The position numbers and the translations under genes are program-made. From Rubripirellula amarantea (GTDB lineage: Bacteria > Planctomycetota > Planctomycetia > Pirellulales > Pirellulaceae): DNA of 64,000 nucleotides. The stretch covers positions 1,426,001-1,490,000 of the forward strand of contig NZ_SJPI01000001.1 of assembly GCF_007859865.1 (NCBI RefSeq), read 5' to 3'. Below the pieces are notes generated by a model that worked only from the letters and a program-made list of their open reading frames with translations, had not been told where the DNA came from and did no database searches. Positions 1-64,000 of the stretch are shown piece by piece (position 1 is the stretch's first letter; each line of letters opens with the position of its first letter).

Positions 1-987
1 ACGCATCAAGCGGATGCAGACGAAGCTACGACGAAGGCAGCTCCCACCCATAAAGACACATTTGGCTTACTTGAAAAAGGCCGTAAGATTCCCGTCATTT
101 TCGATACCGATATTGGCTCGGACATCGACGATACGTGGGCGTTGTTGTACTTGTTGAACTGCCCTGAAATGGATCTGCGTTTAGTGTCAACTGATGCAGG
201 CCAAGGGCCATATCGAGCTCGATTGACGGCTAGGTTCTTGACCGAGTGTGGACATAGCAACATTCCGGTGTCCGTCGGTAGCGGCAAGCCCGATCAACTC
301 GGAAATCAACAAGATTGGGTCAAAGGCTACAACCTTGAATCGTACGCTGGAAACGTTTACGACGACTCAGTTGACGCGATCATTCAAACGATTCACGCGT
401 CGCCGGACCCCGTAACACTGATTTGCGTCGGAGGTGTTCCCAACATCTCTGAAGCCCTGCGGCGCGATCCCTCTATCACGAATAACGCTCGGTTTGTGGG
501 CATGCACGGCGCCATTCACGTCGGCTACGGCGGTCACGGACCACCGGTTCCCGAAGCCAATGTTCGCACCGATCCTAAAGCGCTTCGAGATGTGTTTGCT
601 GCGGATTGGCAGTGCAGCATTACGCCGCTCGATACATGCGGGATCGTTGACTTGACGGACGAGCGATATCAAACGGTTTACCGTAGCGACTCCGTTGGCA
701 TTAAGCCTCTCATGGAAAATTATCGTGATTGGCTAACTCGAGTACCATGGCTTGACGTCAAACCCGATCCCGCGATCCGAAGCAGTACCTTGTTCGACAT
801 GGTCGCCGTGACGATGGCATTCAGCGAAGACCTGTTAGAGATGGAAACGCTTCCCCTGGTTGTCGATGATAAAGGCATGACGCTTGTCGATCCTGATCAG
901 GGTCGTCCTGTTCGATGTGCCATGCGTTGGAAAAACTTGGACGCTTACCTGGATCATCTAGTCGACCGATTGGTCAAGAATGCCTAG
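1..987 (+). CDS. Nucleoside hydrolase-like protein (5' end cut by window)
   Basis: The frame is open from base 1 to the TAG at 985-987, giving 328 visible residues with no start codon, so the N-terminus lies upstream. Near the N-terminus is DTDIGSDIDDTWAL, the calcium-binding aspartate cluster (DTDxGxDxDD) of inosine/uridine-preferring nucleoside hydrolases, which cleave the N-glycosidic bond of ribonucleosides. Family members are usually 310-330 residues, so probably only a leader or signal peptide is missing. Planctomycetes often have secreted paralogues of this family that need not act on nucleosides, so the substrate is open. The stop overlaps the start of the next gene by 8 bases, suggesting co-transcription. 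The fold is well supported by the motif; the substrate is not. Confidence 0.85.
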   Translation, partial: THQADADEATTKAAPTHKDTFGLLEKGRKIPVIFDTDIGSDIDDTWALLYLLNCPEMDLRLVSTDAGQGPYRARLTARFLTECGHSNIPVSVGSGKPDQLGNQQDWVKGYNLESYAGNVYDDSVDAIIQTIHASPDPVTLICVGGVPNISEALRRDPSITNNARFVGMHGAIHVGYGGHGPPVPEANVRTDPKALRDVFAADWQCSITPLDTCGIVDLTDERYQTVYRSDSVGIKPLMENYRDWLTRVPWLDVKPDPAIRSSTLFDMVAVTMAFSEDLLEMETLPLVVDDKGMTLVDPDQGRPVRCAMRWKNLDAYLDHLVDRLVKNA

Positions 988-1432
988 TCCCGTAAACCGA
1001 CCATTTCGTTTTGTCGTTTTGCATCACATCGTAGGCCCCGGCTTTTCGCGGACCGCCGAATCGCATCTGGACTGGATGTTTGAACAATCCAAAGCGACTT
1101 CGCTGCTGACGTTTTCAACGACGGAAGTCGGTTCATGGGATTCGGCCTTTGAGCTAAAGGCGTTTTCACTTCCCGATCACCGCTCGATCTACCTCGACTA
1201 CGAAGGCCCGATCGGACACGACCGTGGGGCTGTACAACAAGTCATCGCGGGTACGTTTGCATGGCTGGAAAACCATGACGATCGAAAGGTCATGAACTTA
1301 CAATGGTCCAAGAGTGACGAAGCGAACCTAGGCGAACCCAAATCGGCAAGTGTTCGTTTTCAACGTATCTCACTGCGGGAAGACCCAGGGAGCTGCGAAA
1401 CCTGGAGCGTTTCTTTCTTGCCAGGTTTGTAG
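980..1432 (+). CDS. Hypothetical protein, 150 aa, coupled to nucleoside hydrolase
   Basis: The ATG at 980 lies inside the 3' end of the nucleoside hydrolase gene, so translation is probably coupled. The protein starts MPSPVNRPFRFVVLHHIVG and has no signal peptide, membrane segment or metal motif that I recognise. It looks like a compact soluble cytoplasmic protein. I do not recognise the family. The last 73 bases overlap, tail to tail, the 3' end of the gene on the opposite strand (1360-2151), so the C-termini of both proteins share the same DNA. The 8-base overlap with a recognisable gene and the uninterrupted frame support it being real. Confidence 0.7.
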   Translation: MPSPVNRPFRFVVLHHIVGPGFSRTAESHLDWMFEQSKATSLLTFSTTEVGSWDSAFELKAFSLPDHRSIYLDYEGPIGHDRGAVQQVIAGTFAWLENHDDRKVMNLQWSKSDEANLGEPKSASVRFQRISLREDPGSCETWSVSFLPGL

Positions 1433-2151
1433 GACACGAATTGGTGCAACGGTCCGCTTGGCATGAAAGCGTCGACAGCTTCGTCGCCAGCATGTCCTGA
1501 TAGATACATCGCTCCGCGAACGAGATTGACGGTTTCGATAACTGCCGGTCGGTAAACATATCGAGGGTCTTCGCTAGGGATGGTCACTAAAGCAATCGGT
1601 CCCGTTTCCGTCATGTCCCAGCGTACATCCAGACCACCGCGTGCGGCTTCACGGGTGATGCCACCAAGAAAATTCTGCAACGGCAATGGCAGTGCACCGG
1701 CACGCAAGTTGGATAGCCGAAGCGCGATCATGTTGGGTTGTTGAGTCAGTTCGACGTTGACCTCACACGAGATCACCGTGTCGATCCGACCGTGTTGGAA
1801 CTGGACAGCCGCGTGGATTTTTTCTCCATCGATCATGATGCGAGGTTGCTTGGCACCACACCTAGCAAGTCGCGGAAACTTTGCTGGAAGTTCTTCAGCA
1901 AGCCACGCATTGATTTGTTGATCGCTAAAGGCCGCCCGCCAAGATCCAAGGCGAGCAACGTCCTTTTGCAATTGTCTGACTTCGGCGTCGAGTCGTTCGC
2001 GTGCAAGATGCGTCGAGGCACCCTGTTGAGTTGCACGAGCATAAAAATCAGGGACGTGTTTGGTTTGCTGCACCGCCCACCAGCTTGAACAACTGATTAA
2101 ACCCATGATGACAAGGGCGACCAAAGTCAAACGTTTGCTCAGCTTTCGCAT
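1360..2151 (-). CDS. Hypothetical secreted protein or lipoprotein, 263 aa
   Basis: Starts at the ATG at 2151 with a good ribosome binding site (GGAG seven bases upstream). The N-terminus MRKLSKRLTLVALVIMGLISCSS is basic then hydrophobic and ends in LISC, which fits a lipobox as well as a plain membrane anchor. A basic and acidic stretch at about residues 45-75 precedes a globular region. Family not recognised. It follows the 1150-residue secreted gene by 27 bases on the same strand, so the two probably form an operon and may act together in the envelope. Its last codons overlap the end of the convergent 150-aa gene by 73 bases. Confidence 0.75.
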   Translation of the reverse strand: MRKLSKRLTLVALVIMGLISCSSWWAVQQTKHVPDFYARATQQGASTHLARERLDAEVRQLQKDVARLGSWRAAFSDQQINAWLAEELPAKFPRLARCGAKQPRIMIDGEKIHAAVQFQHGRIDTVISCEVNVELTQQPNMIALRLSNLRAGALPLPLQNFLGGITREAARGGLDVRWDMTETGPIALVTIPSEDPRYVYRPAVIETVNLVRGAMYLSGHAGDEAVDAFMPSGPLHQFVSYKPGKKETLQVSQLPGSSRSEIR

Positions 2152-2178
2152 CGAACATCTCCGAGTGAAGTCGTTTCA

Positions 2179-5100
2179 TCAAAATCGCAGTGGACCGGGC
2201 AACCAGTCGCGGAACCGATCGGCAACGCTAGGCGTTTCTGATCCGTTTTCTTCGACAACCTTTTCAGATTCGCCCGCGTTCTGCAATTCACCATTCAAAG
2301 GAGTCACCTCAATCGCATTCCTGCGTTTCAAATCGGCTGACTGTGTTGACGGCGAAACCTTTGCAGGTGGTTGATTGCTAAGCAACACCTTGGCCCAATG
2401 GTTATGTAGAAGTTTAGCCGATGGGGCGAGTCTTCCACGCTGCAAACCTTGGACAGCTAGGAAAGCTTGGTTTTGCAAGTCAGAACGTTCTTTCGCGGTT
2501 GGGAAATAGTCGTGAAGGGCAACGTCGTCGATCCAAATTTTACCTGTACTGAGGCTGTCGATCGTCAATCGTAGTGAGTCGATTTGTTGATTGTTCAGTT
2601 GCAGGGCTTCCAACACAATCAAGCGGGGCTGCCAAACCCCCGTTGGTGGAACTTCGATATCCACGCTCTGACGAAATGGAACTCCATTTTTTGTTCCCTC
2701 GATGGCGACGCGAAGTTGTGGATGATCGTCAGATGTTTTGTCCGACGCTGCTTCTTCGCCGGCGATTCGATCGTGAGGCGTAATCGCTTCAGCACGGCAA
2801 GCGATCGAAACCGCCAGGCGTCCGGTGCGCGGCGGCAAGATTGTTTCGCTAACCATCCAGGTGCGAGTCGCCAAAGTCGAAGCCTCGGTCGTCAATCGAA
2901 TCGATTGTTTTCCCATCGCGTGTTCGACTGTGTCAATTGAAACACAACCCGGCGGATGTTGTGCGTGCATCCAACCCACAAGACCCATTTCGCCGGTGAC
3001 TTCGAAGCCACCGTTGTGCAGTCCCGAATAAGTCGGCGGGTTGCCCAACATTCCGATTCGTTCGACAACGGTCGTGACCTTCTGTTTGATGACCGCAATC
3101 TCGTCTTCTCCGCCATTGATCGATGCCGACCACCGATATGACTTCAAGTCTTGGTGAATTTTCTGGGGATCGACTATTTTTGCTCTCAGAATGATTGAGC
3201 GGCGCGCGGGTACGAGCCACTCGTTGGGTCCGGCATTCACCGTCGACTCCGACGAAGCAACTGGTAGATCATCACTGGACTTCCAGAGTTGCCAAGCCTC
3301 GTGAGAACTCGCGGCACCGACAAGTATTAACCGTGAATCCCAGGGTGCTAGATTCGCCAATTTCAGCAGCACGTGATCGCCATCGATCGTGGCACGCAAC
3401 CTCGCGGTACGTTCGCTGGGATCGCTCGGTTCGATCAGTTGAGTCGTTCCGTGGGCCATCAGGCGGAAGTTATCGCATACGTCCTTCAGGTGCTGGTCAA
3501 CGAAAAGGTAATCCGGGTCTGCGTCAACGAAGAGATCGGTTGGACTGAGTTGTTGAACCAAAGTGAGCAAGCGATCGCCGCTAAGCCCATCAACGATGAC
3601 AGAGTTTCCGGAAGCCGATACGTTCGCAGCGTGAACCGCCACCGGTGCCGGGTCCTTTGACAACAGAGCAACGGAATCGTGAACCGTATCGATGGGATCA
3701 TCCGGAAACGTCACCAACAAGCGTCCGCCCCGACGATGAACGTCGCTCTTCAGTTCTACAGTCGCGGACTGATGAGGAACTTCCAAGTACCAGGGGTGCG
3801 ATTGCAGAGTCGACGCCAAGGGAGCAAACGAGCGCAATGTCGCTTCACCCGAAAGGATGATTCCCGCAATGACTGGTTCATTGGATTCAACCAACGACCA
3901 GTAGCGCAGTTGTCGAGAGACTTCATCGACGCGGTCAGAGTTCGCTGTACTTGTTGCCGAGACCGCGTTAGCGGTAGTCGATGTTACGGTGCCGGGAACG
4001 GTACCGATGTCGAAGCGAAGGAAAACGGGGGTTGATCGCTGTTTGAACAGTTTCAACAACGTTTCCTTGCTCTGATTCGCAAGCGTAGCCTTCGATTCAC
4101 CTGCAATCGCGACTGCATTGGCTCCCTGCAGCTTGGCCAATTGGCAAAGTCGATCGACAGCCATCCATGTGCGGTGTACCGCGATCGTTTGATCGTCACA
4201 CTGCAACGCGTCTTGGTTAGGCTTCCAATCCCGAGTCAAATTTTCGACCCAGTCTCGGTCTCTCAAATGCATCACGACATTGCCACCGAAAGTTTCGCCT
4301 GCATACTCGCTGGCTACGATTTCGTGGGCGGACGAAGAAGAATCCAAGTTCAGTGACTCGGGACCCGCTACGACTTCGATGGACTCAAAGGCTGCGACGT
4401 CATCTTCGCTCAGGTTGGTCAACCAGATTTGATCTTTGCCTAAGGGATAGTAGATCAGTGTGTGAATTGTCCAAGGTTGCTTTGCCGTGTCTTGAAGCGC
4501 ATCCGCAACCATGGTTTCGGTGCTGCGATTCATTATTCCGGTAACACCCGGCAATCGCGTGACCGCTGGCAACCGCGGCATGATGCTGCGAGGGGTAGTT
4601 TCAGGTTCTTTCTGATGCGAGTTCAACCACTTGCGCGGCGAGATGCCCTGGATCACCGCCGATGCGATGGAGTTCGCTTGATCTCCGCCTGGTCCGATAT
4701 CGACGCGAAGCTGTTGATGTTGGTTTCCAGGAACGCGTATGTGGATACGGTGCGGCATCCCTGGGGTCATGACGGGTAGTTTCGCCTGGAATACGCTTTT
4801 CGAATCAAGCAGTGAAACCTTTTCACCATGGTGTTCCATTGTTTTGAGTTCACCGGTGGCCTTCTGGACTCCGGGAATCAGTCGAGTTGCCGACTCGGGG
4901 ATCCATTCGCCAATGGCCCATGATGCAGCCGAGGGTCGCAGCACGCCAATCGTTTCCCAATCCGATGACTGATACGAACGAGAGCCGGAAGATTGAAAGG
5001 GGCTGCGAATTGCATTTGTCGCGTTGCGAACACTTTGCGAGATCGCGTTGGTTTCCGTTGCAATCGTTGCCGAATCATTCGTTGGCAGAATGATCATAGG

Positions 5101-5631
5101 TTGGGTGAGTGTGGCGATCGGTACACCGGCATCGCGAAATCGCGACCAAACCTTCCCTTGCGAATGCACAAGCTCCATGCGAACTTCGTACACGCCCGGT
5201 ACCGTGGGAGCGTGATCGTTCAAGCTGATCGAGCTACTTTTTCCCTGCACATCTAAGACAACATTTCGACGTCCCGAGATCACCTGGTGGCCGTGGCTAA
5301 CTCGGATTACCGAGAAGCGAAGTGTGAGCTCTTCTGAAGCAAACTCAGGAATAGGGTCGACTTCGCAAATCCAAGGCATAGGCGATCCGCTGTCCACCAT
5401 CATGTTCGCCGGGATGACGGACGACAGATGCAGTTTGGACGCGTTTTCGTCCGCTGCGGTCGCGACGCCGTTGCCGATCAAGAATGCCAACACAAGTGAC
5501 CAGCACAAACCGCCAACCAACGCTCGCCGGTGGAAGCTTGAAAGCCTCGACAGAATGATAGCCGTCGATGGCGCCCGCAATATGCTGGACCAACCTGGCG
5601 AACGGAACGGAAGACTTCCTTGTCTAACCAT
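2179..5631 (-). CDS. Very large secreted protein of unknown function, 1150 aa
   Basis: I chose the ATG at 5631; a TTG one codon upstream (5634) is also in frame. An unusually long n-region of about 37 residues precedes a hydrophobic segment (about residues 38-58) that ends in VATA-ADE, a plausible signal peptidase I site, so the protein is probably exported or membrane anchored. I see no catalytic motif. The region around residues 880-1060 has the pattern of a beta-sandwich carbohydrate-binding-like domain ending in a W-I-D-D-V-A-L strand, common at the end of planctomycete surface proteins. The last 100 residues are polar and probably disordered. It is first in a two-gene operon with the 263-aa protein. 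A role at the cell surface is inference only. Confidence 0.75.
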   Translation of the reverse strand: MVRQGSLPFRSPGWSSILRAPSTAIILSRLSSFHRRALVGGLCWSLVLAFLIGNGVATAADENASKLHLSSVIPANMMVDSGSPMPWICEVDPIPEFASEELTLRFSVIRVSHGHQVISGRRNVVLDVQGKSSSISLNDHAPTVPGVYEVRMELVHSQGKVWSRFRDAGVPIATLTQPMIILPTNDSATIATETNAISQSVRNATNAIRSPFQSSGSRSYQSSDWETIGVLRPSAASWAIGEWIPESATRLIPGVQKATGELKTMEHHGEKVSLLDSKSVFQAKLPVMTPGMPHRIHIRVPGNQHQQLRVDIGPGGDQANSIASAVIQGISPRKWLNSHQKEPETTPRSIMPRLPAVTRLPGVTGIMNRSTETMVADALQDTAKQPWTIHTLIYYPLGKDQIWLTNLSEDDVAAFESIEVVAGPESLNLDSSSSAHEIVASEYAGETFGGNVVMHLRDRDWVENLTRDWKPNQDALQCDDQTIAVHRTWMAVDRLCQLAKLQGANAVAIAGESKATLANQSKETLLKLFKQRSTPVFLRFDIGTVPGTVTSTTANAVSATSTANSDRVDEVSRQLRYWSLVESNEPVIAGIILSGEATLRSFAPLASTLQSHPWYLEVPHQSATVELKSDVHRRGGRLLVTFPDDPIDTVHDSVALLSKDPAPVAVHAANVSASGNSVIVDGLSGDRLLTLVQQLSPTDLFVDADPDYLFVDQHLKDVCDNFRLMAHGTTQLIEPSDPSERTARLRATIDGDHVLLKLANLAPWDSRLILVGAASSHEAWQLWKSSDDLPVASSESTVNAGPNEWLVPARRSIILRAKIVDPQKIHQDLKSYRWSASINGGEDEIAVIKQKVTTVVERIGMLGNPPTYSGLHNGGFEVTGEMGLVGWMHAQHPPGCVSIDTVEHAMGKQSIRLTTEASTLATRTWMVSETILPPRTGRLAVSIACRAEAITPHDRIAGEEAASDKTSDDHPQLRVAIEGTKNGVPFRQSVDIEVPPTGVWQPRLIVLEALQLNNQQIDSLRLTIDSLSTGKIWIDDVALHDYFPTAKERSDLQNQAFLAVQGLQRGRLAPSAKLLHNHWAKVLLSNQPPAKVSPSTQSADLKRRNAIEVTPLNGELQNAGESEKVVEENGSETPSVADRFRDWLPGPLRF

Positions 5632-5884
5632 CAAACCATGAAAATGCGAAAGGGAACCACGTCGAGCGAAAGCTCACGCGAATCTTTGAACTGGACGAGC
5701 GTACAAAATCCAGTCAATACAGGTAAAGAGGGAATTTTGGGGCATAGATGCATTCGCCCACCCCTCTCGGGCTCTCAGATGGCGATCTTTGCCCGGCTAC
5801 GCCGAACCGATCGCTAACCCTTGCCTGGCAATTGTCCGACCTCTCGCTTCCTGCTGCGGTCACGAGTCAAAGAATCAATTGCTA

Positions 5885-7732
5885 TCAATCATCAATTCGT
5901 TTGAGCGAAACCTGATGCGGGCCTTGGACTTGTTCGCGCACGACAACGTCAACCGCCAATGTGAATTGTCCTGATGGCAACTGCATGACAGTTCGATTAC
6001 CGGTGCGTTTGCCCGCCGGGATATCGAGTCTTTGCGAAAAGCTTCCGGCATTGATGGTCGCCTGGGCTGTCGGCAAGTCAGTGTTCATAAAGACTTCGAC
6101 CTCGTAGCGTCCTGATGAATTGGATTCGAGCAACCAATGCCCGTTTGAATCGACAGCCCAAGGTTTTCCTTGGGTGTGTCGCCAATCTTGCCGAGTCAAA
6201 ACCGTCGTCGGCTCATTCGGTGTGCCCACGATGATTCGCGGTGGATCGAAGTTGTCTGGTCGAGTGGAGCTGACATCGTCGAACCAAGCGGCGTATGCGT
6301 TCGCCAGTCGTTTCACCACATTGGGATGTTGGCTTGCCAAGTCTCGCTGCTGTTTAGGATCGAGGCTCAAATCATAAAGCTGATATTTGCACTCACCTTC
6401 GAAACTCTCTTTTCCGAATCCACTGGGATGCACAAGCTTCCAAGAATTTTCATGTAGCGCGAAATGGTGGTAGCGCTGCGGAACGTCACCGCGATGCGAT
6501 TGAATGACGAGCTGCCGAGTCGGCCAAGGAGCGTTACGACCGGTCATCAGCGGCAAGAAACTTCGCCCGTCGATGATCAGATTCGCGGGAAGCTCTACGT
6601 CACAAGCATCCAAAATGGTGGGCAGTACATCAATGTGCGCGCATAACTCGTTTGCGGTTGTTCCCGCATCTACTTTCTCGGGCCAATGAAACAAAAGAGG
6701 AGAACGAATCCCTCCGTCATCAACGTTCGACTTGGAACCACGCATGTCGCCAACGTATCGTTTCGAGTTAGGACCGTTGTCATTGAGATATACCACGATC
6801 GTGTTTTCGCGAATGCCGAGATCGTCGAGTTTGCTGAACAACCGGCCAACGTTCTGATCAATGTTGGTAATCATTGCTGCGATGCGAGCGAGCTTATCTT
6901 GTTGCTCGTCCATCCGTTTCGGAGCGACCTTACCGACCATGATGGGAGCAAAATCCACGTTTCGGTATTGTTCGTACAAGTCGTTTGGCACATCGTGAAA
7001 GGGACCGTGAGGTGCGTTGGTCGCGATGTAGGTGAAGAACGGCGCATCCGAATCCACGCTCTTGGCAATGAAATCCATCGCCTCGTCAAAGAAGATATCA
7101 GTGCAGTAACCTTTTCTTTGGACTTGATTACCATTTTTGAAAAGCGTCGGGTCAGTGTACTTTCCTTCGGCACCGATCGGATCTGAAGGTTGTCCGATTC
7201 CGCCGCCCCGATGAACCAAGCTGTCTTGAAACCCTTGATCCATTGCACGCAGAGGATAGTTGTCACCCAAGTGCCACTTCCCATAGATACCTGTTCGGTA
7301 TCCAGCGTCTCGAAGCAATTCCGCAAGTGTCACTTCGCCCGAGTCCATCATGGCTCGACCGACGTAGGTATCCACACAGCGAGTTCGATAGTTGTATCGG
7401 CCGGTCATCAAACTAGCTCGCGTTGGACCGCAAACAGGGCTGACATAGAAGTTCGTCAACCGACCGCTACACTCGTTCATCGCATCCAGCTGCGGTGTCC
7501 GAATTAGATCGTTGCCCATGAACCCGTAGTCTCCACCACCCTGATCGTCGCTGACAATCAGAACAACGTTGGGTCGACCGGCGTGCACCGAATCAGCCGA
7601 TACCGCACTGACCCACACAGCACTGACCCACACAGCACTAATAAACAGGCCATAGATAACCCTCGGCAGCAGCCAAACTGCGGCCAATGTACGTGAAGCA
7701 TTGGCACCAGTGAAACACGGCGGGTCGTTCAT
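5885..7732 (-). CDS. Secreted sulfatase (formylglycine-dependent)
   Basis: A 615-residue type I sulfatase that hydrolyses sulfate esters, probably from algal polysaccharides given the organism type. The active-site signature is VCGPTRASLMTGR at about residues 100-112. Cys101 is the residue converted to formylglycine by a sulfatase-maturating enzyme (C-x-P-x-R). Metal-binding Asp62 and Asp63 lie in VLIVSDDQGGGDYG. After the sulfatase domain comes a roughly 100-residue beta-rich C-terminal extension. The N-terminus carries a hydrophobic export segment that includes a 5-residue tandem duplication (SAVWV). The start overlaps the stop of the upstream exonuclease gene by ATGA, so its translation is coupled to a DNA-processing gene, an odd partner. 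The sulfated substrate cannot be read from sequence. Confidence 0.93.
   Translation of the reverse strand: MNDPPCFTGANASRTLAAVWLLPRVIYGLFISAVWVSAVWVSAVSADSVHAGRPNVVLIVSDDQGGGDYGFMGNDLIRTPQLDAMNECSGRLTNFYVSPVCGPTRASLMTGRYNYRTRCVDTYVGRAMMDSGEVTLAELLRDAGYRTGIYGKWHLGDNYPLRAMDQGFQDSLVHRGGGIGQPSDPIGAEGKYTDPTLFKNGNQVQRKGYCTDIFFDEAMDFIAKSVDSDAPFFTYIATNAPHGPFHDVPNDLYEQYRNVDFAPIMVGKVAPKRMDEQQDKLARIAAMITNIDQNVGRLFSKLDDLGIRENTIVVYLNDNGPNSKRYVGDMRGSKSNVDDGGIRSPLLFHWPEKVDAGTTANELCAHIDVLPTILDACDVELPANLIIDGRSFLPLMTGRNAPWPTRQLVIQSHRGDVPQRYHHFALHENSWKLVHPSGFGKESFEGECKYQLYDLSLDPKQQRDLASQHPNVVKRLANAYAAWFDDVSSTRPDNFDPPRIIVGTPNEPTTVLTRQDWRHTQGKPWAVDSNGHWLLESNSSGRYEVEVFMNTDLPTAQATINAGSFSQRLDIPAGKRTGNRTVMQLPSGQFTLAVDVVVREQVQGPHQVSLKRIDD
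7605..7634 (-). repeat. 15-bp tandem duplication in sulfatase signal peptide
   Basis: Two exact copies of a 15-base unit (plus-strand GCACTGACCCACACA), followed by a partial third copy GCACT. In the protein this gives SAVWVSAVWVSAV inside the hydrophobic core of the signal peptide. Because the unit is a multiple of three, copy-number change would alter signal length without breaking the frame. Confidence 0.9.
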
Positions 7733-8625
7733 TTTACTAACTCTTGAGCACTGTCTGATTTGTCGTTGCCGGCTACTGTTGATGATTTAGCCTCGGGCGT
7801 TGGATCGGACGCCTCGTCTTCCTGCCAAGGATTGAGCCAATCATTCCAATGAGCAAGGTAGTCTTGATAGGCTTTGCAGTCTTCGGCACGTTCTTCGATC
7901 CATACCTTAGCGTCAGCGACCAGTTGAATTTCTTGCTCCAGCGTGATCGTGCCTTTGAGCGTCTTGGTGCGCAAGAAGATGAAGTAGGTGTCCAGCACAT
8001 CGCAGCGACAATAATCACTGATCGCTTTCTTGTTGCCATCGTCGAACTGCTTTTGAACTTGCTCTCCATTGAGGTCCATCTTGCCAGGCTTGCCAAGCAA
8101 CTGGGCAACCAAATTCAATCCTCCGTTGCAACGCGCGGCTCCGAAATTAGTCAGGACGTCCTGCAGATCTAAGTGAGCCATCGTATTAAAACGATTTCGC
8201 GGAGCTTTGTAGCCTTCGCCTTGAAACCACTTCGGAATTGCGACTCCATAACGGAACGCGGCCAGTTCCATGATGGGAATATCGAATGAGCGACCGTTGA
8301 ACGTCACCCAAGTGGGATGCTTGTACGCCTCCCAGCCTCGCCAAAAGTTTTTCGTAATCACATGAGGCCGAAAGTCGGGCTCATCGAGTGATACGATGTC
8401 GACTAAGCTTAGATCGACGGCGACTTTGGCGATCACAACTGCGACTGGAATCTGGAACGTGTGCGGAATGAATGTCGTCCCGTTAAGTTCCAACAATTCG
8501 TCTTGGTAGGTCGCAATCGCGTCTTCGGGTGTATAGTTTTGGCCGGGATAGCGAACCTTGGAGATTAAATCACCATCCGAGACGCTTTCCACGTCAAAGA
8601 TCAGATGCGAAATTTGTTCAGCCAT
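7729..8625 (-). CDS. Predicted 3'-5' exonuclease, PolB exonuclease-like
   Basis: 298 residues from the ATG at 8625; an open extension to 9015 is rejected because it would run through the divergent pepT start. The protein belongs to the stand-alone exonuclease family related to the proofreading domain of family B DNA polymerases (PF10108-type). The DEDD residues are visible: DVE at residues 11-13 (exo I), TWVTFNGRSFDIPIME (exo II), and SDYCRCDVLDTY (exo III, Y-x3-D). It probably trims DNA or RNA 3' ends in the cytoplasm. The C-terminal 30 residues are polar and probably disordered. The stop codon overlaps the sulfatase start by ATGA. It is divergent from pepT with 98 bases between them. Confidence 0.88.
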   Translation of the reverse strand: MAEQISHLIFDVESVSDGDLISKVRYPGQNYTPEDAIATYQDELLELNGTTFIPHTFQIPVAVVIAKVAVDLSLVDIVSLDEPDFRPHVITKNFWRGWEAYKHPTWVTFNGRSFDIPIMELAAFRYGVAIPKWFQGEGYKAPRNRFNTMAHLDLQDVLTNFGAARCNGGLNLVAQLLGKPGKMDLNGEQVQKQFDDGNKKAISDYCRCDVLDTYFIFLRTKTLKGTITLEQEIQLVADAKVWIEERAEDCKAYQDYLAHWNDWLNPWQEDEASDPTPEAKSSTVAGNDKSDSAQELVK

Positions 8626-8723
8626 GGAAGTTCGCCTGGAATGAATGGGTGCCCAACCTCGCACAATTACGAAGCAAATTTGACGCTTCCGCCCATTGTA
8701 ACCTTTTTCTCTGTGAGTTTTGC

Positions 8724-9989
8724 ATGTCGGCTTCGAGTCCCGCTTCCATCCGTATTGATCGCCAACGTCTGCTCGATCGCTTTCTGCGTTACGTGAAAAT
8801 CGGCACGTCGGCGGATCCCACCAGTGACACCTACCCGAGTTCGACCTCGCAATGGGAACTGGGGCGAATGTTGTGCGACGAGTTATCCGCGATGTCCGTT
8901 GACGATGCTCACCAGGACGAGAACGCACTGGTTTGGGGAACCGTCCCCTCCACCATTGGCGAGGGCGCCCCGACGGTGGCCCTGGTTGCTCACATGGACA
9001 CCTCGCCGGAATCACCCGGCGATAACGTCCAACCTCAAGTGATCGAGAACTACGACGGAGGCGACATCACACTGCTGTCAGGTGAGCTCATTGCGGTCGC
9101 TTCGTCTCCCGACTTGAGCAAGGTCGTCGGGAAGACATTGATCACGACCGATGGGACCACGCTGCTTGGCGGTGATGACAAGGCAGGCGTGGCGATCATC
9201 ATGGAACTGGCCCAAACGCTTATCGAGAATCCTCATTTGCAACATGGTCCGGTGCGATTGCTATTCACTTGCGACGAAGAAATCGGGCGCGGCACCGACA
9301 AAATCGACCTCGCGAAAGTCGATGCCACGGTTGCCTACACGGTCGACGGCGGTGGCGCGGGCGAGATCGACGTGGAAACATTTTCGGCCGATGGCGCGAC
9401 CGTACGATTCGTTGGTCATAACATTCACCCTGCGATCGCAAAGGATCGGATGGTCAGTGCGTTGCGAGGTGCCTGTGATTTCGTTTCGCAACTTCCCCGC
9501 GATCGCCAGACTCCCGAGACAACTGACCAACGAGACGGCTTCATTCACCCGACCACGATCCACGGTGGCGTAGGCGAAGCGACGGTGCACTTGATCCTAC
9601 GTTCATTTGAAGCCGCAGACCTGGAAACTTACGCTGATCAATTGCGCTCGCTCGCGAACGACATCACGTCGAAAATACCCGGCCTAAAAGCCGAGGTCAC
9701 GATTCATCGGCAATATCGAAACATGCGAGACGGCATCGCAAATCTTCCCGAGTCGGTATCAATGGTCGAAAAGGCGTTCGCCAACCTTGGTCGCCCGTGC
9801 ACTCGCGAGATCATTCGAGGTGGAACCGACGGCAGCCAATTGACCGAAAAGGGTTTACCCACACCGAATCTATCGAGCGGGCAACATAACATTCACGCCG
9901 TTACTGAATTCGCGTGTCTCGACGAAATGGTCGAGGCGACCGAGCACTTGGTCGAAATGCTTCGTCTGTGGAGCGAGATGAAGTCCTGA
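8724..9989 (+). CDS. pepT: Peptidase T (tripeptide aminopeptidase, M20B)
   Basis: A 421-residue cytoplasmic metallopeptidase that removes the N-terminal residue from tripeptides. The two-zinc site of the M20 family is complete: H90 and D92 in AHMDTSPES, D151 in LLGGDDKAG, the catalytic pair E185-E186 in TCDEEIGRG, D208 in YTVDGGGAGE, and the C-terminal histidine in SSGQHNIHAVTEF. The GHNIHPAIAKDRMVSA dimerisation-lid motif is also present. I chose the ATG at 8724 because homology begins there; the frame stays open upstream to 8529, but that part lies in the divergent exonuclease gene. Length fits the family (about 410). Confidence 0.95.
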   Translation: MSASSPASIRIDRQRLLDRFLRYVKIGTSADPTSDTYPSSTSQWELGRMLCDELSAMSVDDAHQDENALVWGTVPSTIGEGAPTVALVAHMDTSPESPGDNVQPQVIENYDGGDITLLSGELIAVASSPDLSKVVGKTLITTDGTTLLGGDDKAGVAIIMELAQTLIENPHLQHGPVRLLFTCDEEIGRGTDKIDLAKVDATVAYTVDGGGAGEIDVETFSADGATVRFVGHNIHPAIAKDRMVSALRGACDFVSQLPRDRQTPETTDQRDGFIHPTTIHGGVGEATVHLILRSFEAADLETYADQLRSLANDITSKIPGLKAEVTIHRQYRNMRDGIANLPESVSMVEKAFANLGRPCTREIIRGGTDGSQLTEKGLPTPNLSSGQHNIHAVTEFACLDEMVEATEHLVEMLRLWSEMKS

Positions 9990-10160
9990 ATATCGCTGCG
10001 GATACTACCTCGAATCACCCTGCACGCGGCCCTGTGATTTCAGTCATCTGTTGCCATCGAATCTGATCTACCGCGATCCAGTGCTGATGCGATAAGTGCT
10101 GAACTCGCGAGCGATCAGTCCTGTCGAAAACTACTTTGCAAAAAAGAGATCGCTTGGTCG

Positions 10161-10754
10161 CTACCAACTTCGAGCGTTTTCGTAGGCGGTGATTTTCTCT
10201 TCATGCTGCAGCGTTTGCGCAATGTCGTCGAGACCATGCAACAAGTTGTGTCGACGACTCGGGTCAACCTCAAAGCTCCGCTCGAAACCGTGCTCATCAG
10301 TGATCTTTTGGTTTTCGAGATCAACTGTAAGTTGATACGGAGAATGCTTCTCGGCTCGTGCAAACAGTTCATCAATATCGGCTTCCGGCAGCACAATCGG
10401 CAGCAGGCCGTTCTTGAAACTGTTGTTGAAGAAGATATCAGCGAACGAGGGTGCGATCACGCTGCGGAAACCGTAGTCATCCAAAGCCCAAACGGCGTGT
10501 TCACGTGAGCTGCCGCTACCAAAGTTCTGACGCGCGACCAGTATCGACGCACCTTTGACGTTGATTCGGTTAAGTTCGAATTCAGGATTAGGTGTCGTGC
10601 CATCATCCATGAATCGCCAATCGTAAAAAAGGAACTGGCCGAAACCCGTTCGTTCGATTCGCTTCAGGAATTGCTTCGGGATGATTTGATCAGTGTCGAC
10701 GTTGGCGCGGTCCATCGTAGCGACGACGCCAGTGTGAATAGTGAAGTTTTGCAT
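10161..10754 (-). CDS. leuD: 3-isopropylmalate dehydratase small subunit
   Basis: 197 residues, close to the E. coli LeuD length. Carries the swivelling domain of the aconitase family: N-terminal [17 protein letters not shown], and the substrate-binding stretch [15 protein letters not shown]. With LeuC it isomerises 2-isopropylmalate to 3-isopropylmalate in leucine biosynthesis. The start lies 35 bases downstream of the leuC stop on the same strand, so the two subunits are co-transcribed. leuA and leuB are not nearby. Confidence 0.96.
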
Positions 10755-10789
10755 GGTGAGTTAATGATTGTTGTGAGCGTGAAAGGCGA

Positions 10790-12220
10790 TCAAGCGTTGG
10801 ACTTGTAGTCCCAATCGCGGATGTCGACAAAGTGACCTTTGACAGCGGCAGCGGCTGCCATCGCTGGGCTAACCAAGTGCGTCCGACCGCCCTTGCCTTG
10901 GCGTCCTTCGAAGTTACGGTTGCTGGTGCTTGCACACCGTTCACCGGGTGCAAGTTTGTCAGGGTTCATGGCCAAACACATGCTGCAGCCGGCTTCACGC
11001 CAGTCAAATCCAGCTTCTTTGAAAATCTTGTCGAGGCCTTCGTTTTCAGCTTGGATCTTTACCTTGCCGCTACCGGGCACAACCATGGCGTCGACCTTGC
11101 CACTGACATGATGGCCTTTGACGACCGCAGCGGCGGCTCGTAAATCTTCGATTCGTGCATTGGTGCACGAGCCGATGAAGACTCGGTCAAGAGTGACATC
11201 TTGAATAGGTGTTCCCGCCGTCAAACCCATGTAGTCGAGCGAATCACGCGTGGTCTTTTGATCGGTTGCGTTATCGAACTCGGAAGGATCGGGAATTTTC
11301 GATCCAACGCTACGCACTTGGCCGGGGTTGGTGCCCCATGTGACCTGCGGCTCGATGTCTTTGCCTTGATAGACGTTCGACAAATCGTACTTGGCACCGG
11401 GGTCACTTGGCAGTTGTTTCCAACGTTCAACAGCAGCGGCAAAGTCTTTAGGAGCTTCAGGCAATCCGTCGAGATAATCGAACGTGGTTTGATCCGGTGC
11501 GATCATTCCGGCACGTGCACCGGCTTCGATCGACATGTTGCAAACGGTCATCCGTTCTTCCATGGTCAATGCGCGAACGCAATCACCGGTGTACTCAAGC
11601 ACATAGCCCGTTCCCCCAGCGGTACCGATCTGACCGATGAGATAAAGGATCATGTCTTTGGCGGTCACACCTCGAGCAAGTTCGCCATCAACGCGAAGCT
11701 CGAATGTCTTGGGTTTGAATTGCAACAGCGTTTGCGTCGCCATGACGTGTTCAACTTCGCTGGTGCCGATCCCAAATGCCAACGATCCAAACGCACCGTG
11801 GGTAGCGGTGTGAGAGTCGCCACAGACAATCGTCATCCCCGGTTGGGTGTAGCCGTTTTCAGGTCCGATGACGTGTACGATACCCTGACGTACGTCGCCG
11901 ATATCGAACAACGTGACGCCAAACTCAGCACAATTTGCTCGCAGAGTTTCGATCTGCTTGCGGCTGATGGGGTCCGCGATCGGCAACGACCGGTCGCTGG
12001 TGGGCACATTATGGTCAGGGGTGGCAATGGTCCGCTCAGGTCGGCGAACGGGGCGATTGTTGATGCGTAGCCCCTCAAACGCTTGAGGGCTGGTGACTTC
12101 GTGGACCAAGTGCAGATCGATGTACAGGATGGCTGGTCCACTCTCGGGGGCGTGAACGACGTGCTGGTCCCAGATTTTGTCCAGCATAGTCCGCGGTGCG
12201 GACGAAGATGTTGCAGTCAT
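10790..12220 (-). CDS. leuC: 3-isopropylmalate dehydratase large subunit
   Basis: 476 residues with the full aconitase-type catalytic core. The [4Fe-4S] ligands are the cysteine in [16 protein letters not shown] and the two in [13 protein letters not shown]. The signature TPDHNVPT and the [12 protein letters not shown] stretch are present. Works as a heterodimer with the LeuD protein encoded 35 bases downstream. No leucine attenuator or T-box can be recognised in the 174 bases upstream of the start. Long open frames on the opposite strand within this gene are shadows. Confidence 0.97.
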
Positions 12221-12394
12221 TTTGTTGCAGAAAGAGCGTGTTTTGTAAGTTTTTCGTCTGGTTCCATCCGTGCCGATCGCCTTTGGCGTCGACGCCCCTC
12301 ACTGTCGATCCTCAGGGGCAAACTGTCAATGAGATAGGGGACGCTTCAGTACCGTTTTCCGACACTGTGATTGACGACACTGCGATCGACGTTT

Positions 12395-13405
12395 TCAGAC
12401 ACCGTAGTAGTCACGATACCAGGCAACGAAGTTCGCGATTCCTGTTTGAATAGGCGTCTTGGGCTTAAATCCCACGGCAGATTCTAGGGCCGATGTGTCC
12501 GCGTAGGTCGCGGGTACGTCGCCCGGCTGCATCGGAAGCATGTTCTTCTGAGCCGTGATGCCTAGTTCTTTTTCAATGGTCTCGATGAACACGCCGAGTT
12601 CGACGGGGTCATTATTACCGATGTTGTAAATCCGGTAGGGAGCATTGCTGGACGAAGGATCGGGTTCATCGCTCTTCCAGTTTGGATCCGGTGCCGCGAT
12701 TTGCTGACTGGTACGATCAACGCCCTCAACGATATCGTCGATGTAGGTGAAATCGCGTCGCATCTTTCCTTCGTTAAAGACGTCGATGGGACGTCCTTCG
12801 AGGATGGCTTTGACAAACAAGAACAACGCCATGTCAGGGCGACCCCACGGACCATAAACCGTGAAGAAACGCAGCCCCGTGGTGGGCAGCCCATACAGGT
12901 GGCTGTACGTATGAGCCATCAATTCGTTGCTCTTCTTGGTCGCCGCGTAGAGACTAAGCGGATGGTCGACTCGCTGGGAGGTCGAAAACGGCATTTGAGT
13001 CCCACCCCCGTAGACGCTGCTGCTGCTGGCATAGGTCAGATGCGGCGTTTTGGCGTGGCGACAAGCTTCAAGAATGTTCGTAAAACCGACCAGGTTGCTT
13101 TGCACGTAAGCACGAGGGTGCGTCAACGAGTACCGCACCCCAGCCTGGGCGGCGAGATGAACAACGCGGTCGAAATCATGCTTGGCAAACAGATCGTCGA
13201 TGGCGGCCTGGTCAACAAGGTCGGCTTTGACGAACGTAAAGTTGTCGTGCCGTTGGAGTCGATCGAGCCTCGATTTCTTCAGCTCGACACTGTAGTAATC
13301 GTTCAGGTTATCCAGACCGACCACTCGATCGCCACGCTCGAGCAATCGCTCTGCTAAGTGGTAGCCAATGAAACCAGCGGCGCCGGTAATCAGGTGAGTA
13401 CTCAT
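12395..13405 (-). CDS. NAD-dependent sugar-nucleotide epimerase, probably UDP-glucuronate 4-epimerase
   Basis: A 336-residue extended short-chain dehydrogenase. N-terminal Rossmann motif GAAGFIGYH, then [18 protein letters not shown], which is typical of UDP-glucuronate 4-epimerases. The catalytic Ser is in [10 protein letters not shown] and the Y-x3-K pair is in [11 protein letters not shown]. The substrate-binding loop [14 protein letters not shown] is also characteristic of that subfamily. The product UDP-galacturonate would feed polysaccharide or LPS assembly. No glycosyltransferases are adjacent, so this looks like a stand-alone gene. UDP-galactose 4-epimerase is a less likely alternative. 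Confidence 0.9.
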
Positions 13406-13525
13406 GGAATGCCGAGGTACGCTGGAGTGAGAGGAATCGAGGACCCTAATTCAAAGACAAACGCCCACCGCCTTGCGAAAATAGCGACCCATTAAAGCCG
13501 TAGCTTAGTAAAACAAGCTCAAATG

Positions 13526-13553
13526 CGAAGAGCCGATCTAAACGGGCTCTTCG
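13526..13553 (-). terminator. Hairpin at the end of the 66-aa gene
   Basis: A perfect 9-bp inverted repeat (CGAAGAGCC / GGCTCTTCG) with a 10-base loop straddles the stop codon of the small gene at 13538-13738. Only a short T run follows on the minus strand, so it is a weak intrinsic terminator or an mRNA 3'-end stabiliser. Confidence 0.45.
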
Positions 13554-13738
13554 ATGTACTCTTGGCGTTCCGTGTCTTTACCGGGGACGATCTTGGTCAC
13601 GTTGACTTTGGTTCGACGCAATTCCTCGATTTCAGCCGCCATTTCGTTGATCAAATTGGCAATCTCAGTTCCCGCCGCTTCACCGATATTCACAATCAGG
13701 GCCTTTCGCGAGTTGTAGCTAAGTCCAGTTTGTTTCAT
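13538..13738 (-). CDS. Small conserved-looking protein, 66 aa
   Basis: Starts at the ATG at 13738, chosen because AGGAG sits seven bases upstream; a longer in-frame start at 13777 lacks such support. The protein begins MKQTGLSYNSRKALIVNIGE and continues with an amphipathic, charge-rich helix (about residues 20-45: many Glu, Ala, Ile, Leu) likely to form a coiled coil. No membrane segment or signal peptide. Family not recognised. It lies between glmS and the epimerase on the same strand, 74 bases downstream of the glmS stop, and may share its transcript. Confidence 0.75.
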   Translation of the reverse strand: MKQTGLSYNSRKALIVNIGEAAGTEIANLINEMAAEIEELRRTKVNVTKIVPGKDTERQEYIEEPV

Positions 13739-13812
13739 CGGGATTCTCCTAAACCAAAATGTCAATCGAACGCTCATAGTTAAATTGAGCGGGCTTTAAA
13801 GACAAGCCAAAA

Positions 13813-15669
13813 TCACTCTACCGTCACACTCTTCGCCAAATTACGCGGTTTATCCACGTCGCAACCACGAATCAGAGCGATATGGTACGACAATAATTGC
13901 AATGGAACGACCGTGACAATGGGCTGCAAGAACTGCTGAACCTGGGGAACATGGATCACGTCGTCGGCGATTTGGTGAACATGTGGATCATCTTCGCTGG
14001 CGATAGCGATAACGGGCCCGCCACGAGCCTTTACTTCTTCCATATTGGCCATGACTTTGTCGTACGTACCGCCGGCGGGCACGATAAACACACTCGGTGT
14101 CGCATCGTCCACTAACGCGATCGGCCCGTGCTTCATCTCGGCTGCTGGATATCCCTCGGCGTGGATGTAGCTGATTTCTTTTAGCTTCAATGCGCCCTCG
14201 AGCGCGGTTGGGAAGTTGTATTGGCGTCCCAGGTAAAGGACGTTGTTGGCCGAAGCATATTTCTTGGCAACGTCCTTCACTTGTTCGTTGCACGTCAAGG
14301 CTTGCTGGACGGCGTTGGGCAGCAACCGAAGCTCTTCGATCAGACGCTGTCCGCCTTCGAAACTCAGGTGCCGCATGCGTCCAAAATACAAAGCCAACAT
14401 CGCAAGCACGCAACATTGGGACGTGTACGCTTTCGTGCTGGCGACACCGATTTCGGGGCCCGCGTGCAAGTAGACTCCACCGTCCGCCGCTTGCGCGATT
14501 GAGCTGGCAACAACGTTGCAGATTGCCAGCGTCCGGTGTCCTTTTCGTTTGGTCTCGTTCAGTGCCGCAAGCGTGTCTGCGGTTTCACCACTTTGCGTGA
14601 TTCCAAAGACGAGCGTGTTGTTTTCGATCGGCGGATTTCGGTATCGCAATTCGCTGGCGTATTCAACACTAACAGGAATCCGTGCGAGCTCTTCAATTAA
14701 GTATTCACCAACCAGTGCCGAGTGCCAACTCGTGCCACAGCCCGTCAAGATAATTCGTTCAACGCTGCGCAGTTGCTGGGGTGTCAGATTCAAACCACCG
14801 AACACAGCCGTTGCGTTTTGATCGTCAAGTCGACCACGCATCGCGTTGCGAAGCGATTCGGGTTGCTCGTAGATTTCCTTGAGCATGTAATGATCGAAAC
14901 CATCCAAACCCACTTCGCCGCTTTCGGTTTCCAACTGTCGAATGTCGACCCGAACCTTGCCTTGGTCGCGGTGCAGTACAGAAAATCCTTCCGGGGTGAG
15001 CACCGCGATTTGATGGTCCGCAAGATAGACGATGCGGTCGGTGCGTCCAGCCAACGGCGATGCATCACTGGAAACAAAATACTCACCGCGCCCCACACCA
15101 ATCACCAAAGGGCTGCCAAACCGAGCGGCAATCATCAAGCTGGGCTTGTCGCGAAACGCGATCGCCAAACCGTACGTTCCGCGCAACCGAGCGATCGCGG
15201 CTTGCACAGCCGACAAGTATCGCATGTTGGGTTGATCTTTAATCTCAGGCGACTGCTTTAGTTCCTCGGCAATCAGGTGAGCGATCACTTCGCTATCGGT
15301 GTCGGACTTAAAGACGTAACCCTTGGCGATCAATTCATCCTTAAGAACCTGGAAGTTCTCGATCACGCCATTGTGCACTAAAACAATTTCACCCTCACCG
15401 CCGAGGTGCGGGTGAGCGTTGGGTTCGGTGGCCGGGCCGTGCGTGGCCCAACGAGTGTGTCCGATTCCCAAGATTCCAGCTTTGGGTTCGTTGCCGATCT
15501 TGGCCGCTAAAGAGTCAATTCGCCCGACGGACCGAGTGATATCGAATCGACTTCCGCCATGAATTGCCACACCGGCGCTGTCATAGCCGCGGTACTCCAA
15601 ACGCCGGAGCCCATCAATTAGGAAGGGACATGCGTCTTCACTTCCGACGTAGCCAACGATTCCACACAT
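13813..15669 (-). CDS. glmS: Glutamine-fructose-6-phosphate aminotransferase
   Basis: 618 residues from the ATG at 15669, chosen because the mature enzyme must begin with Cys2 (MCGIVGYVG), the nucleophile of the N-terminal type II glutamine amidotransferase domain. GHTRWATHGPATEPNAHPH is the glutamine-binding region. Two SIS domains follow, and the protein ends in the typical PRNLAKSVTVE tail that closes the sugar-phosphate site. It makes glucosamine-6-phosphate for cell-envelope amino sugars. I see no glmS-ribozyme core in the 5' leader. Confidence 0.97.
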   Translation of the reverse strand: MCGIVGYVGSEDACPFLIDGLRRLEYRGYDSAGVAIHGGSRFDITRSVGRIDSLAAKIGNEPKAGILGIGHTRWATHGPATEPNAHPHLGGEGEIVLVHNGVIENFQVLKDELIAKGYVFKSDTDSEVIAHLIAEELKQSPEIKDQPNMRYLSAVQAAIARLRGTYGLAIAFRDKPSLMIAARFGSPLVIGVGRGEYFVSSDASPLAGRTDRIVYLADHQIAVLTPEGFSVLHRDQGKVRVDIRQLETESGEVGLDGFDHYMLKEIYEQPESLRNAMRGRLDDQNATAVFGGLNLTPQQLRSVERIILTGCGTSWHSALVGEYLIEELARIPVSVEYASELRYRNPPIENNTLVFGITQSGETADTLAALNETKRKGHRTLAICNVVASSIAQAADGGVYLHAGPEIGVASTKAYTSQCCVLAMLALYFGRMRHLSFEGGQRLIEELRLLPNAVQQALTCNEQVKDVAKKYASANNVLYLGRQYNFPTALEGALKLKEISYIHAEGYPAAEMKHGPIALVDDATPSVFIVPAGGTYDKVMANMEEVKARGGPVIAIASEDDPHVHQIADDVIHVPQVQQFLQPIVTVVPLQLLSYHIALIRGCDVDKPRNLAKSVTVE

Positions 15670-15944
15670 ATTGCTTGGTCTCTTATTCGTCTCTCGATCT
15701 GTTGCCGTGTCTTGCACGTGCCCACACGACACATCTAGGGAAAGCCTAACTCAAACTGGCTCAATCACACTAGAGAAGACGAACTCGATCTGCCTACCTG
15801 CTTAGGATCGGCACACTTATCCCACAAAGTCGGCAAAACATGGCCGTTCGGCGAGAAATGACCAATGAATCGGGTTCTACTTGGCTACTAAGCTCAAGAT
15901 CTCTCGCTGACGCCCATCCATATTTTACGCCGCATTCCGTTTAA

Positions 15945-16011
15945 AACGGCTCAGTGGCTTGAACGGCTCAGTGGCTTGAACGGCTCAGTGGCTTGAACGG
16001 CTCAGTGGCTT
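15945..16011. repeat. 17-bp tandem repeat, four copies
   Basis: Four head-to-tail copies of AACGGCTCAGTGGCTTG at 15945-15961, 15962-15978, 15979-15995 and 15996-16011 (the last lacks one base). Copies are identical, pointing to recent expansion. The unit length is not a multiple of three and no gene covers it. Confidence 0.95.
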
Positions 16012-16012
16012 A

Positions 16013-16060
16013 GGGAGCACAGCGCCTTGGGAGCAAAGCGCCTTGGGAGCACAGTGCCTC
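16013..16060. repeat. 16-bp tandem repeat, three copies, diverged
   Basis: Three units at 16013-16028, 16029-16044 and 16045-16060 of the form GGGAGCACAGCGCCTT with one or a few substitutions each. It abuts the 17-bp array, and the two unit types resemble each other (AGCACAGCGCCTT against GGCTCAGTGGCTT). Both also resemble the last codons of the adjacent gene at 16071-16097, so the arrays probably grew from that gene end. Confidence 0.85.
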
Positions 16061-16075
16061 AGGGGGCCAAGTGGC

Positions 16076-16804
16076 TTAGGCAGCACGACGATTGGGGCCG
16101 ACTTGCGACTGCGACGAACGCTTAAGCGGTTGCCAAGATGGGCCCTCATGAACCAATACCACAGTCGATGGCTTGCAAATTCTAGCTAGCAAACCATGAA
16201 TTTCGGGGGTATCCCATTCGTTTTGCGGCTGCGAAAACAGCACGAGATCGACCGACCCGATCGTATGAGCGACACGGGTAAGTCCGCGATCGAGAGATTC
16301 AGGATAGACCTGAGAGCTCACGCCGGCAGCTCGCAACTTTTGGTGGAACTGCATCAGAGTGGTTTCGCCACCCGCCATTTCAAACTGGTCCAAGGCGATG
16401 TAGCGGACGGTCTTATCCGATTGGGCGGTCAGCGTTTGGATGACTTCAATCGCGCGTGATCCGTCACCCACACCCACTTCCAGCGCCGTTTCGACTGACA
16501 GGCTCTTGATCTGCTTCAACAGCGGCCCGTTGGCGGACGAACCCCCAAACAGGCTAAGCCTCGCTTTTTTCGCCGGTGGTGCGGGCGTTTCAGCCGGAAC
16601 GACCTTCGTTACCGAAGCAGCCTTCGCGGTGGTCGCCGCGGGAGCCCTATCGGTCGCAGTGGCCGTCTTCTTCTTTGCGATGGGAGTCGGGTTCGTTGCC
16701 CCGGGCGCTGGATCGCTCGACGCATTCGGCTGAGCCGACTTTTCCGGTTGCGATGGTTCTCCGGACCGGCCGCGAAGAGTGTTCCACAATTTTAGCAGCG
16801 GCAT
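16076..16804 (-). CDS. Protein with a SAM-methyltransferase-like fold and Pro/Ala-rich N-terminus
   Basis: 242 residues from the ATG at 16804; a GTG at 16855 would add a short hydrophobic leader (VLAIQTLLFLSG) and cannot be excluded. Residues 10-85 are rich in Ala, Pro, Thr and Lys and probably disordered. From about residue 95 there is a Rossmann-like domain with SVETALEVGVGDGSRAIEV, resembling motif I of class I SAM-dependent methyltransferases, and VDLVLFSQPQNEWDTPE where motif IV would be. Methyl transfer is not proven. The C-terminus is basic (RRAA). The stop codon borders the minisatellite at 15945-16060. Confidence 0.75.
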   Translation of the reverse strand: MPLLKLWNTLRGRSGEPSQPEKSAQPNASSDPAPGATNPTPIAKKKTATATDRAPAATTAKAASVTKVVPAETPAPPAKKARLSLFGGSSANGPLLKQIKSLSVETALEVGVGDGSRAIEVIQTLTAQSDKTVRYIALDQFEMAGGETTLMQFHQKLRAAGVSSQVYPESLDRGLTRVAHTIGSVDLVLFSQPQNEWDTPEIHGLLARICKPSTVVLVHEGPSWQPLKRSSQSQVGPNRRAA

Positions 16805-17016
16805 CGAAGCAGGCCCCGACAGAAAGAGAAGCGTTTGAATCGCCAAAACGAACACGGAAGGCGTTCAAAAGTACCGCCTCGAACGTTTATGTCGGCAACG
16901 CGGTCCCGTTCGCTCGACTGGTTCCGGCAAGGTTCAGGTTACGCAGATAGGGCGCGAGTCTGCGTCCTAGGCTTGCTGTACCAGATCAAGACCTGCTCTT
17001 CCTTTCGTCGGCAATC

Positions 17017-19296
17017 ATGAAACACCCCTTTCGCTCTAGCGATTCAATCAAGACAGCTTCCAAGGACAGGATGCGTTTTAGGGACAACTTGGCGACCAAG
17101 CGAGCTTTGATCGAAATCTGTGAAGAACGACTCGCACTTTCGGCATCGTTAGCCGCCGATGTGCTGATGGAGCTATCCCCTTGGGGTGAGATCGAAACCG
17201 ACCTGGTTGCACCGCCGACACCGATCGAGGCCGATACCGCTGCTGCGTCAACACAAAACGGCGTCGATCTAGACTCCGGAAACTTAACCGATCCGGGGCA
17301 AGCCTATGATTTGTTCAGTCAGGCGGAAGCCCTGCGAACCACTGACAATACCCTCACCGGTGCCGGGCAAACGATCGCCGTCATTGACAGTGGCATCGCA
17401 TGGGATCACACCTCACTGGGTACAACACTAGGTAGCGGATTTGGCCCTGGCTATCGCGTCGTCGGCGGTTGGGACTTTGCCGAGAACGACGCTGATCCAT
17501 ACGACGATGGCCCCGCTGGCTATCACGGCACTCATGTTGCAAGCATCATTGCCGGTCAATCCGAAAGTTTTGTGGGTGTTACTCCGGAAGCCGATATCGT
17601 TGCGCTGCGAGTCTTTGACGATGCAGGCTATGGACAACTTCAATGGATTGAATCGGCGCTTCAGTGGGTGCACGAGAACCAAGACAGCTTTGAATCACCC
17701 ATCACAACCGTCAACTTATCGGTGGGTGCCGCTTTAAGTGAAGCGAACCGTGCTCAAGCAATGGACATGCTCGAAGATGAGTTGGCGCTGCTGCGAGAAG
17801 ACAACATTCTCGTCTTTGCAGCAGCGGGCAACTTCTTTGAATCAGGTGGATCAAGCTTCGACGAACTGCTGTACCCGGCGTCGAGCTCTTCGGTCATTCC
17901 TGTCTCATCAATCGGTGACGATGGAACCTTAAGCAGCTTCGCTCAGCGTAGCGATGGCATTCTCGCCGCCAACGGAGAAACCATCGAAGCCGCAGTCCCA
18001 GATCATGTCTTTGGATGGGATGGAAAGGTCGACGACCTTGCGATTCTAAGCGGAACTAGCATGGCAACGCCTCAAGTCGCAGCCACATCGATGCTGATCC
18101 GACAAACGTTGATCAACGAAGGCGTTGAACCGACCATCGATGCCGTGCTTGATCGACTCGAATCAATCACGCAATCGCACATCGATTCGACCACCGGCTT
18201 AAGCTACTCGACGATCGATCTAAGTCTACTTTCCACGAAGCTTCCAGACACCGACCTTGGTCCGACCGATGGAGTCACGGAAGTTCCGATGTCGACCTTC
18301 ATTGGCACCGACGAATCCGATTACATTCAACTTGATCTACGAGATGGCAAAACCTTGCGAGTCGGTGATCAAGTTTATTCGCTCGAAGCCGACGCGGTCA
18401 GTTCGACCATCGTGATCGATGTACGTGGCGGTGGCGATTCGATCCATATCGAAGGTTCCAGTGATAGCGAACGGCTAATCTTGCAAGCACAAACCGATGG
18501 TGTTAGCCGCCTTATCACGGGTGATATCGAGATCGAACTTCGCGGATTCGAGCAGATAACATTTGTCGGCGGTGGCGGCTTCGATCGCGCTTCATTGACC
18601 GACTCCAACGGCGACGACACGCTCACCTCGGAACCCTCTCGGGCAACGCTGCATGGAGTGGGGTACAAATTCGAAGTTTTCGACGTCAACCAGATTTATG
18701 TCACGGCGACCAACGGTGGAAACGACACTGCGTTCCTAAGTGACGGACCGGGCGACGACGTTCTAGCCGTGCGGCCACAGTTCTCGAGCATTCGAGGCGA
18801 CACCACATTTCAACTGGCCAGCGGATTCGAACGAGTCTATGCATTCGCGGCCGCAGGTGGGTTTGATTCCATTGAAATCAATGATTCCGAAGGCGACGAC
18901 ACGCTGAACGTGACTGCCGGTCGGACCACCTTCGTCGGGCCGGGCTATCACGTTTCTGCGAATGGATTCGAATCGACCACGGCCAATTCCACACTTGGTG
19001 GCAATGACACTGCCAAGATTTATTCCAATGGATCGACCGCCGGTTGGCAATCCACTCCCGACCGAGTGCAGTGGAATGGGGCCGAAGGCGAAGTACGCAT
19101 CGCTCGCGGATTCGAACGAGTCGAAGCGTTCGAAGATTTTGAACCGGTCAGTTTGCCGATGCAAATAGGGACGCAGTCGATCAATCCGATTCCTATTTCG
19201 TCAGCGGACGATCGCGATGATCTGACTTGGCTTGGTATGAACCCCGAAGACGAAGCCCGGGCGACGAGGAAAATTTTCGAATCTCTCGGCGAATAA
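17017..19296 (+). CDS. Subtilisin-like serine protease (S8) with C-terminal beta repeats
   Basis: A 759-residue secreted protease. The catalytic triad is complete: D124 in AVIDSGIAWDH, H173 in YHGTHVASIIAG, and S348 in LSGTSMATPQVAA, with oxyanion N272 in FAAAGNF. The N-terminus has the planctomycete ExRLALSA-type stretch (EERLALSASLA, residues 36-46) that marks many exported giant proteins in this phylum. After the protease domain (about 110-405), residues 430-700 contain three to four roughly 60-residue repeats with consensus GFE-V-(10)-GG-D-(5)-D-(1-2)-GDDTL. These resemble acidic calcium-binding or beta-roll-like modules and may anchor the enzyme or bind a surface polymer. Transcribed alone, divergent from the gene ending at 16804. 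Confidence 0.93.
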   Translation: MKHPFRSSDSIKTASKDRMRFRDNLATKRALIEICEERLALSASLAADVLMELSPWGEIETDLVAPPTPIEADTAAASTQNGVDLDSGNLTDPGQAYDLFSQAEALRTTDNTLTGAGQTIAVIDSGIAWDHTSLGTTLGSGFGPGYRVVGGWDFAENDADPYDDGPAGYHGTHVASIIAGQSESFVGVTPEADIVALRVFDDAGYGQLQWIESALQWVHENQDSFESPITTVNLSVGAALSEANRAQAMDMLEDELALLREDNILVFAAAGNFFESGGSSFDELLYPASSSSVIPVSSIGDDGTLSSFAQRSDGILAANGETIEAAVPDHVFGWDGKVDDLAILSGTSMATPQVAATSMLIRQTLINEGVEPTIDAVLDRLESITQSHIDSTTGLSYSTIDLSLLSTKLPDTDLGPTDGVTEVPMSTFIGTDESDYIQLDLRDGKTLRVGDQVYSLEADAVSSTIVIDVRGGGDSIHIEGSSDSERLILQAQTDGVSRLITGDIEIELRGFEQITFVGGGGFDRASLTDSNGDDTLTSEPSRATLHGVGYKFEVFDVNQIYVTATNGGNDTAFLSDGPGDDVLAVRPQFSSIRGDTTFQLASGFERVYAFAAAGGFDSIEINDSEGDDTLNVTAGRTTFVGPGYHVSANGFESTTANSTLGGNDTAKIYSNGSTAGWQSTPDRVQWNGAEGEVRIARGFERVEAFEDFEPVSLPMQIGTQSINPIPISSADDRDDLTWLGMNPEDEARATRKIFESLGE

Positions 19297-19328
19297 TCCT
19301 GCGACCACGAATCCGGGCATGTAGCCGT

Positions 19329-19346
19329 GCCCAAGCGGGCTTTTTT
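19329..19346 (+). terminator. Possible intrinsic terminator after subtilase
   Basis: A short GCCC-AAGC-GGGC hairpin followed directly by six T residues, 32 bases after the subtilase stop. The stem has only 4 bp, so the call is tentative. A competing stem GGGCA/TGCCC lies just upstream. Confidence 0.4.
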
Positions 19347-19420
19347 CAGCTAACCTAAACCTGTGCAATATTAACATTTGTCCCGCGAACGGGATCATTC
19401 TTGTCAGGTAGGTAGCAGCA

Positions 19421-21604
19421 GTGAAAGTTGGCAGCGGCGGTGGATTTCGAGCCATCTATTACACGTGGAAGAAGGGCCGTGAAGCGGGCGGCGTCTGGAA
19501 ACTCTACAAAGCCCTGCGGACACGCAACTCGTGCAAGACTTGTGCCCTCGGTATGGGCGGACAGAAAGGCGGCATGGTCAATGAAAAAGGTGGCTTTCCG
19601 GAAGTCTGTAAAAAGAGCATGCAGGCAATGGTGGGCGACATGCAGCCCGCTATCGATCCGAACTTTTGGAAAAAGACTTCGATCGAAGACCTCAAAAGGC
19701 TGTCCCCTCGTGAACTTGAGTACCTCGGTCGCTTGATCCACCCGATTCGCTATCGACAAGGCGAAACGCATTACGAGACGATCACTTGGCAGGAAGCTTT
19801 TGATTCCATCGTGGCCAAGTTCAAAGCCACCGATCCGAACGAAACGTTTTGGTACTTCAGCGGTCGCAGCAGTAACGAAGCTGGCTTTTTGCTGCAGTTG
19901 CTCGCTCGCGTGTATGGCACCAACCACGTCAACAACTGCAGTTACTATTGTCACCAAGCCAGCGGCGTGGGTCTTCAGTCAAGCATCGGCAGCGGGACAG
20001 CGACCGTGGTGTTGGATGATCTCGAAAATGCCGACCTCGTTTGGCTAATTGGTGGCAACCCGGCTAGCAATCACCCCCGGTTAATGACCAGCTTGATGCA
20101 CGTGCGTCGACGCGGTGGCAAAGTAATCGTTATCAATCCGGTTCGCGAAACTGGGTTGATTCGATTCCGTGTCCCGAGTGATCCTATTTCGTTGATGCTT
20201 GGAACGAAGATCGCTTCGCACTACGTTCAACCGCACATCGGCGGGGACTTGGCATTGCTATGGGGTATCGCAAAGTCGCTCAAGCAAAAGGGACTGCTGG
20301 ATAACGAATTCCTTGCAAACCACTGCCGCGACTCGGATGCTTGGCTGGAGGCGCTAGATTCACTCACTTGGGAAGAAATCGAGACCAAGTCGGGAGTCGC
20401 GCGAAGCGAAACCGAGTCCATCGCAGATGTGTATGCAGAATCCAAACGCAGCATTTTTTCGTGGACGATGGGGATCACCCATCACGCCCATGGAGTCGAC
20501 AGCGTTCAAGCGATCGCGAATCTGGCGATGGCACGAGGCATGGTAGGCAAACCGGGATGCGGATTGATGCCGATTCGTGGTCATTCCAATGTGCAAGGAA
20601 TTGGAAGCGTCGGCGTTACGCCCAAACTCAAAGATCAAATCTTTGATGCTTTGCAAACCAAGTTTGGCGTGCAGTTACCCACAACGGAAGGTCGCGACAC
20701 GATGGAGTGCATGGAGTCGGCAGCGCGTTATGAAACGAAAGCGGGCTTCTGCCTGGGTGGCAACTTGTACGGTTCCAACCCAGATGCCAAGTTTGCTGCC
20801 GAAGCTCTTTCGCGTCTTGAATTCAACGTGATGCTCAATACGACAATGAACACCGGTCACGCTCATGGCCTAGCCAAAGAAACGATCGTGCTTCCCGTAC
20901 TTGCGCGTGACGAAGAGCCCGAACCGACGACTCAAGAATCGATGTTTAACTTTGTCCGTCTTTCCGATGGCGGACCTAGACGATTGCCCGGGCCTCGTAG
21001 CGAAGTCGAAATCATATCGACGATTGGCGAACGCTTAGTTCCCGATGCGCCGGGAATCGACTGGGAAGCCATGAAGCAAACGACGACGATTCGAGATTGG
21101 ATCGGTGCCGTCGTTCCCGGGTACGAAAAAATCGCGGAGATCGATCGGACGAAAGAAGAGTTTCAAATCGAAGGTCGCACATTCCACGAACCAAAGTTTG
21201 GCACCGATGACGGTCGAGCGGTCATGCACATTCACCGTTTACCCGATCTTAATGGCCGTGGTGACCAAGAGCTTCGCCTGATGACCGTTCGTAGCGAGGG
21301 TCAATTCAATACCGTTGTGTACGAAGAAGAAGACCTCTACCGAAACCAAGATCGTCGCGACATCATTCTGATGCATCCAGACGATCTCAAGCGATTCGGG
21401 CTCACTCATGACCAACGAGTCACCGTTTACAACGACACCGGGCGATTGGAAAACATCTTGGCTCGAGGATACGAAGAGATCCGTCCAGGCAATTCGTTAA
21501 TGTACTACCCCGAAGCGAACGAATTAGTGTCCAAGTACGCCGACCCCAAGAGCAAGACGCCGGCGTTCAAGGGTGTCGTTGTTCGGATCGAATCGTCGGA
21601 TTGA
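19421..21604 (+). CDS. Molybdopterin oxidoreductase, FdhF/YdeP family
   Basis: 727 residues from a GTG start preceded by a purine-rich stretch (AGGTAGGTAG). Domain order follows formate-dehydrogenase alpha-like proteins of the YdeP type: an N-terminal Fe-S region with C38-x2-C41 and C63; then NCSYYCHQASG, where C177-H178 stands at the position of the molybdenum ligand (Cys, not selenocysteine); WLIGGNPASNHP; NTGHAHG; and a C-terminal molydopterin-dinucleotide-binding domain (LRLMTVRSEGQFNT, HPDDLKRFGL). No signal peptide is seen, so it is probably cytoplasmic. No accessory genes for electron transfer or FdhD lie next to it. The substrate is unknown; E. coli YdeP is linked to acid resistance rather than formate. 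Confidence 0.92.
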   Translation: MKVGSGGGFRAIYYTWKKGREAGGVWKLYKALRTRNSCKTCALGMGGQKGGMVNEKGGFPEVCKKSMQAMVGDMQPAIDPNFWKKTSIEDLKRLSPRELEYLGRLIHPIRYRQGETHYETITWQEAFDSIVAKFKATDPNETFWYFSGRSSNEAGFLLQLLARVYGTNHVNNCSYYCHQASGVGLQSSIGSGTATVVLDDLENADLVWLIGGNPASNHPRLMTSLMHVRRRGGKVIVINPVRETGLIRFRVPSDPISLMLGTKIASHYVQPHIGGDLALLWGIAKSLKQKGLLDNEFLANHCRDSDAWLEALDSLTWEEIETKSGVARSETESIADVYAESKRSIFSWTMGITHHAHGVDSVQAIANLAMARGMVGKPGCGLMPIRGHSNVQGIGSVGVTPKLKDQIFDALQTKFGVQLPTTEGRDTMECMESAARYETKAGFCLGGNLYGSNPDAKFAAEALSRLEFNVMLNTTMNTGHAHGLAKETIVLPVLARDEEPEPTTQESMFNFVRLSDGGPRRLPGPRSEVEIISTIGERLVPDAPGIDWEAMKQTTTIRDWIGAVVPGYEKIAEIDRTKEEFQIEGRTFHEPKFGTDDGRAVMHIHRLPDLNGRGDQELRLMTVRSEGQFNTVVYEEEDLYRNQDRRDIILMHPDDLKRFGLTHDQRVTVYNDTGRLENILARGYEEIRPGNSLMYYPEANELVSKYADPKSKTPAFKGVVVRIESSD

Positions 21605-21775
21605 ACGAATTCACTTCGCTCATCAAAGTGATTGATGCCGTTTGGCGGGGATCAAAGTTCCGAATGCGTTACCACACTTTTTAGAGAATCTCCATCGACT
21701 TAGGACTTCCTAGATTGCTATAGGCCGATTGGCAGTGTTGTTTGCTGCCGCCGCCTACCTTCGACGGATGTTCCG

Positions 21776-24130
21776 ATGAGTGTTCTTTACGATCTCCCTT
21801 TTGTCTCAGCGATCTTCTTCATTTTGGCTGGCATCCTGATTGGACACCTGCTTTGGTTTCACGATCGCTCCGCTGATAGCGAGAAGATGAACGGACTTGA
21901 AAGCCGCTATTTCAAGGCCCGCGGCTCAGCTCGCCAACGCAAACGCGAGTTCGTGAAACTGCAAAAGGACAGCAAGAATCAAGAGCACACGTTGGCTGAA
22001 CTGCAGCAGTTGGTGGCCGAACTTCGGACCAGAAACTCTGAATTCGAAACGGCAGCACTCGAGGCCGGCGACGAAATTAAACGGCTAGGTCGCGATCGCG
22101 ACGAAGTTCAGCAAAAATTTGACGAAGAACATGCTCGCAGCGAATCCTTGGTCAGTCAGTTGCAGGAAGTCTTGAAATCGAAGGCTGCCGTCGAAGAGCA
22201 ATCCAGTTCGCGTCAAACCAAGATTGTTCAACTTCAAACTAGCCATCAAGAACTCGAATCCGAGATCGAACGACTGCGCGGCAGCGTTGAGGTTCATGCT
22301 CACAGTATCGCGACCGATCGTGATCAAATCGCAACTCTGGAAGATCAACTTCGCGATTCAACGAAACAACTTGCTTCGTCCGCTCAACAGAAGCAATCGC
22401 TCGAAGACGAGTTGCAACAACTTCGCGGCACTTTATCGAGTGACCAAGAACAACTGGCGTCGCTGGAACAAAAACTCCGCGAAACCACCGATCAGTTGGC
22501 CGCTACAGACGAACAACGCCAAACGCTCCATGATGAAGTCGCTCAATTGCGTAGCGCTAGCATCACTGACCAAGACCGCATTGCCAGTCTCGAGCAACAA
22601 CTTCGCGAAAGCAATGAGCACTTCACTGCCGCCGACCAGCAACGTCAATCGCTCGAGGCCGAGATCGACCGTCTGCAAGCTGAACTCGACACTCGATCCC
22701 ATGGGGCTACGCAGCAAACCCACGCATTGCAAAATGAAATTGCTAGCCTGAAAACGATGCTTGAAAACCAAACAAGCACGGCCGACCAGATCGCTAGCGA
22801 GAACGAAAACACCATCTCGCAACTGCAAGCCGAGATCGATTCGCTACGACAGGCCCTTAAGGACACTCAGACCGACCTCGTTGCCCGCTGCGAAGACCTG
22901 GACAACACTCGCATTGAACGCGAAAAGCTGTTCCGTCAATTAGAAGTCGTCACGACCTCGTTCGAACAGAAACATGAACTCTTGGAAGCCCGCGAAGAGG
23001 AAGTCGACCAGTTTAAGGGCGAACTGACTAGCTTCCGCGAGAAGTTCGAAGCGAGTGCCGAACAGTTGACGATCGCTCAATCGAAAAACGAAGAACTAAA
23101 GCAAGTGGTTTCGCAGCGAGATCAACAACTCGCCGCCCTGCAAGAACAGGTCAGCACCATGGGGTCGGAGATCGAAGAACTCCTGCCGCTACGTAACGAG
23201 CTAAGCCAAATTGCGGACGTCCTGGGTGAACAGAAATCAGTCAACCAGAAACGTGTTCAGCAGCTCGAAAGCCAACAAGCCGCTTTGGACGAGCTAACCA
23301 AGAAGGTAAGCGACTACGACAAACAAATGGCGTCGATGACTGTGCAACTTCGCCAGAAAGACCAGTCGATCGAAACTGACAAAGCAAAGATTCGCGAACT
23401 CGATCAAGTGCTTCAAAACATGCAAAGTCTTGTCCAAGACAAAGACGAAAGCCTTGAATCGCAACAACAAACCCTGATCGCGTTGCAGGCAAGAATTGAA
23501 GAACTCGAACCGCTACAACAACAACTTACCTCGGCAACGGCGAACTTCGAAACAGCATCGGCTGAACGAACCGACCTGCAGCAGTCGTGCAAATCACTCG
23601 AGACTCAACTCGGTGACTTACAGATGAAGTTTAAGTTGCAGACCGTCAAGAATGATGAACTCAGCGAGACATTGACTGCCAAGACATCCGAGTACGCTCA
23701 AGAATTGCAAACTCTACGATCGCAAGTCGAACGACAGCAGAAATCGCTTGACACTCAGAACCAGCAACTCAAATTGAAGACCGAGCAGTATGAAAAGTCA
23801 TTGAACGAGATCACCGGACTGACTCAGACCTTGAAGGATCAACGAAGCTCGATCACCAAATTGACTGCCGAATTGCAATCGACCGAGAAGCTTCGCAGCG
23901 AGAACGAGTCGATGACAATCCGAATGAACGACTTGATGGCTCACCTGAAGCGGGTCAGTGCCGAATTGGAAGATTCACTGCAAGCCAATACGGAAGCCCT
24001 GGATCGCATTCGCGTACTGGAAACCGACCTGCATCAGCAAGCTGCCAAAATCCGCGAACTACGTCGCGAGCGAGGCTCTATCCGCGATCTCGATGGTGGC
24101 GAAGACCTATCCATCCGCCGCGCTGCCTAG
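21776..24130 (+). CDS. Membrane-anchored long coiled-coil protein, 784 aa
   Basis: One N-terminal membrane segment (about residues 9-27, FVSAIFFILAGILIGHLLWF) is followed by about 700 residues of continuous heptad-rich coiled coil. Gln, Glu, Leu and Ser dominate. Residues 185-310 are three tandem 42-residue repeats (six heptads each) of the type LASLEQ-LRE-T-QLA-DEQRQ-LE-E--QLR. The last 20 residues are basic then acidic. The architecture suggests a cytoplasmic or periplasmic rod attached to the membrane, as in structural or division-associated proteins; no enzymatic motif is visible. Function unknown. Monocistronic, with 171 bases to the upstream gene. Confidence 0.85.
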   Translation: MSVLYDLPFVSAIFFILAGILIGHLLWFHDRSADSEKMNGLESRYFKARGSARQRKREFVKLQKDSKNQEHTLAELQQLVAELRTRNSEFETAALEAGDEIKRLGRDRDEVQQKFDEEHARSESLVSQLQEVLKSKAAVEEQSSSRQTKIVQLQTSHQELESEIERLRGSVEVHAHSIATDRDQIATLEDQLRDSTKQLASSAQQKQSLEDELQQLRGTLSSDQEQLASLEQKLRETTDQLAATDEQRQTLHDEVAQLRSASITDQDRIASLEQQLRESNEHFTAADQQRQSLEAEIDRLQAELDTRSHGATQQTHALQNEIASLKTMLENQTSTADQIASENENTISQLQAEIDSLRQALKDTQTDLVARCEDLDNTRIEREKLFRQLEVVTTSFEQKHELLEAREEEVDQFKGELTSFREKFEASAEQLTIAQSKNEELKQVVSQRDQQLAALQEQVSTMGSEIEELLPLRNELSQIADVLGEQKSVNQKRVQQLESQQAALDELTKKVSDYDKQMASMTVQLRQKDQSIETDKAKIRELDQVLQNMQSLVQDKDESLESQQQTLIALQARIEELEPLQQQLTSATANFETASAERTDLQQSCKSLETQLGDLQMKFKLQTVKNDELSETLTAKTSEYAQELQTLRSQVERQQKSLDTQNQQLKLKTEQYEKSLNEITGLTQTLKDQRSSITKLTAELQSTEKLRSENESMTIRMNDLMAHLKRVSAELEDSLQANTEALDRIRVLETDLHQQAAKIRELRRERGSIRDLDGGEDLSIRRAA

Positions 24131-24550
24131 TGGACCCACAACGCAGGTTACCTAAGGCGATGCAACACAAGCAGTGTCAAAATTTGCATGACGGTAACAT
24201 TGACGTTGACGGTGAAGCTCGCAAAGTAGCTTAGCTAACAAGAGCGAATTCCGTCGCAAGGACGTTTCGGTATGGCTGTGCTCTGGCTTCGTCCTCTTTG
24301 TGTTGCCGCTTCAGATAGAGGTCGTTGGACTTCCATCCCCTCAAGAACGCAGCAACACAAAAAGGAACGACCAACATCGTTCGAATACTTTGACAATGGA
24401 AAGACAAGACGAAGATTGCCATGCGATTCACGCGTCTTCATTCCGAGCAAATCCAATCGAGCCGTCCGTCCTAAATTTGTTGACATCGCAGTTTGTTGGC
24501 ACTGAAGTTCGTCGGCATCAAAACTGGAACAACTCGCGAATTTCAATCGT
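24131..24550. other. Convergent intergenic region without recognisable features
   Basis: About 420 bases between the 3' ends of the coiled-coil gene and prfB. Several short frames cross it, but none has a convincing start, ribosome site or recognisable product. No strong terminator hairpin with a T run is seen. It could hold a small RNA or a decayed gene, but nothing supports either. Confidence 0.6.
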
Positions 24551-25652
24551 TCAAGCCTTGCCAGCTTTAAGTCGCAGGAACGCGTCGAGAAAGCCTTGCA
24601 ATTCACTACCATCCATCACGCTGTTGAAATTGCCAACGTAGTGACCGGTCCTCGCATCCTTGACGCGTTGGTCGGGGTGCAAAAAGTAGTTTCGAATTTG
24701 TGATCCGAAACCCGAGCGAGCTTGAGTCTCGTACTTACGAGCTTCTTCGGCCTCTCGCTTTTCTTCTTCGATCCTTGCCAACTTAGCTCGCAACATTTTC
24801 CAAGCGGTGTCACGGTTCTGGTGTTGGCTACGTTGGTTTTGACATTGCACGACCGTGTTGGTCGGGATGTGAGTCAAGCGAATCGCACTGTCGGTTTTGT
24901 TGACGTGTTGTCCACCGGCACCCGAAGCACGAAACGTGTCTTCGCGAACGTCTTTCTTTTCGATATCAACTTCTATCGAGTCGTCGATCTCTGGCGAAAC
25001 GCTGACCGCAGCGAAACTGGTTTGTCGTTTACCTTCGCTGTTGAACGGGCTAATTCGAACTAAGCGATGGATGCCTTCTTCACCTTTGAGGTAGCCATAG
25101 GCCATGGGTCCACGTACTGCCAACGTCGCTTGGTTAATACCCGCTTCTTCATTGTCATCGCGATCGAGCAGCTCGATTTTGTAGTCCTGGGCGACGGCCC
25201 ATGCCGAGTACATCCGTAGCATCATGTCAGCCCAATCGTTCGCATCGGTGCCTCCATCGCGAGCGTTGATGGACAAAATTGCCCCGGCGTGGTCGTTGGG
25301 ACCATTAAGCAACGCTTTGAGTTCCAGGTCATCAAGCACTTGCTCGAGCCGATCCACCTCACCGGTAACCTCGTCGATCAGAGAACTGTCTTCCTCGGCC
25401 ATCTCAAAGAGCGCAGCGAGATCCTCGACCGAAGACGTCAGGTCATTGAGCGGCGAAACGATAACTTTGAGACCTTTCAGTTCCATCACGTTCTTCTGGG
25501 CCGATTCGTTATCGTCCCAGAACCCCGGTTGGCCCATCTTCAGCTCAATTTCTTTGATTTGTTCTGCTTTGCCGGCGTGGTCAAAGAGAGTCTCGTAACT
25601 GAGTCAAACGCTGACGAATCTCTTTGCTTCGGCTTACTAATTCAGCATCCAT
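24551..25652 (-). CDS. prfB: Peptide chain release factor 2 (programmed +1 frameshift)
   Basis: Translation starts at the ATG at 25652 (MDAELVSRSKEIRQ), reads 23 codons to CTT, meets an in-frame TGA at 25581-25583 and must shift +1 to continue as DHAGKAEQIKEIEL. The segments are 25652-25584 and 25582-24551, 366 residues in total. The shifted frame carries the RF2 hallmarks: the SPF anticodon-like tripeptide (RISPFNSEGKRQTS) that reads UGA/UAA, and the GGQ loop (ASGAGGQHVNKTDSA) that drives peptidyl-tRNA hydrolysis. The shift makes synthesis fall when RF2 is abundant. Divergent from mnmA with 87 bases between starts. Confidence 0.96.
25580..25586 (-). promoter_or_regulatory. prfB: prfB programmed +1 frameshift site CTTTGAC
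   Basis: The minus strand reads CTT TGA C, the universal RF2 slippery codon plus slow stop. The preceding bases (ACGAGACTCT) do not contain the strong AGGGGG Shine-Dalgarno-like stimulator found in E. coli, so shifting here may be less efficient or rely on other context. Confidence 0.95.
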
Positions 25653-25739
25653 GTGTAACTCTCTCTTTCGTGCTTATGATGGGTGGAAACGACGTGACGC
25701 GGTTTCCTAATGTTTTGTTCGATTCACAGGTAAATATAC
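25653..25739. promoter_or_regulatory. Divergent promoter region prfB/mnmA
   Basis: 87 bases separate the divergent start codons of prfB and mnmA, so both promoters must overlap here or extend into the genes. AGAGAG upstream of the prfB ATG is a plausible ribosome site. No specific operator is recognised. Confidence 0.5.
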
Positions 25740-26861
25740 ATGGCCCGGGTAGTTCTAGCGATGAGTGGAGGCGTGGATTCGAGCGTCGCTGCGCACCTGT
25801 TGCTCGAAGCTGGCCACGAGGTTGTCGGCGTGTTCATGCGGCACGGCGAAGAGTCGAGCGAAGTTTGCAAGGTCGAAGACACCGGCAACACGAGCTTGCC
25901 GGTATTGGGTGGACTTGCGCAAGGGCGAGCCGACCATAAACAAGGTTGTTGCACCGCGTCGGACGCCGCGGACGCCCGTCGGGTTGCCGCGCGAATGGAT
26001 ATCCCGTTCTACGCGCTGGACCTGCAGGCAGACTTCCGTCGAATCGTTGACTACTTCGTCGATGATTACTTGTCTGGCCGTACCCCGAACCCGTGCGTGC
26101 GATGCAACCAATGGATCAAGTTCGGACGACTATTCGATTACGCCGATGGTGTGGACGCGGAATTTGTAGCGACCGGACACTATGCGCAATTGGTCGATGG
26201 CGAACTGCATCGTGGGCTCGATTCTACCAAGGACCAATCTTACGCATTGTTTGGAATTCGCCGCGATCGCGTTAGTCGAATGCTGCTTCCCGTGGGCGGA
26301 TTTGAAAAGACTCGCATTCGAGAGATTGCCAGTTCACTTGATTTGGGTGTGGCCGGAAAAAAGGACTCACAGGAAATCTGTTTCGTAACGCAAGGTCACC
26401 ACAGCGACTTCGTTCGTGCTCGCGAACCGAAGCGGTCGCAGCGAACCTCGGGGAACTTCGTGACCGTCGATGGCGAAGTCGTTGGCACCCACCGTGGCTA
26501 TGAGGCATTTACGGTTGGCCAACGAAAGAAGCTCGGTATCGCGATGGGCGAGCCGTACTTTGTCATTCGCATCGAACCGGAAACTTGCAACGTCGTGATC
26601 GGAAAGAAAGACGCCCTAGCGAGCCAAGGTTTGATTGCCAGTGAGGCAAATTGGCTGGTTGACCCGGCCGACTTGCCGACTGATGTGGCGGTCCAAATTC
26701 GTTACAACGGCCAGCCCAAACCGGCCCGAATGAGTGTGGACGCAGGGGATCCCGATCGTTTTGAAGTGGTTTTTGACGAACCAGAGCTGGCTGTTGCCCC
26801 AGGCCAAGCCGCGGTTGTCTACCACGGCAATCGAGTCCTCGGTGGCGGCTGGATCCGCTAA
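25740..26861 (+). CDS. mnmA: tRNA-specific 2-thiouridylase
   Basis: 373 residues. The ATP pyrophosphatase P-loop is LAMSGGVDSSVAAHL (residues 6-20). The two catalytic cysteines are C119 in TPNPCVRCNQWIKFG and C214 in KKDSQEICFV. The tRNA-binding and C-terminal beta-barrel regions follow (FTVGQRKKLGI). It thiolates U34 of tRNA-Lys, -Glu and -Gln. Relative to E. coli MnmA there is an insertion of about 25 residues (around 42-68), between the first beta-alpha unit and the CCTASDAADAR segment. Confidence 0.96.
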   Translation: MARVVLAMSGGVDSSVAAHLLLEAGHEVVGVFMRHGEESSEVCKVEDTGNTSLPVLGGLAQGRADHKQGCCTASDAADARRVAARMDIPFYALDLQADFRRIVDYFVDDYLSGRTPNPCVRCNQWIKFGRLFDYADGVDAEFVATGHYAQLVDGELHRGLDSTKDQSYALFGIRRDRVSRMLLPVGGFEKTRIREIASSLDLGVAGKKDSQEICFVTQGHHSDFVRAREPKRSQRTSGNFVTVDGEVVGTHRGYEAFTVGQRKKLGIAMGEPYFVIRIEPETCNVVIGKKDALASQGLIASEANWLVDPADLPTDVAVQIRYNGQPKPARMSVDAGDPDRFEVVFDEPELAVAPGQAAVVYHGNRVLGGGWIR

Positions 26862-27078
26862 TTCAGCGGATTTTTGGCAATCCGTGAGTGCTGAATTTCA
26901 CACTCGCCGCCCCTGTCCCACGGTATCTCAGGAAAAGGTTTGCCGGTTGCGCAGATCATAACTACAGTTTGAGGGTGTCCGCGCAACCCGTTTTAGCGGC
27001 AAATCAAACCTTTTTTGGACTCTCCTGCATTCGGGGCGATGCTCGCGTCGAAACTCCTCGCGGAGGACTGTACACCTG

Positions 27079-27852
27079 ATGAAAAAACTAGCACTGACTT
27101 TCTTGACCGTTGCCCTCGCGGTTCCGATGATCGTTTCGGGACCAGAAGCACAAGGTCAAAACGCAATCCTTTCCAACTTGTACGGGCAAGGTGTTCATGC
27201 AACGTACGCCGGAAAGTATCAAGACGCCTATGACTATTTGTCGATGGCGATCAACAGCGGAAGTAAGGATCCACGTGTTTATTACTTCCGTGGTATCGTC
27301 GCCGATCGAATGGGCAGACCCTACGAATCCGAAAGCGATTGGCAGCAGGGCGCAGTGCTGGAAGCTCAGGGCAAGATTGTTGGCTCCATCGGTCGCGCCC
27401 TGTCGCGCTTCCAAGGTCAAGGACGGATGAAGCTTGAAGCTATCCGTCAAAAAGCCAAGCTGCAGTACCTTGCCGAATCGGCCATGCGATCGCAACAACG
27501 CTTTGGCGAAATCCAGGCCGCCGAAGGTGACGTTCTTCGAGCAGCCCCATCTCGACCGGCACCTCCGCCTGCACCACCAATCGCTGGCGATGACAATCCA
27601 TTCGGTGATGACACCAGCGAACCTGAAGTCGAGGCGGACGACGCGCTCGAAGGTGCGATGGACGACCCCTTTGGTGATGCACCCGCTGGCACCGCTCCCG
27701 CGGATGCTGGCGATGCTTTCGACGCCGATGCCCCCGCCGCCGACGATCCTTTCGGTGGCAGCGGCGATTCACCCGCTGGCGATGACGATCCTTTCGGTGG
27801 CAGCAGCGACGACCCGTTTGGTGGTAGCGACGACGATCCGTTTGGTAGCTGA
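27079..27852 (+). CDS. Secreted TPR-like protein with NPF/DPF-repeat acidic tail
   Basis: 257 residues. A signal peptide (MKKLALTFLTVALAVPMIVSG) is followed by a TPR-like helical region (about 30-100: YGQGVHATYAGKYQDAYDYL) and a basic helix. From residue 150 the protein is Pro/Ala/Asp/Gly-rich and contains one NPFG and five DPFG motifs (DDNPFGDD, DDPFGDA, then DDPFGG three times and DDPFGS at the C-terminus). Planctomycete envelope proteins often end in such acidic low-complexity tails; function unknown. Followed by a good intrinsic terminator, so it is likely monocistronic. GGAGG lies about 12 bases before the ATG. Confidence 0.85.
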   Translation: MKKLALTFLTVALAVPMIVSGPEAQGQNAILSNLYGQGVHATYAGKYQDAYDYLSMAINSGSKDPRVYYFRGIVADRMGRPYESESDWQQGAVLEAQGKIVGSIGRALSRFQGQGRMKLEAIRQKAKLQYLAESAMRSQQRFGEIQAAEGDVLRAAPSRPAPPPAPPIAGDDNPFGDDTSEPEVEADDALEGAMDDPFGDAPAGTAPADAGDAFDADAPAADDPFGGSGDSPAGDDDPFGGSSDDPFGGSDDDPFGS

Positions 27853-27883
27853 TCTTCAATCTGAGTAAATAGCGTAGAAAGCA

Positions 27884-27915
27884 AGAGCGGCTGGGGCTTC
27901 CAGTCGCTCTTTTTT
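27884..27915 (+). terminator. Intrinsic terminator after the DPF-repeat gene
   Basis: An 11-bp stem AGAGCGGCTGG / CCAGTCGCTCT (one G-T wobble) with loop GGCTT, followed by a run of six T, starting 31 bases after the stop codon. Confidence 0.88.
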
Positions 27916-28135
27916 ATTCGCCCTGTTACACTTATCGCACCTGCCACGATCAAAGCGTGGTAAGCATTGAATCGTCCCGCCAAGCGCTAACTGAACGCTC
28001 GTTGTCGTTTGCGTGATTCGTGCTTGATAGGACCTGCCCTCGAGTCCACTCGTAGCCAGAGACTGCTTTCCGTCGCAAAGATCGACGGGACTCGCTCACC
28101 TCAAATTCCCTCCCTTCCTTAGAAAGCCTGGTTTC

Positions 28136-28378
28136 ATGAAGTACGTCGTATGGGGACTGATTGCCGTTTTGGTGGTGATCCATCAGGACGTTTGGAATTG
28201 GAACAACGACAAGCTTGTCTTGGGTTTCTTGCCCATCACGCTCGCTTACCACGCCGGAATCTCGATTGCCGCCAGCATCGTGTGGCTGATCGCGGCAACG
28301 ACGGCTTGGCCGGATAATCTCGAAGACGAATCCAGCGATACGCTGGCCAGCGGTTCTTCTCAGGAGGCGTCGGTATGA
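28136..28378 (+). CDS. DUF3311 small membrane protein
   Basis: 80 residues with two membrane helices (about 4-16 and 29-56) and a polar acidic tail. The stretch GFLPITLAYHAGISIAAS is typical of DUF3311 proteins, which are encoded next to sodium:solute symporters and are thought to be their small subunits. The stop overlaps the symporter start by ATGA (28375-28378), so the two are translationally coupled. Confidence 0.9.
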   Translation: MKYVVWGLIAVLVVIHQDVWNWNNDKLVLGFLPITLAYHAGISIAASIVWLIAATTAWPDNLEDESSDTLASGSSQEASV

Positions 28379-30060
28379 GTCCTGGAATGATTAAAGTTAC
28401 GATCATCAGCATCTATCTTGGACTGCTGCTTTTCCTTGGGTTGTTTTCATCGCGGTTGTTCAAAGGTACGTCCAAGGACTACTTGCTGGCGAGCCACTCC
28501 ATCGGTCCTTTCCTGTTGCTGATGTCGTTGTTCGGCACAACCATGACAGGCTTTGCCTTGGTGGGATCAACGGGTGAGGCCTTTGCCGAAGGTGTTGGCG
28601 TCTATGGCATGTTGGCGTCCTCTTCGGGGATCATCCACTCGCTTTGCTTCTTTGTCCTGGGCGTTCGGCTTTGGTCATGGGGCAAAAAATATGGTTACAC
28701 AACACAAGCTGGGTTCTTTCGTGATCGTTTAGAGAGCGACAAGATTGGATTGGTGCTGTTTCCCATTCTGGTCGGCTTGGTCGTTCCTTACTTGTTGGTC
28801 GGCGTCATCTCGGCTGGCAAAGCGATCGAAGGTGCCACGCGAGGCGATTTTCCCACGTGGACTGAAAACGGTGCTATTCCGCCGTGGTTGACTTCACTTG
28901 TCATTTGCGTCGTTGTGCTGGTGTATGTGTTCTTTGGTGGCATGCGAGGTACTGCATGGGCCAATACGTTTCAGACCATTGTTTTCATGATCCTGGGCGT
29001 CGTCGCGTTCTACTTGATTGCGACAAGCCTAGCGGCAAGATCCGTCGAGGAAGGCCGTGCTCACGAATTCGTCGACGGTGAGCGTGTCGTTCGAACTCAA
29101 CCACCTACCGGACTGATGGACTCCCTGCACATTGTTTCGCAGGAGATTCCGAAAGCTCGCCGTGTGCGAGATGAAGTGAATCTGGAAGACCAACTCGAAT
29201 CCGTCGAAGCTCCCGCTAAGTTTCGGACCCGAGAGAAGCTCGACCCGTGGATGTTTTTCACCTACATGTTGATTCCGTTTTCGGTCGGAATGTTCCCTCA
29301 CTTGTTCCAGCATTGGTTGACTGCCAAGAGCGCCAGAGCATTCAAGTTGCCGGTTGTTGTGCATCCGGTATTCATTTTGATTGTCTGGGTTCCCTGCGTT
29401 TTGATCGGGGTCTGGGCGACGACAGGTCTGATCGCGATTCCACCACCAATCGCCAGTGATCCCAACAAGGTGCTTGGTTTCATGGTCAAGACACTCTCAG
29501 GCGATGTCCTGGGTGGTTTCTTGCTAGCCGGAATCTTGGCGGCGATCATGTCGAGCCTGGATAGTCAGTTTCTTTGCTTGGGCACCATGTTTACCACCGA
29601 TATCGTGGTCCACTATGGCGGCAAAGATCGCTTCAAGGACAAGCAGATTATCTTTATCTCTCGGTGCTTCATCATCGCGATTGTTGCCATCACCTATGGA
29701 TTGAGTTTGACCGATATCGCTCAAACCCGAGTGTTCCAGTTGGGCATTTGGTGCTTCAGCGGATTCAGCAGTCTGTTCCCTCTGGCGCTCTTAGCGGTGT
29801 ATTGGAAGGGACTGACCAAGTGGGGAGCCTACGCAGGTGTGTTAACCGCAGCCGGCGTCTGGTATGCCCTTTTTTCCGCATCGCAATTTGGAGCGATCGA
29901 AAATTGGTCGGTCGATTTCACCATTGGTGAACGAACGATTCACACGATGCCAGTGGCTACGATCTTCTTGGCATCGGCGATCACCACAATCGTGGTTTCG
30001 TTGGTGACTCCCAAGCCGAGCAAACAGACGTTGGCAAAGTTTTTTCCCGAGCGAGCGTAA
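28375..30060 (+). CDS. Sodium:solute symporter (SSS family)
   Basis: 561 residues with about 13 predicted membrane helices. The N-terminal KDYLLASHSIGPFLLLMSLF and TTMTGFALVGSTGEAF segments match the conserved first helices of SSS carriers (LeuT fold), which import solutes with sodium. The large cytoplasmic loop between about 225 and 290 is charged. Its partner is the DUF3311 protein encoded just upstream. The solute cannot be read; pairs of this type are most often annotated as pantothenate/PutP-like or monocarboxylate carriers. Confidence 0.92.
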   Translation: MSPGMIKVTIISIYLGLLLFLGLFSSRLFKGTSKDYLLASHSIGPFLLLMSLFGTTMTGFALVGSTGEAFAEGVGVYGMLASSSGIIHSLCFFVLGVRLWSWGKKYGYTTQAGFFRDRLESDKIGLVLFPILVGLVVPYLLVGVISAGKAIEGATRGDFPTWTENGAIPPWLTSLVICVVVLVYVFFGGMRGTAWANTFQTIVFMILGVVAFYLIATSLAARSVEEGRAHEFVDGERVVRTQPPTGLMDSLHIVSQEIPKARRVRDEVNLEDQLESVEAPAKFRTREKLDPWMFFTYMLIPFSVGMFPHLFQHWLTAKSARAFKLPVVVHPVFILIVWVPCVLIGVWATTGLIAIPPPIASDPNKVLGFMVKTLSGDVLGGFLLAGILAAIMSSLDSQFLCLGTMFTTDIVVHYGGKDRFKDKQIIFISRCFIIAIVAITYGLSLTDIAQTRVFQLGIWCFSGFSSLFPLALLAVYWKGLTKWGAYAGVLTAAGVWYALFSASQFGAIENWSVDFTIGERTIHTMPVATIFLASAITTIVVSLVTPKPSKQTLAKFFPERA

Positions 30061-30069
30061 CGTCTTTCG

Positions 30070-31884
30070 ATGATGAACTGGGAAGCATGGCTGAGTCTCG
30101 GCGTCGCCAGCACGTTATTGGCGACGCTTGCCATGCGCGTGGCGGCGAAAGAACTGCTGGCGCTAGGCTGCCTCGGCATCCTCATCCTAGCCCAGAACGT
30201 CACTCACTCGACAAAGCTTCCCACACCCGAGCAGGCAGTCGCGGGCTACGGCAATGAAGGTCTGATTACGATCGCATTGCTGTTCGCGGCGGTCGCGGGA
30301 TTGGAGTTCACTGGGGGTACCGAGTTGGCGACGGGATGGCTGCTGCGGCGTGCTCGCAAGCTTTCCGATGCTCAGACTCGTCTACTGATTCCTGTGGCGG
30401 CACTCAGCGGATTCTTGAACAACACGCCGGTGGTATTGGCTCTGATCCCGGTGGTTGGTGACTTATCCAAACGCATCGGGGTTAGTAGTAGCCGGTTGCT
30501 GATGCCACTCTCCTACACCGCGATCTTGGGTGGCATGTGCACATTGATCGGCACCGGGACGAACCTGATCGTCGCCCAGATGAACGAGAAAGCAATCGCG
30601 GCGGGAGATGCGACGCACCATCTGTCTTTCTTTTCACCCGCTGTTGTCGGCTTACCCGCTACGGTTCTCGGGCTGATCTACATGATCGTCTGTTCGCGAT
30701 GGTTGTTGCCCGAACGCCGTCCCGCCGTCAGCGCTGGTGACGACCCGAGGCAATACACCGTTGAAGTTCAAGTGGAACCTAGCGGACCGTTGGTGGGTCG
30801 CACGATTGAAGAAGCGGGACTGCGTCATTTACCAGGCCTTTACATTGCCGAGATTCAACGTGTCAGCGGCGAGATCGCTGCCGCAAAACCCAACGAACGA
30901 CTTCAGTCGGATGATGTGTTGATTCTGGTCGGAGCGTTGGAAAGCGTGGTCGATCTGCGGAAAATCCGAGGCCTCACGACGCCAGACGACCAAGCCCGAA
31001 AACTGCAGGTCCCCGCCTGGAAACGCACGCTGGTGGAAGCAGTCGTTTCGCCACGGTGTAGCCTTTTGGGCAAGACGATTCGTGAGGGGCGATTCCGGTC
31101 TCATTACAACGCCGCAGTTGTAGCCGTCGCGCGGGGTGATCGTCGTCTAACCGGAAAGCTCGGTGACGTGCGTTTGGAAGTTGGCGACGTGTTACTGCTT
31201 GAAGCCTCACCATCGTTCTTACATCGTCGTGGAGAGTCGCGAGACTTCTTCTTGGTCAGCGCCGTTGAACAGGCCGCCGTTCGCCGTCCCGAACGTGCTT
31301 GGTTCGCCGTCTTTATTTTGACCGCGATGGTGTTGGCCGCTGCCACGCAAAGTTTAAAAATCTTGACCGCGTCAATGTTGGCGGCCGTTGCAATGGTGGC
31401 CTTTCGTTGTTGCACCAGTGCAGAAGCTCGACGCAGTGTTGACTGGTCGATCTTGATCGTGATTGGGGCGGCCATTGGTATCGGTGAATCGCTCAACATG
31501 AGCGGTGCTGCTGGATCTATCGCCAACGGAATTCTGTCGCTTGCCGGTGGAAGTCCTTTGCTGACGTTGGCAGCGGTGTTCATGGCCACGATGTTGTGCA
31601 CGGAACTTATTACCAACTACGCTGCTGCGGTGCTGATGTTTCCGATTGCGATTAGAGCGGCCACGGGACTGGGTTGCGATCCAGCTCCGATGATCATCGC
31701 CGTCATGATTGCCGCCTCAGCCAGCTTCCTGACGCCGTTCGGCTACCAAACCAACATGATGGTTTACGGTGTCGGCGGTTATCGAGTCGTCGACTACTTG
31801 AAGTTCGGATTGCCACTTTCGATCATCGTCTTCGTCGTAACCATGGTGGTAGTTCCGCTCGTTTGGCCGCTTTCGCCCTTGTAG
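30070..31884 (+). CDS. SLC13/DASS-family permease with two TrkA-C domains
   Basis: 604 residues starting nine bases after the symporter stop, so the three transporter genes form one operon. Membrane domains at about 1-215 and 405-600 carry the paired motifs SGFLNNTPVVLALIPVV and TNYAAAVLMFPIA of the divalent anion/sodium symporter superfamily. Between them lie two RCK/TrkA-C-like domains (about 220-295 and 320-385; LVGRTIEEAGLRHLPG and LLGKTIREGRFRSHYN) that probably sense a ligand. Candidates for the substrate are sulfate or dicarboxylates; sulfate would suit a sulfatase-rich organism but this is inference. Confidence 0.9.
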   Translation: MMNWEAWLSLGVASTLLATLAMRVAAKELLALGCLGILILAQNVTHSTKLPTPEQAVAGYGNEGLITIALLFAAVAGLEFTGGTELATGWLLRRARKLSDAQTRLLIPVAALSGFLNNTPVVLALIPVVGDLSKRIGVSSSRLLMPLSYTAILGGMCTLIGTGTNLIVAQMNEKAIAAGDATHHLSFFSPAVVGLPATVLGLIYMIVCSRWLLPERRPAVSAGDDPRQYTVEVQVEPSGPLVGRTIEEAGLRHLPGLYIAEIQRVSGEIAAAKPNERLQSDDVLILVGALESVVDLRKIRGLTTPDDQARKLQVPAWKRTLVEAVVSPRCSLLGKTIREGRFRSHYNAAVVAVARGDRRLTGKLGDVRLEVGDVLLLEASPSFLHRRGESRDFFLVSAVEQAAVRRPERAWFAVFILTAMVLAAATQSLKILTASMLAAVAMVAFRCCTSAEARRSVDWSILIVIGAAIGIGESLNMSGAAGSIANGILSLAGGSPLLTLAAVFMATMLCTELITNYAAAVLMFPIAIRAATGLGCDPAPMIIAVMIAASASFLTPFGYQTNMMVYGVGGYRVVDYLKFGLPLSIIVFVVTMVVVPLVWPLSPL

Positions 31885-31926
31885 ATCAACGTCCGACGCG
31901 TTCAGCCAAATCGTTTTGAATCCCTC

Positions 31927-34900
31927 ATGAATTCCCACGGTCCGATCAAACCAACGAGCCCCGCTCTGTCCGCCAAGGCAGACCCGCTGCCGGCGGCCAA
32001 TGACAATCGTGACGTGGAAGTCAAGGTTGAGTTTCCCGATGAGCTTCCGATCACGGCGCATCGAGAACAGATTGTTGAACTCATACGCAGCCAGCAAGTC
32101 ATTGTCGTTTGCGGTGAAACCGGCAGCGGAAAGAGCACGCAACTGCCAAAGTTCTGTCTTGAAGCTGGACTCGGGCGTAACCGCATGATCGGCCATACGC
32201 AGCCACGTCGACTGGCCGCCCGCAGCATCGCCACTCGGCTTGCTGAGGAATTGTCGACGAATCTCGGCGATCAAGTCGGCTACAAAGTCCGCTTCGGTGA
32301 TCAAACCAGCGACAAGACGCTAATCAAATTAATGACCGACGGCATTTTGCTAGCCGAGACGGGATCGGATCGTTCGCTCGACGCCTACGACGCGATCATC
32401 ATTGACGAAGCGCACGAGCGGTCATTGAACATCGACTTTTTGATGGGCTATTTGCGTCGGCTGCAAGATAAGCGACCGGACCTCAAAATCATCATCACAT
32501 CGGCAACGATTGACGCTGAACGTTTTGCCGAACACTTTTCTAAGGATGAAGTTCCTTGCCCCATCGTCAACGTAGAAGGACGTGGATATCCGGTGGAACT
32601 AAGGTACTTGCCGTGGGAAGAAATAGTCGACGATGAGACTCGGGGTTACGATCTATCGCGTCATGTGATCGAAGCGATCAATCAACTCTCTCGGAGTGGC
32701 GAAGGCGACACGCTCGTCTTCCTTCCGACCGAACGTGACATCCGCGAAGTTTCGCACCGCGTTGCCGGTCACTACAAACGTCTCGGATTGACGGGACGTG
32801 TCGACCTGCTGCCGCTCTACGCCCGCTTGCCTCAATCACAACAACAACAGATTTTTTCGCCCAATGGTAAGAAGCGAAGAATCATTTTTGCCACTAACGT
32901 CGCCGAGAGTTCATTAACGGTGCCGGGAATTCGGTACGTGATCGACAGCGGCACCGCCCGAATCAGCCGCTACAGTTCCCGAAGCAAAGTGCAACGATTG
33001 CCGATTGAGCCCATCAGTCGTGCAAGCGCGAACCAGCGTGCGGGACGCTGTGGTCGGGTCGGTCCAGGCATTTGTGTTCGCTTATTCTCGCTTGATGACT
33101 TTGAAAATCGCGAAGCTTTCACGACACCGGAAATTCGCCGAACCAATTTGGCGTCCGTTGTACTGCAAATGAAAACACTCAAGCTTGGACGGCTTGAAGA
33201 CTTTCCACTGCTCGATCCGCCTCGTCCTGAAGCCATCCGCGAAGGATTGAGGACACTTACGGAGCTCGGCGCAATTGACGATCGTCACGAGCTGACCTCC
33301 ATTGGCAAGAAACTTGGCCGGATGCCGGTCGATCCACGGGTGGGAAGAATTATCCTCGCTGCCGACGAAAATGGTGTTCTTGCCGAGGTGTTACCCATTG
33401 CCGCTGCGATGGAGATTCCCGACCCTCGCGACCGTCCGCCTGAAAAACAACAAGCCGCTGACGAAGCTCATTCTGATTTCACCGATTCGCAAAGCGACTT
33501 TCTTTCCTACTTACGACTATGGCGTCACTACGAAACCGCACGCAGCGATTTCGGGCGCAGCAAACTCGATCGAACTCTTAAGAAGCAATTCCTTTCTCCA
33601 ACCCGGATGCGAGAATGGTCAGACATCTACCGACAACTTCGCGAGATGGCTTCGCAAACGTTAGGCGATAGAAAACAGAAGCGTTCCATTGGCAAAATTC
33701 GATACCTCGACGTGAACGATAAGTTTGTCGTTAGTGCGGACCACTACGAAGCGATTCACCGTTCGTTGCTCGCAGGATTGCTTTCCGGTGTTGCTCTTGC
33801 CGGTGACAAGAATCAATACACGGGTGCTGGCGGCTTGAAGCTATTTTTGTGGCCCGGCAGCGGTGTATTCGCGAGCAAACCCAAATGGATCGTAGCCGCC
33901 GAGCTTGTCGAAACGGCAAAGACGTTCGCCCGCACGGTCGCTAAGGTGCAACCACTATGGATTGAGCAGGTCGGTGCTCACTTGCTAAAGGCCTCGCACT
34001 ACGAACCCCACTTCAGTGGCAAGTCAGGCGGCGCATTCTGTTTCGAAAATCGAACGTTGTTTGGCTTGCCCATCGTAGTCCGCCGTCGCGTGCCTTTAGC
34101 ACCGATTGACCCTGCTACTGCGAGAGAGCTTTTGATCGAAACGGGTCTTACCGGCCGTGAGCTCAGAACCAATGCTCGATTTTTCCGAAGCAATCAAGCC
34201 TTAGCCACGGCGATTGAAACCCTAGCCGCCAAGACACGTCGCCGCGACATGGTCATTGATGACTACGTTGTTGCACAATTTTACAACGAACGACTGCCAC
34301 AAGACGTCATCGACCGCGCTTCGTTGGAAAAGTACGATCGCAATCTGGCAGTTCCCTCATGGGCCAAGTCGCTTTCCAGTTCTGCTGCGGTATCAGCTTG
34401 GCTTGCCGATCCGCCGCCGCTAGATAAATCGACCGATGCCAAGGCTACCGTTTACATGCGGCCGGATGATCTTATCAAGCCGGAATTAGAAGTCCTTGAT
34501 GGTGATGCTTTTCCTGATGAGTTGGTGGTCGGAAGCACGCGATTGCCGTTGAAGTATCACTTTGAACCAGGATCTGAACGCGATGGAGTAAACGTCACGA
34601 TTCACCAAGCCGCCGTCTCGCAGATCAGTGATGATCGATTGGGTTGGCTTGTTCCAGGTCTGCTGCACGAGAAGATTGTCAGTCTGATTAAGTCGTTGCC
34701 CAAGCGAATCCGTCGCAACCTAGTTCCCGCATCGGACACGGCAACAAAGATCGTTGACGACCTTTCTAAGGTTTATGGTCAAGCACCGTTCATGCAAACG
34801 GTTTGTGAGGCGATCAGCAGGTACGCCGAAATGCCGGTATCGCCAACGGACTTTCAAGACGACAAACTTCAATCGCACTTAGATTTCTTGGTCACCGTCG

Positions 34901-35889
34901 TGGACGACGAAGGTGAAGCGATTGCGGAAGGTCGATCGATCACACCGCTCGCAGCTAAGGTTCTAAAGACATCATCCGAGACAAGCTCCACAACTGCTGA
35001 ACCAGTATCTGATGTTGATGGCGAACCATGGTCTCGATCTAAAATGACCACGTTCGACATTGATGAACTTCCACCTGAAGTCGTGCGAACGCGAGGGGGC
35101 GTTCAGGTCGCGCAGTATCCGGGATTCATCATTGACGGTGATTCCGTGGCAACAACGCTTTTTCCCGATCGTTCTTCAGCCGAAACCTCCCTTGGTCTCG
35201 GCTGCGTCACCTTGTTTGCGAATGCGGAAAAAAAGGAATTGCGAGGTCAAGTTCGTTGGTTGCCAGCATTGGAACAAGCGCGCATCAAATTATCGGGAAC
35301 CGTATCAGCGAAAGACCTTGAAAATGCTCTCGTGCATTTGCTTGCTCGCATCGCGTTCGTGGAATCTCAACCGCCAGTTCGCACACAAGCCGAGTTTGAT
35401 CGCCGACGAAGTGAGCGTGGCCGACGGATCGCGGAAGCGACTCAGGAAGTGGCTAGCTGGTTGACTGCTACGGCCGACCAAATGTTCGAGGTGCGTAAAG
35501 CTCTCGAGTCGTTCAGCGGGGATGGAAGGTATAGCAGTGCCGTGAACGACATTCGAAATCAATTGAGTTGGCTGACGTTCCCTGGTTTTCTTTCGAGCGT
35601 TCCGTGGGCATGGCTTGTTCATTACCCACGGTACTTCAAGGCAATCGTCTATCGGCTCGACAAGATTCGCAGCGGCGCGGCATCGAAGGATGCTGAATCG
35701 CAAGCCGTGGTCGCGGCACTTTGGTCGCGATGGGAACAGCAACTCGCTCCCCTGCCCTGCTCTCCCGAAACTCAAGCCAGTTCGGAATTCCGATGGTTGA
35801 TTGAAGAGTTGCGAGTCAGCCTGTTTGCTCAGCCACTAGGAACATCGACGAAAGTTTCACCCAAGCGATGCGAAAAGCTGCTCAAGTGA
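31927..35889 (+). CDS. hrpA: ATP-dependent RNA helicase HrpA
   Basis: 1320 residues, the usual HrpA length. DEAH-box motifs: Walker A GETGSGKST at 63-71, TQPRRLAARS (motif Ia), DEAH at 160-163, SAT at 192-194, and QRAGRCGRVGPG (motif VI). A winged-helix/ratchet region, an OB-fold and the long HrpA-specific C-terminal domain follow. It remodels structured RNA and, in E. coli, stalled ribosomes. The ATG lies 42 bases after the SLC13 gene, so it may be on the same transcript by proximity. Confidence 0.95.
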   Translation: MNSHGPIKPTSPALSAKADPLPAANDNRDVEVKVEFPDELPITAHREQIVELIRSQQVIVVCGETGSGKSTQLPKFCLEAGLGRNRMIGHTQPRRLAARSIATRLAEELSTNLGDQVGYKVRFGDQTSDKTLIKLMTDGILLAETGSDRSLDAYDAIIIDEAHERSLNIDFLMGYLRRLQDKRPDLKIIITSATIDAERFAEHFSKDEVPCPIVNVEGRGYPVELRYLPWEEIVDDETRGYDLSRHVIEAINQLSRSGEGDTLVFLPTERDIREVSHRVAGHYKRLGLTGRVDLLPLYARLPQSQQQQIFSPNGKKRRIIFATNVAESSLTVPGIRYVIDSGTARISRYSSRSKVQRLPIEPISRASANQRAGRCGRVGPGICVRLFSLDDFENREAFTTPEIRRTNLASVVLQMKTLKLGRLEDFPLLDPPRPEAIREGLRTLTELGAIDDRHELTSIGKKLGRMPVDPRVGRIILAADENGVLAEVLPIAAAMEIPDPRDRPPEKQQAADEAHSDFTDSQSDFLSYLRLWRHYETARSDFGRSKLDRTLKKQFLSPTRMREWSDIYRQLREMASQTLGDRKQKRSIGKIRYLDVNDKFVVSADHYEAIHRSLLAGLLSGVALAGDKNQYTGAGGLKLFLWPGSGVFASKPKWIVAAELVETAKTFARTVAKVQPLWIEQVGAHLLKASHYEPHFSGKSGGAFCFENRTLFGLPIVVRRRVPLAPIDPATARELLIETGLTGRELRTNARFFRSNQALATAIETLAAKTRRRDMVIDDYVVAQFYNERLPQDVIDRASLEKYDRNLAVPSWAKSLSSSAAVSAWLADPPPLDKSTDAKATVYMRPDDLIKPELEVLDGDAFPDELVVGSTRLPLKYHFEPGSERDGVNVTIHQAAVSQISDDRLGWLVPGLLHEKIVSLIKSLPKRIRRNLVPASDTATKIVDDLSKVYGQAPFMQTVCEAISRYAEMPVSPTDFQDDKLQSHLDFLVTVVDDEGEAIAEGRSITPLAAKVLKTSSETSSTTAEPVSDVDGEPWSRSKMTTFDIDELPPEVVRTRGGVQVAQYPGFIIDGDSVATTLFPDRSSAETSLGLGCVTLFANAEKKELRGQVRWLPALEQARIKLSGTVSAKDLENALVHLLARIAFVESQPPVRTQAEFDRRRSERGRRIAEATQEVASWLTATADQMFEVRKALESFSGDGRYSSAVNDIRNQLSWLTFPGFLSSVPWAWLVHYPRYFKAIVYRLDKIRSGAASKDAESQAVVAALWSRWEQQLAPLPCSPETQASSEFRWLIEELRVSLFAQPLGTSTKVSPKRCEKLLK

Positions 35890-35903
35890 GTCCATGTGTT
35901 CGC

Positions 35904-36596
35904 CTAGAGATCGTCTGAGTTTTCGAACTCTTCACTAAGTTTGATGGGGGGCCCCGGTCCTTCACGGTCGATATCCCGAATCCACTCGTCGGGCGATTCG
36001 TCCGCGAAAATGATCTGATACTCGATTTGCTTCGGCGAAATCCCATCGAGAAGGAATACCGTTAGCGGTTCCTGGTCATCGGTGGCGTTCTTGATGAACT
36101 CGTACATCACCCGACCACGTGTGAGCCACTCGCGTCGCTCTTTTGTTTTGGTGTACTCCATGGCCACAAGGTCGATGTCGACGGCTTGATTGAGGAGGCT
36201 GCCATCTGCTTTACGCTCATACCGCCAATGCGATCGGTTGTCAGCGTCTTCGGCTTTTCCGTGCCATTGTCCGATCAACAAATCCCTTTGGTTGGGCAAG
36301 GGCGCTCGAGCGAGGTATCCGTTGTAAACCGCTTTGCCATCCGCTGTCAGACTCTCTTCGAATTCTTTGATCGCTTTGACAAAGTCCCTGTCCATCGCGG
36401 CTACTGATGCTTGATTTGCCCCGGTTGCTTGATCCAACGCAGCCGCGGGGGGCGTAGCCGATTCTTGAGCGGCTGTGGATGCGGTTGCGTCTTGAGCTCT
36501 GCACGAGTGGGGAATCGTCACCTGCAGGAGTGTCAACGCCAAACCAAACGGAAGTGCAAGCATGTGAACGTGATAGAAGGACACAGACGACCTCAT
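35904..36596 (-). CDS. Secreted hypothetical protein, 230 aa
   Basis: A signal peptide (hydrophobic at about residues 10-28, ending SCRAQD) is followed by an Ala/Thr/Gln-rich linker and a globular domain from about residue 68. The core has LIGQWHGKAEDADNRSHWRY and beta-strand-rich segments, resembling lipocalin-like secreted proteins, but I do not recognise the family. Convergent with hrpA, 14 bases apart. The same-strand DUF1559 gene lies 109 bases upstream. Confidence 0.75.
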   Translation of the reverse strand: MRSSVSFYHVHMLALPFGLALTLLQVTIPHSCRAQDATASTAAQESATPPAAALDQATGANQASVAAMDRDFVKAIKEFEESLTADGKAVYNGYLARAPLPNQRDLLIGQWHGKAEDADNRSHWRYERKADGSLLNQAVDIDLVAMEYTKTKERREWLTRGRVMYEFIKNATDDQEPLTVFLLDGISPKQIEYQIIFADESPDEWIRDIDREGPGPPIKLSEEFENSDDL

Positions 36597-36705
36597 ACTA
36601 AGCCTCTTGATGAACGAAAAGAATTCATATCGCTTTGCGGCGCGTCAATGATCGACACGTCCAACGAAACGCACTCGTTCTACAGTATGATTGCGGGAAC
36701 TGCGA

Positions 36706-37953
36706 TTAGATATCCTCGTCAATGATTTCGTAGTTTGCTCGCGTACCGAGCGCTCCCCACAAGCCAAATGGACTTTTCGAGCCTGCGGGTGCATCACTAT
36801 TTGCACCTGCCGAAAGCGCATCGCAGTACACGCATTGGCTTCGGGAATCACCAGCGTCTATCGAGTCGCTAATGAAACGAACGGCTCCATCACCCATTAA
36901 AATGTGGCACCCGCCGACATGACGGCTGCTCGGCGGGACCACGCCGCGGGTATCCGTATGACCCGCTAAACAAACTTCGGAATTCGGCGGCAAGATCGTG
37001 TTGAACTGAGTCTGAAGCGGATGAAAGATTGCCCATCGATATCCGCGACGTGTGACTTCTGCGCCGGCAATGACATAATCAGGATCCCAATACTTAGGCC
37101 GATCGGGATCGATTTGAATGGGTGAATCTTCATCAGCACACGTTTTGGGGTTATCCAAAACAGTGATGGTTCCGCCATTATTGGTCGAAGCGTGAGTACG
37201 TATGTCACGGTCTCCCAAATCGGTCGCAATTTCGCCGAAGAAAATTGTGTTGGATAGCCCGTCAACGATGTCACGAAACGCCATCGACTTCCGCGGCACG
37301 AATGCGCCTCGAAGTCCACATCGGGCACGTTTCATTTGCCGTTCGTCTGTTTCGTACTCCCATCGGTCGGCGCTGGTGTTCCAAATGGTGACACCATTTT
37401 CGGCATCATAAAAACTGTCTCCGGTGCACGCGGCGTAGTTGGTGCGTCCCATTGACGGCAAACCAAAGCCGGGATCACTAGGGCAGCGAAATTGAGGAAT
37501 TTCGGTGACCCATGGTCGATACTCGAATTGTGCTGCCCTTGGACCAAAGGCGGGCCAAGTTCGATTGAGCTTATCAGTCATCGGGTTGCTAATATCTTCC
37601 CAAAGACCTTGCTGTTCGACGAAGGGAAGGAGTCCGACAAGAAAACTCAGTTCGATTCGTGTGTAACCTCCACCACCACCGGGCGACTCATCACCGAACG
37701 CAGCACCAGCGCTATTGTCCCATTCGCGGGTTGGGCCGACGCCGTGGATCGGCATCTGTTTGAAAGCAGCGTGATAGTTGTGGACTGCGATTCCAAGCTG
37801 TCGATCGTTGTTACTGCAACTCATTCGCCGAGCTGCCTCACGTGCCGCTTGAACAGCAGGCAACAAAAGTGCGATCAGAATGCCGATAATCGCGATGACC
37901 ACTAACAATTCGATCAGAGTGAACGCCGATGGTGTTGTTCGTTTGCTCTTCAT
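36706..37953 (-). CDS. DUF1559 prepilin-type protein
   Basis: 415 residues from the ATG at 37953 (a GTG two codons upstream is in frame). The N-terminus [20 protein letters not shown] is a type IV prepilin/pseudopilin methylation motif with Glu5 after the cleavage site. It is followed by the DUF1559 signature [19 protein letters not shown] and a C-terminal [18 protein letters not shown]. The family is heavily expanded in Planctomycetes, where members are thought to form pseudopilus-like surface structures or to be exported by a type II-like system. A small lipoprotein gene lies 33 bases upstream on the same strand, a common pairing. Confidence 0.93.
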
Positions 37954-37986
37954 TTTCACACGTTGGTGGACTGACGAGTACTGGCG

Positions 37987-38184
37987 TTATTGATCTTCTT
38001 CGGACGTTTCCGAAAGTTCCAAGTCCTGACGGGCTAATTCCGTCATGTCTCGGAAGGATTGATCTGAGGTTTCTTCCAAGACTTGATTCGGAGCAGGACC
38101 ACACCCCGGACAAGCCATTAACAACCCAGACGACAAAATTGAGATGAAGCCTACGAAACACCCAGAACGGAATTTGATACTCAT
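37987..38184 (-). CDS. Small lipoprotein-like protein upstream of DUF1559 gene
   Basis: 65 residues from the ATG at 38184, which has GAGG just upstream; a longer start at 38244 is less likely. MSIKFRSGCFVGFISILSS is a basic-hydrophobic signal and LLMACPGCG offers a lipobox cysteine at about residue 25. The remainder is acidic and polar (LEETSDQSFRDMTEL). Planctomycetes frequently encode such short lipoproteins beside DUF1559 genes. Function unknown. Confidence 0.7.
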   Translation of the reverse strand: MSIKFRSGCFVGFISILSSGLLMACPGCGPAPNQVLEETSDQSFRDMTELARQDLELSETSEEDQ

Positions 38185-38420
38185 CACCTCGAGCGACCAC
38201 TTTGCTACGCGGGACAACTGCTTGAATCCCGCACATTGTTGCAAGTCCGAGGTTCAGATCAATGTAATTTTGTTCAATTTCTTGCAAACATCATCCAGAA
38301 ACGTGCGGTTGGCCGTAGCCAAACATGCTCGGCACTGTGGTTCGTGAACCTCACCATCCCGAACCAATGAGCGCGTGCCGTGCGTCATCCTATCCGAGAC
38401 CACGTACCTTACAGCCGGGA

Positions 38421-38714
38421 CTACGTTGGCCAAAAAAGGTAGGCCAATACGACAACAACCGCCAAATGAAGAGCCGCAACGATCACGAATTTAGCTCGAA
38501 AGCTAACTTTTCGAGTCTTGTGACGTAGGAGTCTTCCCGCAACGAGTCCCCCGGGCCATCCGCCGGCGAGCGACCACGCCAACAACGTGGATTCCGAGAT
38601 CCTTGGCTGTTGATTCGTCGCAGCACGCTTGTCCCAAGCGAACAGGCCAGCCGTAATGCTGCTAACAACAACGGTCCAACCTAAAAACAACAATGAAGCT
38701 AGAATGGGGCTCAC
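38421..38714 (-). CDS. DUF1294 small membrane protein
   Basis: 97 residues from a GTG at 38714. Three membrane helices (about 4-24, 43-60, 75-94). The central AWSLAGGWPGGLVAGRLLRHKT-K-SF is the hallmark of DUF1294 proteins (GGxPGa--a---hK--K--F). The family's function is unknown; some members are fused to cold-shock domains. Divergent from the helicase gene with 23 bases between starts, so the promoters overlap. Confidence 0.88.
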   Translation of the reverse strand: MSPILASLLFLGWTVVVSSITAGLFAWDKRAATNQQPRISESTLLAWSLAGGWPGGLVAGRLLRHKTRKVSFRAKFVIVAALHLAVVVVLAYLFWPT

Positions 38715-38737
38715 GACATACTCAATGATGGAATTGC

Positions 38738-40687
38738 ATGGCTTTTGGTAAGAAAAAGACGAAGACGAATCAGTTAACCCAAACCCCCATCCCGCGACTC
38801 GAAGACGCTATCTCAGTTGATGACTACTTTGACATACTCGGCGTGTGGTTGGAACTCGAAGCGGAAGCAGAACGAGAGCGACTAGCTCGCCGTCGGCAAA
38901 TCCGTAATCAGTCGGACGTTGAACGAACGGGCGAAACTCTCGTTCGAATGAATCTTATCGATCACCAAACGGGATTGGCGGGTCGTTTGCTTTTGGACTT
39001 TGCAAAGCCTGGTGCGTCGCCTTTGCCCATGAACCGACTTAAGGTTGGCTCGCCAGTAGTCGTTTCCAATGACAGCGATCCAAGCGACAAGGGAGTCGCG
39101 GGTGTCGTCAGTCGCCGCAAATCGAATTCGATCCAGGTCGCTACCCAACAATGGCCCGAAGGCGATAACTTCCGCATTGATGCATCGCCAGACGAATCCA
39201 CGCGTCGTCGACAAGTGGCCGCCATGGCAAAGATGCGATCGGCGACCGGTCGAACCAAGAACTTGCGCGACGTGCTGTTGGGTACTCGCCCGTTAAGGTT
39301 TGCAAAACCCGAAAGCCTGGAATTGTTTTCGCAACTCAATCCTCCTCAGCGTGAGGCTGTCGAGTTCGCGATGTCCGCGAAGGATGTTGCGATCATCCAT
39401 GGACCACCGGGAACTGGTAAGACGACCACATTGGCTGAATTGATTTACCAAGCTGTTCTATCAGGCGACAAAGTGTTGGCATGTGCCGCCAGCAATACAG
39501 CGGTAGACAACTTGCTTGAACGACTTGTGGCAATGATGCCGAACGTTTTACGGGTGGGGCATCCCGCTCGCGTGTTCGAATCGCTGCGCGGACACACTCT
39601 CGATGGCTTGGTCGATGATGATCCGGGCACCGAGGTAATCGCTGATATGCGACGTGAAGTGAAGGAACTGATGCAAGCGGCTTCTCGTGATTTCCGTGGG
39701 CGAGATGGATACAAACGTCGTCGGGAAATCATCGCCGAGGCAAACGAGCTTCGTGGGCAAATTCGTGGCTTCGAACGCTCCATCATCCGCGGGGTTCTGG
39801 ACAGAGCCGATGTGATTTGCACCACGACCACGGTCGACGATGACTTACTAGGGGATCGTGAGTTCGACACCGTTGTCGTTGACGAAGCCTGTCAAGCGAC
39901 CTTACCGAGCATTTGGCAGGCTGCGTTGCGGGCGGATCGTTTGATATTGGCTGGCGATCACCAACAATTGCCACCAACCATACTAAGCGACCCGGCATCC
40001 AAGGCAGGGATGAACCTATCCTTGATGCAGCGTCTGGTCGAACGAGAAGGCGAGCAAGTTTATCGACGATTGAAAGTGCAGTATCGAATGCACGAATCGA
40101 TCATGCAGTTTTCCTCGGACCATTTCTACGATGGTGATTTGGTGGCTGATGCTTCCGTTCGAGCTCATCGACTTTGTGATCTGCCCAACGTCGCCGAGTC
40201 CAATATTACCACCGATACGATTCAGTTCATTGACACCGCTGGCGCCGAGTACGACGAGGAGCTTGAACAACATGGTGAAAGTAAGCTCAATCCAAAAGAA
40301 GCCAATTTGATCGTCCGCTTAGTGAAAGAAGTGATGGATAGTGGTGTTCGAGCCGATCAAATCGCCGTCATTGCTCCCTATGCCGCCCAGGTTCGCGCGA
40401 TTCGAAATCGATTGGACGATCACGAGATTGAAATCGATACTGTCGACGGATTTCAGGGTCGTGAAAAAGAAATCGTTTTGATCACAATGGTGCGAAGCAA
40501 TGCTGAAGGTGAGATCGGTTTTCTCGCTGACACGCGTCGAACAAACGTGGCAATCACGAGAGCTAGACGGAAATTGGTGATCGTTGGCGATAGCGCGACT
40601 TTGGGACGGAACCCCTTCTATGCCAAGTTGTTGGAGCACTTCGAAGCTTGCGACGCTTATCGTTCCGTCTGGGAATATGCGGAGTAG
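38738..40687 (+). CDS. Superfamily 1 DNA/RNA helicase, IGHMBP2-like
   Basis: 649 residues. An N-terminal 1B/oligonucleotide-binding region (about 65-150) precedes the SF1B (Upf1/IGHMBP2-type) helicase core: Q-motif LNPPQREAVEFA, Walker A GPPGTGKTT at 222-230, Walker B VVDEACQA with D382-E383, LILAGDHQQLPPT (motif III), VQYRMHESIM (motif IV), TVDGFQGREKEIVLI (motif V), and TNVAITRARRKLVIVGD (motif VI). It unwinds nucleic acid 5'-3' in characterised relatives. Stand-alone gene in bacteria; the biological role is undefined. Confidence 0.94.
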   Translation: MAFGKKKTKTNQLTQTPIPRLEDAISVDDYFDILGVWLELEAEAERERLARRRQIRNQSDVERTGETLVRMNLIDHQTGLAGRLLLDFAKPGASPLPMNRLKVGSPVVVSNDSDPSDKGVAGVVSRRKSNSIQVATQQWPEGDNFRIDASPDESTRRRQVAAMAKMRSATGRTKNLRDVLLGTRPLRFAKPESLELFSQLNPPQREAVEFAMSAKDVAIIHGPPGTGKTTTLAELIYQAVLSGDKVLACAASNTAVDNLLERLVAMMPNVLRVGHPARVFESLRGHTLDGLVDDDPGTEVIADMRREVKELMQAASRDFRGRDGYKRRREIIAEANELRGQIRGFERSIIRGVLDRADVICTTTTVDDDLLGDREFDTVVVDEACQATLPSIWQAALRADRLILAGDHQQLPPTILSDPASKAGMNLSLMQRLVEREGEQVYRRLKVQYRMHESIMQFSSDHFYDGDLVADASVRAHRLCDLPNVAESNITTDTIQFIDTAGAEYDEELEQHGESKLNPKEANLIVRLVKEVMDSGVRADQIAVIAPYAAQVRAIRNRLDDHEIEIDTVDGFQGREKEIVLITMVRSNAEGEIGFLADTRRTNVAITRARRKLVIVGDSATLGRNPFYAKLLEHFEACDAYRSVWEYAE

Positions 40688-40902
40688 ACGCTTCGCAACT
40701 TATTCGTAAGTCGTTGTTGAATCATTCTGATTCTTACGAGCACAAGCAGCGACAGCGATCAAACTTAAAGGCTTCGCACTGATAGCCCGTAAAGTTCATC
40801 ACCCCTATGCTTCAACTAATTATTGATCGCGCTGAGCCGAATTTTGTAAGGCGGTGTTGCGTGATTGTACTTTTCTCTTGGATTTAAGCTGCGGTAATAA
40901 CT

Positions 40903-42000
40903 ATGTCAATGAACATGATGGAAATTCTAAAAGGACAACTTGGTGGCATGGTTGCCGGTCAGCTAGGCAAAGCGGTGGGACTTGATCAATCGCAAGCCGA
41001 ATCGGGAATCGGCGCGCTACTACCGACCATTCTAGGCGGACTGATAAAACAAGTCTCTACACCCGAGGGTGCTGGAAAACTCGATCAAGCGTTGGAGTCG
41101 GACGATTACGACGGCGGTATGTTCGACAACATTACGGACATGCTTTCCGGCGGCAACGCCGGTGGGATATCTAACGCCGGTGGCGGAGTGATCGAAATGT
41201 TGTTTGGAAACAAAGTTGGCATGATCGCCGAAATCATCGCAAAGGTCACGGGAATGAAGTCAGGTTCAGCAACTAGTTTGCTAGGCCTAATCGCCCCTTT
41301 GGTATTAAGCTTTCTCGGCAAGCAAAAGCGATCACTCGGCTTGGATAGCGGAGGGATGGCAAACTTGTTGATGAGCCAGAAAGATGAAGTGGCCAAAGCA
41401 ATGCCCGCAGGTATGTCCAGCACGCTTGGGCTAACGAGTTTGGGATTCGCAGACACTCCCGCCGGTCGTCCCGCTGCCACACCATCAGCTCAACCCGTGG
41501 TCTCATCTGGCGAATCCGGTTTGGGCAAGCTCTTAATCCCATTGGCAATTTTGGCCGCGATAATTTTCGGTGCTTACAAGTTCCTCGGTGGTGGCGGTGA
41601 AGTTGTGCTTCCTGAACTTCCCGAGGTCAGCGTCCCCAACGTTGATTTGGGAGATGTTGAGGGCTCGCTGAGTTTGTCGCCCGCTGATGTGACCGGCAAA
41701 CTAAAGGATGTTTTTGGTGGCTACACCGAAACGCTTTCAGGAATCACGGATGTGGATTCGGCCAAGTCAGCGATTCCAGAGATGGAAGGCCTCAACGAAA
41801 GGCTCGGCAGTATTTCGGGAATGCTGGATAAGCTTCCTGCGGGAATGAAAGATACAGTCACCGGCCAAATTGGTCCCATGGTTGAACCGATCACGGCAAT
41901 GCTTGACAAAGTGATGGCGATTCCCGGTGTGGGCCCCATCCTGAAACCCGTTGTCGATGCGATGCTCTCTAAAGTCAGCATGCTTAAGGGTGAAGCCTGA
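40903..42000 (+). CDS. DUF937 protein with membrane segment
   Basis: 365 residues. The first 190 residues hold a DUF937 domain with its repeated Gly-rich helical pattern (QSQAESGIGALLPTILGGLIKQ and a second round at about 70-150). A Pro/Ala/Ser linker leads to one membrane helix (about 203-223, LLIPLAILAAIIFGAYKFLGG) and a C-terminal helical domain. DUF937 proteins are of unknown function and, when lacking a signal peptide as here, probably place the domain in the cytoplasm. Ends 62 bases before an intrinsic terminator. Confidence 0.85.
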   Translation: MSMNMMEILKGQLGGMVAGQLGKAVGLDQSQAESGIGALLPTILGGLIKQVSTPEGAGKLDQALESDDYDGGMFDNITDMLSGGNAGGISNAGGGVIEMLFGNKVGMIAEIIAKVTGMKSGSATSLLGLIAPLVLSFLGKQKRSLGLDSGGMANLLMSQKDEVAKAMPAGMSSTLGLTSLGFADTPAGRPAATPSAQPVVSSGESGLGKLLIPLAILAAIIFGAYKFLGGGGEVVLPELPEVSVPNVDLGDVEGSLSLSPADVTGKLKDVFGGYTETLSGITDVDSAKSAIPEMEGLNERLGSISGMLDKLPAGMKDTVTGQIGPMVEPITAMLDKVMAIPGVGPILKPVVDAMLSKVSMLKGEA

Positions 42001-42061
42001 TCCCGTTCACCTTTCTGACTTGGTGTAACCCAAACCACTTCGCCAAATCTGAATCCGACTC

Positions 42062-42109
42062 AAACGCCCCCTCGTCGTGCTGTTTAGCTATGATGAACGG
42101 GGCGTTTTT
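42062..42109 (+). terminator. Intrinsic terminator after DUF937 gene
   Basis: AAACGCCCC at 42062-42070 pairs with GGGGCGTTT at 42099-42107, and five T residues close it (42105-42109). The 28-base loop is long. It argues against the upstream in-frame start of the following gene (42090), which would lie inside the hairpin. Confidence 0.75.
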
Positions 42110-42146
42110 CCGTATCATCCGAACCCAATTCATAAAGCTATTATCA

Positions 42147-43100
42147 ATGCGAACTTTCCTGGTTGCGATCTGTCTACTGTGTTGGACAACGCCCAACGGA
42201 TTTGGTGACGAGCCTGTTATTGAAAACCTTTGGCCCGACAATCCACCAGGCGTCAAAACGTCCAATCCAAGTGTCAATGATCTTCCCCGCTTGATCATCA
42301 CCAAGGTGGAATCCAAGACGCCAACGGCGGCCGTGGTGATCCTTCCCGGCGGTGGCTATTGGGGGTTATCGATGACGAACGAGGGATATGACTTCGCGAC
42401 ATGGTTTGAATCGCTCGGTATCTCCAGCGCGATCTGCACGTATCGAGTTCGCGGCCCCGGCGAGTTCTTGAAGTGGGGCGAAGACAAGGGTGATGGCCCC
42501 GATTCGAAACCCGGTAATGATGGCGAAGGCTACGGGCACCCCTATCCAATGATGGACGCTCAACGTGCCATCCAAACGCTTCGCGCTCGGGCTCAAGAAC
42601 TAAACATTGATCCCGACCGAATTGGGGTGATTGGTTTTTCCGCAGGCGGGCATTTGGCTTCGACCGTGTCCACTCACTTTGTCGAAGGAGATTCCAACGC
42701 GACTGACCCGATTAAAAAAGTCTCGTCGCGGCCAAACTTTAGCATCCTGTGTTATCCCGTGATTGGTCTCGGAAAACCCTACACTCACGGCGGTAGTCAA
42801 AAAAACCTTCTTGGCGATGATGCAGACGCCGATTTGATCGCGTCGTTGTCGAACGAAAGTCAGATCACCAAACAGACTCCACCCACCTTTTTGTTCCACA
42901 CCGCTGAAGATTCAGCCGTGCCCGTCCAGAACAGCATTGAATACTTCATGGGTTGCCAGCGTGCTGGTGTTCAAGCGGAACTGCATGTCTTTCCGGTAGG
43001 TCGCCATGGGTTGGGACTGGCGAAAGGTTCGCCCGGTGCTGAACAGTGGCCGTCTTTATGCGAGCAGTGGTTAAGCCAACTTGGCGTCATCAACCCGTAG
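42147..43100 (+). CDS. Secreted alpha/beta hydrolase (esterase-like)
   Basis: 317 residues from the ATG at 42147, chosen because it starts a clean signal peptide (MRTFLVAICLLCWTTPNGFG-D) and because the earlier start lies in a terminator hairpin. Catalytic triad: S165 in GFSAGGH, D255 in TAEDSAVP, and H287 in GRHGLGL; the oxyanion motif is LPGGGYWGLS. This is the pattern of the BD-FAE/acetyl-xylan-esterase-like group, so a periplasmic sugar-ester deacylase is likely. The substrate is inferred only. Confidence 0.9.
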   Translation: MRTFLVAICLLCWTTPNGFGDEPVIENLWPDNPPGVKTSNPSVNDLPRLIITKVESKTPTAAVVILPGGGYWGLSMTNEGYDFATWFESLGISSAICTYRVRGPGEFLKWGEDKGDGPDSKPGNDGEGYGHPYPMMDAQRAIQTLRARAQELNIDPDRIGVIGFSAGGHLASTVSTHFVEGDSNATDPIKKVSSRPNFSILCYPVIGLGKPYTHGGSQKNLLGDDADADLIASLSNESQITKQTPPTFLFHTAEDSAVPVQNSIEYFMGCQRAGVQAELHVFPVGRHGLGLAKGSPGAEQWPSLCEQWLSQLGVINP

Positions 43101-43152
43101 CTCGTCTCGTAATTCGTCTTGTCACGGGGTCTGTTTCACAGGTACTGGTTGA

Positions 43153-43839
43153 ATGATGGAATCAGTGCATTACGTGACATGCTTGTGGCCGGGTTTGCCG
43201 GAACTTTGGTGGCGTGGGAGGCTTACGGCTTTACCCGCGGCGATCGCGTTTGCGTTGGCTGTCAATTTTGTTCTGGTCACACGCTTCATTTATCCCCAGT
43301 GGCTGCCTAGCGGATTGGCAACCATGGCCTTTTGGATTGGCTTGGTTGCATGGGGTTTTTTGATTTATCGCAACATTCGCGAGTTACCCGAAATTGTTTT
43401 TCCTCGCGCGGTTAGCGAAGAACCAGATGTTTTCCCGGCCGCCCAGCAGGCTTATTTAAAGGGAAATTGGAAGGTCACCGAACAACTGCTCAACGATGTG
43501 CTAGCAATTGAGCATCGTGACCCTCCCGCTCTGTTATTGCTTGCCGGTGTGTATCGAATCACCGAGCGATACGAATCAGCGGAGATGCTGATGAAGGAAA
43601 TTGGCCGTTTGGAGGTTGCAGATGGCTGGTTCCTGGAAGTTGCCGCCGAGCAGCAGCGGCTCGAACAGGCCATTGAAAAGCAACGTTTGGCCGAATCCGA
43701 AATGGCGGATGAAAAGGAAACAGAGTCTGATCGCGAAGAATCTGAACGCGAAAAGCCAGATCACCGAGCACCTCAGCAGGACACTTCCGCTGCCGATCTG
43801 ACAGAATCGGGTGATGATCAGCAGGGGATGGCGGCCTGA
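43153..43839 (+). CDS. Membrane protein with TPR-like domain, 228 aa
   Basis: Two membrane helices (about 27-47 and 54-72) are followed by a cytoplasmic TPR-like segment (PAAQQAYLKGNWKVTEQLLN, about 90-155) and a highly charged tail rich in Glu, Asp, Lys and Arg (about 160-228). Family not recognised; similar two-helix plus TPR proteins are common in Pirellulales. It lies 297 bases upstream of clpC on the same strand but is probably transcribed separately. Confidence 0.75.
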   Translation: MMESVHYVTCLWPGLPELWWRGRLTALPAAIAFALAVNFVLVTRFIYPQWLPSGLATMAFWIGLVAWGFLIYRNIRELPEIVFPRAVSEEPDVFPAAQQAYLKGNWKVTEQLLNDVLAIEHRDPPALLLLAGVYRITERYESAEMLMKEIGRLEVADGWFLEVAAEQQRLEQAIEKQRLAESEMADEKETESDREESEREKPDHRAPQQDTSAADLTESGDDQQGMAA

Positions 43840-44136
43840 GCTTCGCCCTAGCTGGCAAACGCTAGTTTTGGCTAAGAAGGAAAAAATTTTGGTTGCTTAT
43901 CCGGGTTCCCCAGAAGCTCCTATCCCCGAATTTTGACTTCACCGATAGAATCGGGGTGTGTGCCTCCTTTTCCAACCTTTGAGATTCACAGCAATGTGAC
44001 GTCGGTTAGCAAGTAAAAAACGAGTTCGCAACCGAAAAAGAGATTTGTTCAGCCGCCTTTTCGTAGGTCATGGCGTGCAGTTTGCGTAGTGGTAGGATGC
44101 CTCGGCAAATTCGCCAGATTGACAGAGAGATAATTT
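43840..44136 (+). other. Intergenic region upstream of clpC
   Basis: About 297 bases that should contain the clpC promoter. I find no CIRCE element, no CtsR-type direct heptads and no clear heat-shock sigma boxes. AGAGAGA just before the ATG at 44137 is the likely ribosome site. Confidence 0.5.
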
Positions 44137-46755
44137 ATGTACGAACGATTTACCGACCGCGCCCGCAAGGTCATGCAACTGGCCAACCAAGAGGCTCAGC
44201 GGTTCAACCACGAATACATCGGAACTGAGCACATTTTGCTCGGACTCGTCAAAGAGGGCTCTGGCGTTGCGGCCAATGTCCTCAAGAACCTTGAGGTTGA
44301 TTTGCGGAAGATCCGCCTCGAGGTCGAAAAGCTTGTCCAAAGCGGCCCTGAAATGGTCACCGTTGGCAAGTTGCCTCAGACCCCACGTGCAAAGAAAGTC
44401 ATCGAGTACTCGATGGAAGAAGCACGCAACCTGAACCATTCCTACGTTGGCACCGAGCACATCCTGCTTGGCCTTCTTCGAGAACAAGAAGGTGTCGCTG
44501 CCCAGGTTCTTATGAACCTTGGATTGAAGCTTGACGATGTTCGTGAAGAGGTTCTCAATCTACTTGGCCACGGTCTTGAAGGTGCCGAAGTCGGCGAGCG
44601 TGGTGGACGCACCGGCGAAGGTGACAGCGGAAGTTCGTCATCGGGTAAGAGCGGCAAAAGCAAGACTCCAGCACTCGATTCATTCGGTCGCGACCTTACT
44701 GAACTTGCGAAGAAGGGTGAACTCGACCCGGTTATCGGCCGCGCTCGAGAAATCGAACGCGCCATCCAGATTCTTTGTCGTCGTACCAAGAACAATCCCG
44801 TTCTGCTTGGCGAAGCTGGTGTCGGTAAAACAGCGATCGTGGAAGGCTTTGCTCAAAAGGTCATTGAAGGCGAAGTGCCTGAGATCTTGGCCGACAAGCG
44901 AATCGTTGTTCTTGACCTTGCCATGATGGTTGCCGGTACCAAGTACCGCGGCCAGTTCGAAGAACGAATCAAAGCCGTGATGACGGAAGTTCGCCGCGTT
45001 AAGAATACGATTTTGTTTATCGACGAACTTCACACGCTTGTTGGTGCCGGTGGTGCGGAAGGTGCGATCGACGCGGCCAACGTGCTGAAGCCCGCATTGG
45101 CACGTGGCGAGATTCAATGCATCGGTGCGACAACACTCGATGAGTACCGCAAGTACATCGAGAAGGACAATGCTCTGGCTCGACGTTTCCAAGAAATCAT
45201 TGTCGAACCGACTGGCAAGCAAGAAACGATCGAAATCCTGAAAGGACTTCGCGGTCGTTACGAAGAACATCACCGCGTTCAATTCACCGATGACGCCGTT
45301 GTGGCAGCAGTCGAAATGAGCGAACGTTACATCACTGCTCGCTGCCTTCCCGACAAGGCGATTGATGTGATCGACGAAGCCGGTGCTCGTGTCCGTTTGC
45401 GCACCATGACTCGTCCACCAGATCTTAAAGAGATCGACGAGGAAGTCGAAAAGCTGAACAAGGAAAAAGAAGACGCGGTTGCCAACCAAGACTTCGAGAA
45501 AGCCGCCAACCTGCGTGATCAGGCCGAGAAGCTTCGTAAGAAGAAAGACCAAATCACTCAGGAGTGGCGAGAAAAGTCTCAGCAAACCGATGGCGTCGTC
45601 GACGAAGAAGTGATTGCCGAAGTGGTCAGCAAGATGACGGGGATTCCGTTGACTCGATTGTCAACCGAAGACTCACTACGTCTGATGCAAATGGAAGCTG
45701 AACTTCACAAGCGAGTCGTCAGCCAGGACGCGGCAGTTACCGCCGTTTCCAAAGCTGTGCGTCGTAGCCGAAGTGGATTGAAAGATCCTAAGCGTCCGAC
45801 AGGCTGTTTCATCTTCGCCGGTCCAACTGGTGTTGGTAAGACTTTGCTTGCCAAGGCACTGGCTGAATACATGTTCGGTGACGCAGACGCGCTCGTGCAA
45901 ATTGACATGTCCGAATACATGGAAAAGCACAACGTTAGTCGTCTCGTCGGTGCCCCTCCCGGATTTGTAGGCTACGAAGAAGGCGGTCAACTGACCGAGA
46001 AAATTCGTCGTCGCCCGTACGCGGTTGTGCTCTTTGACGAAATCGAAAAAGCTCACCCCGACGTGTTCAACATGATGCTTCAGGTAATGGAAGAAGGTCG
46101 TTTGACCGATTCGTTCGGCCGAAACGTTGACTTCCGAAACACGATCTTGATCATGACCACCAATGCCGGTGCTGAAGCGATCAAGAACGAATCTTCGTTC
46201 GGTTTCCAAAAGCCAGACGATGATGCAAGTTACGATTCAATGAAGGCTCGCGTGATGGATCAAATCCAACGCGTCTTCCGACCTGAGTTCCTTAACCGAT
46301 TGGATGATACGATTATCTTCCGTCACTTAAGCAAGGAAGACCTTAAGAGCGTCATCGACTTCGAATTATCGAAGGTTCGTGAGCGATTGCTTGACCGTGG
46401 ATTGCATCTTGAACTGACCGATCACGCAAAAGAGTACTTGATCAAAGAAGGCAGCGACCTCGATTATGGTGCCCGTCCGCTTCGTCGCGCGATTGAGCAA
46501 CGTATCGAAGATCCGTTGAGCGAAGAACTGCTTCAAGGCACGTTCGAAGGTAAGGATACCATCGTCGTCACTGCGATCTTGAACAACAAAGACGGTGACC
46601 TTATTGATCCGTCGAAGGTCACTTCAGACGAAAAGACCGGACGCCTTGTCGACGAGAACGGCGACCGGGTTAAGATCGTTCGCTTGGATTTCCAAAGTGA
46701 AACTCGCGGATTGCCTGAACCCGAACCCGTCGCTGCGGGTGAGGACTCGAAGTAG
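44137..46755 (+). CDS. clpC: ATP-dependent Clp protease ATP-binding subunit ClpC
   Basis: 872 residues. Order: a double Clp-N domain (about 1-145: [20 protein letters not shown]), a first AAA+ module with Walker A GEAGVGKT at 225-232, a UVR-motif middle domain ([18 protein letters not shown]), and a second AAA+ module with Walker A GPTGVGKT at 562-569. [11 protein letters not shown] has the hydrophobic-Gly-Phe loop that docks onto ClpP. The C-terminal D2-small domain ends in an acidic tail. It unfolds proteins for ClpP, which is not in this window. A strong terminator follows. Confidence 0.97.
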
Positions 46756-46784
46756 CCTCACTGGTTCGTTCTGCTAAAATCAAC

Positions 46785-46817
46785 AACGCCAAGGTGCTTT
46801 CACCTTGGCGTTTTTTT
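46785..46817 (+). terminator. Strong intrinsic terminator after clpC
   Basis: A perfect 12-bp stem AACGCCAAGGTG / CACCTTGGCGTT with loop CTTT, running into seven T residues, 30 bases after the clpC stop. Confidence 0.95.
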
Positions 46818-46920
46818 GTATTCAGTGTTCCGTAACCGATGTGTCAGTCCCCATTATCACGATGCGATTCTCGGTGCTGGTACTTCGCAATGAATTGACG
46901 ACTACCTAGCGAATTTTACC

Positions 46921-47610
46921 ATGCATAGAACGCTGCTTTTGACGTTGATCGTGATCTCATCTACTGCCTTGGCCAACGAACCGGCGAATCGCAAACACTT
47001 GCAAACTGAGCGTCGCGATGCCGCACTTGAATCGATCACGGCGCGACTGGATTCGAACTCTTCGTCAAACATGTTGGCGGTATTGGGCGATGCGCAACTA
47101 CGTGCGGGAAAGTACGACGAAGCCGTCAATACCTTCGAGCGGGTAATCACAGCCGACCCCGAATCCGAACCGCACCTTTGGCAATACGGAATCGCTCTCT
47201 TCTTTGCGCAGCGATACGCTGACGGAAAGCAACTTTTCGAAAAGCACCGCATCGTCAATCCTCACGATGTCGAAAATGCGGCATGGCACTTCTTATGCGT
47301 CGCCAAAGCATCCGATGTCGAACAAGCCAGAAAGATTCTGTTGCCAGCACCTGATGACCGGAGAGCTCCGATGAAAGAAATCCTTGAGCGTTTGCCCGGC
47401 GGAAGCGACCAAGCCATTGTCGATCGGATGAATCAGTTGCATGACGTCAACGCATCCTTTTATGGAAACCTTTACATCGGGCTGATCGCCGATGCCGAAG
47501 GCGATAAGGATACAGCCAAAAGATACATACGCCTTGCCGCCGAAACTCCGCTGTCGCATTACATGGCCGACGTCGCACGAGTCTATGACCAGTGGTTGGA
47601 AGACAAATAG
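46921..47610 (+). CDS. Secreted TPR protein, 229 aa
   Basis: A signal peptide (MHRTLLLTLIVISSTALA-NEP) precedes two to three tetratricopeptide-like repeats, for example LAVLGDAQLRAGKYDEAVNT and LWQYGIALFFAQRYADGKQL, then a helical C-terminal region. Likely a periplasmic scaffold. No neighbour indicates its partner; the next gene begins 167 bases downstream. Confidence 0.8.
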   Translation: MHRTLLLTLIVISSTALANEPANRKHLQTERRDAALESITARLDSNSSSNMLAVLGDAQLRAGKYDEAVNTFERVITADPESEPHLWQYGIALFFAQRYADGKQLFEKHRIVNPHDVENAAWHFLCVAKASDVEQARKILLPAPDDRRAPMKEILERLPGGSDQAIVDRMNQLHDVNASFYGNLYIGLIADAEGDKDTAKRYIRLAAETPLSHYMADVARVYDQWLEDK

Positions 47611-47777
47611 GCTCCGCTGCCATTCCGCATCGACGACCTCTGTTGACGATAGGCTCGATGCCGCTTTCAGATACTTGACTGCATTGCTGATATACTTATC
47701 CGTCACCTTGGAAACTAATGTGACGGAGGTGCCAAAGCTCATTAGTGATTCACTCGACCACACAGGATCGCGAATCA

Positions 47778-50700
47778 ATGCAGAATCGACTGGATCAAAA
47801 ATCACTCGGCGTAAGCAAGTTAAATGGAGGTTTGGGTGTCGCAGCTTTGGTTGCAGTAGCCTGCGTCAGCATGCACTCGCTTATTGCCCATGCACAATCG
47901 AACGCAGGATCGCCACCCACCGGTCCCAGCGTCGAAGCATCGGCCGCTGCATTCAAGACCGATGGTCCGGTTCGAGTCGAAATCGCTGCTGCGGAACCCC
48001 AGGTGGTCGATCCGGTCGCGTTGCGATTTGACGTTCGTGGACGCATGTGGGTGATCGAGATGCGAGACTACCCAACGGGCCCCGCTCCAGGTGAAGATTT
48101 TGATGGTCGTATCAAAGTGCTCACCGACAACGATTCCGACGGTGTGTTTGAAACTGCAACGACGTTTGCCGACGGCTTAGTATTCCCCACGGGATTACAA
48201 CCATGGCGTGAGGGAGTGATCGTTACTGTCGCCGGCAAGATTCAATTCATGATCGACACCGACGGCGATGGTCGTTGCGACAAGACCGAAGTTTGGTTCG
48301 AAGGATTCAGTGAAGACAACGAGCAACTACGAGCGAATCATCCGACTCTTGGGCCTGACGGAATCGTTTACGTGGCCAATGGGCTTCGTGGCGGTAAGGT
48401 AAGATCGGCCAACGCGAAATGGCCTGTTCGTGATACCGCGATTGATCTTAGCGGAAAGGACTTTGCGTTTAATCCCGACGGTGGCTTCTATGGCGCGGTG
48501 GCGGGCAACAGCCAGTTTGGGTTGACGATCGATGACTTCGGAAATCGCGTTGGATGTAGCAACCGGAATCCAGCGATCGAAACATTGTTAACGCTTAATG
48601 AGTTGGCTGACGATCGTTGGTCGGGACCGTCCGATGCACTGCACAATATCAGCAAGGTTGGTCCAGAATCTAAAGTGGTACCAATTGCCAAAGCGTGGAC
48701 AACGAGCCACACCCATGAAGGCCAATTCAGTGCTGCGTGTGGTGTGACGATCGGGCTGGGAACAGCGTTGCCGGAAGGTTGGCAAAATGATCTGGTCGTC
48801 TGTGAGCCAACGTCTTACGCGGTCCAGCGGCAACAATTTGTAGATTCGAACGAAGGTAGGCGTGCGGAGCGTATTGATGCCGCAGGAGAAATGCTAGCCA
48901 GCAGCGATACTTGGTTTCGTCCCGTCGATACGACCGTGGGGCCCGATGGCGGGCTGTACATCGTCGATATGTGCCGCGCTGTCATTGAACATCCCGCTTG
49001 GGCGCCGACCGAACTCAAGGAACGCGAAGATGAACGTTGGGGGAACGCGCGGGGCCGGATATGGCGGTTGGTGGGAACCAACACATCAGCGACCAAGTCT
49101 GTCACCGTGCCGAGCGATGTCGCGAGTTGGACCGAGTGGTTGTGGCATCCCAACACATGGCAACGTCAAATGGCATCGCAGGTTCTTATCGATGAACGTT
49201 CGGAACTGCTGATCCCATTGCTTCTCGATCAACTTAAAGTCTCAACAGCAAGCTTAGCTTCATCAAGCCGCGCCGGTGGTGACGCGAGAGCGATTGCGTT
49301 GTTGGCGCGACGTGGTGCATTGACTCTTGAAATCTTGTCATCGTTCTTAGAGCATGCATCAGTCGAGTTGCGATGTCTTGTCATCAACCAAGTTCGTCGC
49401 ATCAATCTCAACAGCAGGATCGACTCACTTTCCCAAGATCAATGGCTTCCCCGTTGGCTTTCGGATCCATCGCCGCGTATTCGTTTCGCAGCCATCGGAT
49501 TAGCTGGTGATTGGATTTATCAATCGCCCACCAACGCAGATGTCGGTGACATTGCGAAGCTCATTGCACTGACGCCTCATCACGTCGCGATGACGCCTCA
49601 CTTAACGAAACGCTTGGCTACTTTGTCACCGGACGTTGCTGCACAGGTCTTGATCGCCTACATGGATCTAGACCTGCCACAACCAGCGACCACTCAATCG
49701 CGAGACTGGGTCTTTCAAACTGCGCGCCGCGCTGCTTGGGGCGACGGATTTGGGGACGCGAGTAGTACAACCAAGGACCTGGAATCCCAACGACACGCTG
49801 AATCGGAGTTTGTCGACGCAAACGACGCGCGCCTGGCAGATGCTACCTTTCTCACTGCGGGATGGTGTCAAGGACATCTTGCCGCTCGCAGATCCCCATC
49901 AGAACAATTGTCTAAGCTTGGCCGTTCAATCGCCGCAAAATGGATTCTGCTAGCCAAACACCAATCCATAGGCATCGCATCTGATCCCGCGAAACCAATT
50001 GCCCTTCGAATGGCCGCGATCGACGTTGTCGAAGGATTTGAACTTCCGCGTGGTGATCTGTACGAGACGCTTCTAACTGGCAATAGTGCTTCGACGTTGC
50101 AGTTGAAAGTACTTCCGTGGCTATTGAAACATCATCAAGAAACAACGTTGCGTTGGATTGCCGAGAACGTGACGGGCATTGATCCGGAACTGCGTTTGAG
50201 TGTCATTGAGCAAATGACTCGCAACGATGAGATGGCTCTAACGCTTTTAACTTGGCTTGAGAGCGGTAGTTTACCAGCGACATTCGTTTCGCTTTCCCAA
50301 GCGGATCGTCTGACTCAGTTTAAGAACGATGATGTCGCAAGCCGAGCGAGCGAGATATTTCAGGCAGCTCGTAAAGATCGCTTGTCCGTAATCGCCGATT
50401 ATCAGCGGTCGCTTAGCGGTACAGCCGACTTGGCGAATGGCAAGGCGTTGTTCGTTCAACACTGCGCGACTTGCCACCGAATCGGAGCCGTCGGAGTCGA
50501 AGTTGGACCAGACATCTCGGACAGTCGCACCAAGACTCCGGCGTCGTTGTTGACCGCGATCTTGGACCCCAGTGCTGCCGTGGACGCGGGATTCTTGGGC
50601 TATCAAGTCTTGTTGGTCGATGGTGTCGCTCATACGGGCTCATTAGTTTCACAATCCGACCAACATGTTTCGTTGATGTTGGCGGGTGGTGATACAAAGG

Positions 50701-50870
50701 TCTTTGATCGCGATGATATCGACCAACTGAGGTCCACAGGCATTTCGCTGATGCCCGAAGGTTTCGAACGAAACCTTTCCATTGTCCAAATGCGTCACTT
50801 GATTGGCTATTTAAAAGGATGGCGTTATCTCGGTCAGGGTGAAACAACGCTTGCGCTGGACAACCTTTGA
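47778..50870 (+). CDS. PVC-type membrane-bound dehydrogenase with C-terminal heme domain
   Basis: 1030 residues from the ATG at 47778; a GTG at 47745 is in frame but its nearest GGAGG is 15 bases away. A signal segment (LGVAALVAVACVSMHSLIAHA) is followed by a beta-propeller dehydrogenase domain of the Pirellula/Verrucomicrobium type (about 50-440, with DGRIKVLTDNDSDGVFETAT and DGRCDKTEVWFEGF), HEAT-like helical repeats (about 440-830), and a cytochrome-c-like domain with C896-A-T-C899-H900 for covalent heme. Probably a periplasmic sugar or alcohol oxidoreductase; the substrate is unknown. Convergent with the gene at 50895. Confidence 0.9.
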   Translation: MQNRLDQKSLGVSKLNGGLGVAALVAVACVSMHSLIAHAQSNAGSPPTGPSVEASAAAFKTDGPVRVEIAAAEPQVVDPVALRFDVRGRMWVIEMRDYPTGPAPGEDFDGRIKVLTDNDSDGVFETATTFADGLVFPTGLQPWREGVIVTVAGKIQFMIDTDGDGRCDKTEVWFEGFSEDNEQLRANHPTLGPDGIVYVANGLRGGKVRSANAKWPVRDTAIDLSGKDFAFNPDGGFYGAVAGNSQFGLTIDDFGNRVGCSNRNPAIETLLTLNELADDRWSGPSDALHNISKVGPESKVVPIAKAWTTSHTHEGQFSAACGVTIGLGTALPEGWQNDLVVCEPTSYAVQRQQFVDSNEGRRAERIDAAGEMLASSDTWFRPVDTTVGPDGGLYIVDMCRAVIEHPAWAPTELKEREDERWGNARGRIWRLVGTNTSATKSVTVPSDVASWTEWLWHPNTWQRQMASQVLIDERSELLIPLLLDQLKVSTASLASSSRAGGDARAIALLARRGALTLEILSSFLEHASVELRCLVINQVRRINLNSRIDSLSQDQWLPRWLSDPSPRIRFAAIGLAGDWIYQSPTNADVGDIAKLIALTPHHVAMTPHLTKRLATLSPDVAAQVLIAYMDLDLPQPATTQSRDWVFQTARRAAWGDGFGDASSTTKDLESQRHAESEFVDANDARLADATFLTAGWCQGHLAARRSPSEQLSKLGRSIAAKWILLAKHQSIGIASDPAKPIALRMAAIDVVEGFELPRGDLYETLLTGNSASTLQLKVLPWLLKHHQETTLRWIAENVTGIDPELRLSVIEQMTRNDEMALTLLTWLESGSLPATFVSLSQADRLTQFKNDDVASRASEIFQAARKDRLSVIADYQRSLSGTADLANGKALFVQHCATCHRIGAVGVEVGPDISDSRTKTPASLLTAILDPSAAVDAGFLGYQVLLVDGVAHTGSLVSQSDQHVSLMLAGGDTKVFDRDDIDQLRSTGISLMPEGFERNLSIVQMRHLIGYLKGWRYLGQGETTLALDNL

Positions 50871-50894
50871 TCGCTCACTAGTGCTCGCGATCGC

Positions 50895-51989
50895 TTACTG
50901 CACGAGTTTCGAGAATCTCGTATTCGTTCGACGTCGCCAAATGAATCCGTCTAGCACGTAGTGTGTGATTTGAGGCACAGCAAGTAAGGGGACAAGGAAA
51001 AGTTGAACCGAGGTCAGGTCTAACGAACCGCCGAACAGCCATGTCCGTTCATGCCAGATTCCAGTGTCCCATAGCAGTTCTTCAAGATAGGCAAGAATCC
51101 AGATCACACCGAGAAACCGGACCAGGAAGCGGAGGTTCCCCGATCGCTCTCGAGGGCGGGCCTTCACCGAGTACCAATACACCAGAACCATGTAGGGGAT
51201 CCCGTGAATGATCACGTTGGTCACGGTGAAAGCGTAATCAGAATCAAAAAGAATAATTCCTACGTACCAACACACTGCTGTCGTTAGCACGACGATGTCC
51301 TTGCCAGGATTGAATTGCTTTAGCGCGACTCCTTGGTAGATGGCTTTGCACGTGTACGCTGCCATGGCAGCCCAGTACATCGGCGCCGCGACGGTAGAGA
51401 CGAAGTCTGGCAATTTCGCGAAGTCGCCTTCCAAGAACCAAAAAAACTTGCGAGGTAAATGCGTGTGCCAGTAGATGAGCGGGTAGACGGTAGCTAAGTA
51501 AATCGTCGTCGTGTCAATCCACTTTCCCCAACGGCCTGATTCGCCAGCGCGAGAACGATACAACGCCACCCAGCCGTATTGTTGACGAATAAAGTGAAAC
51601 ACTGCCAAATATGCGAGCAGTCGCCAAAACAGTGATGAGCTTTCGCTGTAGACCGCTATTCCCATCGCGAATGCCAGAATGGGCGTAAGACCATACAACC
51701 ACGGTCGATTGACGAGCTCTTCGCGATCAAAGTAAACGCGAAACCCGGTTGAGTAAACGTGAGCGACGTCGATCATTAAGATCGCAACAATCCAAGTCCA
51801 TTCCGGTGTCTCGCGATCAAGCAAACCCAGGGGCGCACCGATCGCAAGCAGTCCCAATGCGATGATCGCACTGCCTAGGAATGTGCAAAGATCGACCGAT
51901 GGCGAAAACAACCACGGCAATGATTTTCCCGAGCAAGAATTATTGGACTCCGCCCTGCTCTCTTGTTCATAGTTTGACGCTAGGGTCAT
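50895..51989 (-). CDS. Multi-pass membrane protein with intramembrane histidines
   Basis: 364 residues with about nine membrane helices. Conserved-looking polar residues lie at helix ends or inside helices: D74-x2-H77 (MIDVAHVYSTGFR), H132 (VFHFIRQQYGW), H262 (VIIHGIPYM) and H343-x3-D347 (ITHYVLDGF). This pattern recalls histidine-coordinated di-iron membrane enzymes such as Brp/Blh carotenoid dioxygenases, but I do not recognise the family and the similarity is only in layout. The start overlaps the stop of the FAD oxidase gene by ATGA. Last gene of the polyamine/SPFH cluster. Confidence 0.8.
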   Translation of the reverse strand: MTLASNYEQESRAESNNSCSGKSLPWLFSPSVDLCTFLGSAIIALGLLAIGAPLGLLDRETPEWTWIVAILMIDVAHVYSTGFRVYFDREELVNRPWLYGLTPILAFAMGIAVYSESSSLFWRLLAYLAVFHFIRQQYGWVALYRSRAGESGRWGKWIDTTTIYLATVYPLIYWHTHLPRKFFWFLEGDFAKLPDFVSTVAAPMYWAAMAAYTCKAIYQGVALKQFNPGKDIVVLTTAVCWYVGIILFDSDYAFTVTNVIIHGIPYMVLVYWYSVKARPRERSGNLRFLVRFLGVIWILAYLEELLWDTGIWHERTWLFGGSLDLTSVQLFLVPLLAVPQITHYVLDGFIWRRRTNTRFSKLVQ

Positions 51990-53629
51990 GACCTCGACGC
52001 CTTAGATGACGAAGTCCGTCGCATTAACTCACCGGCGACTTCGCTCGCGGCTCGAGTGCCGTGATCGAATGCTTCTTCCATCAATGGAATACCGCTTAGA
52101 TCGGTTCCGGCGAAATGAATCGCACCTAAAGGACGAGCGGCTTCGCGACGACCTGGATGGTCGATGAAACCCACACCGGGTGTCACCATTGCGTGACCCC
52201 ATCGCATCACGTCGATTCGATTGACCAGCGAACCAATGTCTGGATGAGCGACAAGCAAATCGCTCATTACGATATCCGACCAATGTTCCCAACCGAGCGA
52301 AAGAAGCTCTTTGCGAGAAAGTCTTCCGTCGGCAGCCGACATGGGGTAGTACCATGTCAGCACCGTTGAACCGTGGTCGTTTCCGGTTTGATGAGTGGAC
52401 GTCACATAACCCAGTGAATTGCTACCGTAAATGACGTTGTCCCAGCACATGGGAAACCCGTGTTCTTGCGGCCGATCCGACAGATGCACATTCGCGACGA
52501 CCCAGGCACTGTACTGAAAAGCCTTGCTCGCTTGCAAACGAGATGAGGGAAGATCAGAGATCAAGTGCGCAGCCATGTACTGCGGGGCTGCGAAGATCAC
52601 TTGTTCACAGCGATGGGAATGCCATTGATTCGTCTTTACGTCGAGGGAGATGACCGTGACATCGCTCCCAGGGTTCTGTTCAACAGATGCGACGGCGTAT
52701 CCCGATTGAATTCGATCGCCCGTATGATCGGCCAAGTGATGAACGATACGCCCGTTACCCTCTGGCCAGGTTATCACGGCTTGCGACTCTGAATCCTTTT
52801 CCCGTTGTCGCGCCGAAAAATAGAACAGACCGGCCCAAGCGCTCACTAATGATGGATTCACACCGTAGTCGTCGCGGCATGAGTAATCGACTAGCCATCG
52901 CAGTCGTTCGGATGTGAAACCATTCTCGTCCATCCACTGCGACATTGATTGCCGGTCCAATTTCATCGCTCGTGCATCGCGAGTCGTACGCGAAGTAGGA
53001 ATCGTAAACAATCGTTGGCCCTGCTCGTCACGAGCGGAGACCCACTCATCTATCGCAGTCTGAAATCGGGCGAGCTGTTGCAAGTCTTCGTCGCTTGCAC
53101 CTTGGCCGGGGTACAAGCCCTCATGCCAACGACCTTCAAAGAAAACGCGTTCCTCGGGATCGCGACAAAGGAACTGTTCACCGACGACCGGCTCGTCGTC
53201 ATCACCGCCCGGTTCGATCACCTGCATCTCGCGAAACAACTCGATCAACGATCGGTTTTCGCGCATTGGCGTGGGAACATAGTGCGCTCCCCAAGGATAA
53301 GCGAACTTGCCACGTGAACCAGATTTCGCCGTCCCGCCCACGGCTTCTTCCAATTCCAACAACACAAAATCCTCGATCCCCTCGCGTCGAAGTTGCCAAG
53401 CCGCAGAGAGTCCCGCTATGCCACCACCAACAATCACAACACGGGTTCTATGCTCAAGCTTGCCGGTGGGAACATCCATCATGCGATCACGAAGACTGTG
53501 ACCAATGGCGAAATTTGGATTCAGCAATTCGCCAGCAGGCACTTTAACATGACGATCGCAACCACCCATCGTCATGAATGACGAGCCAAGAATCGAAGCA
53601 ATCAATTCGCGACGATTCAATGGTGTCAT
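51986..53629 (-). CDS. Tat-exported lipoprotein FAD oxidoreductase, amine-oxidase-like
   Basis: 547 residues from the ATG at 53629, chosen because it forms an ATGA overlap with the upstream stop. The N-terminus [21 protein letters not shown] combines a twin-arginine motif (R6-R7) with a lipobox ending at C24, so the folded, FAD-loaded protein is probably exported and lipid-anchored. The dinucleotide-binding motif [14 protein letters not shown] starts at about residue 65, followed by VGGTAKSG. The C-terminal [21 protein letters not shown] is the second FAD-contact region of flavin amine oxidases. Given its neighbours it may oxidise a polyamine or a polyamine-modified product; substrate not shown. 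Confidence 0.87.
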
Positions 53630-55146
53630 GGCTGGACGTTCCATTCACTCTCGTAGTACCGGACCAACACTTGATTGTTAAGTTGGTTGACCTCCGTTTC
53701 AACGCGACTCATATCGGCAGGTAGATCAAACAAATCGGACATTACTTCCTTGTTGAGAAACCGAAGTTCATCGATATCCGAAAGTACCGGTCGATCAAGT
53801 GGTTGATTGCGTGCTCGAGCGAGGCCGAATCCCCAAACGCCAAACGTCGGCACTGAAACTCGATACGGCAGAACCGTGAATCCCACCGATTCCATTGTTT
53901 GCAGCACGCACCAATAGGACTTTGGTGCCACCAATGGCGACGTGCACTGAATGCTTAAAACGGCGTCATCCTTCATTCGATCTGACAACATCCGAAAGAA
54001 CCGACTTGTATAGAGTTTACCGATCGCAAATCCGTTGGGGTCGGGAAAGTCAATGATCACCGCGTCAAACTGCTGGCGGCACTCGCTAATCCACATGAAC
54101 GCATCTCGGTTCACAACGGTGACGCGATTGTCATCATAGGCGTGATGGTTCAACTCTTTCATCGGAGGAAGACGGTTGGCCAAGTTTGTGATCGCCGGAT
54201 CGATGTCGACCAATGTCACGGCCTTCACGGTCTCATACTTCAAGATCTCGCGAACAGCTAATCCGTCGCCACCGCCGAGCACCAGGACAATTTCAGGGTT
54301 TGGAATCGATGACATCGGTGGATGCACCAACGATTCGTGGTAGCGGTATTCATCGACAGAATTGAATTGCAAATGCCCATTGAGATGCAATTGAAAACCC
54401 CGGCTATTCTTGGTGACCACGATGCGTTGAAACGGCGTTTGTTCAGCGTAAACGATCGAACCAGAGAGCATATTTTCTTCGGACCAAGTCGTAATCGCAT
54501 CGGATTTGATAATACCAATGACCAAAATACCGATCGCAAGCACGGCCCGTCCTCGCATGGCGCCTAGACCTCGTGGCGAAAGAATCGGTCGCAACAAGTA
54601 GGTCCCCCACAAACCGACTAGCGCATTGAGGATTCCAAACACTAACGACGTTCTCACCAAGCCTAGATAGGGCACCAGCAGAATAGGGAACATCAGCGAT
54701 GCCAGCAGGGCTCCGATGTAATCAAACGTCAGAACTCGAGACACTAGGTCATTGAAGTCCAAATGTTCTTTTAAGATTCGCATCAGCAGCGGCAGTTCCA
54801 ATCCCACCAATACACCGATTACGAACACTATTCCGAAAAGCAGAATGCGAAACCAGTCGATCCACGCGAACGCTACGAATAACAGCGGAGCTGAGGCGCC
54901 GCCGACCAAGGCGAGCGCCAATTCAACTTCGATGAATGTGCGAGCGAGTTTTTCTTCGACGTACTGCGATAACCAAGCACCCACACCAAGAGCAGACAGG
55001 TAGACACCAATTACCAGAGAAAACTGAGTAACCGAATCACCGAGTAGGTAGCTTGCAAGCGTGCCGGCAAGCAATTCATAGATCAACCCGCACGTGGCAA
55101 TCGCCAGAACGTTAAGGTAAAGCAGAAACAGGGGGGCGCGATTCAT
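53626..55146 (-). CDS. Membrane-fused spermidine synthase-like aminopropyltransferase
   Basis: 506 residues. The first 215 hold about seven membrane helices; the rest is a spermidine-synthase (class I SAM-fold) domain. Key elements: the substrate-side Y269-H270-E271 ([11 protein letters not shown]), decarboxylated-AdoMet site G291-GGDG ([12 protein letters not shown]), D314-x-D in TLVDIDP, and the catalytic Asp366 in AVIIDFPDP. It should transfer an aminopropyl group from decarboxylated AdoMet, supplied by the SpeD-like protein of the same cluster, to an amine near the membrane. Such TM-fused versions occur with DUF350 and DUF4178 genes in several phyla. It lies 11 bases after the DUF350 gene. 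Confidence 0.92.
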
Positions 55147-55157
55147 AGAGCGAGCGA

Positions 55158-55436
55158 TTAGCCCATGATTGCCGCGGCGATGATCAGAGAGATACCGATC
55201 ACAATCGCGCTGACGATCATTGCCACCGCAGTATTGTGCTCTTCACCGATTTCTTTAATGATCGAAAACGGCGTTAGCTTCTCCATCAGCAGCAGCGACC
55301 CGAAGAATACGATCACGCCCACGAATGAGAAGATTAAAGCTGCGACCAAGTGTTGGCCAAGCATTTCCCAACTGGTACCGCTCGCTTGAACGACAACATC
55401 TTGCGCAAAAAACATTGCGACTGGCAAAGAAAACAT
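55158..55436 (-). CDS. DUF350 small membrane protein
   Basis: 92 residues with two main membrane helices (about 28-50 and 68-91) separated by a polar loop ([19 protein letters not shown]). The E-x-N-T-A-x-A pattern in this loop is typical of DUF350 (YjfL-type) proteins, which recur beside polyamine and PspA-type genes. The start forms a TAATG overlap with the upstream 55-residue gene, whose last codons supply the ribosome binding site. Confidence 0.9.
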
Positions 55437-55603
55437 TACTTACCTCCTCCATAGGAACCGCCATAAGAGCGTCCGGATGATGAATTATTGACGATGCCGA
55501 GGTCGGGTGCCTTCCAACCATACGCGGCAGCGAATGTGAACCAAATACAGACGGCTAATCCGAAGAACAAATACGTGTTGAAACAAATCGATTTAAAGCT
55601 CAT
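55436..55603 (-). CDS. 55-residue single-pass protein with Gly/Ser/Tyr tail (micro-gene)
   Basis: ATG at 55603, AGGA ten bases upstream; TAA at 55436-55438 overlaps the DUF350 start as TAATG. The protein is MSFKSICFNTYLFFGL, continuing as one membrane helix (about residues 10-28) with AAAYGWKAPDLGIVNN and a tail SSSGRSYGGSYGGGK. It starts eight bases after the DUF4178 stop. Too short for most gene callers, but spacing, ribosome site and overlap make it convincing. It may be a small subunit of the membrane complex or a substrate for modification; that part is inference. Confidence 0.8.
   Translation of the reverse strand: MSFKSICFNTYLFFGLAVCIWFTFAAAYGWKAPDLGIVNNSSSGRSYGGSYGGGK
55439..55449 (-). 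promoter_or_regulatory. Ribosome binding site of DUF350 gene inside the micro-gene
   Basis: GGAGGAGGTAAG, which encodes Gly-Gly-Gly-Lys at the end of the 55-residue protein, sits just before the TAATG. It is a near-perfect anti-Shine-Dalgarno match, so translation of the two proteins is tied together. Confidence 0.85.
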
Positions 55604-55611
55604 GGCGCATC

Positions 55612-57159
55612 CTACTCGCTTGACCGATAGGGGCTGTAATCACTGTTTTCCCATCGTTTGACTTCATAGCTATACATGTAGATCAACGCGCCGATGGGAA
55701 CGATCGAAACGAACAACAACGCGTAGAACATCATCCATGGGTCCACCGATGTCGTTCGTTTGAACATGCTACAGATCGAGAAAATACAAAAGATTGCCAT
55801 GCCAAAGGCGGGCCACAGTAGAAAGAATCCAACACCCATCTCGGGTCGCGGTTGAATTGGTCCCACACCCCAGGATCGTCCTATGAATCCAACGCCGAAA
55901 GCCTTTTCAACCGTTTCGGGTTTTAGGTACGTGGAAAGCGTTAGGTTGATTTCTTGCGATCGACCAGTATCAGACGTTTCAAACGAAATCATTCTTGGTG
56001 GGGCAATGTAGTCTGCGGTCTGGACCTGCTCGCCCGCTTCTACTCGCCAATAGAATTCACCCAAGACATTTTGCACATAGGCAGTGCCCCGATCGTAGAG
56101 GCGAAAGCTGTCGCCGTCATATTTGACGTAGCTACCACTTCGCTTCACATTCGCAGATATCGGTTCGGCGAACGCCCAATGATTTTGATTTTCGATCAGC
56201 CATCGAAATCCAATTTCATGGTTGTAAAGAAGATACTCGCTCCAAGGGTACGTTTTGCCTTCGTAAAGCGCGAATCGACGCAGGAAACCGATCACCGTAT
56301 AGCGATCACCCATCAATTCGCCTTCGCTCCCCAACGGAATTTTGATCGGCAACTTTTCGCTAGTCTTTAGCGTTGAAAAATACAAAAGTTTGCCATCCGA
56401 AACGTCCAACAGCGAATGGCAGTTGTCGCAGGTGATCCGTTGGCTTTGGTCGGGCACATGCAGCGACAAGGGACCGCCACACTTAGGACAGTTCAACTGC
56501 AGAGCGGAAACCAGTTTCGCTTCGACGTACTCGGGGACAGCATCGTCGAGGTCTAATTCCGCCAACCTGATTTCTTTGCCCACGTACGCAACGTTGCGAT
56601 CACCGTATTCAAACGTTGCCAGCGTATTCTCGGCTCCTGCCAAATCAGCAAATCGGTGTTCATGTCCGGCGACAAAGTTCCAAGGTATATCACCTTCAGC
56701 AGACGCAGTCTTTGCAACACCGACTTCGCTAACGGTAAATTCAGCGCGCCCTAACTGAGCTGATTCGCCAACTCGTAACGAATCAAAAGCCGGCAATCGA
56801 ATCGAACTACTTAGTTGTCGTTCGAACATCAAATAGAAGCGACCTTGAGCCTCGGCGAGCCATCCCCATTTTTCTCCTGAAAACGACAAGTACCATTCGT
56901 TCCAAACACCGCCTGCGGGATGGTTGTACTGGACACGACCCAAAATGGTGAAACGTTTGCCGCGGAAGAACCCGCTGATTCCTAGACGAAGCGGCGAATT
57001 GGTTTCGACCAAATCAGCCACTTTGCCGTGATCTTCGATCTTCTTATCGTTGCGAGCGACCGCCGATTGGCAAAACGGACAGATCGTCACCAATGTCGAC
57101 GCGACTTTGAATTCCACCGGGCCACCGCACGCGGGACAAGCGGCTGTACGAGCTTTCAT
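55612..57159 (-). CDS. Duplicated DUF4178 protein with zinc ribbons and membrane tail
   Basis: 515 residues. Two similar halves, each a zinc ribbon followed by a DUF4178 beta domain. The first ribbon has C8-x2-C11 and C27-x2-C30; the second is NCPKCGGPLSLHV with ITCDNCHSLLDV at about 225-255. Each DUF4178 unit has the G-x-R-x(2)-I-x-G-x-V pattern and a W-x-E-Y/W-x-L core (WNEWYLSFSGEKWGWL; WSEYLLYNHEIGFRWL). Two membrane helices follow (about 437-460 and 472-495). Such proteins are known neighbours of SpeE/DUF350 genes; molecular role unknown. The start overlaps the speD stop by ATGA. Confidence 0.9.
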   Translation of the reverse strand: MKARTAACPACGGPVEFKVASTLVTICPFCQSAVARNDKKIEDHGKVADLVETNSPLRLGISGFFRGKRFTILGRVQYNHPAGGVWNEWYLSFSGEKWGWLAEAQGRFYLMFERQLSSSIRLPAFDSLRVGESAQLGRAEFTVSEVGVAKTASAEGDIPWNFVAGHEHRFADLAGAENTLATFEYGDRNVAYVGKEIRLAELDLDDAVPEYVEAKLVSALQLNCPKCGGPLSLHVPDQSQRITCDNCHSLLDVSDGKLLYFSTLKTSEKLPIKIPLGSEGELMGDRYTVIGFLRRFALYEGKTYPWSEYLLYNHEIGFRWLIENQNHWAFAEPISANVKRSGSYVKYDGDSFRLYDRGTAYVQNVLGEFYWRVEAGEQVQTADYIAPPRMISFETSDTGRSQEINLTLSTYLKPETVEKAFGVGFIGRSWGVGPIQPRPEMGVGFFLLWPAFGMAIFCIFSICSMFKRTTSVDPWMMFYALLFVSIVPIGALIYMYSYEVKRWENSDYSPYRSSE

Positions 57160-57605
57160 CGCTGTACCTCGTCATCTGTATGGCCCTGATCGCTTCGATC
57201 GACAAGGTTGCCTCGAGGAATCTGCTTCACTTCCACACGACTGGCCCCAAGGCGATCTCGTAAATGCGTTTGCCAGTCCCAGGGTTCACGATGACAACAA
57301 CAGTACAAGTTCAATGTCAGAGTCCCAAACTCGGGATACGTATGCACGGCCAAGTGCGATTCACTGAGCAAATACAACAATGTCACTCCGCCGGGCATCA
57401 AACCATCAGGCGAGGGAAATTGATGCGACAGCGGGTGGCCAACGACATTCAGTTCAAGGTCACGGACGACATCATCGGTAATGCGTTTGATCGTCGCTAA
57501 TTCAGTGAGCCGTTGAGGATCACAGCCATTCGCATCGATGATCCATTCCGTTCCCGTAAGGGACGGTGACTCGTTGATTCGAGAGAACGAGGGAAAAGGC
57601 TGCAT
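57156..57605 (-). CDS. speD: S-adenosylmethionine decarboxylase-like proenzyme (SpeD family)
   Basis: 149 residues, close to class 1B SpeD. The self-processing and catalytic residues align with the Thermotoga enzyme: LLSESHLAVHTYPE contains Glu82-Ser83 (cleavage site and pyruvoyl precursor), His88 is the processing base, and Cys103 in NLYCCC is the proton donor. It should produce decarboxylated AdoMet, the aminopropyl donor for the SpeE-like protein. The extended C-terminal tail is charged. It lies 96 bases after the SPFH gene and overlaps the DUF4178 gene by ATGA. Confidence 0.92.
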   Translation of the reverse strand: MQPFPSFSRINESPSLTGTEWIIDANGCDPQRLTELATIKRITDDVVRDLELNVVGHPLSHQFPSPDGLMPGGVTLLYLLSESHLAVHTYPEFGTLTLNLYCCCHREPWDWQTHLRDRLGASRVEVKQIPRGNLVDRSDQGHTDDEVQR

Positions 57606-57630
57606 CGTGCGCGAGCGGTGGCAAAAGTTG

Positions 57631-57650
57631 GAACGGAACTCTTTCCGTTC
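57631..57650. other. Perfect palindrome in the SPFH-speD gap
   Basis: GAACGGAA-CTCT-TTCCGTTC, an 8-bp perfect inverted repeat with a 4-base spacer, 26 bases upstream of the speD start. It lacks a T run and may be an operator, an attenuating mRNA hairpin or a processing site that adjusts SPFH against enzyme expression. Confidence 0.7.
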
Positions 57651-57701
57651 GTGGTGAATATTTCAATCAGCAAGACTAACGAATTCCGTGGTGTCGACCA
57701 C

Positions 57702-58841
57702 TCAGCTTGCCGGTGGTGGTGGCGGTGGCACTTGAGCAAACCAGGCTGCTAATGCGGGCACCTGCGAAGCGGGTAACCATTGTGGCATTCCAGCGCTCCA
57801 AACCATCGTTTCAGAGGTAACTTGGCCTTGGGACACTAAAGATGCCATGACCTCGGCGGTGAATGGGCCTTCCGATTTTCCTTGGTTAGCCACATGCCAA
57901 GCTACACCCTGCGATGGCAAAGCGGGTGGGGTTTGCTGCGCCGAACCCGACGGCTGGGCTGCGCCGGGTTGATGAGCTGCTGAACCCAATCCCATTCCCA
58001 TTTGGTGAGCCATTGCCATTCCGACTCCGAGTCCCATCCCTTCAGCCGCTCCACCACCACTGGGATTTTCCGCCGCGGCTGTCATCGCGGTGCCCATTTG
58101 ATATTGTTGGTAGCGCTGCATGTCACCAATGACACCCATGCTCGTTCGCGTGTCGAGAGCTTTTTCGACAGCTTCGGGCAATGAGATGTTAACGACGTAT
58201 AACTGCGGACAATCCAGCCCGTATTCATCATCAATTCGCTCGCAAACTTCTTTGCGAATGTGCTCGGATAGCTCGGTGTACTTGGTAGCGAGATCAAGGG
58301 CAGGCATTTGTAGCTTGGAAACCACGTCGGCAAACGAGCTCGCGATAATCGAACGTAGGAGCGTCGTAATGTCGTCGGCACCGAAGTCGCCATCAGTCCC
58401 CACGATCTCTTTCAAAAGAGCTTTGGCATCAATCGCGCGAAGCCCGTAGGTTCCAAAACCACGGATTCGAATGGGACCGAATTCGGGATCTCGCATCATG
58501 ATTGGATTGGGAGTTCCCCACTTCAAATCGGTAATCTGAGTGGTACGAACAAAGTACACTTCCGCCTTGAAAGGGCTTGCGAAGCCGTACTTCCAACCGT
58601 TGAGCGTGCTCATGATTGGCATGTTCTGAGTCGTCAGCTCATAGTGCCCCGGTTGATAGACATCAGCAATTTCGCCACTGGACACGAACACGGCAACTTG
58701 GCCGGGTCGCACAATTAGCTGGGCTCCGTTCTTGATTTCGTTTTGGTGCCGTGGGAACCGCCAAACCAGCGTGTTTTGTGAGTCATCGATCCACTCGATG
58801 ATGTCGATCAGTTCGCCACGAAGTCGGTCAAAAAGTCCCAT
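57702..58841 (-). CDS. SPFH/band-7 protein with C-terminal GYF_2 domain (YdjI-like)
   Basis: 379 residues from the ATG at 58841; the frame stays open to 59057 but homology starts at MGLFDRLRGELIDIIEW, typical of the YdjI/virion-core subgroup of SPFH proteins. The SPFH domain covers about 20-250 (LIVRPGQVAVFVSSGEI, then RIRGFGTYGLRAIDAK). A Gly/Met/Ala-rich linker follows, then a GYF_2 (DUF4339) domain at about 315-365 (GPFTAEVMASLVSQG, MVWSAGMPQWLPA). It ends in a polyproline tail (PPPPPP). It probably scaffolds the complex on the membrane. First gene of the cluster. Confidence 0.92.
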   Translation of the reverse strand: MGLFDRLRGELIDIIEWIDDSQNTLVWRFPRHQNEIKNGAQLIVRPGQVAVFVSSGEIADVYQPGHYELTTQNMPIMSTLNGWKYGFASPFKAEVYFVRTTQITDLKWGTPNPIMMRDPEFGPIRIRGFGTYGLRAIDAKALLKEIVGTDGDFGADDITTLLRSIIASSFADVVSKLQMPALDLATKYTELSEHIRKEVCERIDDEYGLDCPQLYVVNISLPEAVEKALDTRTSMGVIGDMQRYQQYQMGTAMTAAAENPSGGGAAEGMGLGVGMAMAHQMGMGLGSAAHQPGAAQPSGSAQQTPPALPSQGVAWHVANQGKSEGPFTAEVMASLVSQGQVTSETMVWSAGMPQWLPASQVPALAAWFAQVPPPPPPAS

Positions 58842-59121
58842 GTCTACATTCCTAAGTGAAATTTCTTCGCTACCCTTCCCACGCAAATGCGAAGTCGGCT
58901 CCTTCAAAGGCCAACTTGAAAAAGCTTGGGGGCGCGAATTTCTGGCAATTCTTGCCCCATGGTACCGATATTCAGCCGTAGCACGCAAACAGGCTAGCCC
59001 GTGTGTACCTGCGTTTAGCAAATCAACGTTGCTACCATCGCAAAACAACACGGTCAAATTAGCATGGATGTCTTCTCATTCCATTGCCACCTACTTTATC
59101 GATTCGAAGTTCATCGGAACC

Positions 59122-59988
59122 ATGACCTCTTCAACATCGCCACATTCTCCTGCGCGTGCCTTTTTTATCGCGTCGGGGATTGCCATCGCAACAGCCATGG
59201 TAATCGTCGGCGCAACCTTGTTGCTTAATGGAACCGACAAAGCAACTCGTACAGCGACATCGATTTGCATGCCTATCGGTGTGCTTTGGTTGGGATTGTT
59301 GACCCTGGGAATCGCGGCCTGGCTCAGTGGCCATCGGATGACGTCCGCTCTGTTCCTCACTCTGTTTCTTTTTGTGTCGATCACTGCCAACTCAGCAGTC
59401 GCAGATCGAATGATCTCTTTGATTGAATGGCATGCAACAAAAGTTACCGCGACGAAAGAGTCGCCCTATCGAATGGCCGTGGTACTCGGTGGGGGAACAT
59501 CGGTGCGGGCTGGTGGAACCGCGGAAGTCAACAACGAAGGCGAGCGGTTGGTTTCCGCAGCGCAGCTTTGGCATGCGGGACTAACCCAAGCCATCGTGGC
59601 GACCGGCGCCAGTCCGGACGGAGATTACCACGCTAAAGACGTCACTGCTGAACTGCTGGTTTCACTGGGTGTTCCGAATGATGTGATCTTCAAGATCGAT
59701 GGACAGAATACGTCGCAAGAAATGATGTATCTCCGGGCACTCTTGAACGATCCACCCGCGAGATTTCCAGAAAAGGGAACGGCAGTTCTAATTACCAGTG
59801 CGTTTCATATGCGTCGCGCGATGCGACTGGCTGACGGACAACGTCTTGACCTCGAACCACATCCGGTCAGTTTCTCGGTCGATCGAAAGCGTGATTTTAC
59901 TCCGGCTGTCATCGTGCCGACGGCGCCGGCGGTTGAGCAGTTCAGCGTTGCACTTAAAGAAATCCTTGCGGAAGTTGTTGGTCGCTAG
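59122..59988 (+). CDS. YdcF-like DUF218 membrane protein
   Basis: 288 residues from the ATG at 59122; 59068 is an alternative and the longer frame to 58732 overlaps the divergent SPFH gene. Three N-terminal membrane helices (about 12-34, 48-66, 70-88) precede a DUF218 domain: MAVVLGGGTSVRAGG, GLTQAIVATGASPDGD, a central NTSQEMMYLRALL, and LITSAFHMRRAM. Relatives include E. coli SanA/YdcF/ElyC, implicated in envelope or vancomycin-related barrier function; ElyC affects undecaprenyl-phosphate use. Exact role unknown. Confidence 0.88.
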   Translation: MTSSTSPHSPARAFFIASGIAIATAMVIVGATLLLNGTDKATRTATSICMPIGVLWLGLLTLGIAAWLSGHRMTSALFLTLFLFVSITANSAVADRMISLIEWHATKVTATKESPYRMAVVLGGGTSVRAGGTAEVNNEGERLVSAAQLWHAGLTQAIVATGASPDGDYHAKDVTAELLVSLGVPNDVIFKIDGQNTSQEMMYLRALLNDPPARFPEKGTAVLITSAFHMRRAMRLADGQRLDLEPHPVSFSVDRKRDFTPAVIVPTAPAVEQFSVALKEILAEVVGR

Positions 59989-60084
59989 CAATAGGACCAG
60001 CGTTGCAACGCGACATGCGTGTCATTTGAAGTGCTAAGCTAATTGCAAATAGTGGTCGCACGATGACAACGCAGGGGCTCCAAC

Positions 60085-62745
60085 GTGGATCAAGGGTCTG
60101 CCTACCAATCTGAATCCGACAAGTGGGACCACCCTACAGATTCCGAGACGTCTAGTCTTCGTGAAAAGTGGCGTCGGTTAGCCGTTCAACAGCCGCTGCT
60201 GTTTCTGTTTATCGCCGCAATCGTTGGCGTGGTTTGGGATGCCAAAGTTGTCGAATTCCGTATTGGCTTTTGGATCATCACCGCACTGTGTTCGGCAGCG
60301 TTGATTGCATTACCAAGCTCAAGGTCAAGACTTCGGTCGTCTTATGGTGAACACAAACTTTCGTGGTTACTTTCAGCCGCAGCGATGTTGATGTTTGGTT
60401 CCCTTGCCATCGTGGACCATCGCTTGCAGGATTGGCAGTACGAATCGGCAAGCATGTTATCGATCGTAGGACAACAATCCAGTCCTCACATTGTCGAAGG
60501 TACACTTCGCGATGCACCGGTGCTGCGCATACATCCACTTGAGCAGCAGCGTATCGCTCGTGATCAATCGCCTTGGCAAACACAACTGAACCTTCGGGTC
60601 GATAGTTATCGTAGCGGCAAAAAGATGCAAGCGATCGATGGCAACATCAAGATCACTGTGGACGGACAGTGCGATCACTACTTGCCCGGAGATCGAATTC
60701 GTGTCTATGGCGACCTTTATTCGTCTGGGCCAGCGACGAATCCAGGAGGGACTGATCGCTACCAATCTGATCGCCGTTTAAAAACGCATGCTCGGATGAA
60801 TGTCGATCGAGTCGAACAGATCACCTTGCTTGAATCCGGCCAACGGTCGCAACTTGTATCCCGATCCATCGCGATGTTGGCGGGACGGGGACGCGACACT
60901 CTGCTTACGACATTAAGCGAATCCAACGGTCCGCTTGCGGTGGCGTTGGTGATTGGTCAACGAGACTTCGTTGACAATCCAACTCGGGATTTATTGTTGG
61001 TCACCGGGACGGCACACTTGTTGTCGGTCAGTGGAATGCACTTGGCCATCGTGGTGACGCTGGCGAACATGATTGCAATGTTGTTGCGATTTCCGCTGAG
61101 CGTGAAGGTCGTTTTCATTCTATTAGTGTGTGTGTTCTACACCGCTATCACAGGAGCACGTCCGCCCGTCATGCGAGCGGCACTGTTGGTCACCGTCTTT
61201 ACCGTCGCCATTTTTGCTAGGCGTCCCAACCAACCTATCAACACGCTTTCGCTCGCGGGTTTAGTGCTGCTTTTCTGCAATCCCGAGAACGTGTTCAGCA
61301 TGGGCGTGCAATTGTCTTTCTTAGCCGTGGCAACACTGCTATTTGCCAGCGGTCGCATGGGAAGCAGCACGAGTTCGATTGCGGTGAAGAATGCGATCGA
61401 TACCGACCGTCAGTTTGAGCAGTTGGCTGAGTCATCGCGTTCAGCGCCCCGGCGATGGTTGCGGCAAGGCTTACGAGTAGTGTCGGCGCTTACCTGGTTA
61501 AGCCTTTGCGTCAGCGTGATCAGCTTGCCGTTGGTTTGGCACCAATTCAACGTTGTATCACCGATCAGTGTGGTAGCCAACGTCGTACTAGGACCGTTCT
61601 TGTTTGCTGCGTTGGCATTTGGGATCGCTACTTCACTTGCTGGCCTGATTCATCCGACGCTAGCGATGTTGCCGTCGATGGGATGTGGTTTGACGATCTC
61701 GTTGATGCGTTGGATTATTGACGCCTGCGCCGCGATTCCGCTTGGCCATGCGTGGCTACCAGCACCGCCGGGCTATTGGGTGGTAGCGTTCTATGTCGGG
61801 ATAGCGGCCACCATGGTGATGCCGGCGCGATGGAACCTACCCCGAAGCGTCGCCCGTACCGCTCGCTTGCGTGGCTGCCAGACCAAGTGGCTTCGATATT
61901 TTTGGATCGGGGTGTGGCTGTTCGTCGCCGCGTTGATGGTATCTCGCCCTACATTACTGCCCAAGGAAACCATCGAAGCAACCTTTGTGGACGTGGGTCA
62001 TGGGACGTGTGTCATTATTCGAGTTGAAAACGAGGTTTGGCTTTACGACTGTGGGCGACTAGGGAACGAACAAGGTAGCAGCCGGGGAATTGATCAAGCG
62101 CTATGGTCGATGAACGTCAACAAGCTTGATGGCGTAATCATCTCGCATGCCGATTCTGACCATTTCAATGCATTGCCGGGGATCGCGCGACGATTCCGAG
62201 TCAACCAAGTTGTCACACCGCCCGGTATGCTCGCCGAGCCTGAACAGGCACTTGATCGAATTCGTGACGCAATCGCCGAGCATGACATCGAGGTACGTGA
62301 GTTCGCGGCAGGCGAGCTGATGTCCGTCGGCAATCGAGAGATGCAAATTTTGCACCCTCCAAGACCTCGTATCCAAGGCAGCGATAATGCCAACAGTTTA
62401 GTTTTGCAGTTGGATCATGGCGGCAAGTCGATGATCTTACCCGGCGATCTTGAGCCACCGGGCACAGAAATGTTGATCAACCAGGATCGTCCCCTTCCAG
62501 GCGGAGTCTTGATGGCACCTCATCACGGAAGTTTAAGGATGGATGCCGAAGTCGTGCTGCAATGGGCAAGGCCAGCCAATACGATCGTCAGTGGCGGTCG
62601 GCTTGCACGTCGGCCTGAGGTCGAAGCGATGCTACATCAATTTGGCAGCCAGGTTGACGTCACCTCCGTTGTCGGTGCCGTTCGCGTGCGAATAGACGGC
62701 GATGGCCAGATCGAGATCCGCAAATGGCTAATCACGCCGTGGTGA
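60085..62745 (+). CDS. comEC: ComEC/Rec2 competence DNA channel
   Basis: 886 residues from a GTG at 60085 with AGGGG eight bases upstream. Three parts: an N-terminal DUF4131/OB region (about 60-240), the competence membrane domain (about 270-600; ATGTAHLLSVSGMHLAIV is its hallmark, here VTGTAHLLSVSGMHLA), and a C-terminal metallo-beta-lactamase domain with VDVGHGTCVII, SHADSDHFNALPG and MAPHHGS. It transports single-stranded DNA across the inner membrane and the C-terminal domain may degrade the other strand. Length fits the full family; no comEA neighbour is visible. Confidence 0.95.
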   Translation: MDQGSAYQSESDKWDHPTDSETSSLREKWRRLAVQQPLLFLFIAAIVGVVWDAKVVEFRIGFWIITALCSAALIALPSSRSRLRSSYGEHKLSWLLSAAAMLMFGSLAIVDHRLQDWQYESASMLSIVGQQSSPHIVEGTLRDAPVLRIHPLEQQRIARDQSPWQTQLNLRVDSYRSGKKMQAIDGNIKITVDGQCDHYLPGDRIRVYGDLYSSGPATNPGGTDRYQSDRRLKTHARMNVDRVEQITLLESGQRSQLVSRSIAMLAGRGRDTLLTTLSESNGPLAVALVIGQRDFVDNPTRDLLLVTGTAHLLSVSGMHLAIVVTLANMIAMLLRFPLSVKVVFILLVCVFYTAITGARPPVMRAALLVTVFTVAIFARRPNQPINTLSLAGLVLLFCNPENVFSMGVQLSFLAVATLLFASGRMGSSTSSIAVKNAIDTDRQFEQLAESSRSAPRRWLRQGLRVVSALTWLSLCVSVISLPLVWHQFNVVSPISVVANVVLGPFLFAALAFGIATSLAGLIHPTLAMLPSMGCGLTISLMRWIIDACAAIPLGHAWLPAPPGYWVVAFYVGIAATMVMPARWNLPRSVARTARLRGCQTKWLRYFWIGVWLFVAALMVSRPTLLPKETIEATFVDVGHGTCVIIRVENEVWLYDCGRLGNEQGSSRGIDQALWSMNVNKLDGVIISHADSDHFNALPGIARRFRVNQVVTPPGMLAEPEQALDRIRDAIAEHDIEVREFAAGELMSVGNREMQILHPPRPRIQGSDNANSLVLQLDHGGKSMILPGDLEPPGTEMLINQDRPLPGGVLMAPHHGSLRMDAEVVLQWARPANTIVSGGRLARRPEVEAMLHQFGSQVDVTSVVGAVRVRIDGDGQIEIRKWLITPW

Positions 62746-62851
62746 CGATATTCACCTTGGTAATCCGTGTAACGAATCGCTTCACATGCCTTGCATCAGG
62801 TGACAAACGACGACGTAAGAGTACGATAAGGGGCTCCTACCCGAGGCCATT

Positions 62852-63736
62852 TTGTTAGAAATTCTCCGCCAAGTTACCGTCACCTGCTTCTTCGCCAGCT
62901 ATCTCGTTGTGCTGGCCCTGGAATTGCTGCGTTTACTGGGAAAATTCCCTGGTCGTGCGTTGCTGGTGGTCGTGATGATGGTGATGGGGCTGTTCACTCA
63001 CATTTGCTATTTGGTGCTGCGGGCGGCTGATAGCCCGGTCGCTCAGGGTCTTACCCGCGAATCCGGTTTATGGGCGAGCTGGACCGATTGGTCACTGTTG
63101 ATGGCGTTGGTACTGGCGATCTGTTTTTTCGTTTTCTATCTAAGGCGACCAGATACCGTTATCAGCTATTTCTTTTTGCCGGCCGTCATGGGCCTGATTG
63201 GATTTGCTGTTCTGGTTCGCGATCGTGCCCCGTTCACTCGAACTGAAGCAACCGAGCTTTGGCGAAGCGTGCACGGCTTGTCGATGATGATCGGATCGGT
63301 TTCGGTATTGATCGGATTTTTGGCTGGCGTGATGTACCTGACTCAATCCCGGCGACTGAAGCAGCATCGCGCTGCCGGATCACGCGTACGCTTGCCAACA
63401 CTGGAAACTTTGGGAAAGCTGAATCGGCGATCGCTCGTATTTAGCACCATCATGGTCGGCATCGGCGTTATTGCCGGCGTCGTGATGAATCTCAATCGAT
63501 GGGGTCAGGTCGGCTGGACCAACGGTGGCGTGCTGTTGAGTTCGCTGCTGCTGGTTTGGCTAATCATCGCAACGGCTATCGAGTTCTGGTATCAACCGGC
63601 TAACCGTGGCCGTAAAGCAGTTTACTTGACTTTGGCAAGTCTCGGCTTTTTGATTCTGGCGATGATCGGCGTCTTAGGGACCGAACACGGTCAATCCCAG
63701 CCGACACCGGCAAGCATTGAGGAAACTCAATCATGA
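62852..63736 (+). CDS. CcsA/HemX-type cytochrome c assembly membrane protein
   Basis: 294 residues from a TTG start (no better start nearby). About eight membrane helices. The loop LWRSVHGLSMMIGSVSVLIGFLAG and GQVGWTNGGVLLSSLL match the CcsA/HemX family, with a histidine (VHG) of the heme-handling type. The stop overlaps hemA by ATGA, the usual HemX-HemA arrangement, so it probably tunes glutamyl-tRNA reductase level or heme handling rather than acting in cytochrome maturation. Confidence 0.88.
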   Translation: MLEILRQVTVTCFFASYLVVLALELLRLLGKFPGRALLVVVMMVMGLFTHICYLVLRAADSPVAQGLTRESGLWASWTDWSLLMALVLAICFFVFYLRRPDTVISYFFLPAVMGLIGFAVLVRDRAPFTRTEATELWRSVHGLSMMIGSVSVLIGFLAGVMYLTQSRRLKQHRAAGSRVRLPTLETLGKLNRRSLVFSTIMVGIGVIAGVVMNLNRWGQVGWTNGGVLLSSLLLVWLIIATAIEFWYQPANRGRKAVYLTLASLGFLILAMIGVLGTEHGQSQPTPASIEETQS

Positions 63737-64000
63737 AGTTGCAGATGATCGGCTGCAGCCATCATGATGCCGCCGTCGAATTCCGTGAGAAAGTTGCGTT
63801 CTCGAGCGACCAAGTCACCGAGACGCTTGCCTCGTTTCGAAAACGATTCCCATCGTGTGAGTTGGTGCTATTGAGTACCTGCAATCGCATAGAGCTGTAC
63901 ACGACGGCTCCTGATGAAACGGAACTTGACCAATCCGCTGTTGCTGAATTCTTGGCGGATGAGCGTCATTTAAGGATTGATGAAGTCGTTGATCAGATGA
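63733..64000 (+). CDS. hemA: Glutamyl-tRNA reductase (3' end cut by window)
   Basis: The first 89 residues are visible. MKLQMIGCSHHDAAVEFREK and LLSTCNRIELYTT match HemA, with the catalytic cysteine in STCNR. It catalyses the first step of C5-pathway heme biosynthesis, reducing glutamyl-tRNA to glutamate-1-semialdehyde. The start is coupled to the HemX-type gene by ATGA. The rest lies beyond base 64000. Confidence 0.96.
   Translation, partial: MKLQMIGCSHHDAAVEFREKVAFSSDQVTETLASFRKRFPSCELVLLSTCNRIELYTTAPDETELDQSAVAEFLADERHLRIDEVVDQM

What the first reader, a model, noticed from the sequence alone, without database searches (positions are those of the whole stretch)
50895..58841. Eight-gene polyamine/SPFH/DUF350/DUF4178 membrane cluster with an exported amine oxidase-like arm
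Seen: SPFH-GYF, SpeD-like, duplicated DUF4178, 55-aa single-pass protein, DUF350, TM-fused SpeE-like, Tat-lipoprotein FAD amine-oxidase-like, and a multi-pass His-rich protein, all on one strand; four junctions are ATGA or TAATG overlaps. Known: SpeD, TM-SpeE, DUF350, DUF4178 and YdjI-type SPFH genes co-occur in predicted polyamine/membrane-stress neighbourhoods, often with a glutathionylspermidine-synthase-like ATP-grasp or PspA. Inference: here neither ATP-grasp nor PspA is present between the clear flanking genes. Instead the last two genes suggest that an aminopropylated amine or peptide is made at the inner face and oxidised outside by a lipid-anchored flavoenzyme, feeding the His-rich membrane protein. 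I do not know this exact combination as a described system.
Basis: partly seen in the sequence, partly recalled or inferred. Interest (0 to 1): 0.88.

Follow-up and report, generated by a model that had tools for sequence, protein, structure and literature searches.

The report
Membrane polyamine make-and-oxidise gene set
A planctomycete gene set pairs a membrane-anchored enzyme that builds polyamine-like molecules with an exported enzyme predicted to oxidise them; the same pair recurs in unrelated bacteria, which suggests an undescribed pathway at the cell surface.

Summary
The eight genes are real, on one strand, with the reported overlaps; their order is kept in 9 of 23 fetched relatives. 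The six-plus-two split is wrong: the tightest pair is TM-SpeE and the FAD lipoprotein. In 146 genomes of the order, full-length TM-SpeE occurs in 12, FAD in the same 12, the 364-aa protein in 11 of those. In 294 genomes of the phylum all 22 FAD-positive genomes carry TM-SpeE, often unlinked. On a tree, 57 of 58 FAD-associated SpeEs form one fully supported clade that also holds Gemmatimonadota, alpha- and betaproteobacteria.

The FAD protein resembles P. aeruginosa spermidine dehydrogenase (SpdH): both SpdH heme-b histidines (H54, H562) align with invariant H44 and H479, though SpdH Y443 is replaced by Val. So it is probably a Tat-exported FAD/heme b flavocytochrome acting on an aminopropylated amine; substrate untested.

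The last protein is not His-rich (7 of 364), but four predicted intramembrane His are invariant down to about 20% identity; its fold is unknown, and some FAD-positive genomes lack it. Related PspA operons are published; this combination I did not find in my searches. New variant of a known kind.

The parts
57702..58841 (-). SPFH/Band_7_1 protein with C-terminal GYF_2 domain (379 aa)
   Evidence: Pfam PF13421 4.6e-99, PF14237 4.8e-18
57156..57605 (-). SpeD-like class 1b AdoMet decarboxylase (149 aa); S63/H68/C83 equivalents present
   Evidence: PF02675 3.5e-24; TIGR03330 67.7 bits, under its cut-off 75.65; alignment; residue roles from PMC10407285 section 7
55612..57159 (-). Duplicated zinc-ribbon + DUF4178 protein with C-terminal hydrophobic segments (515 aa)
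   Evidence: PF13785 two stretches, 5.5e-35; hydrophobic segments by eye
55436..55603 (-). 55-aa single-pass protein, Gly/Ser/Tyr-rich tail
   Evidence: no Pfam hit; homologues in 9 of 23 loci
55158..55436 (-). DUF350 membrane protein (92 aa)
   Evidence: PF03994 4.1e-11
53626..55146 (-). TM-SpeE: six or seven predicted transmembrane segments fused to an aminopropyltransferase domain (506 aa); D366 and D369 invariant
   Evidence: NCBIfam PRK03612 644.4 bits; PF01564 1.7e-40; invariant columns; topology
51986..53629 (-). Tat-lipoprotein FAD protein (547 aa), SpdH-like flavocytochrome candidate; heme-b ligand candidates H44 and H479
   Evidence: PF01593 6e-22; Foldseek best 7d9j (SpdH) 4.0e-24; hhalign to SpdH 99.3%, 1.4e-20; conservation
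50895..51989 (-). TM364: about ten-pass membrane protein of no named family; D33, H77, H132, Q136, H262, H343, D347, W351 invariant in rows with letters
   Evidence: no Pfam or NCBIfam hit; conservation; AF2 pLDDT 71.3, pTM 0.70; no Foldseek PDB match with E <= 0.001

Best explanation
It is a membrane polyamine make-and-oxidise module. SpeD makes decarboxylated AdoMet. The TM-fused SpeE transfers its aminopropyl group to an amine at the inner membrane. The product reaches the periplasmic side and is oxidised by the Tat-exported, lipid-anchored FAD protein, a relative of spermidine dehydrogenase (SpdH) that probably carries heme b on H44 and H479 and so passes electrons to a membrane or c-type acceptor rather than directly to oxygen. 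In Planctomycetota TM364 is an added partner; its four predicted intramembrane histidines suggest heme or metal binding, so an electron acceptor toward quinone is possible but unproved. SPFH, DUF4178 and DUF350 would organise the membrane site. Shown by computation: gene content, co-occurrence, one SpeE clade, SpdH homology and conservation of the ligand histidines. Inferred: substrate, product, direction of transport, heme occupancy, the role of TM364 and of the scaffold proteins.
For: Co-occurrence: 12 of 146 order genomes have full-length TM-SpeE, the same 12 have FAD, 11 of these have close TM364 and no other of the 146 does (four others have only distant matches, E 1e-7 to 1e-9). In 294 phylum genomes: SpeE 30 (E<=1e-60), FAD 22 (E<=1e-40, all within the 30), TM364 at E<1e-30 in 18 (17 within the 22) (Fisher 7e-27 and 3e-22, not corrected for kinship). 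Unlinked but retained: e.g. single-contig genome G121 (SpeE-FAD near 4.26 Mb, TM364 near 2.32 Mb) and G137 (three contigs of 0.53 to 1.37 Mb). One fully supported (100/100) SpeE clade holds 57 of 58 FAD-associated rows and none of the 10 others. Same pair adjacent in seven plasmid records of Novosphingobium (3), Burkholderia (3), Gemmatirosa (1) (hit coordinates). SpdH relation; ligand His H54->H44 (51 of 51 rows with letters) and H562->H479 (52 of 52); heme ligation by His54/His562 from PMC12564564 passages. Precedent: PMC11107197 passages note the Tat signal of PAO1 SpdH and propose periplasmic oxidation of a SpeE2 product.
Against: Foldseek separates SpdH (4.0e-24) from monoamine and putrescine oxidases (2.6e-23 and on) only slightly, and a sequence-profile search of the PDB lists MAO, polyamine oxidases and others but not SpdH (23 rows at E<=1e-5; best 60 of 263 at E<=10). 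PaSpDH Y443, mutated in 7d9j, aligns with Val (50 of 52 rows), so the active site probably differs. Heme binding was not tested; one of 11 other amine-oxidase-family proteins of the genome (L209) also has His at both aligned columns, though its first lies before its probable start and not in a GHxxR motif. TM364 is missing in five of six FAD-positive, TM364-negative genomes rechecked with a broader model (the sixth, G267, has only a weak match), and it occurs without a SpeE or FAD match in G175 and G153. G287 carries FAD, but its SpeE falls outside the clade. Nothing shows that the FAD protein acts on the SpeE product.
Confidence: 0.55

Rival explanations
1. An envelope-stress module of the PSP kind. 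Polyamine level or aminopropylation is a sensed signal; SPFH stands in for PspA, and the FAD enzyme only keeps the polyamine level in bounds.
For: PMC11237479 (passages) links TM-SpeE, DUF350 and DUF4178 to PspA and describes variants in which a band-7 protein replaces the PspA dyad. Three of eight FAD-negative planctomycete SpeE stretches here carry PspA (PF04012 1.7e-39 in one).
Against: PspA was found in 0 of 27 stretches that hold SpeE and FAD, and those SpeEs are a separate clade. In L021-L023 no SPFH hit was seen (L021 is cut short by its contig). No regulator lies in the set.
Confidence: 0.25
2. The acceptor of TM-SpeE is not a free polyamine but a lipid, peptide or other envelope molecule; the FAD enzyme then oxidises that aminopropylated molecule.
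For: PaSpDH Y443 is replaced by Val, the window SpeD has NLYCC where the SpeD of L021-L023 has DVFSCG, close to the usual form (usual form recalled), and the enzymes are membrane-bound. PMC11237479 also raises aminopropylation of other substrates.
Against: Two aspartates of the polyamine site region of SpeE are invariant (D366, D369; their role recalled), and the nearest exported flavoenzyme with known activity is a spermidine dehydrogenase.
Confidence: 0.15
3. Ordinary spermidine synthesis beside an independent exported amine oxidase used for scavenging; linkage without shared function.
For: The window genome holds only two Spermine_synth matches, this one (5.7e-41) and a weaker one in a 1091-aa frame (5.0e-13, also over the cut-off), so this SpeE could make the cell's spermidine. 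Table text in PMC4334474 lists spermidine for some Planctomycetes, sym-homospermidine for most (passages).
Against: Co-retention when unlinked and one SpeE clade across four bacterial groups are not expected of chance neighbours; 132 of 146 genomes of the order lack any match to the SpeE profile at E<=1e-30, so the module is not a general spermidine pathway there.
Confidence: 0.05

Closest known systems
PspA / TM-spermidine synthase / DUF350 / DUF4178 operons (AAN56744.1, AAN56746.1, AAN56747.1 group and the ATP-grasp variants, PMC11237479, passages)
   Same: TM-fused SpeE, DUF350, DUF4178, membrane setting; [quoted passage not shown]
   Different: No PspA or ATP-grasp here; SpdH-like Tat lipoprotein next to TM-SpeE; SpeE in a clade apart from the PspA-associated ones sampled; TM364 added in Planctomycetota
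Spermidine dehydrogenase SpdH of Pseudomonas aeruginosa (PDB 7d9f-7d9j)
   Same: amine-oxidase fold, Tat signal, both heme-b ligand histidines and D282 equivalent
   Different: lipobox, about 20% identity, Y443 replaced by Val, coded beside TM-SpeE; activity unknown
P. aeruginosa PA4773-PA4774 (SpeD2-SpeE2) with SpdH as a proposed periplasmic route to norspermidine (PMC11107197, passages)
   Same: class 1b SpeD + SpeE and an exported SpdH in a proposed make-inside, oxidise-outside scheme
   Different: there SpeE2 is 349 aa, too short for the TM fusion seen here, and spdH (PA3713, recalled) lies apart; here the genes form one set with SPFH, DUF350, DUF4178 and TM364
PigB of prodigiosin synthesis (NCBIfam NF053556)
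   Same: FAD protein scores 1.4e-21, best over its second half; an SpdH homologue also scores 3.4e-12
   Different: 76.5 bits, far under the 850-bit cut-off

Membership tests
SpdH (spermidine dehydrogenase) flavocytochromes | Flavin amine oxidase fold | tested here: met
   PF01593 6e-22; AF2 pTM 0.85; Foldseek 7d9j 4.0e-24, but MAO nearly as good
SpdH (spermidine dehydrogenase) flavocytochromes | Two heme-b ligand histidines (PaSpDH H54, H562) | tested here: met
   align with window H44 and H479 in all three SpdH homologues; 51/51 and 52/52 family rows. Control: 1 of 11 other family proteins of the genome has His at both columns
SpdH (spermidine dehydrogenase) flavocytochromes | Residues mutated in the SpdH crystal structures (D282, Y443; roles not read) | tested here: not met
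   D282 -> D253 in 52 of 52 (but S and N in the two other SpdH homologues), Y443 -> Val in 50 of 52; so filed as SpdH-like, not SpdH
SpdH (spermidine dehydrogenase) flavocytochromes | Tat export signal | tested here: met
   RR in 44 of 44 rows with letters; in SpdH from PMC11107197
SpdH (spermidine dehydrogenase) flavocytochromes | Heme b bound; oxidises spermidine or spermine | not testable with these tools
   needs protein and assay
PRK03612 TM-fused polyamine aminopropyltransferase | NCBIfam equivalog cut-off | tested here: met
   644.4 bits, cut-off 472
PSP-type TM-SpeE operon (PMC11237479) | PspA in the operon | tested here: not met
   no PspA among the eight genes and in 0 of 27 SpeE+FAD stretches
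PSP-type TM-SpeE operon (PMC11237479) | CesT/Tir partner of PspA | not tested
   no dedicated search made
Class 1b AdoMet decarboxylase | S63, H68, C83 equivalents (processing and catalysis) | tested here: met
   present in the window SpeD (counted by eye; roles). NCBIfam cut-off not reached; the AdoMetDC-specific Pro was not placed with certainty
Cytochrome b-like or metal enzyme (TM364) | intramembrane His ligands conserved | tested here: inconclusive
   H77, H132, H262 in 56 of 56 and H343 in 54 of 54 rows with letters, but no fold match

The most novel reading that the evidence does not exclude
The whole pathway is extracytoplasmic: TM-SpeE has seven transmembrane segments, its aminopropyltransferase domain sits outside, its membrane domain (with DUF350) brings in the aminopropyl donor, and polyamines are both made and oxidised at the outer face, with TM364 as a new type of heme or metal membrane protein taking the electrons to quinone. 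Signs: K+R count of the putative inner loops exceeds that of the outer ones in 57 of 57 rows, and the loop before the last segment exceeds the stretch after it in 56 of 57; the last segment is hydrophobic (19-window over 1.6 in 53 of 58). Against: that segment has a median uncharged run of only 13 residues, so six segments and a cytosolic domain remain as likely or likelier.
Probability: 0.15. Interest if true: 0.88.

Novelty: new variant of a known kind. Interest (0 to 1): 0.62.

Why it matters
Polyamines at the cell surface are reported to protect envelopes and alter drug tolerance, yet how they are made and trimmed outside the cytosol is open. Here a synthase and an exported, apparently heme-bearing dehydrogenase are genetically bound across phyla. 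That makes the make-inside (or outside), oxidise-outside scheme, so far only proposed for unlinked genes in Pseudomonas, directly testable, and it gives DUF350, DUF4178 and a new His-bearing membrane family a concrete context.

Tried and rejected
Fold search of TM364 against the PDB gave nothing with E<=0.001, best 0.19; its profile against PDB sequences gave only E 0.48 and 0.66. Pfam and NCBIfam on TM364 and on distant relatives gave no credible family for the membrane part. FAD in viral contigs: none. Profiles of the N- and C-terminal FAD pieces did not retrieve SpdH from the PDB among the rows shown (60 of 216; 9 of 9). PigB was considered and set aside (score far under cut-off). TM364 as an obligate electron acceptor was set aside: it is absent from several FAD-positive genomes. 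An O2-using amine oxidase is disfavoured by the heme ligands but not excluded. Distant TM364 relatives (19-28% identity) lie in other contexts, some beside TPR proteins, which gave no functional lead.

The genome counts rest on draws that the tool made (146 of the order, 294 of the phylum), including incomplete MAGs; contig breaks can fake unlinked genes (e.g. G129, where SpeE and FAD both lie at contig ends; and the fragmented f39 genomes). Two further genomes (G005, G023) matched the SpeE profile only over the catalytic part and are not counted among the 12. Four genomes with only distant TM364 matches are not counted among the 11, nor three with weak matches among the 18. Short SpeE rows and near-duplicates were dropped before the tree (128 loci to 68 rows). 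Gene calls were greedy and are not relied on; one search replaces them.
Full report
Observation. The eight minus-strand ORFs, domain calls and four overlapping junctions are as described. All eight occur in the same order in 9 of the 23 loci found with the 364-aa protein (L003, L004, L007, L010, L012, L014, L018, L019, L025; the 55-aa gene of L025 shows only in the blastp list). L021-L023 hold SpeE-FAD-TM364, with SpeD downstream. In eight loci (L005, L006, L008, L009, L011, L013, L017, L024) TM364 stands apart from the others; L015, L016 and L020 are cut by contig ends.

Is it one system? The standalone TM364 loci looked like a refutation. But of the 13 genomes of TM364 loci that I checked (of 23), 12 carry TM-SpeE and the same 12 carry FAD; the exception is a MAG, G153. 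Over 146 genomes of the order: full-length TM-SpeE 12, FAD the same 12, close TM364 11 of these (absent in G033) and no other. Over 294 genomes of the phylum: SpeE 30, FAD 22, all among the 30; TM364 (E<1e-30) 18, 17 of them among the 22, the other being G175 (Fisher tests, which ignore kinship). In many of these genomes the genes are not neighbours, e.g. G121 on one contig, G137 on three large contigs, and the seven f39 genomes, whose three genes lie on separate contigs (these are fragmented assemblies, so part of that may be contig breaks). A broader TM364 model found nothing in five of six FAD-positive, TM364-negative genomes and a weak match in G267.

Core and clade. On a maximum-likelihood tree of 68 TM-SpeE rows, 57 of 58 FAD-associated rows form one clade (100/100); the exception is G287, whose SpeE and FAD lie on different contigs. 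The 10 FAD-negative rows lie outside. For two of those ten (plasmid records L216, L217) FAD was looked for on the plasmid only. Seven plasmid records show the same pair adjacent: Novosphingobium (3), Burkholderia (3) and Gemmatirosa (1) (hit coordinates). In Novosphingobium ES2-1 the annotated order is SPFH, DUF4178, DUF4178, small protein, DUF350, aminopropyltransferase, FAD oxidoreductase, SpeD. PspA is in 3 of 8 FAD-negative planctomycete stretches and in 0 of 27 stretches with both SpeE and FAD. SpeD also sits beside TM364 away from SpeE in G239 and beside FAD-TM364 in G129, which ties TM364 to the same pathway.

The FAD protein. It has a conserved Tat signal and lipobox. AF2 gives pLDDT 79.5, pTM 0.85. 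Foldseek ranks SpdH first (4.0e-24), only a little before MAO-type enzymes. SpdH homologues came from plasmid records; the one searched against the PDB, L200, matches PaSpDH at 2.1e-229, which places PaSpDH H54 in FEVAH and H562 in NRWSH (counted by eye on that alignment). Profile alignment of the family with SpdH: probability 97.9, E 6.4e-13 with the 15-row alignment, and 99.3, 1.4e-20 with 52 rows. H54 and H562 align with H44 and H479, His in every family row with a letter; D282 aligns with invariant D253; Y443 aligns with Val. PMC12564564 (passages seen) states that heme b of PaSpDH is held by His54 and His562 and is the electron acceptor of FAD. Control: among 11 other Amino_oxidase matches of the window genome, 10 lack His at one or both columns; L209 has both, with its first His before its probable start.

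TM364. In 56 rows, down to about 20% identity, H77, H132, H262, H343, Q136, D33, D347 and W351 are unchanged wherever a row has a letter. Loop charges fit ten segments with both ends inside. The model is modest (pLDDT 71.3) and has no fold match. Two-heme cytochrome or a non-heme metal enzyme are both open.

SpeD and SpeE. SpeD keeps the processing and catalytic residues (PMC10407285 section 7) but has NLYCC where L021-L023 have DVFSCG, a sign that it has diverged. TM-SpeE is the stronger of two Spermine_synth matches of the genome, 5.7e-41 against 5.0e-13. Planctomycetes listed in PMC4334474 mostly hold sym-homospermidine, some spermidine (passages), so the acceptor is open.

Literature. Searches for DUF350 or DUF4178 (35 papers, listing only), for these with spermidine synthase, with SPFH/AdoMetDC/ATP-grasp and for membrane aminopropyltransferases brought up one paper that I recognised as being on related operons, PMC11237479, of which I read passages. 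In those passages it does not describe an SpdH-like protein next to TM-SpeE with DUF4178; it does mention a polyamine oxidase in an ATP-grasp variant. Two papers that hold DUF350 and spermidine synthase (PMC12730115, PMC8416521) were not opened. Subscription papers and supplements were not searched, so the claim of novelty is limited to these searches.

Verdict. A real, conserved and, as far as searched, undescribed variant of the polyamine/DUF350/DUF4178 membrane operons, whose defining feature is a TM-SpeE clade tied to an SpdH-like exported flavocytochrome.

Noticed in passing
L175:8757-10610, L177:9371-11290 (minus strand), also L017:237-914: Where TM364 has left the operon it can sit beside a PQQ_2/BamB-like beta-propeller protein on the same strand: Pfam hits for L175 and L177, but not L180, whose neighbour is a protein kinase on the other strand; L017 judged by eye only.
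   Followed up: partly
L192, L193, L194: Distant TM364 relatives (19-22% identity) keep the four His, Q136, D347 and W351; the open frame of one runs on into TPR repeats (L193) and others lie beside TPR proteins: a wider unnamed membrane family.
   Followed up: partly
L157:10858-11922: A FAD-negative PspA/DUF350/SpeE stretch (G222) is followed by an ion channel with an RCK-type domain, like the potassium channel reported for ATP-grasp variants.
   Followed up: no
window 47745-50870 +: Flanking convergent gene: DUF7133 with a C-terminal cytochrome c-like domain. In the loci compared only weak partial matches (25-36%) were seen, in four loci (L006, L008, L013, L025).
   Followed up: no
L200:2381-5177: In Duffyella an SpdH homologue is followed by an annotated cytochrome c gene, a hint at an electron acceptor of such enzymes.
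   Followed up: no
window 57156-57605 and L021-L023: The SpeD of the eight-gene form has NLYCC where the SpeD of the L021-L023 form has DVFSCG; two SpeD types serve the same SpeE-FAD-TM364 set.
   Followed up: partly
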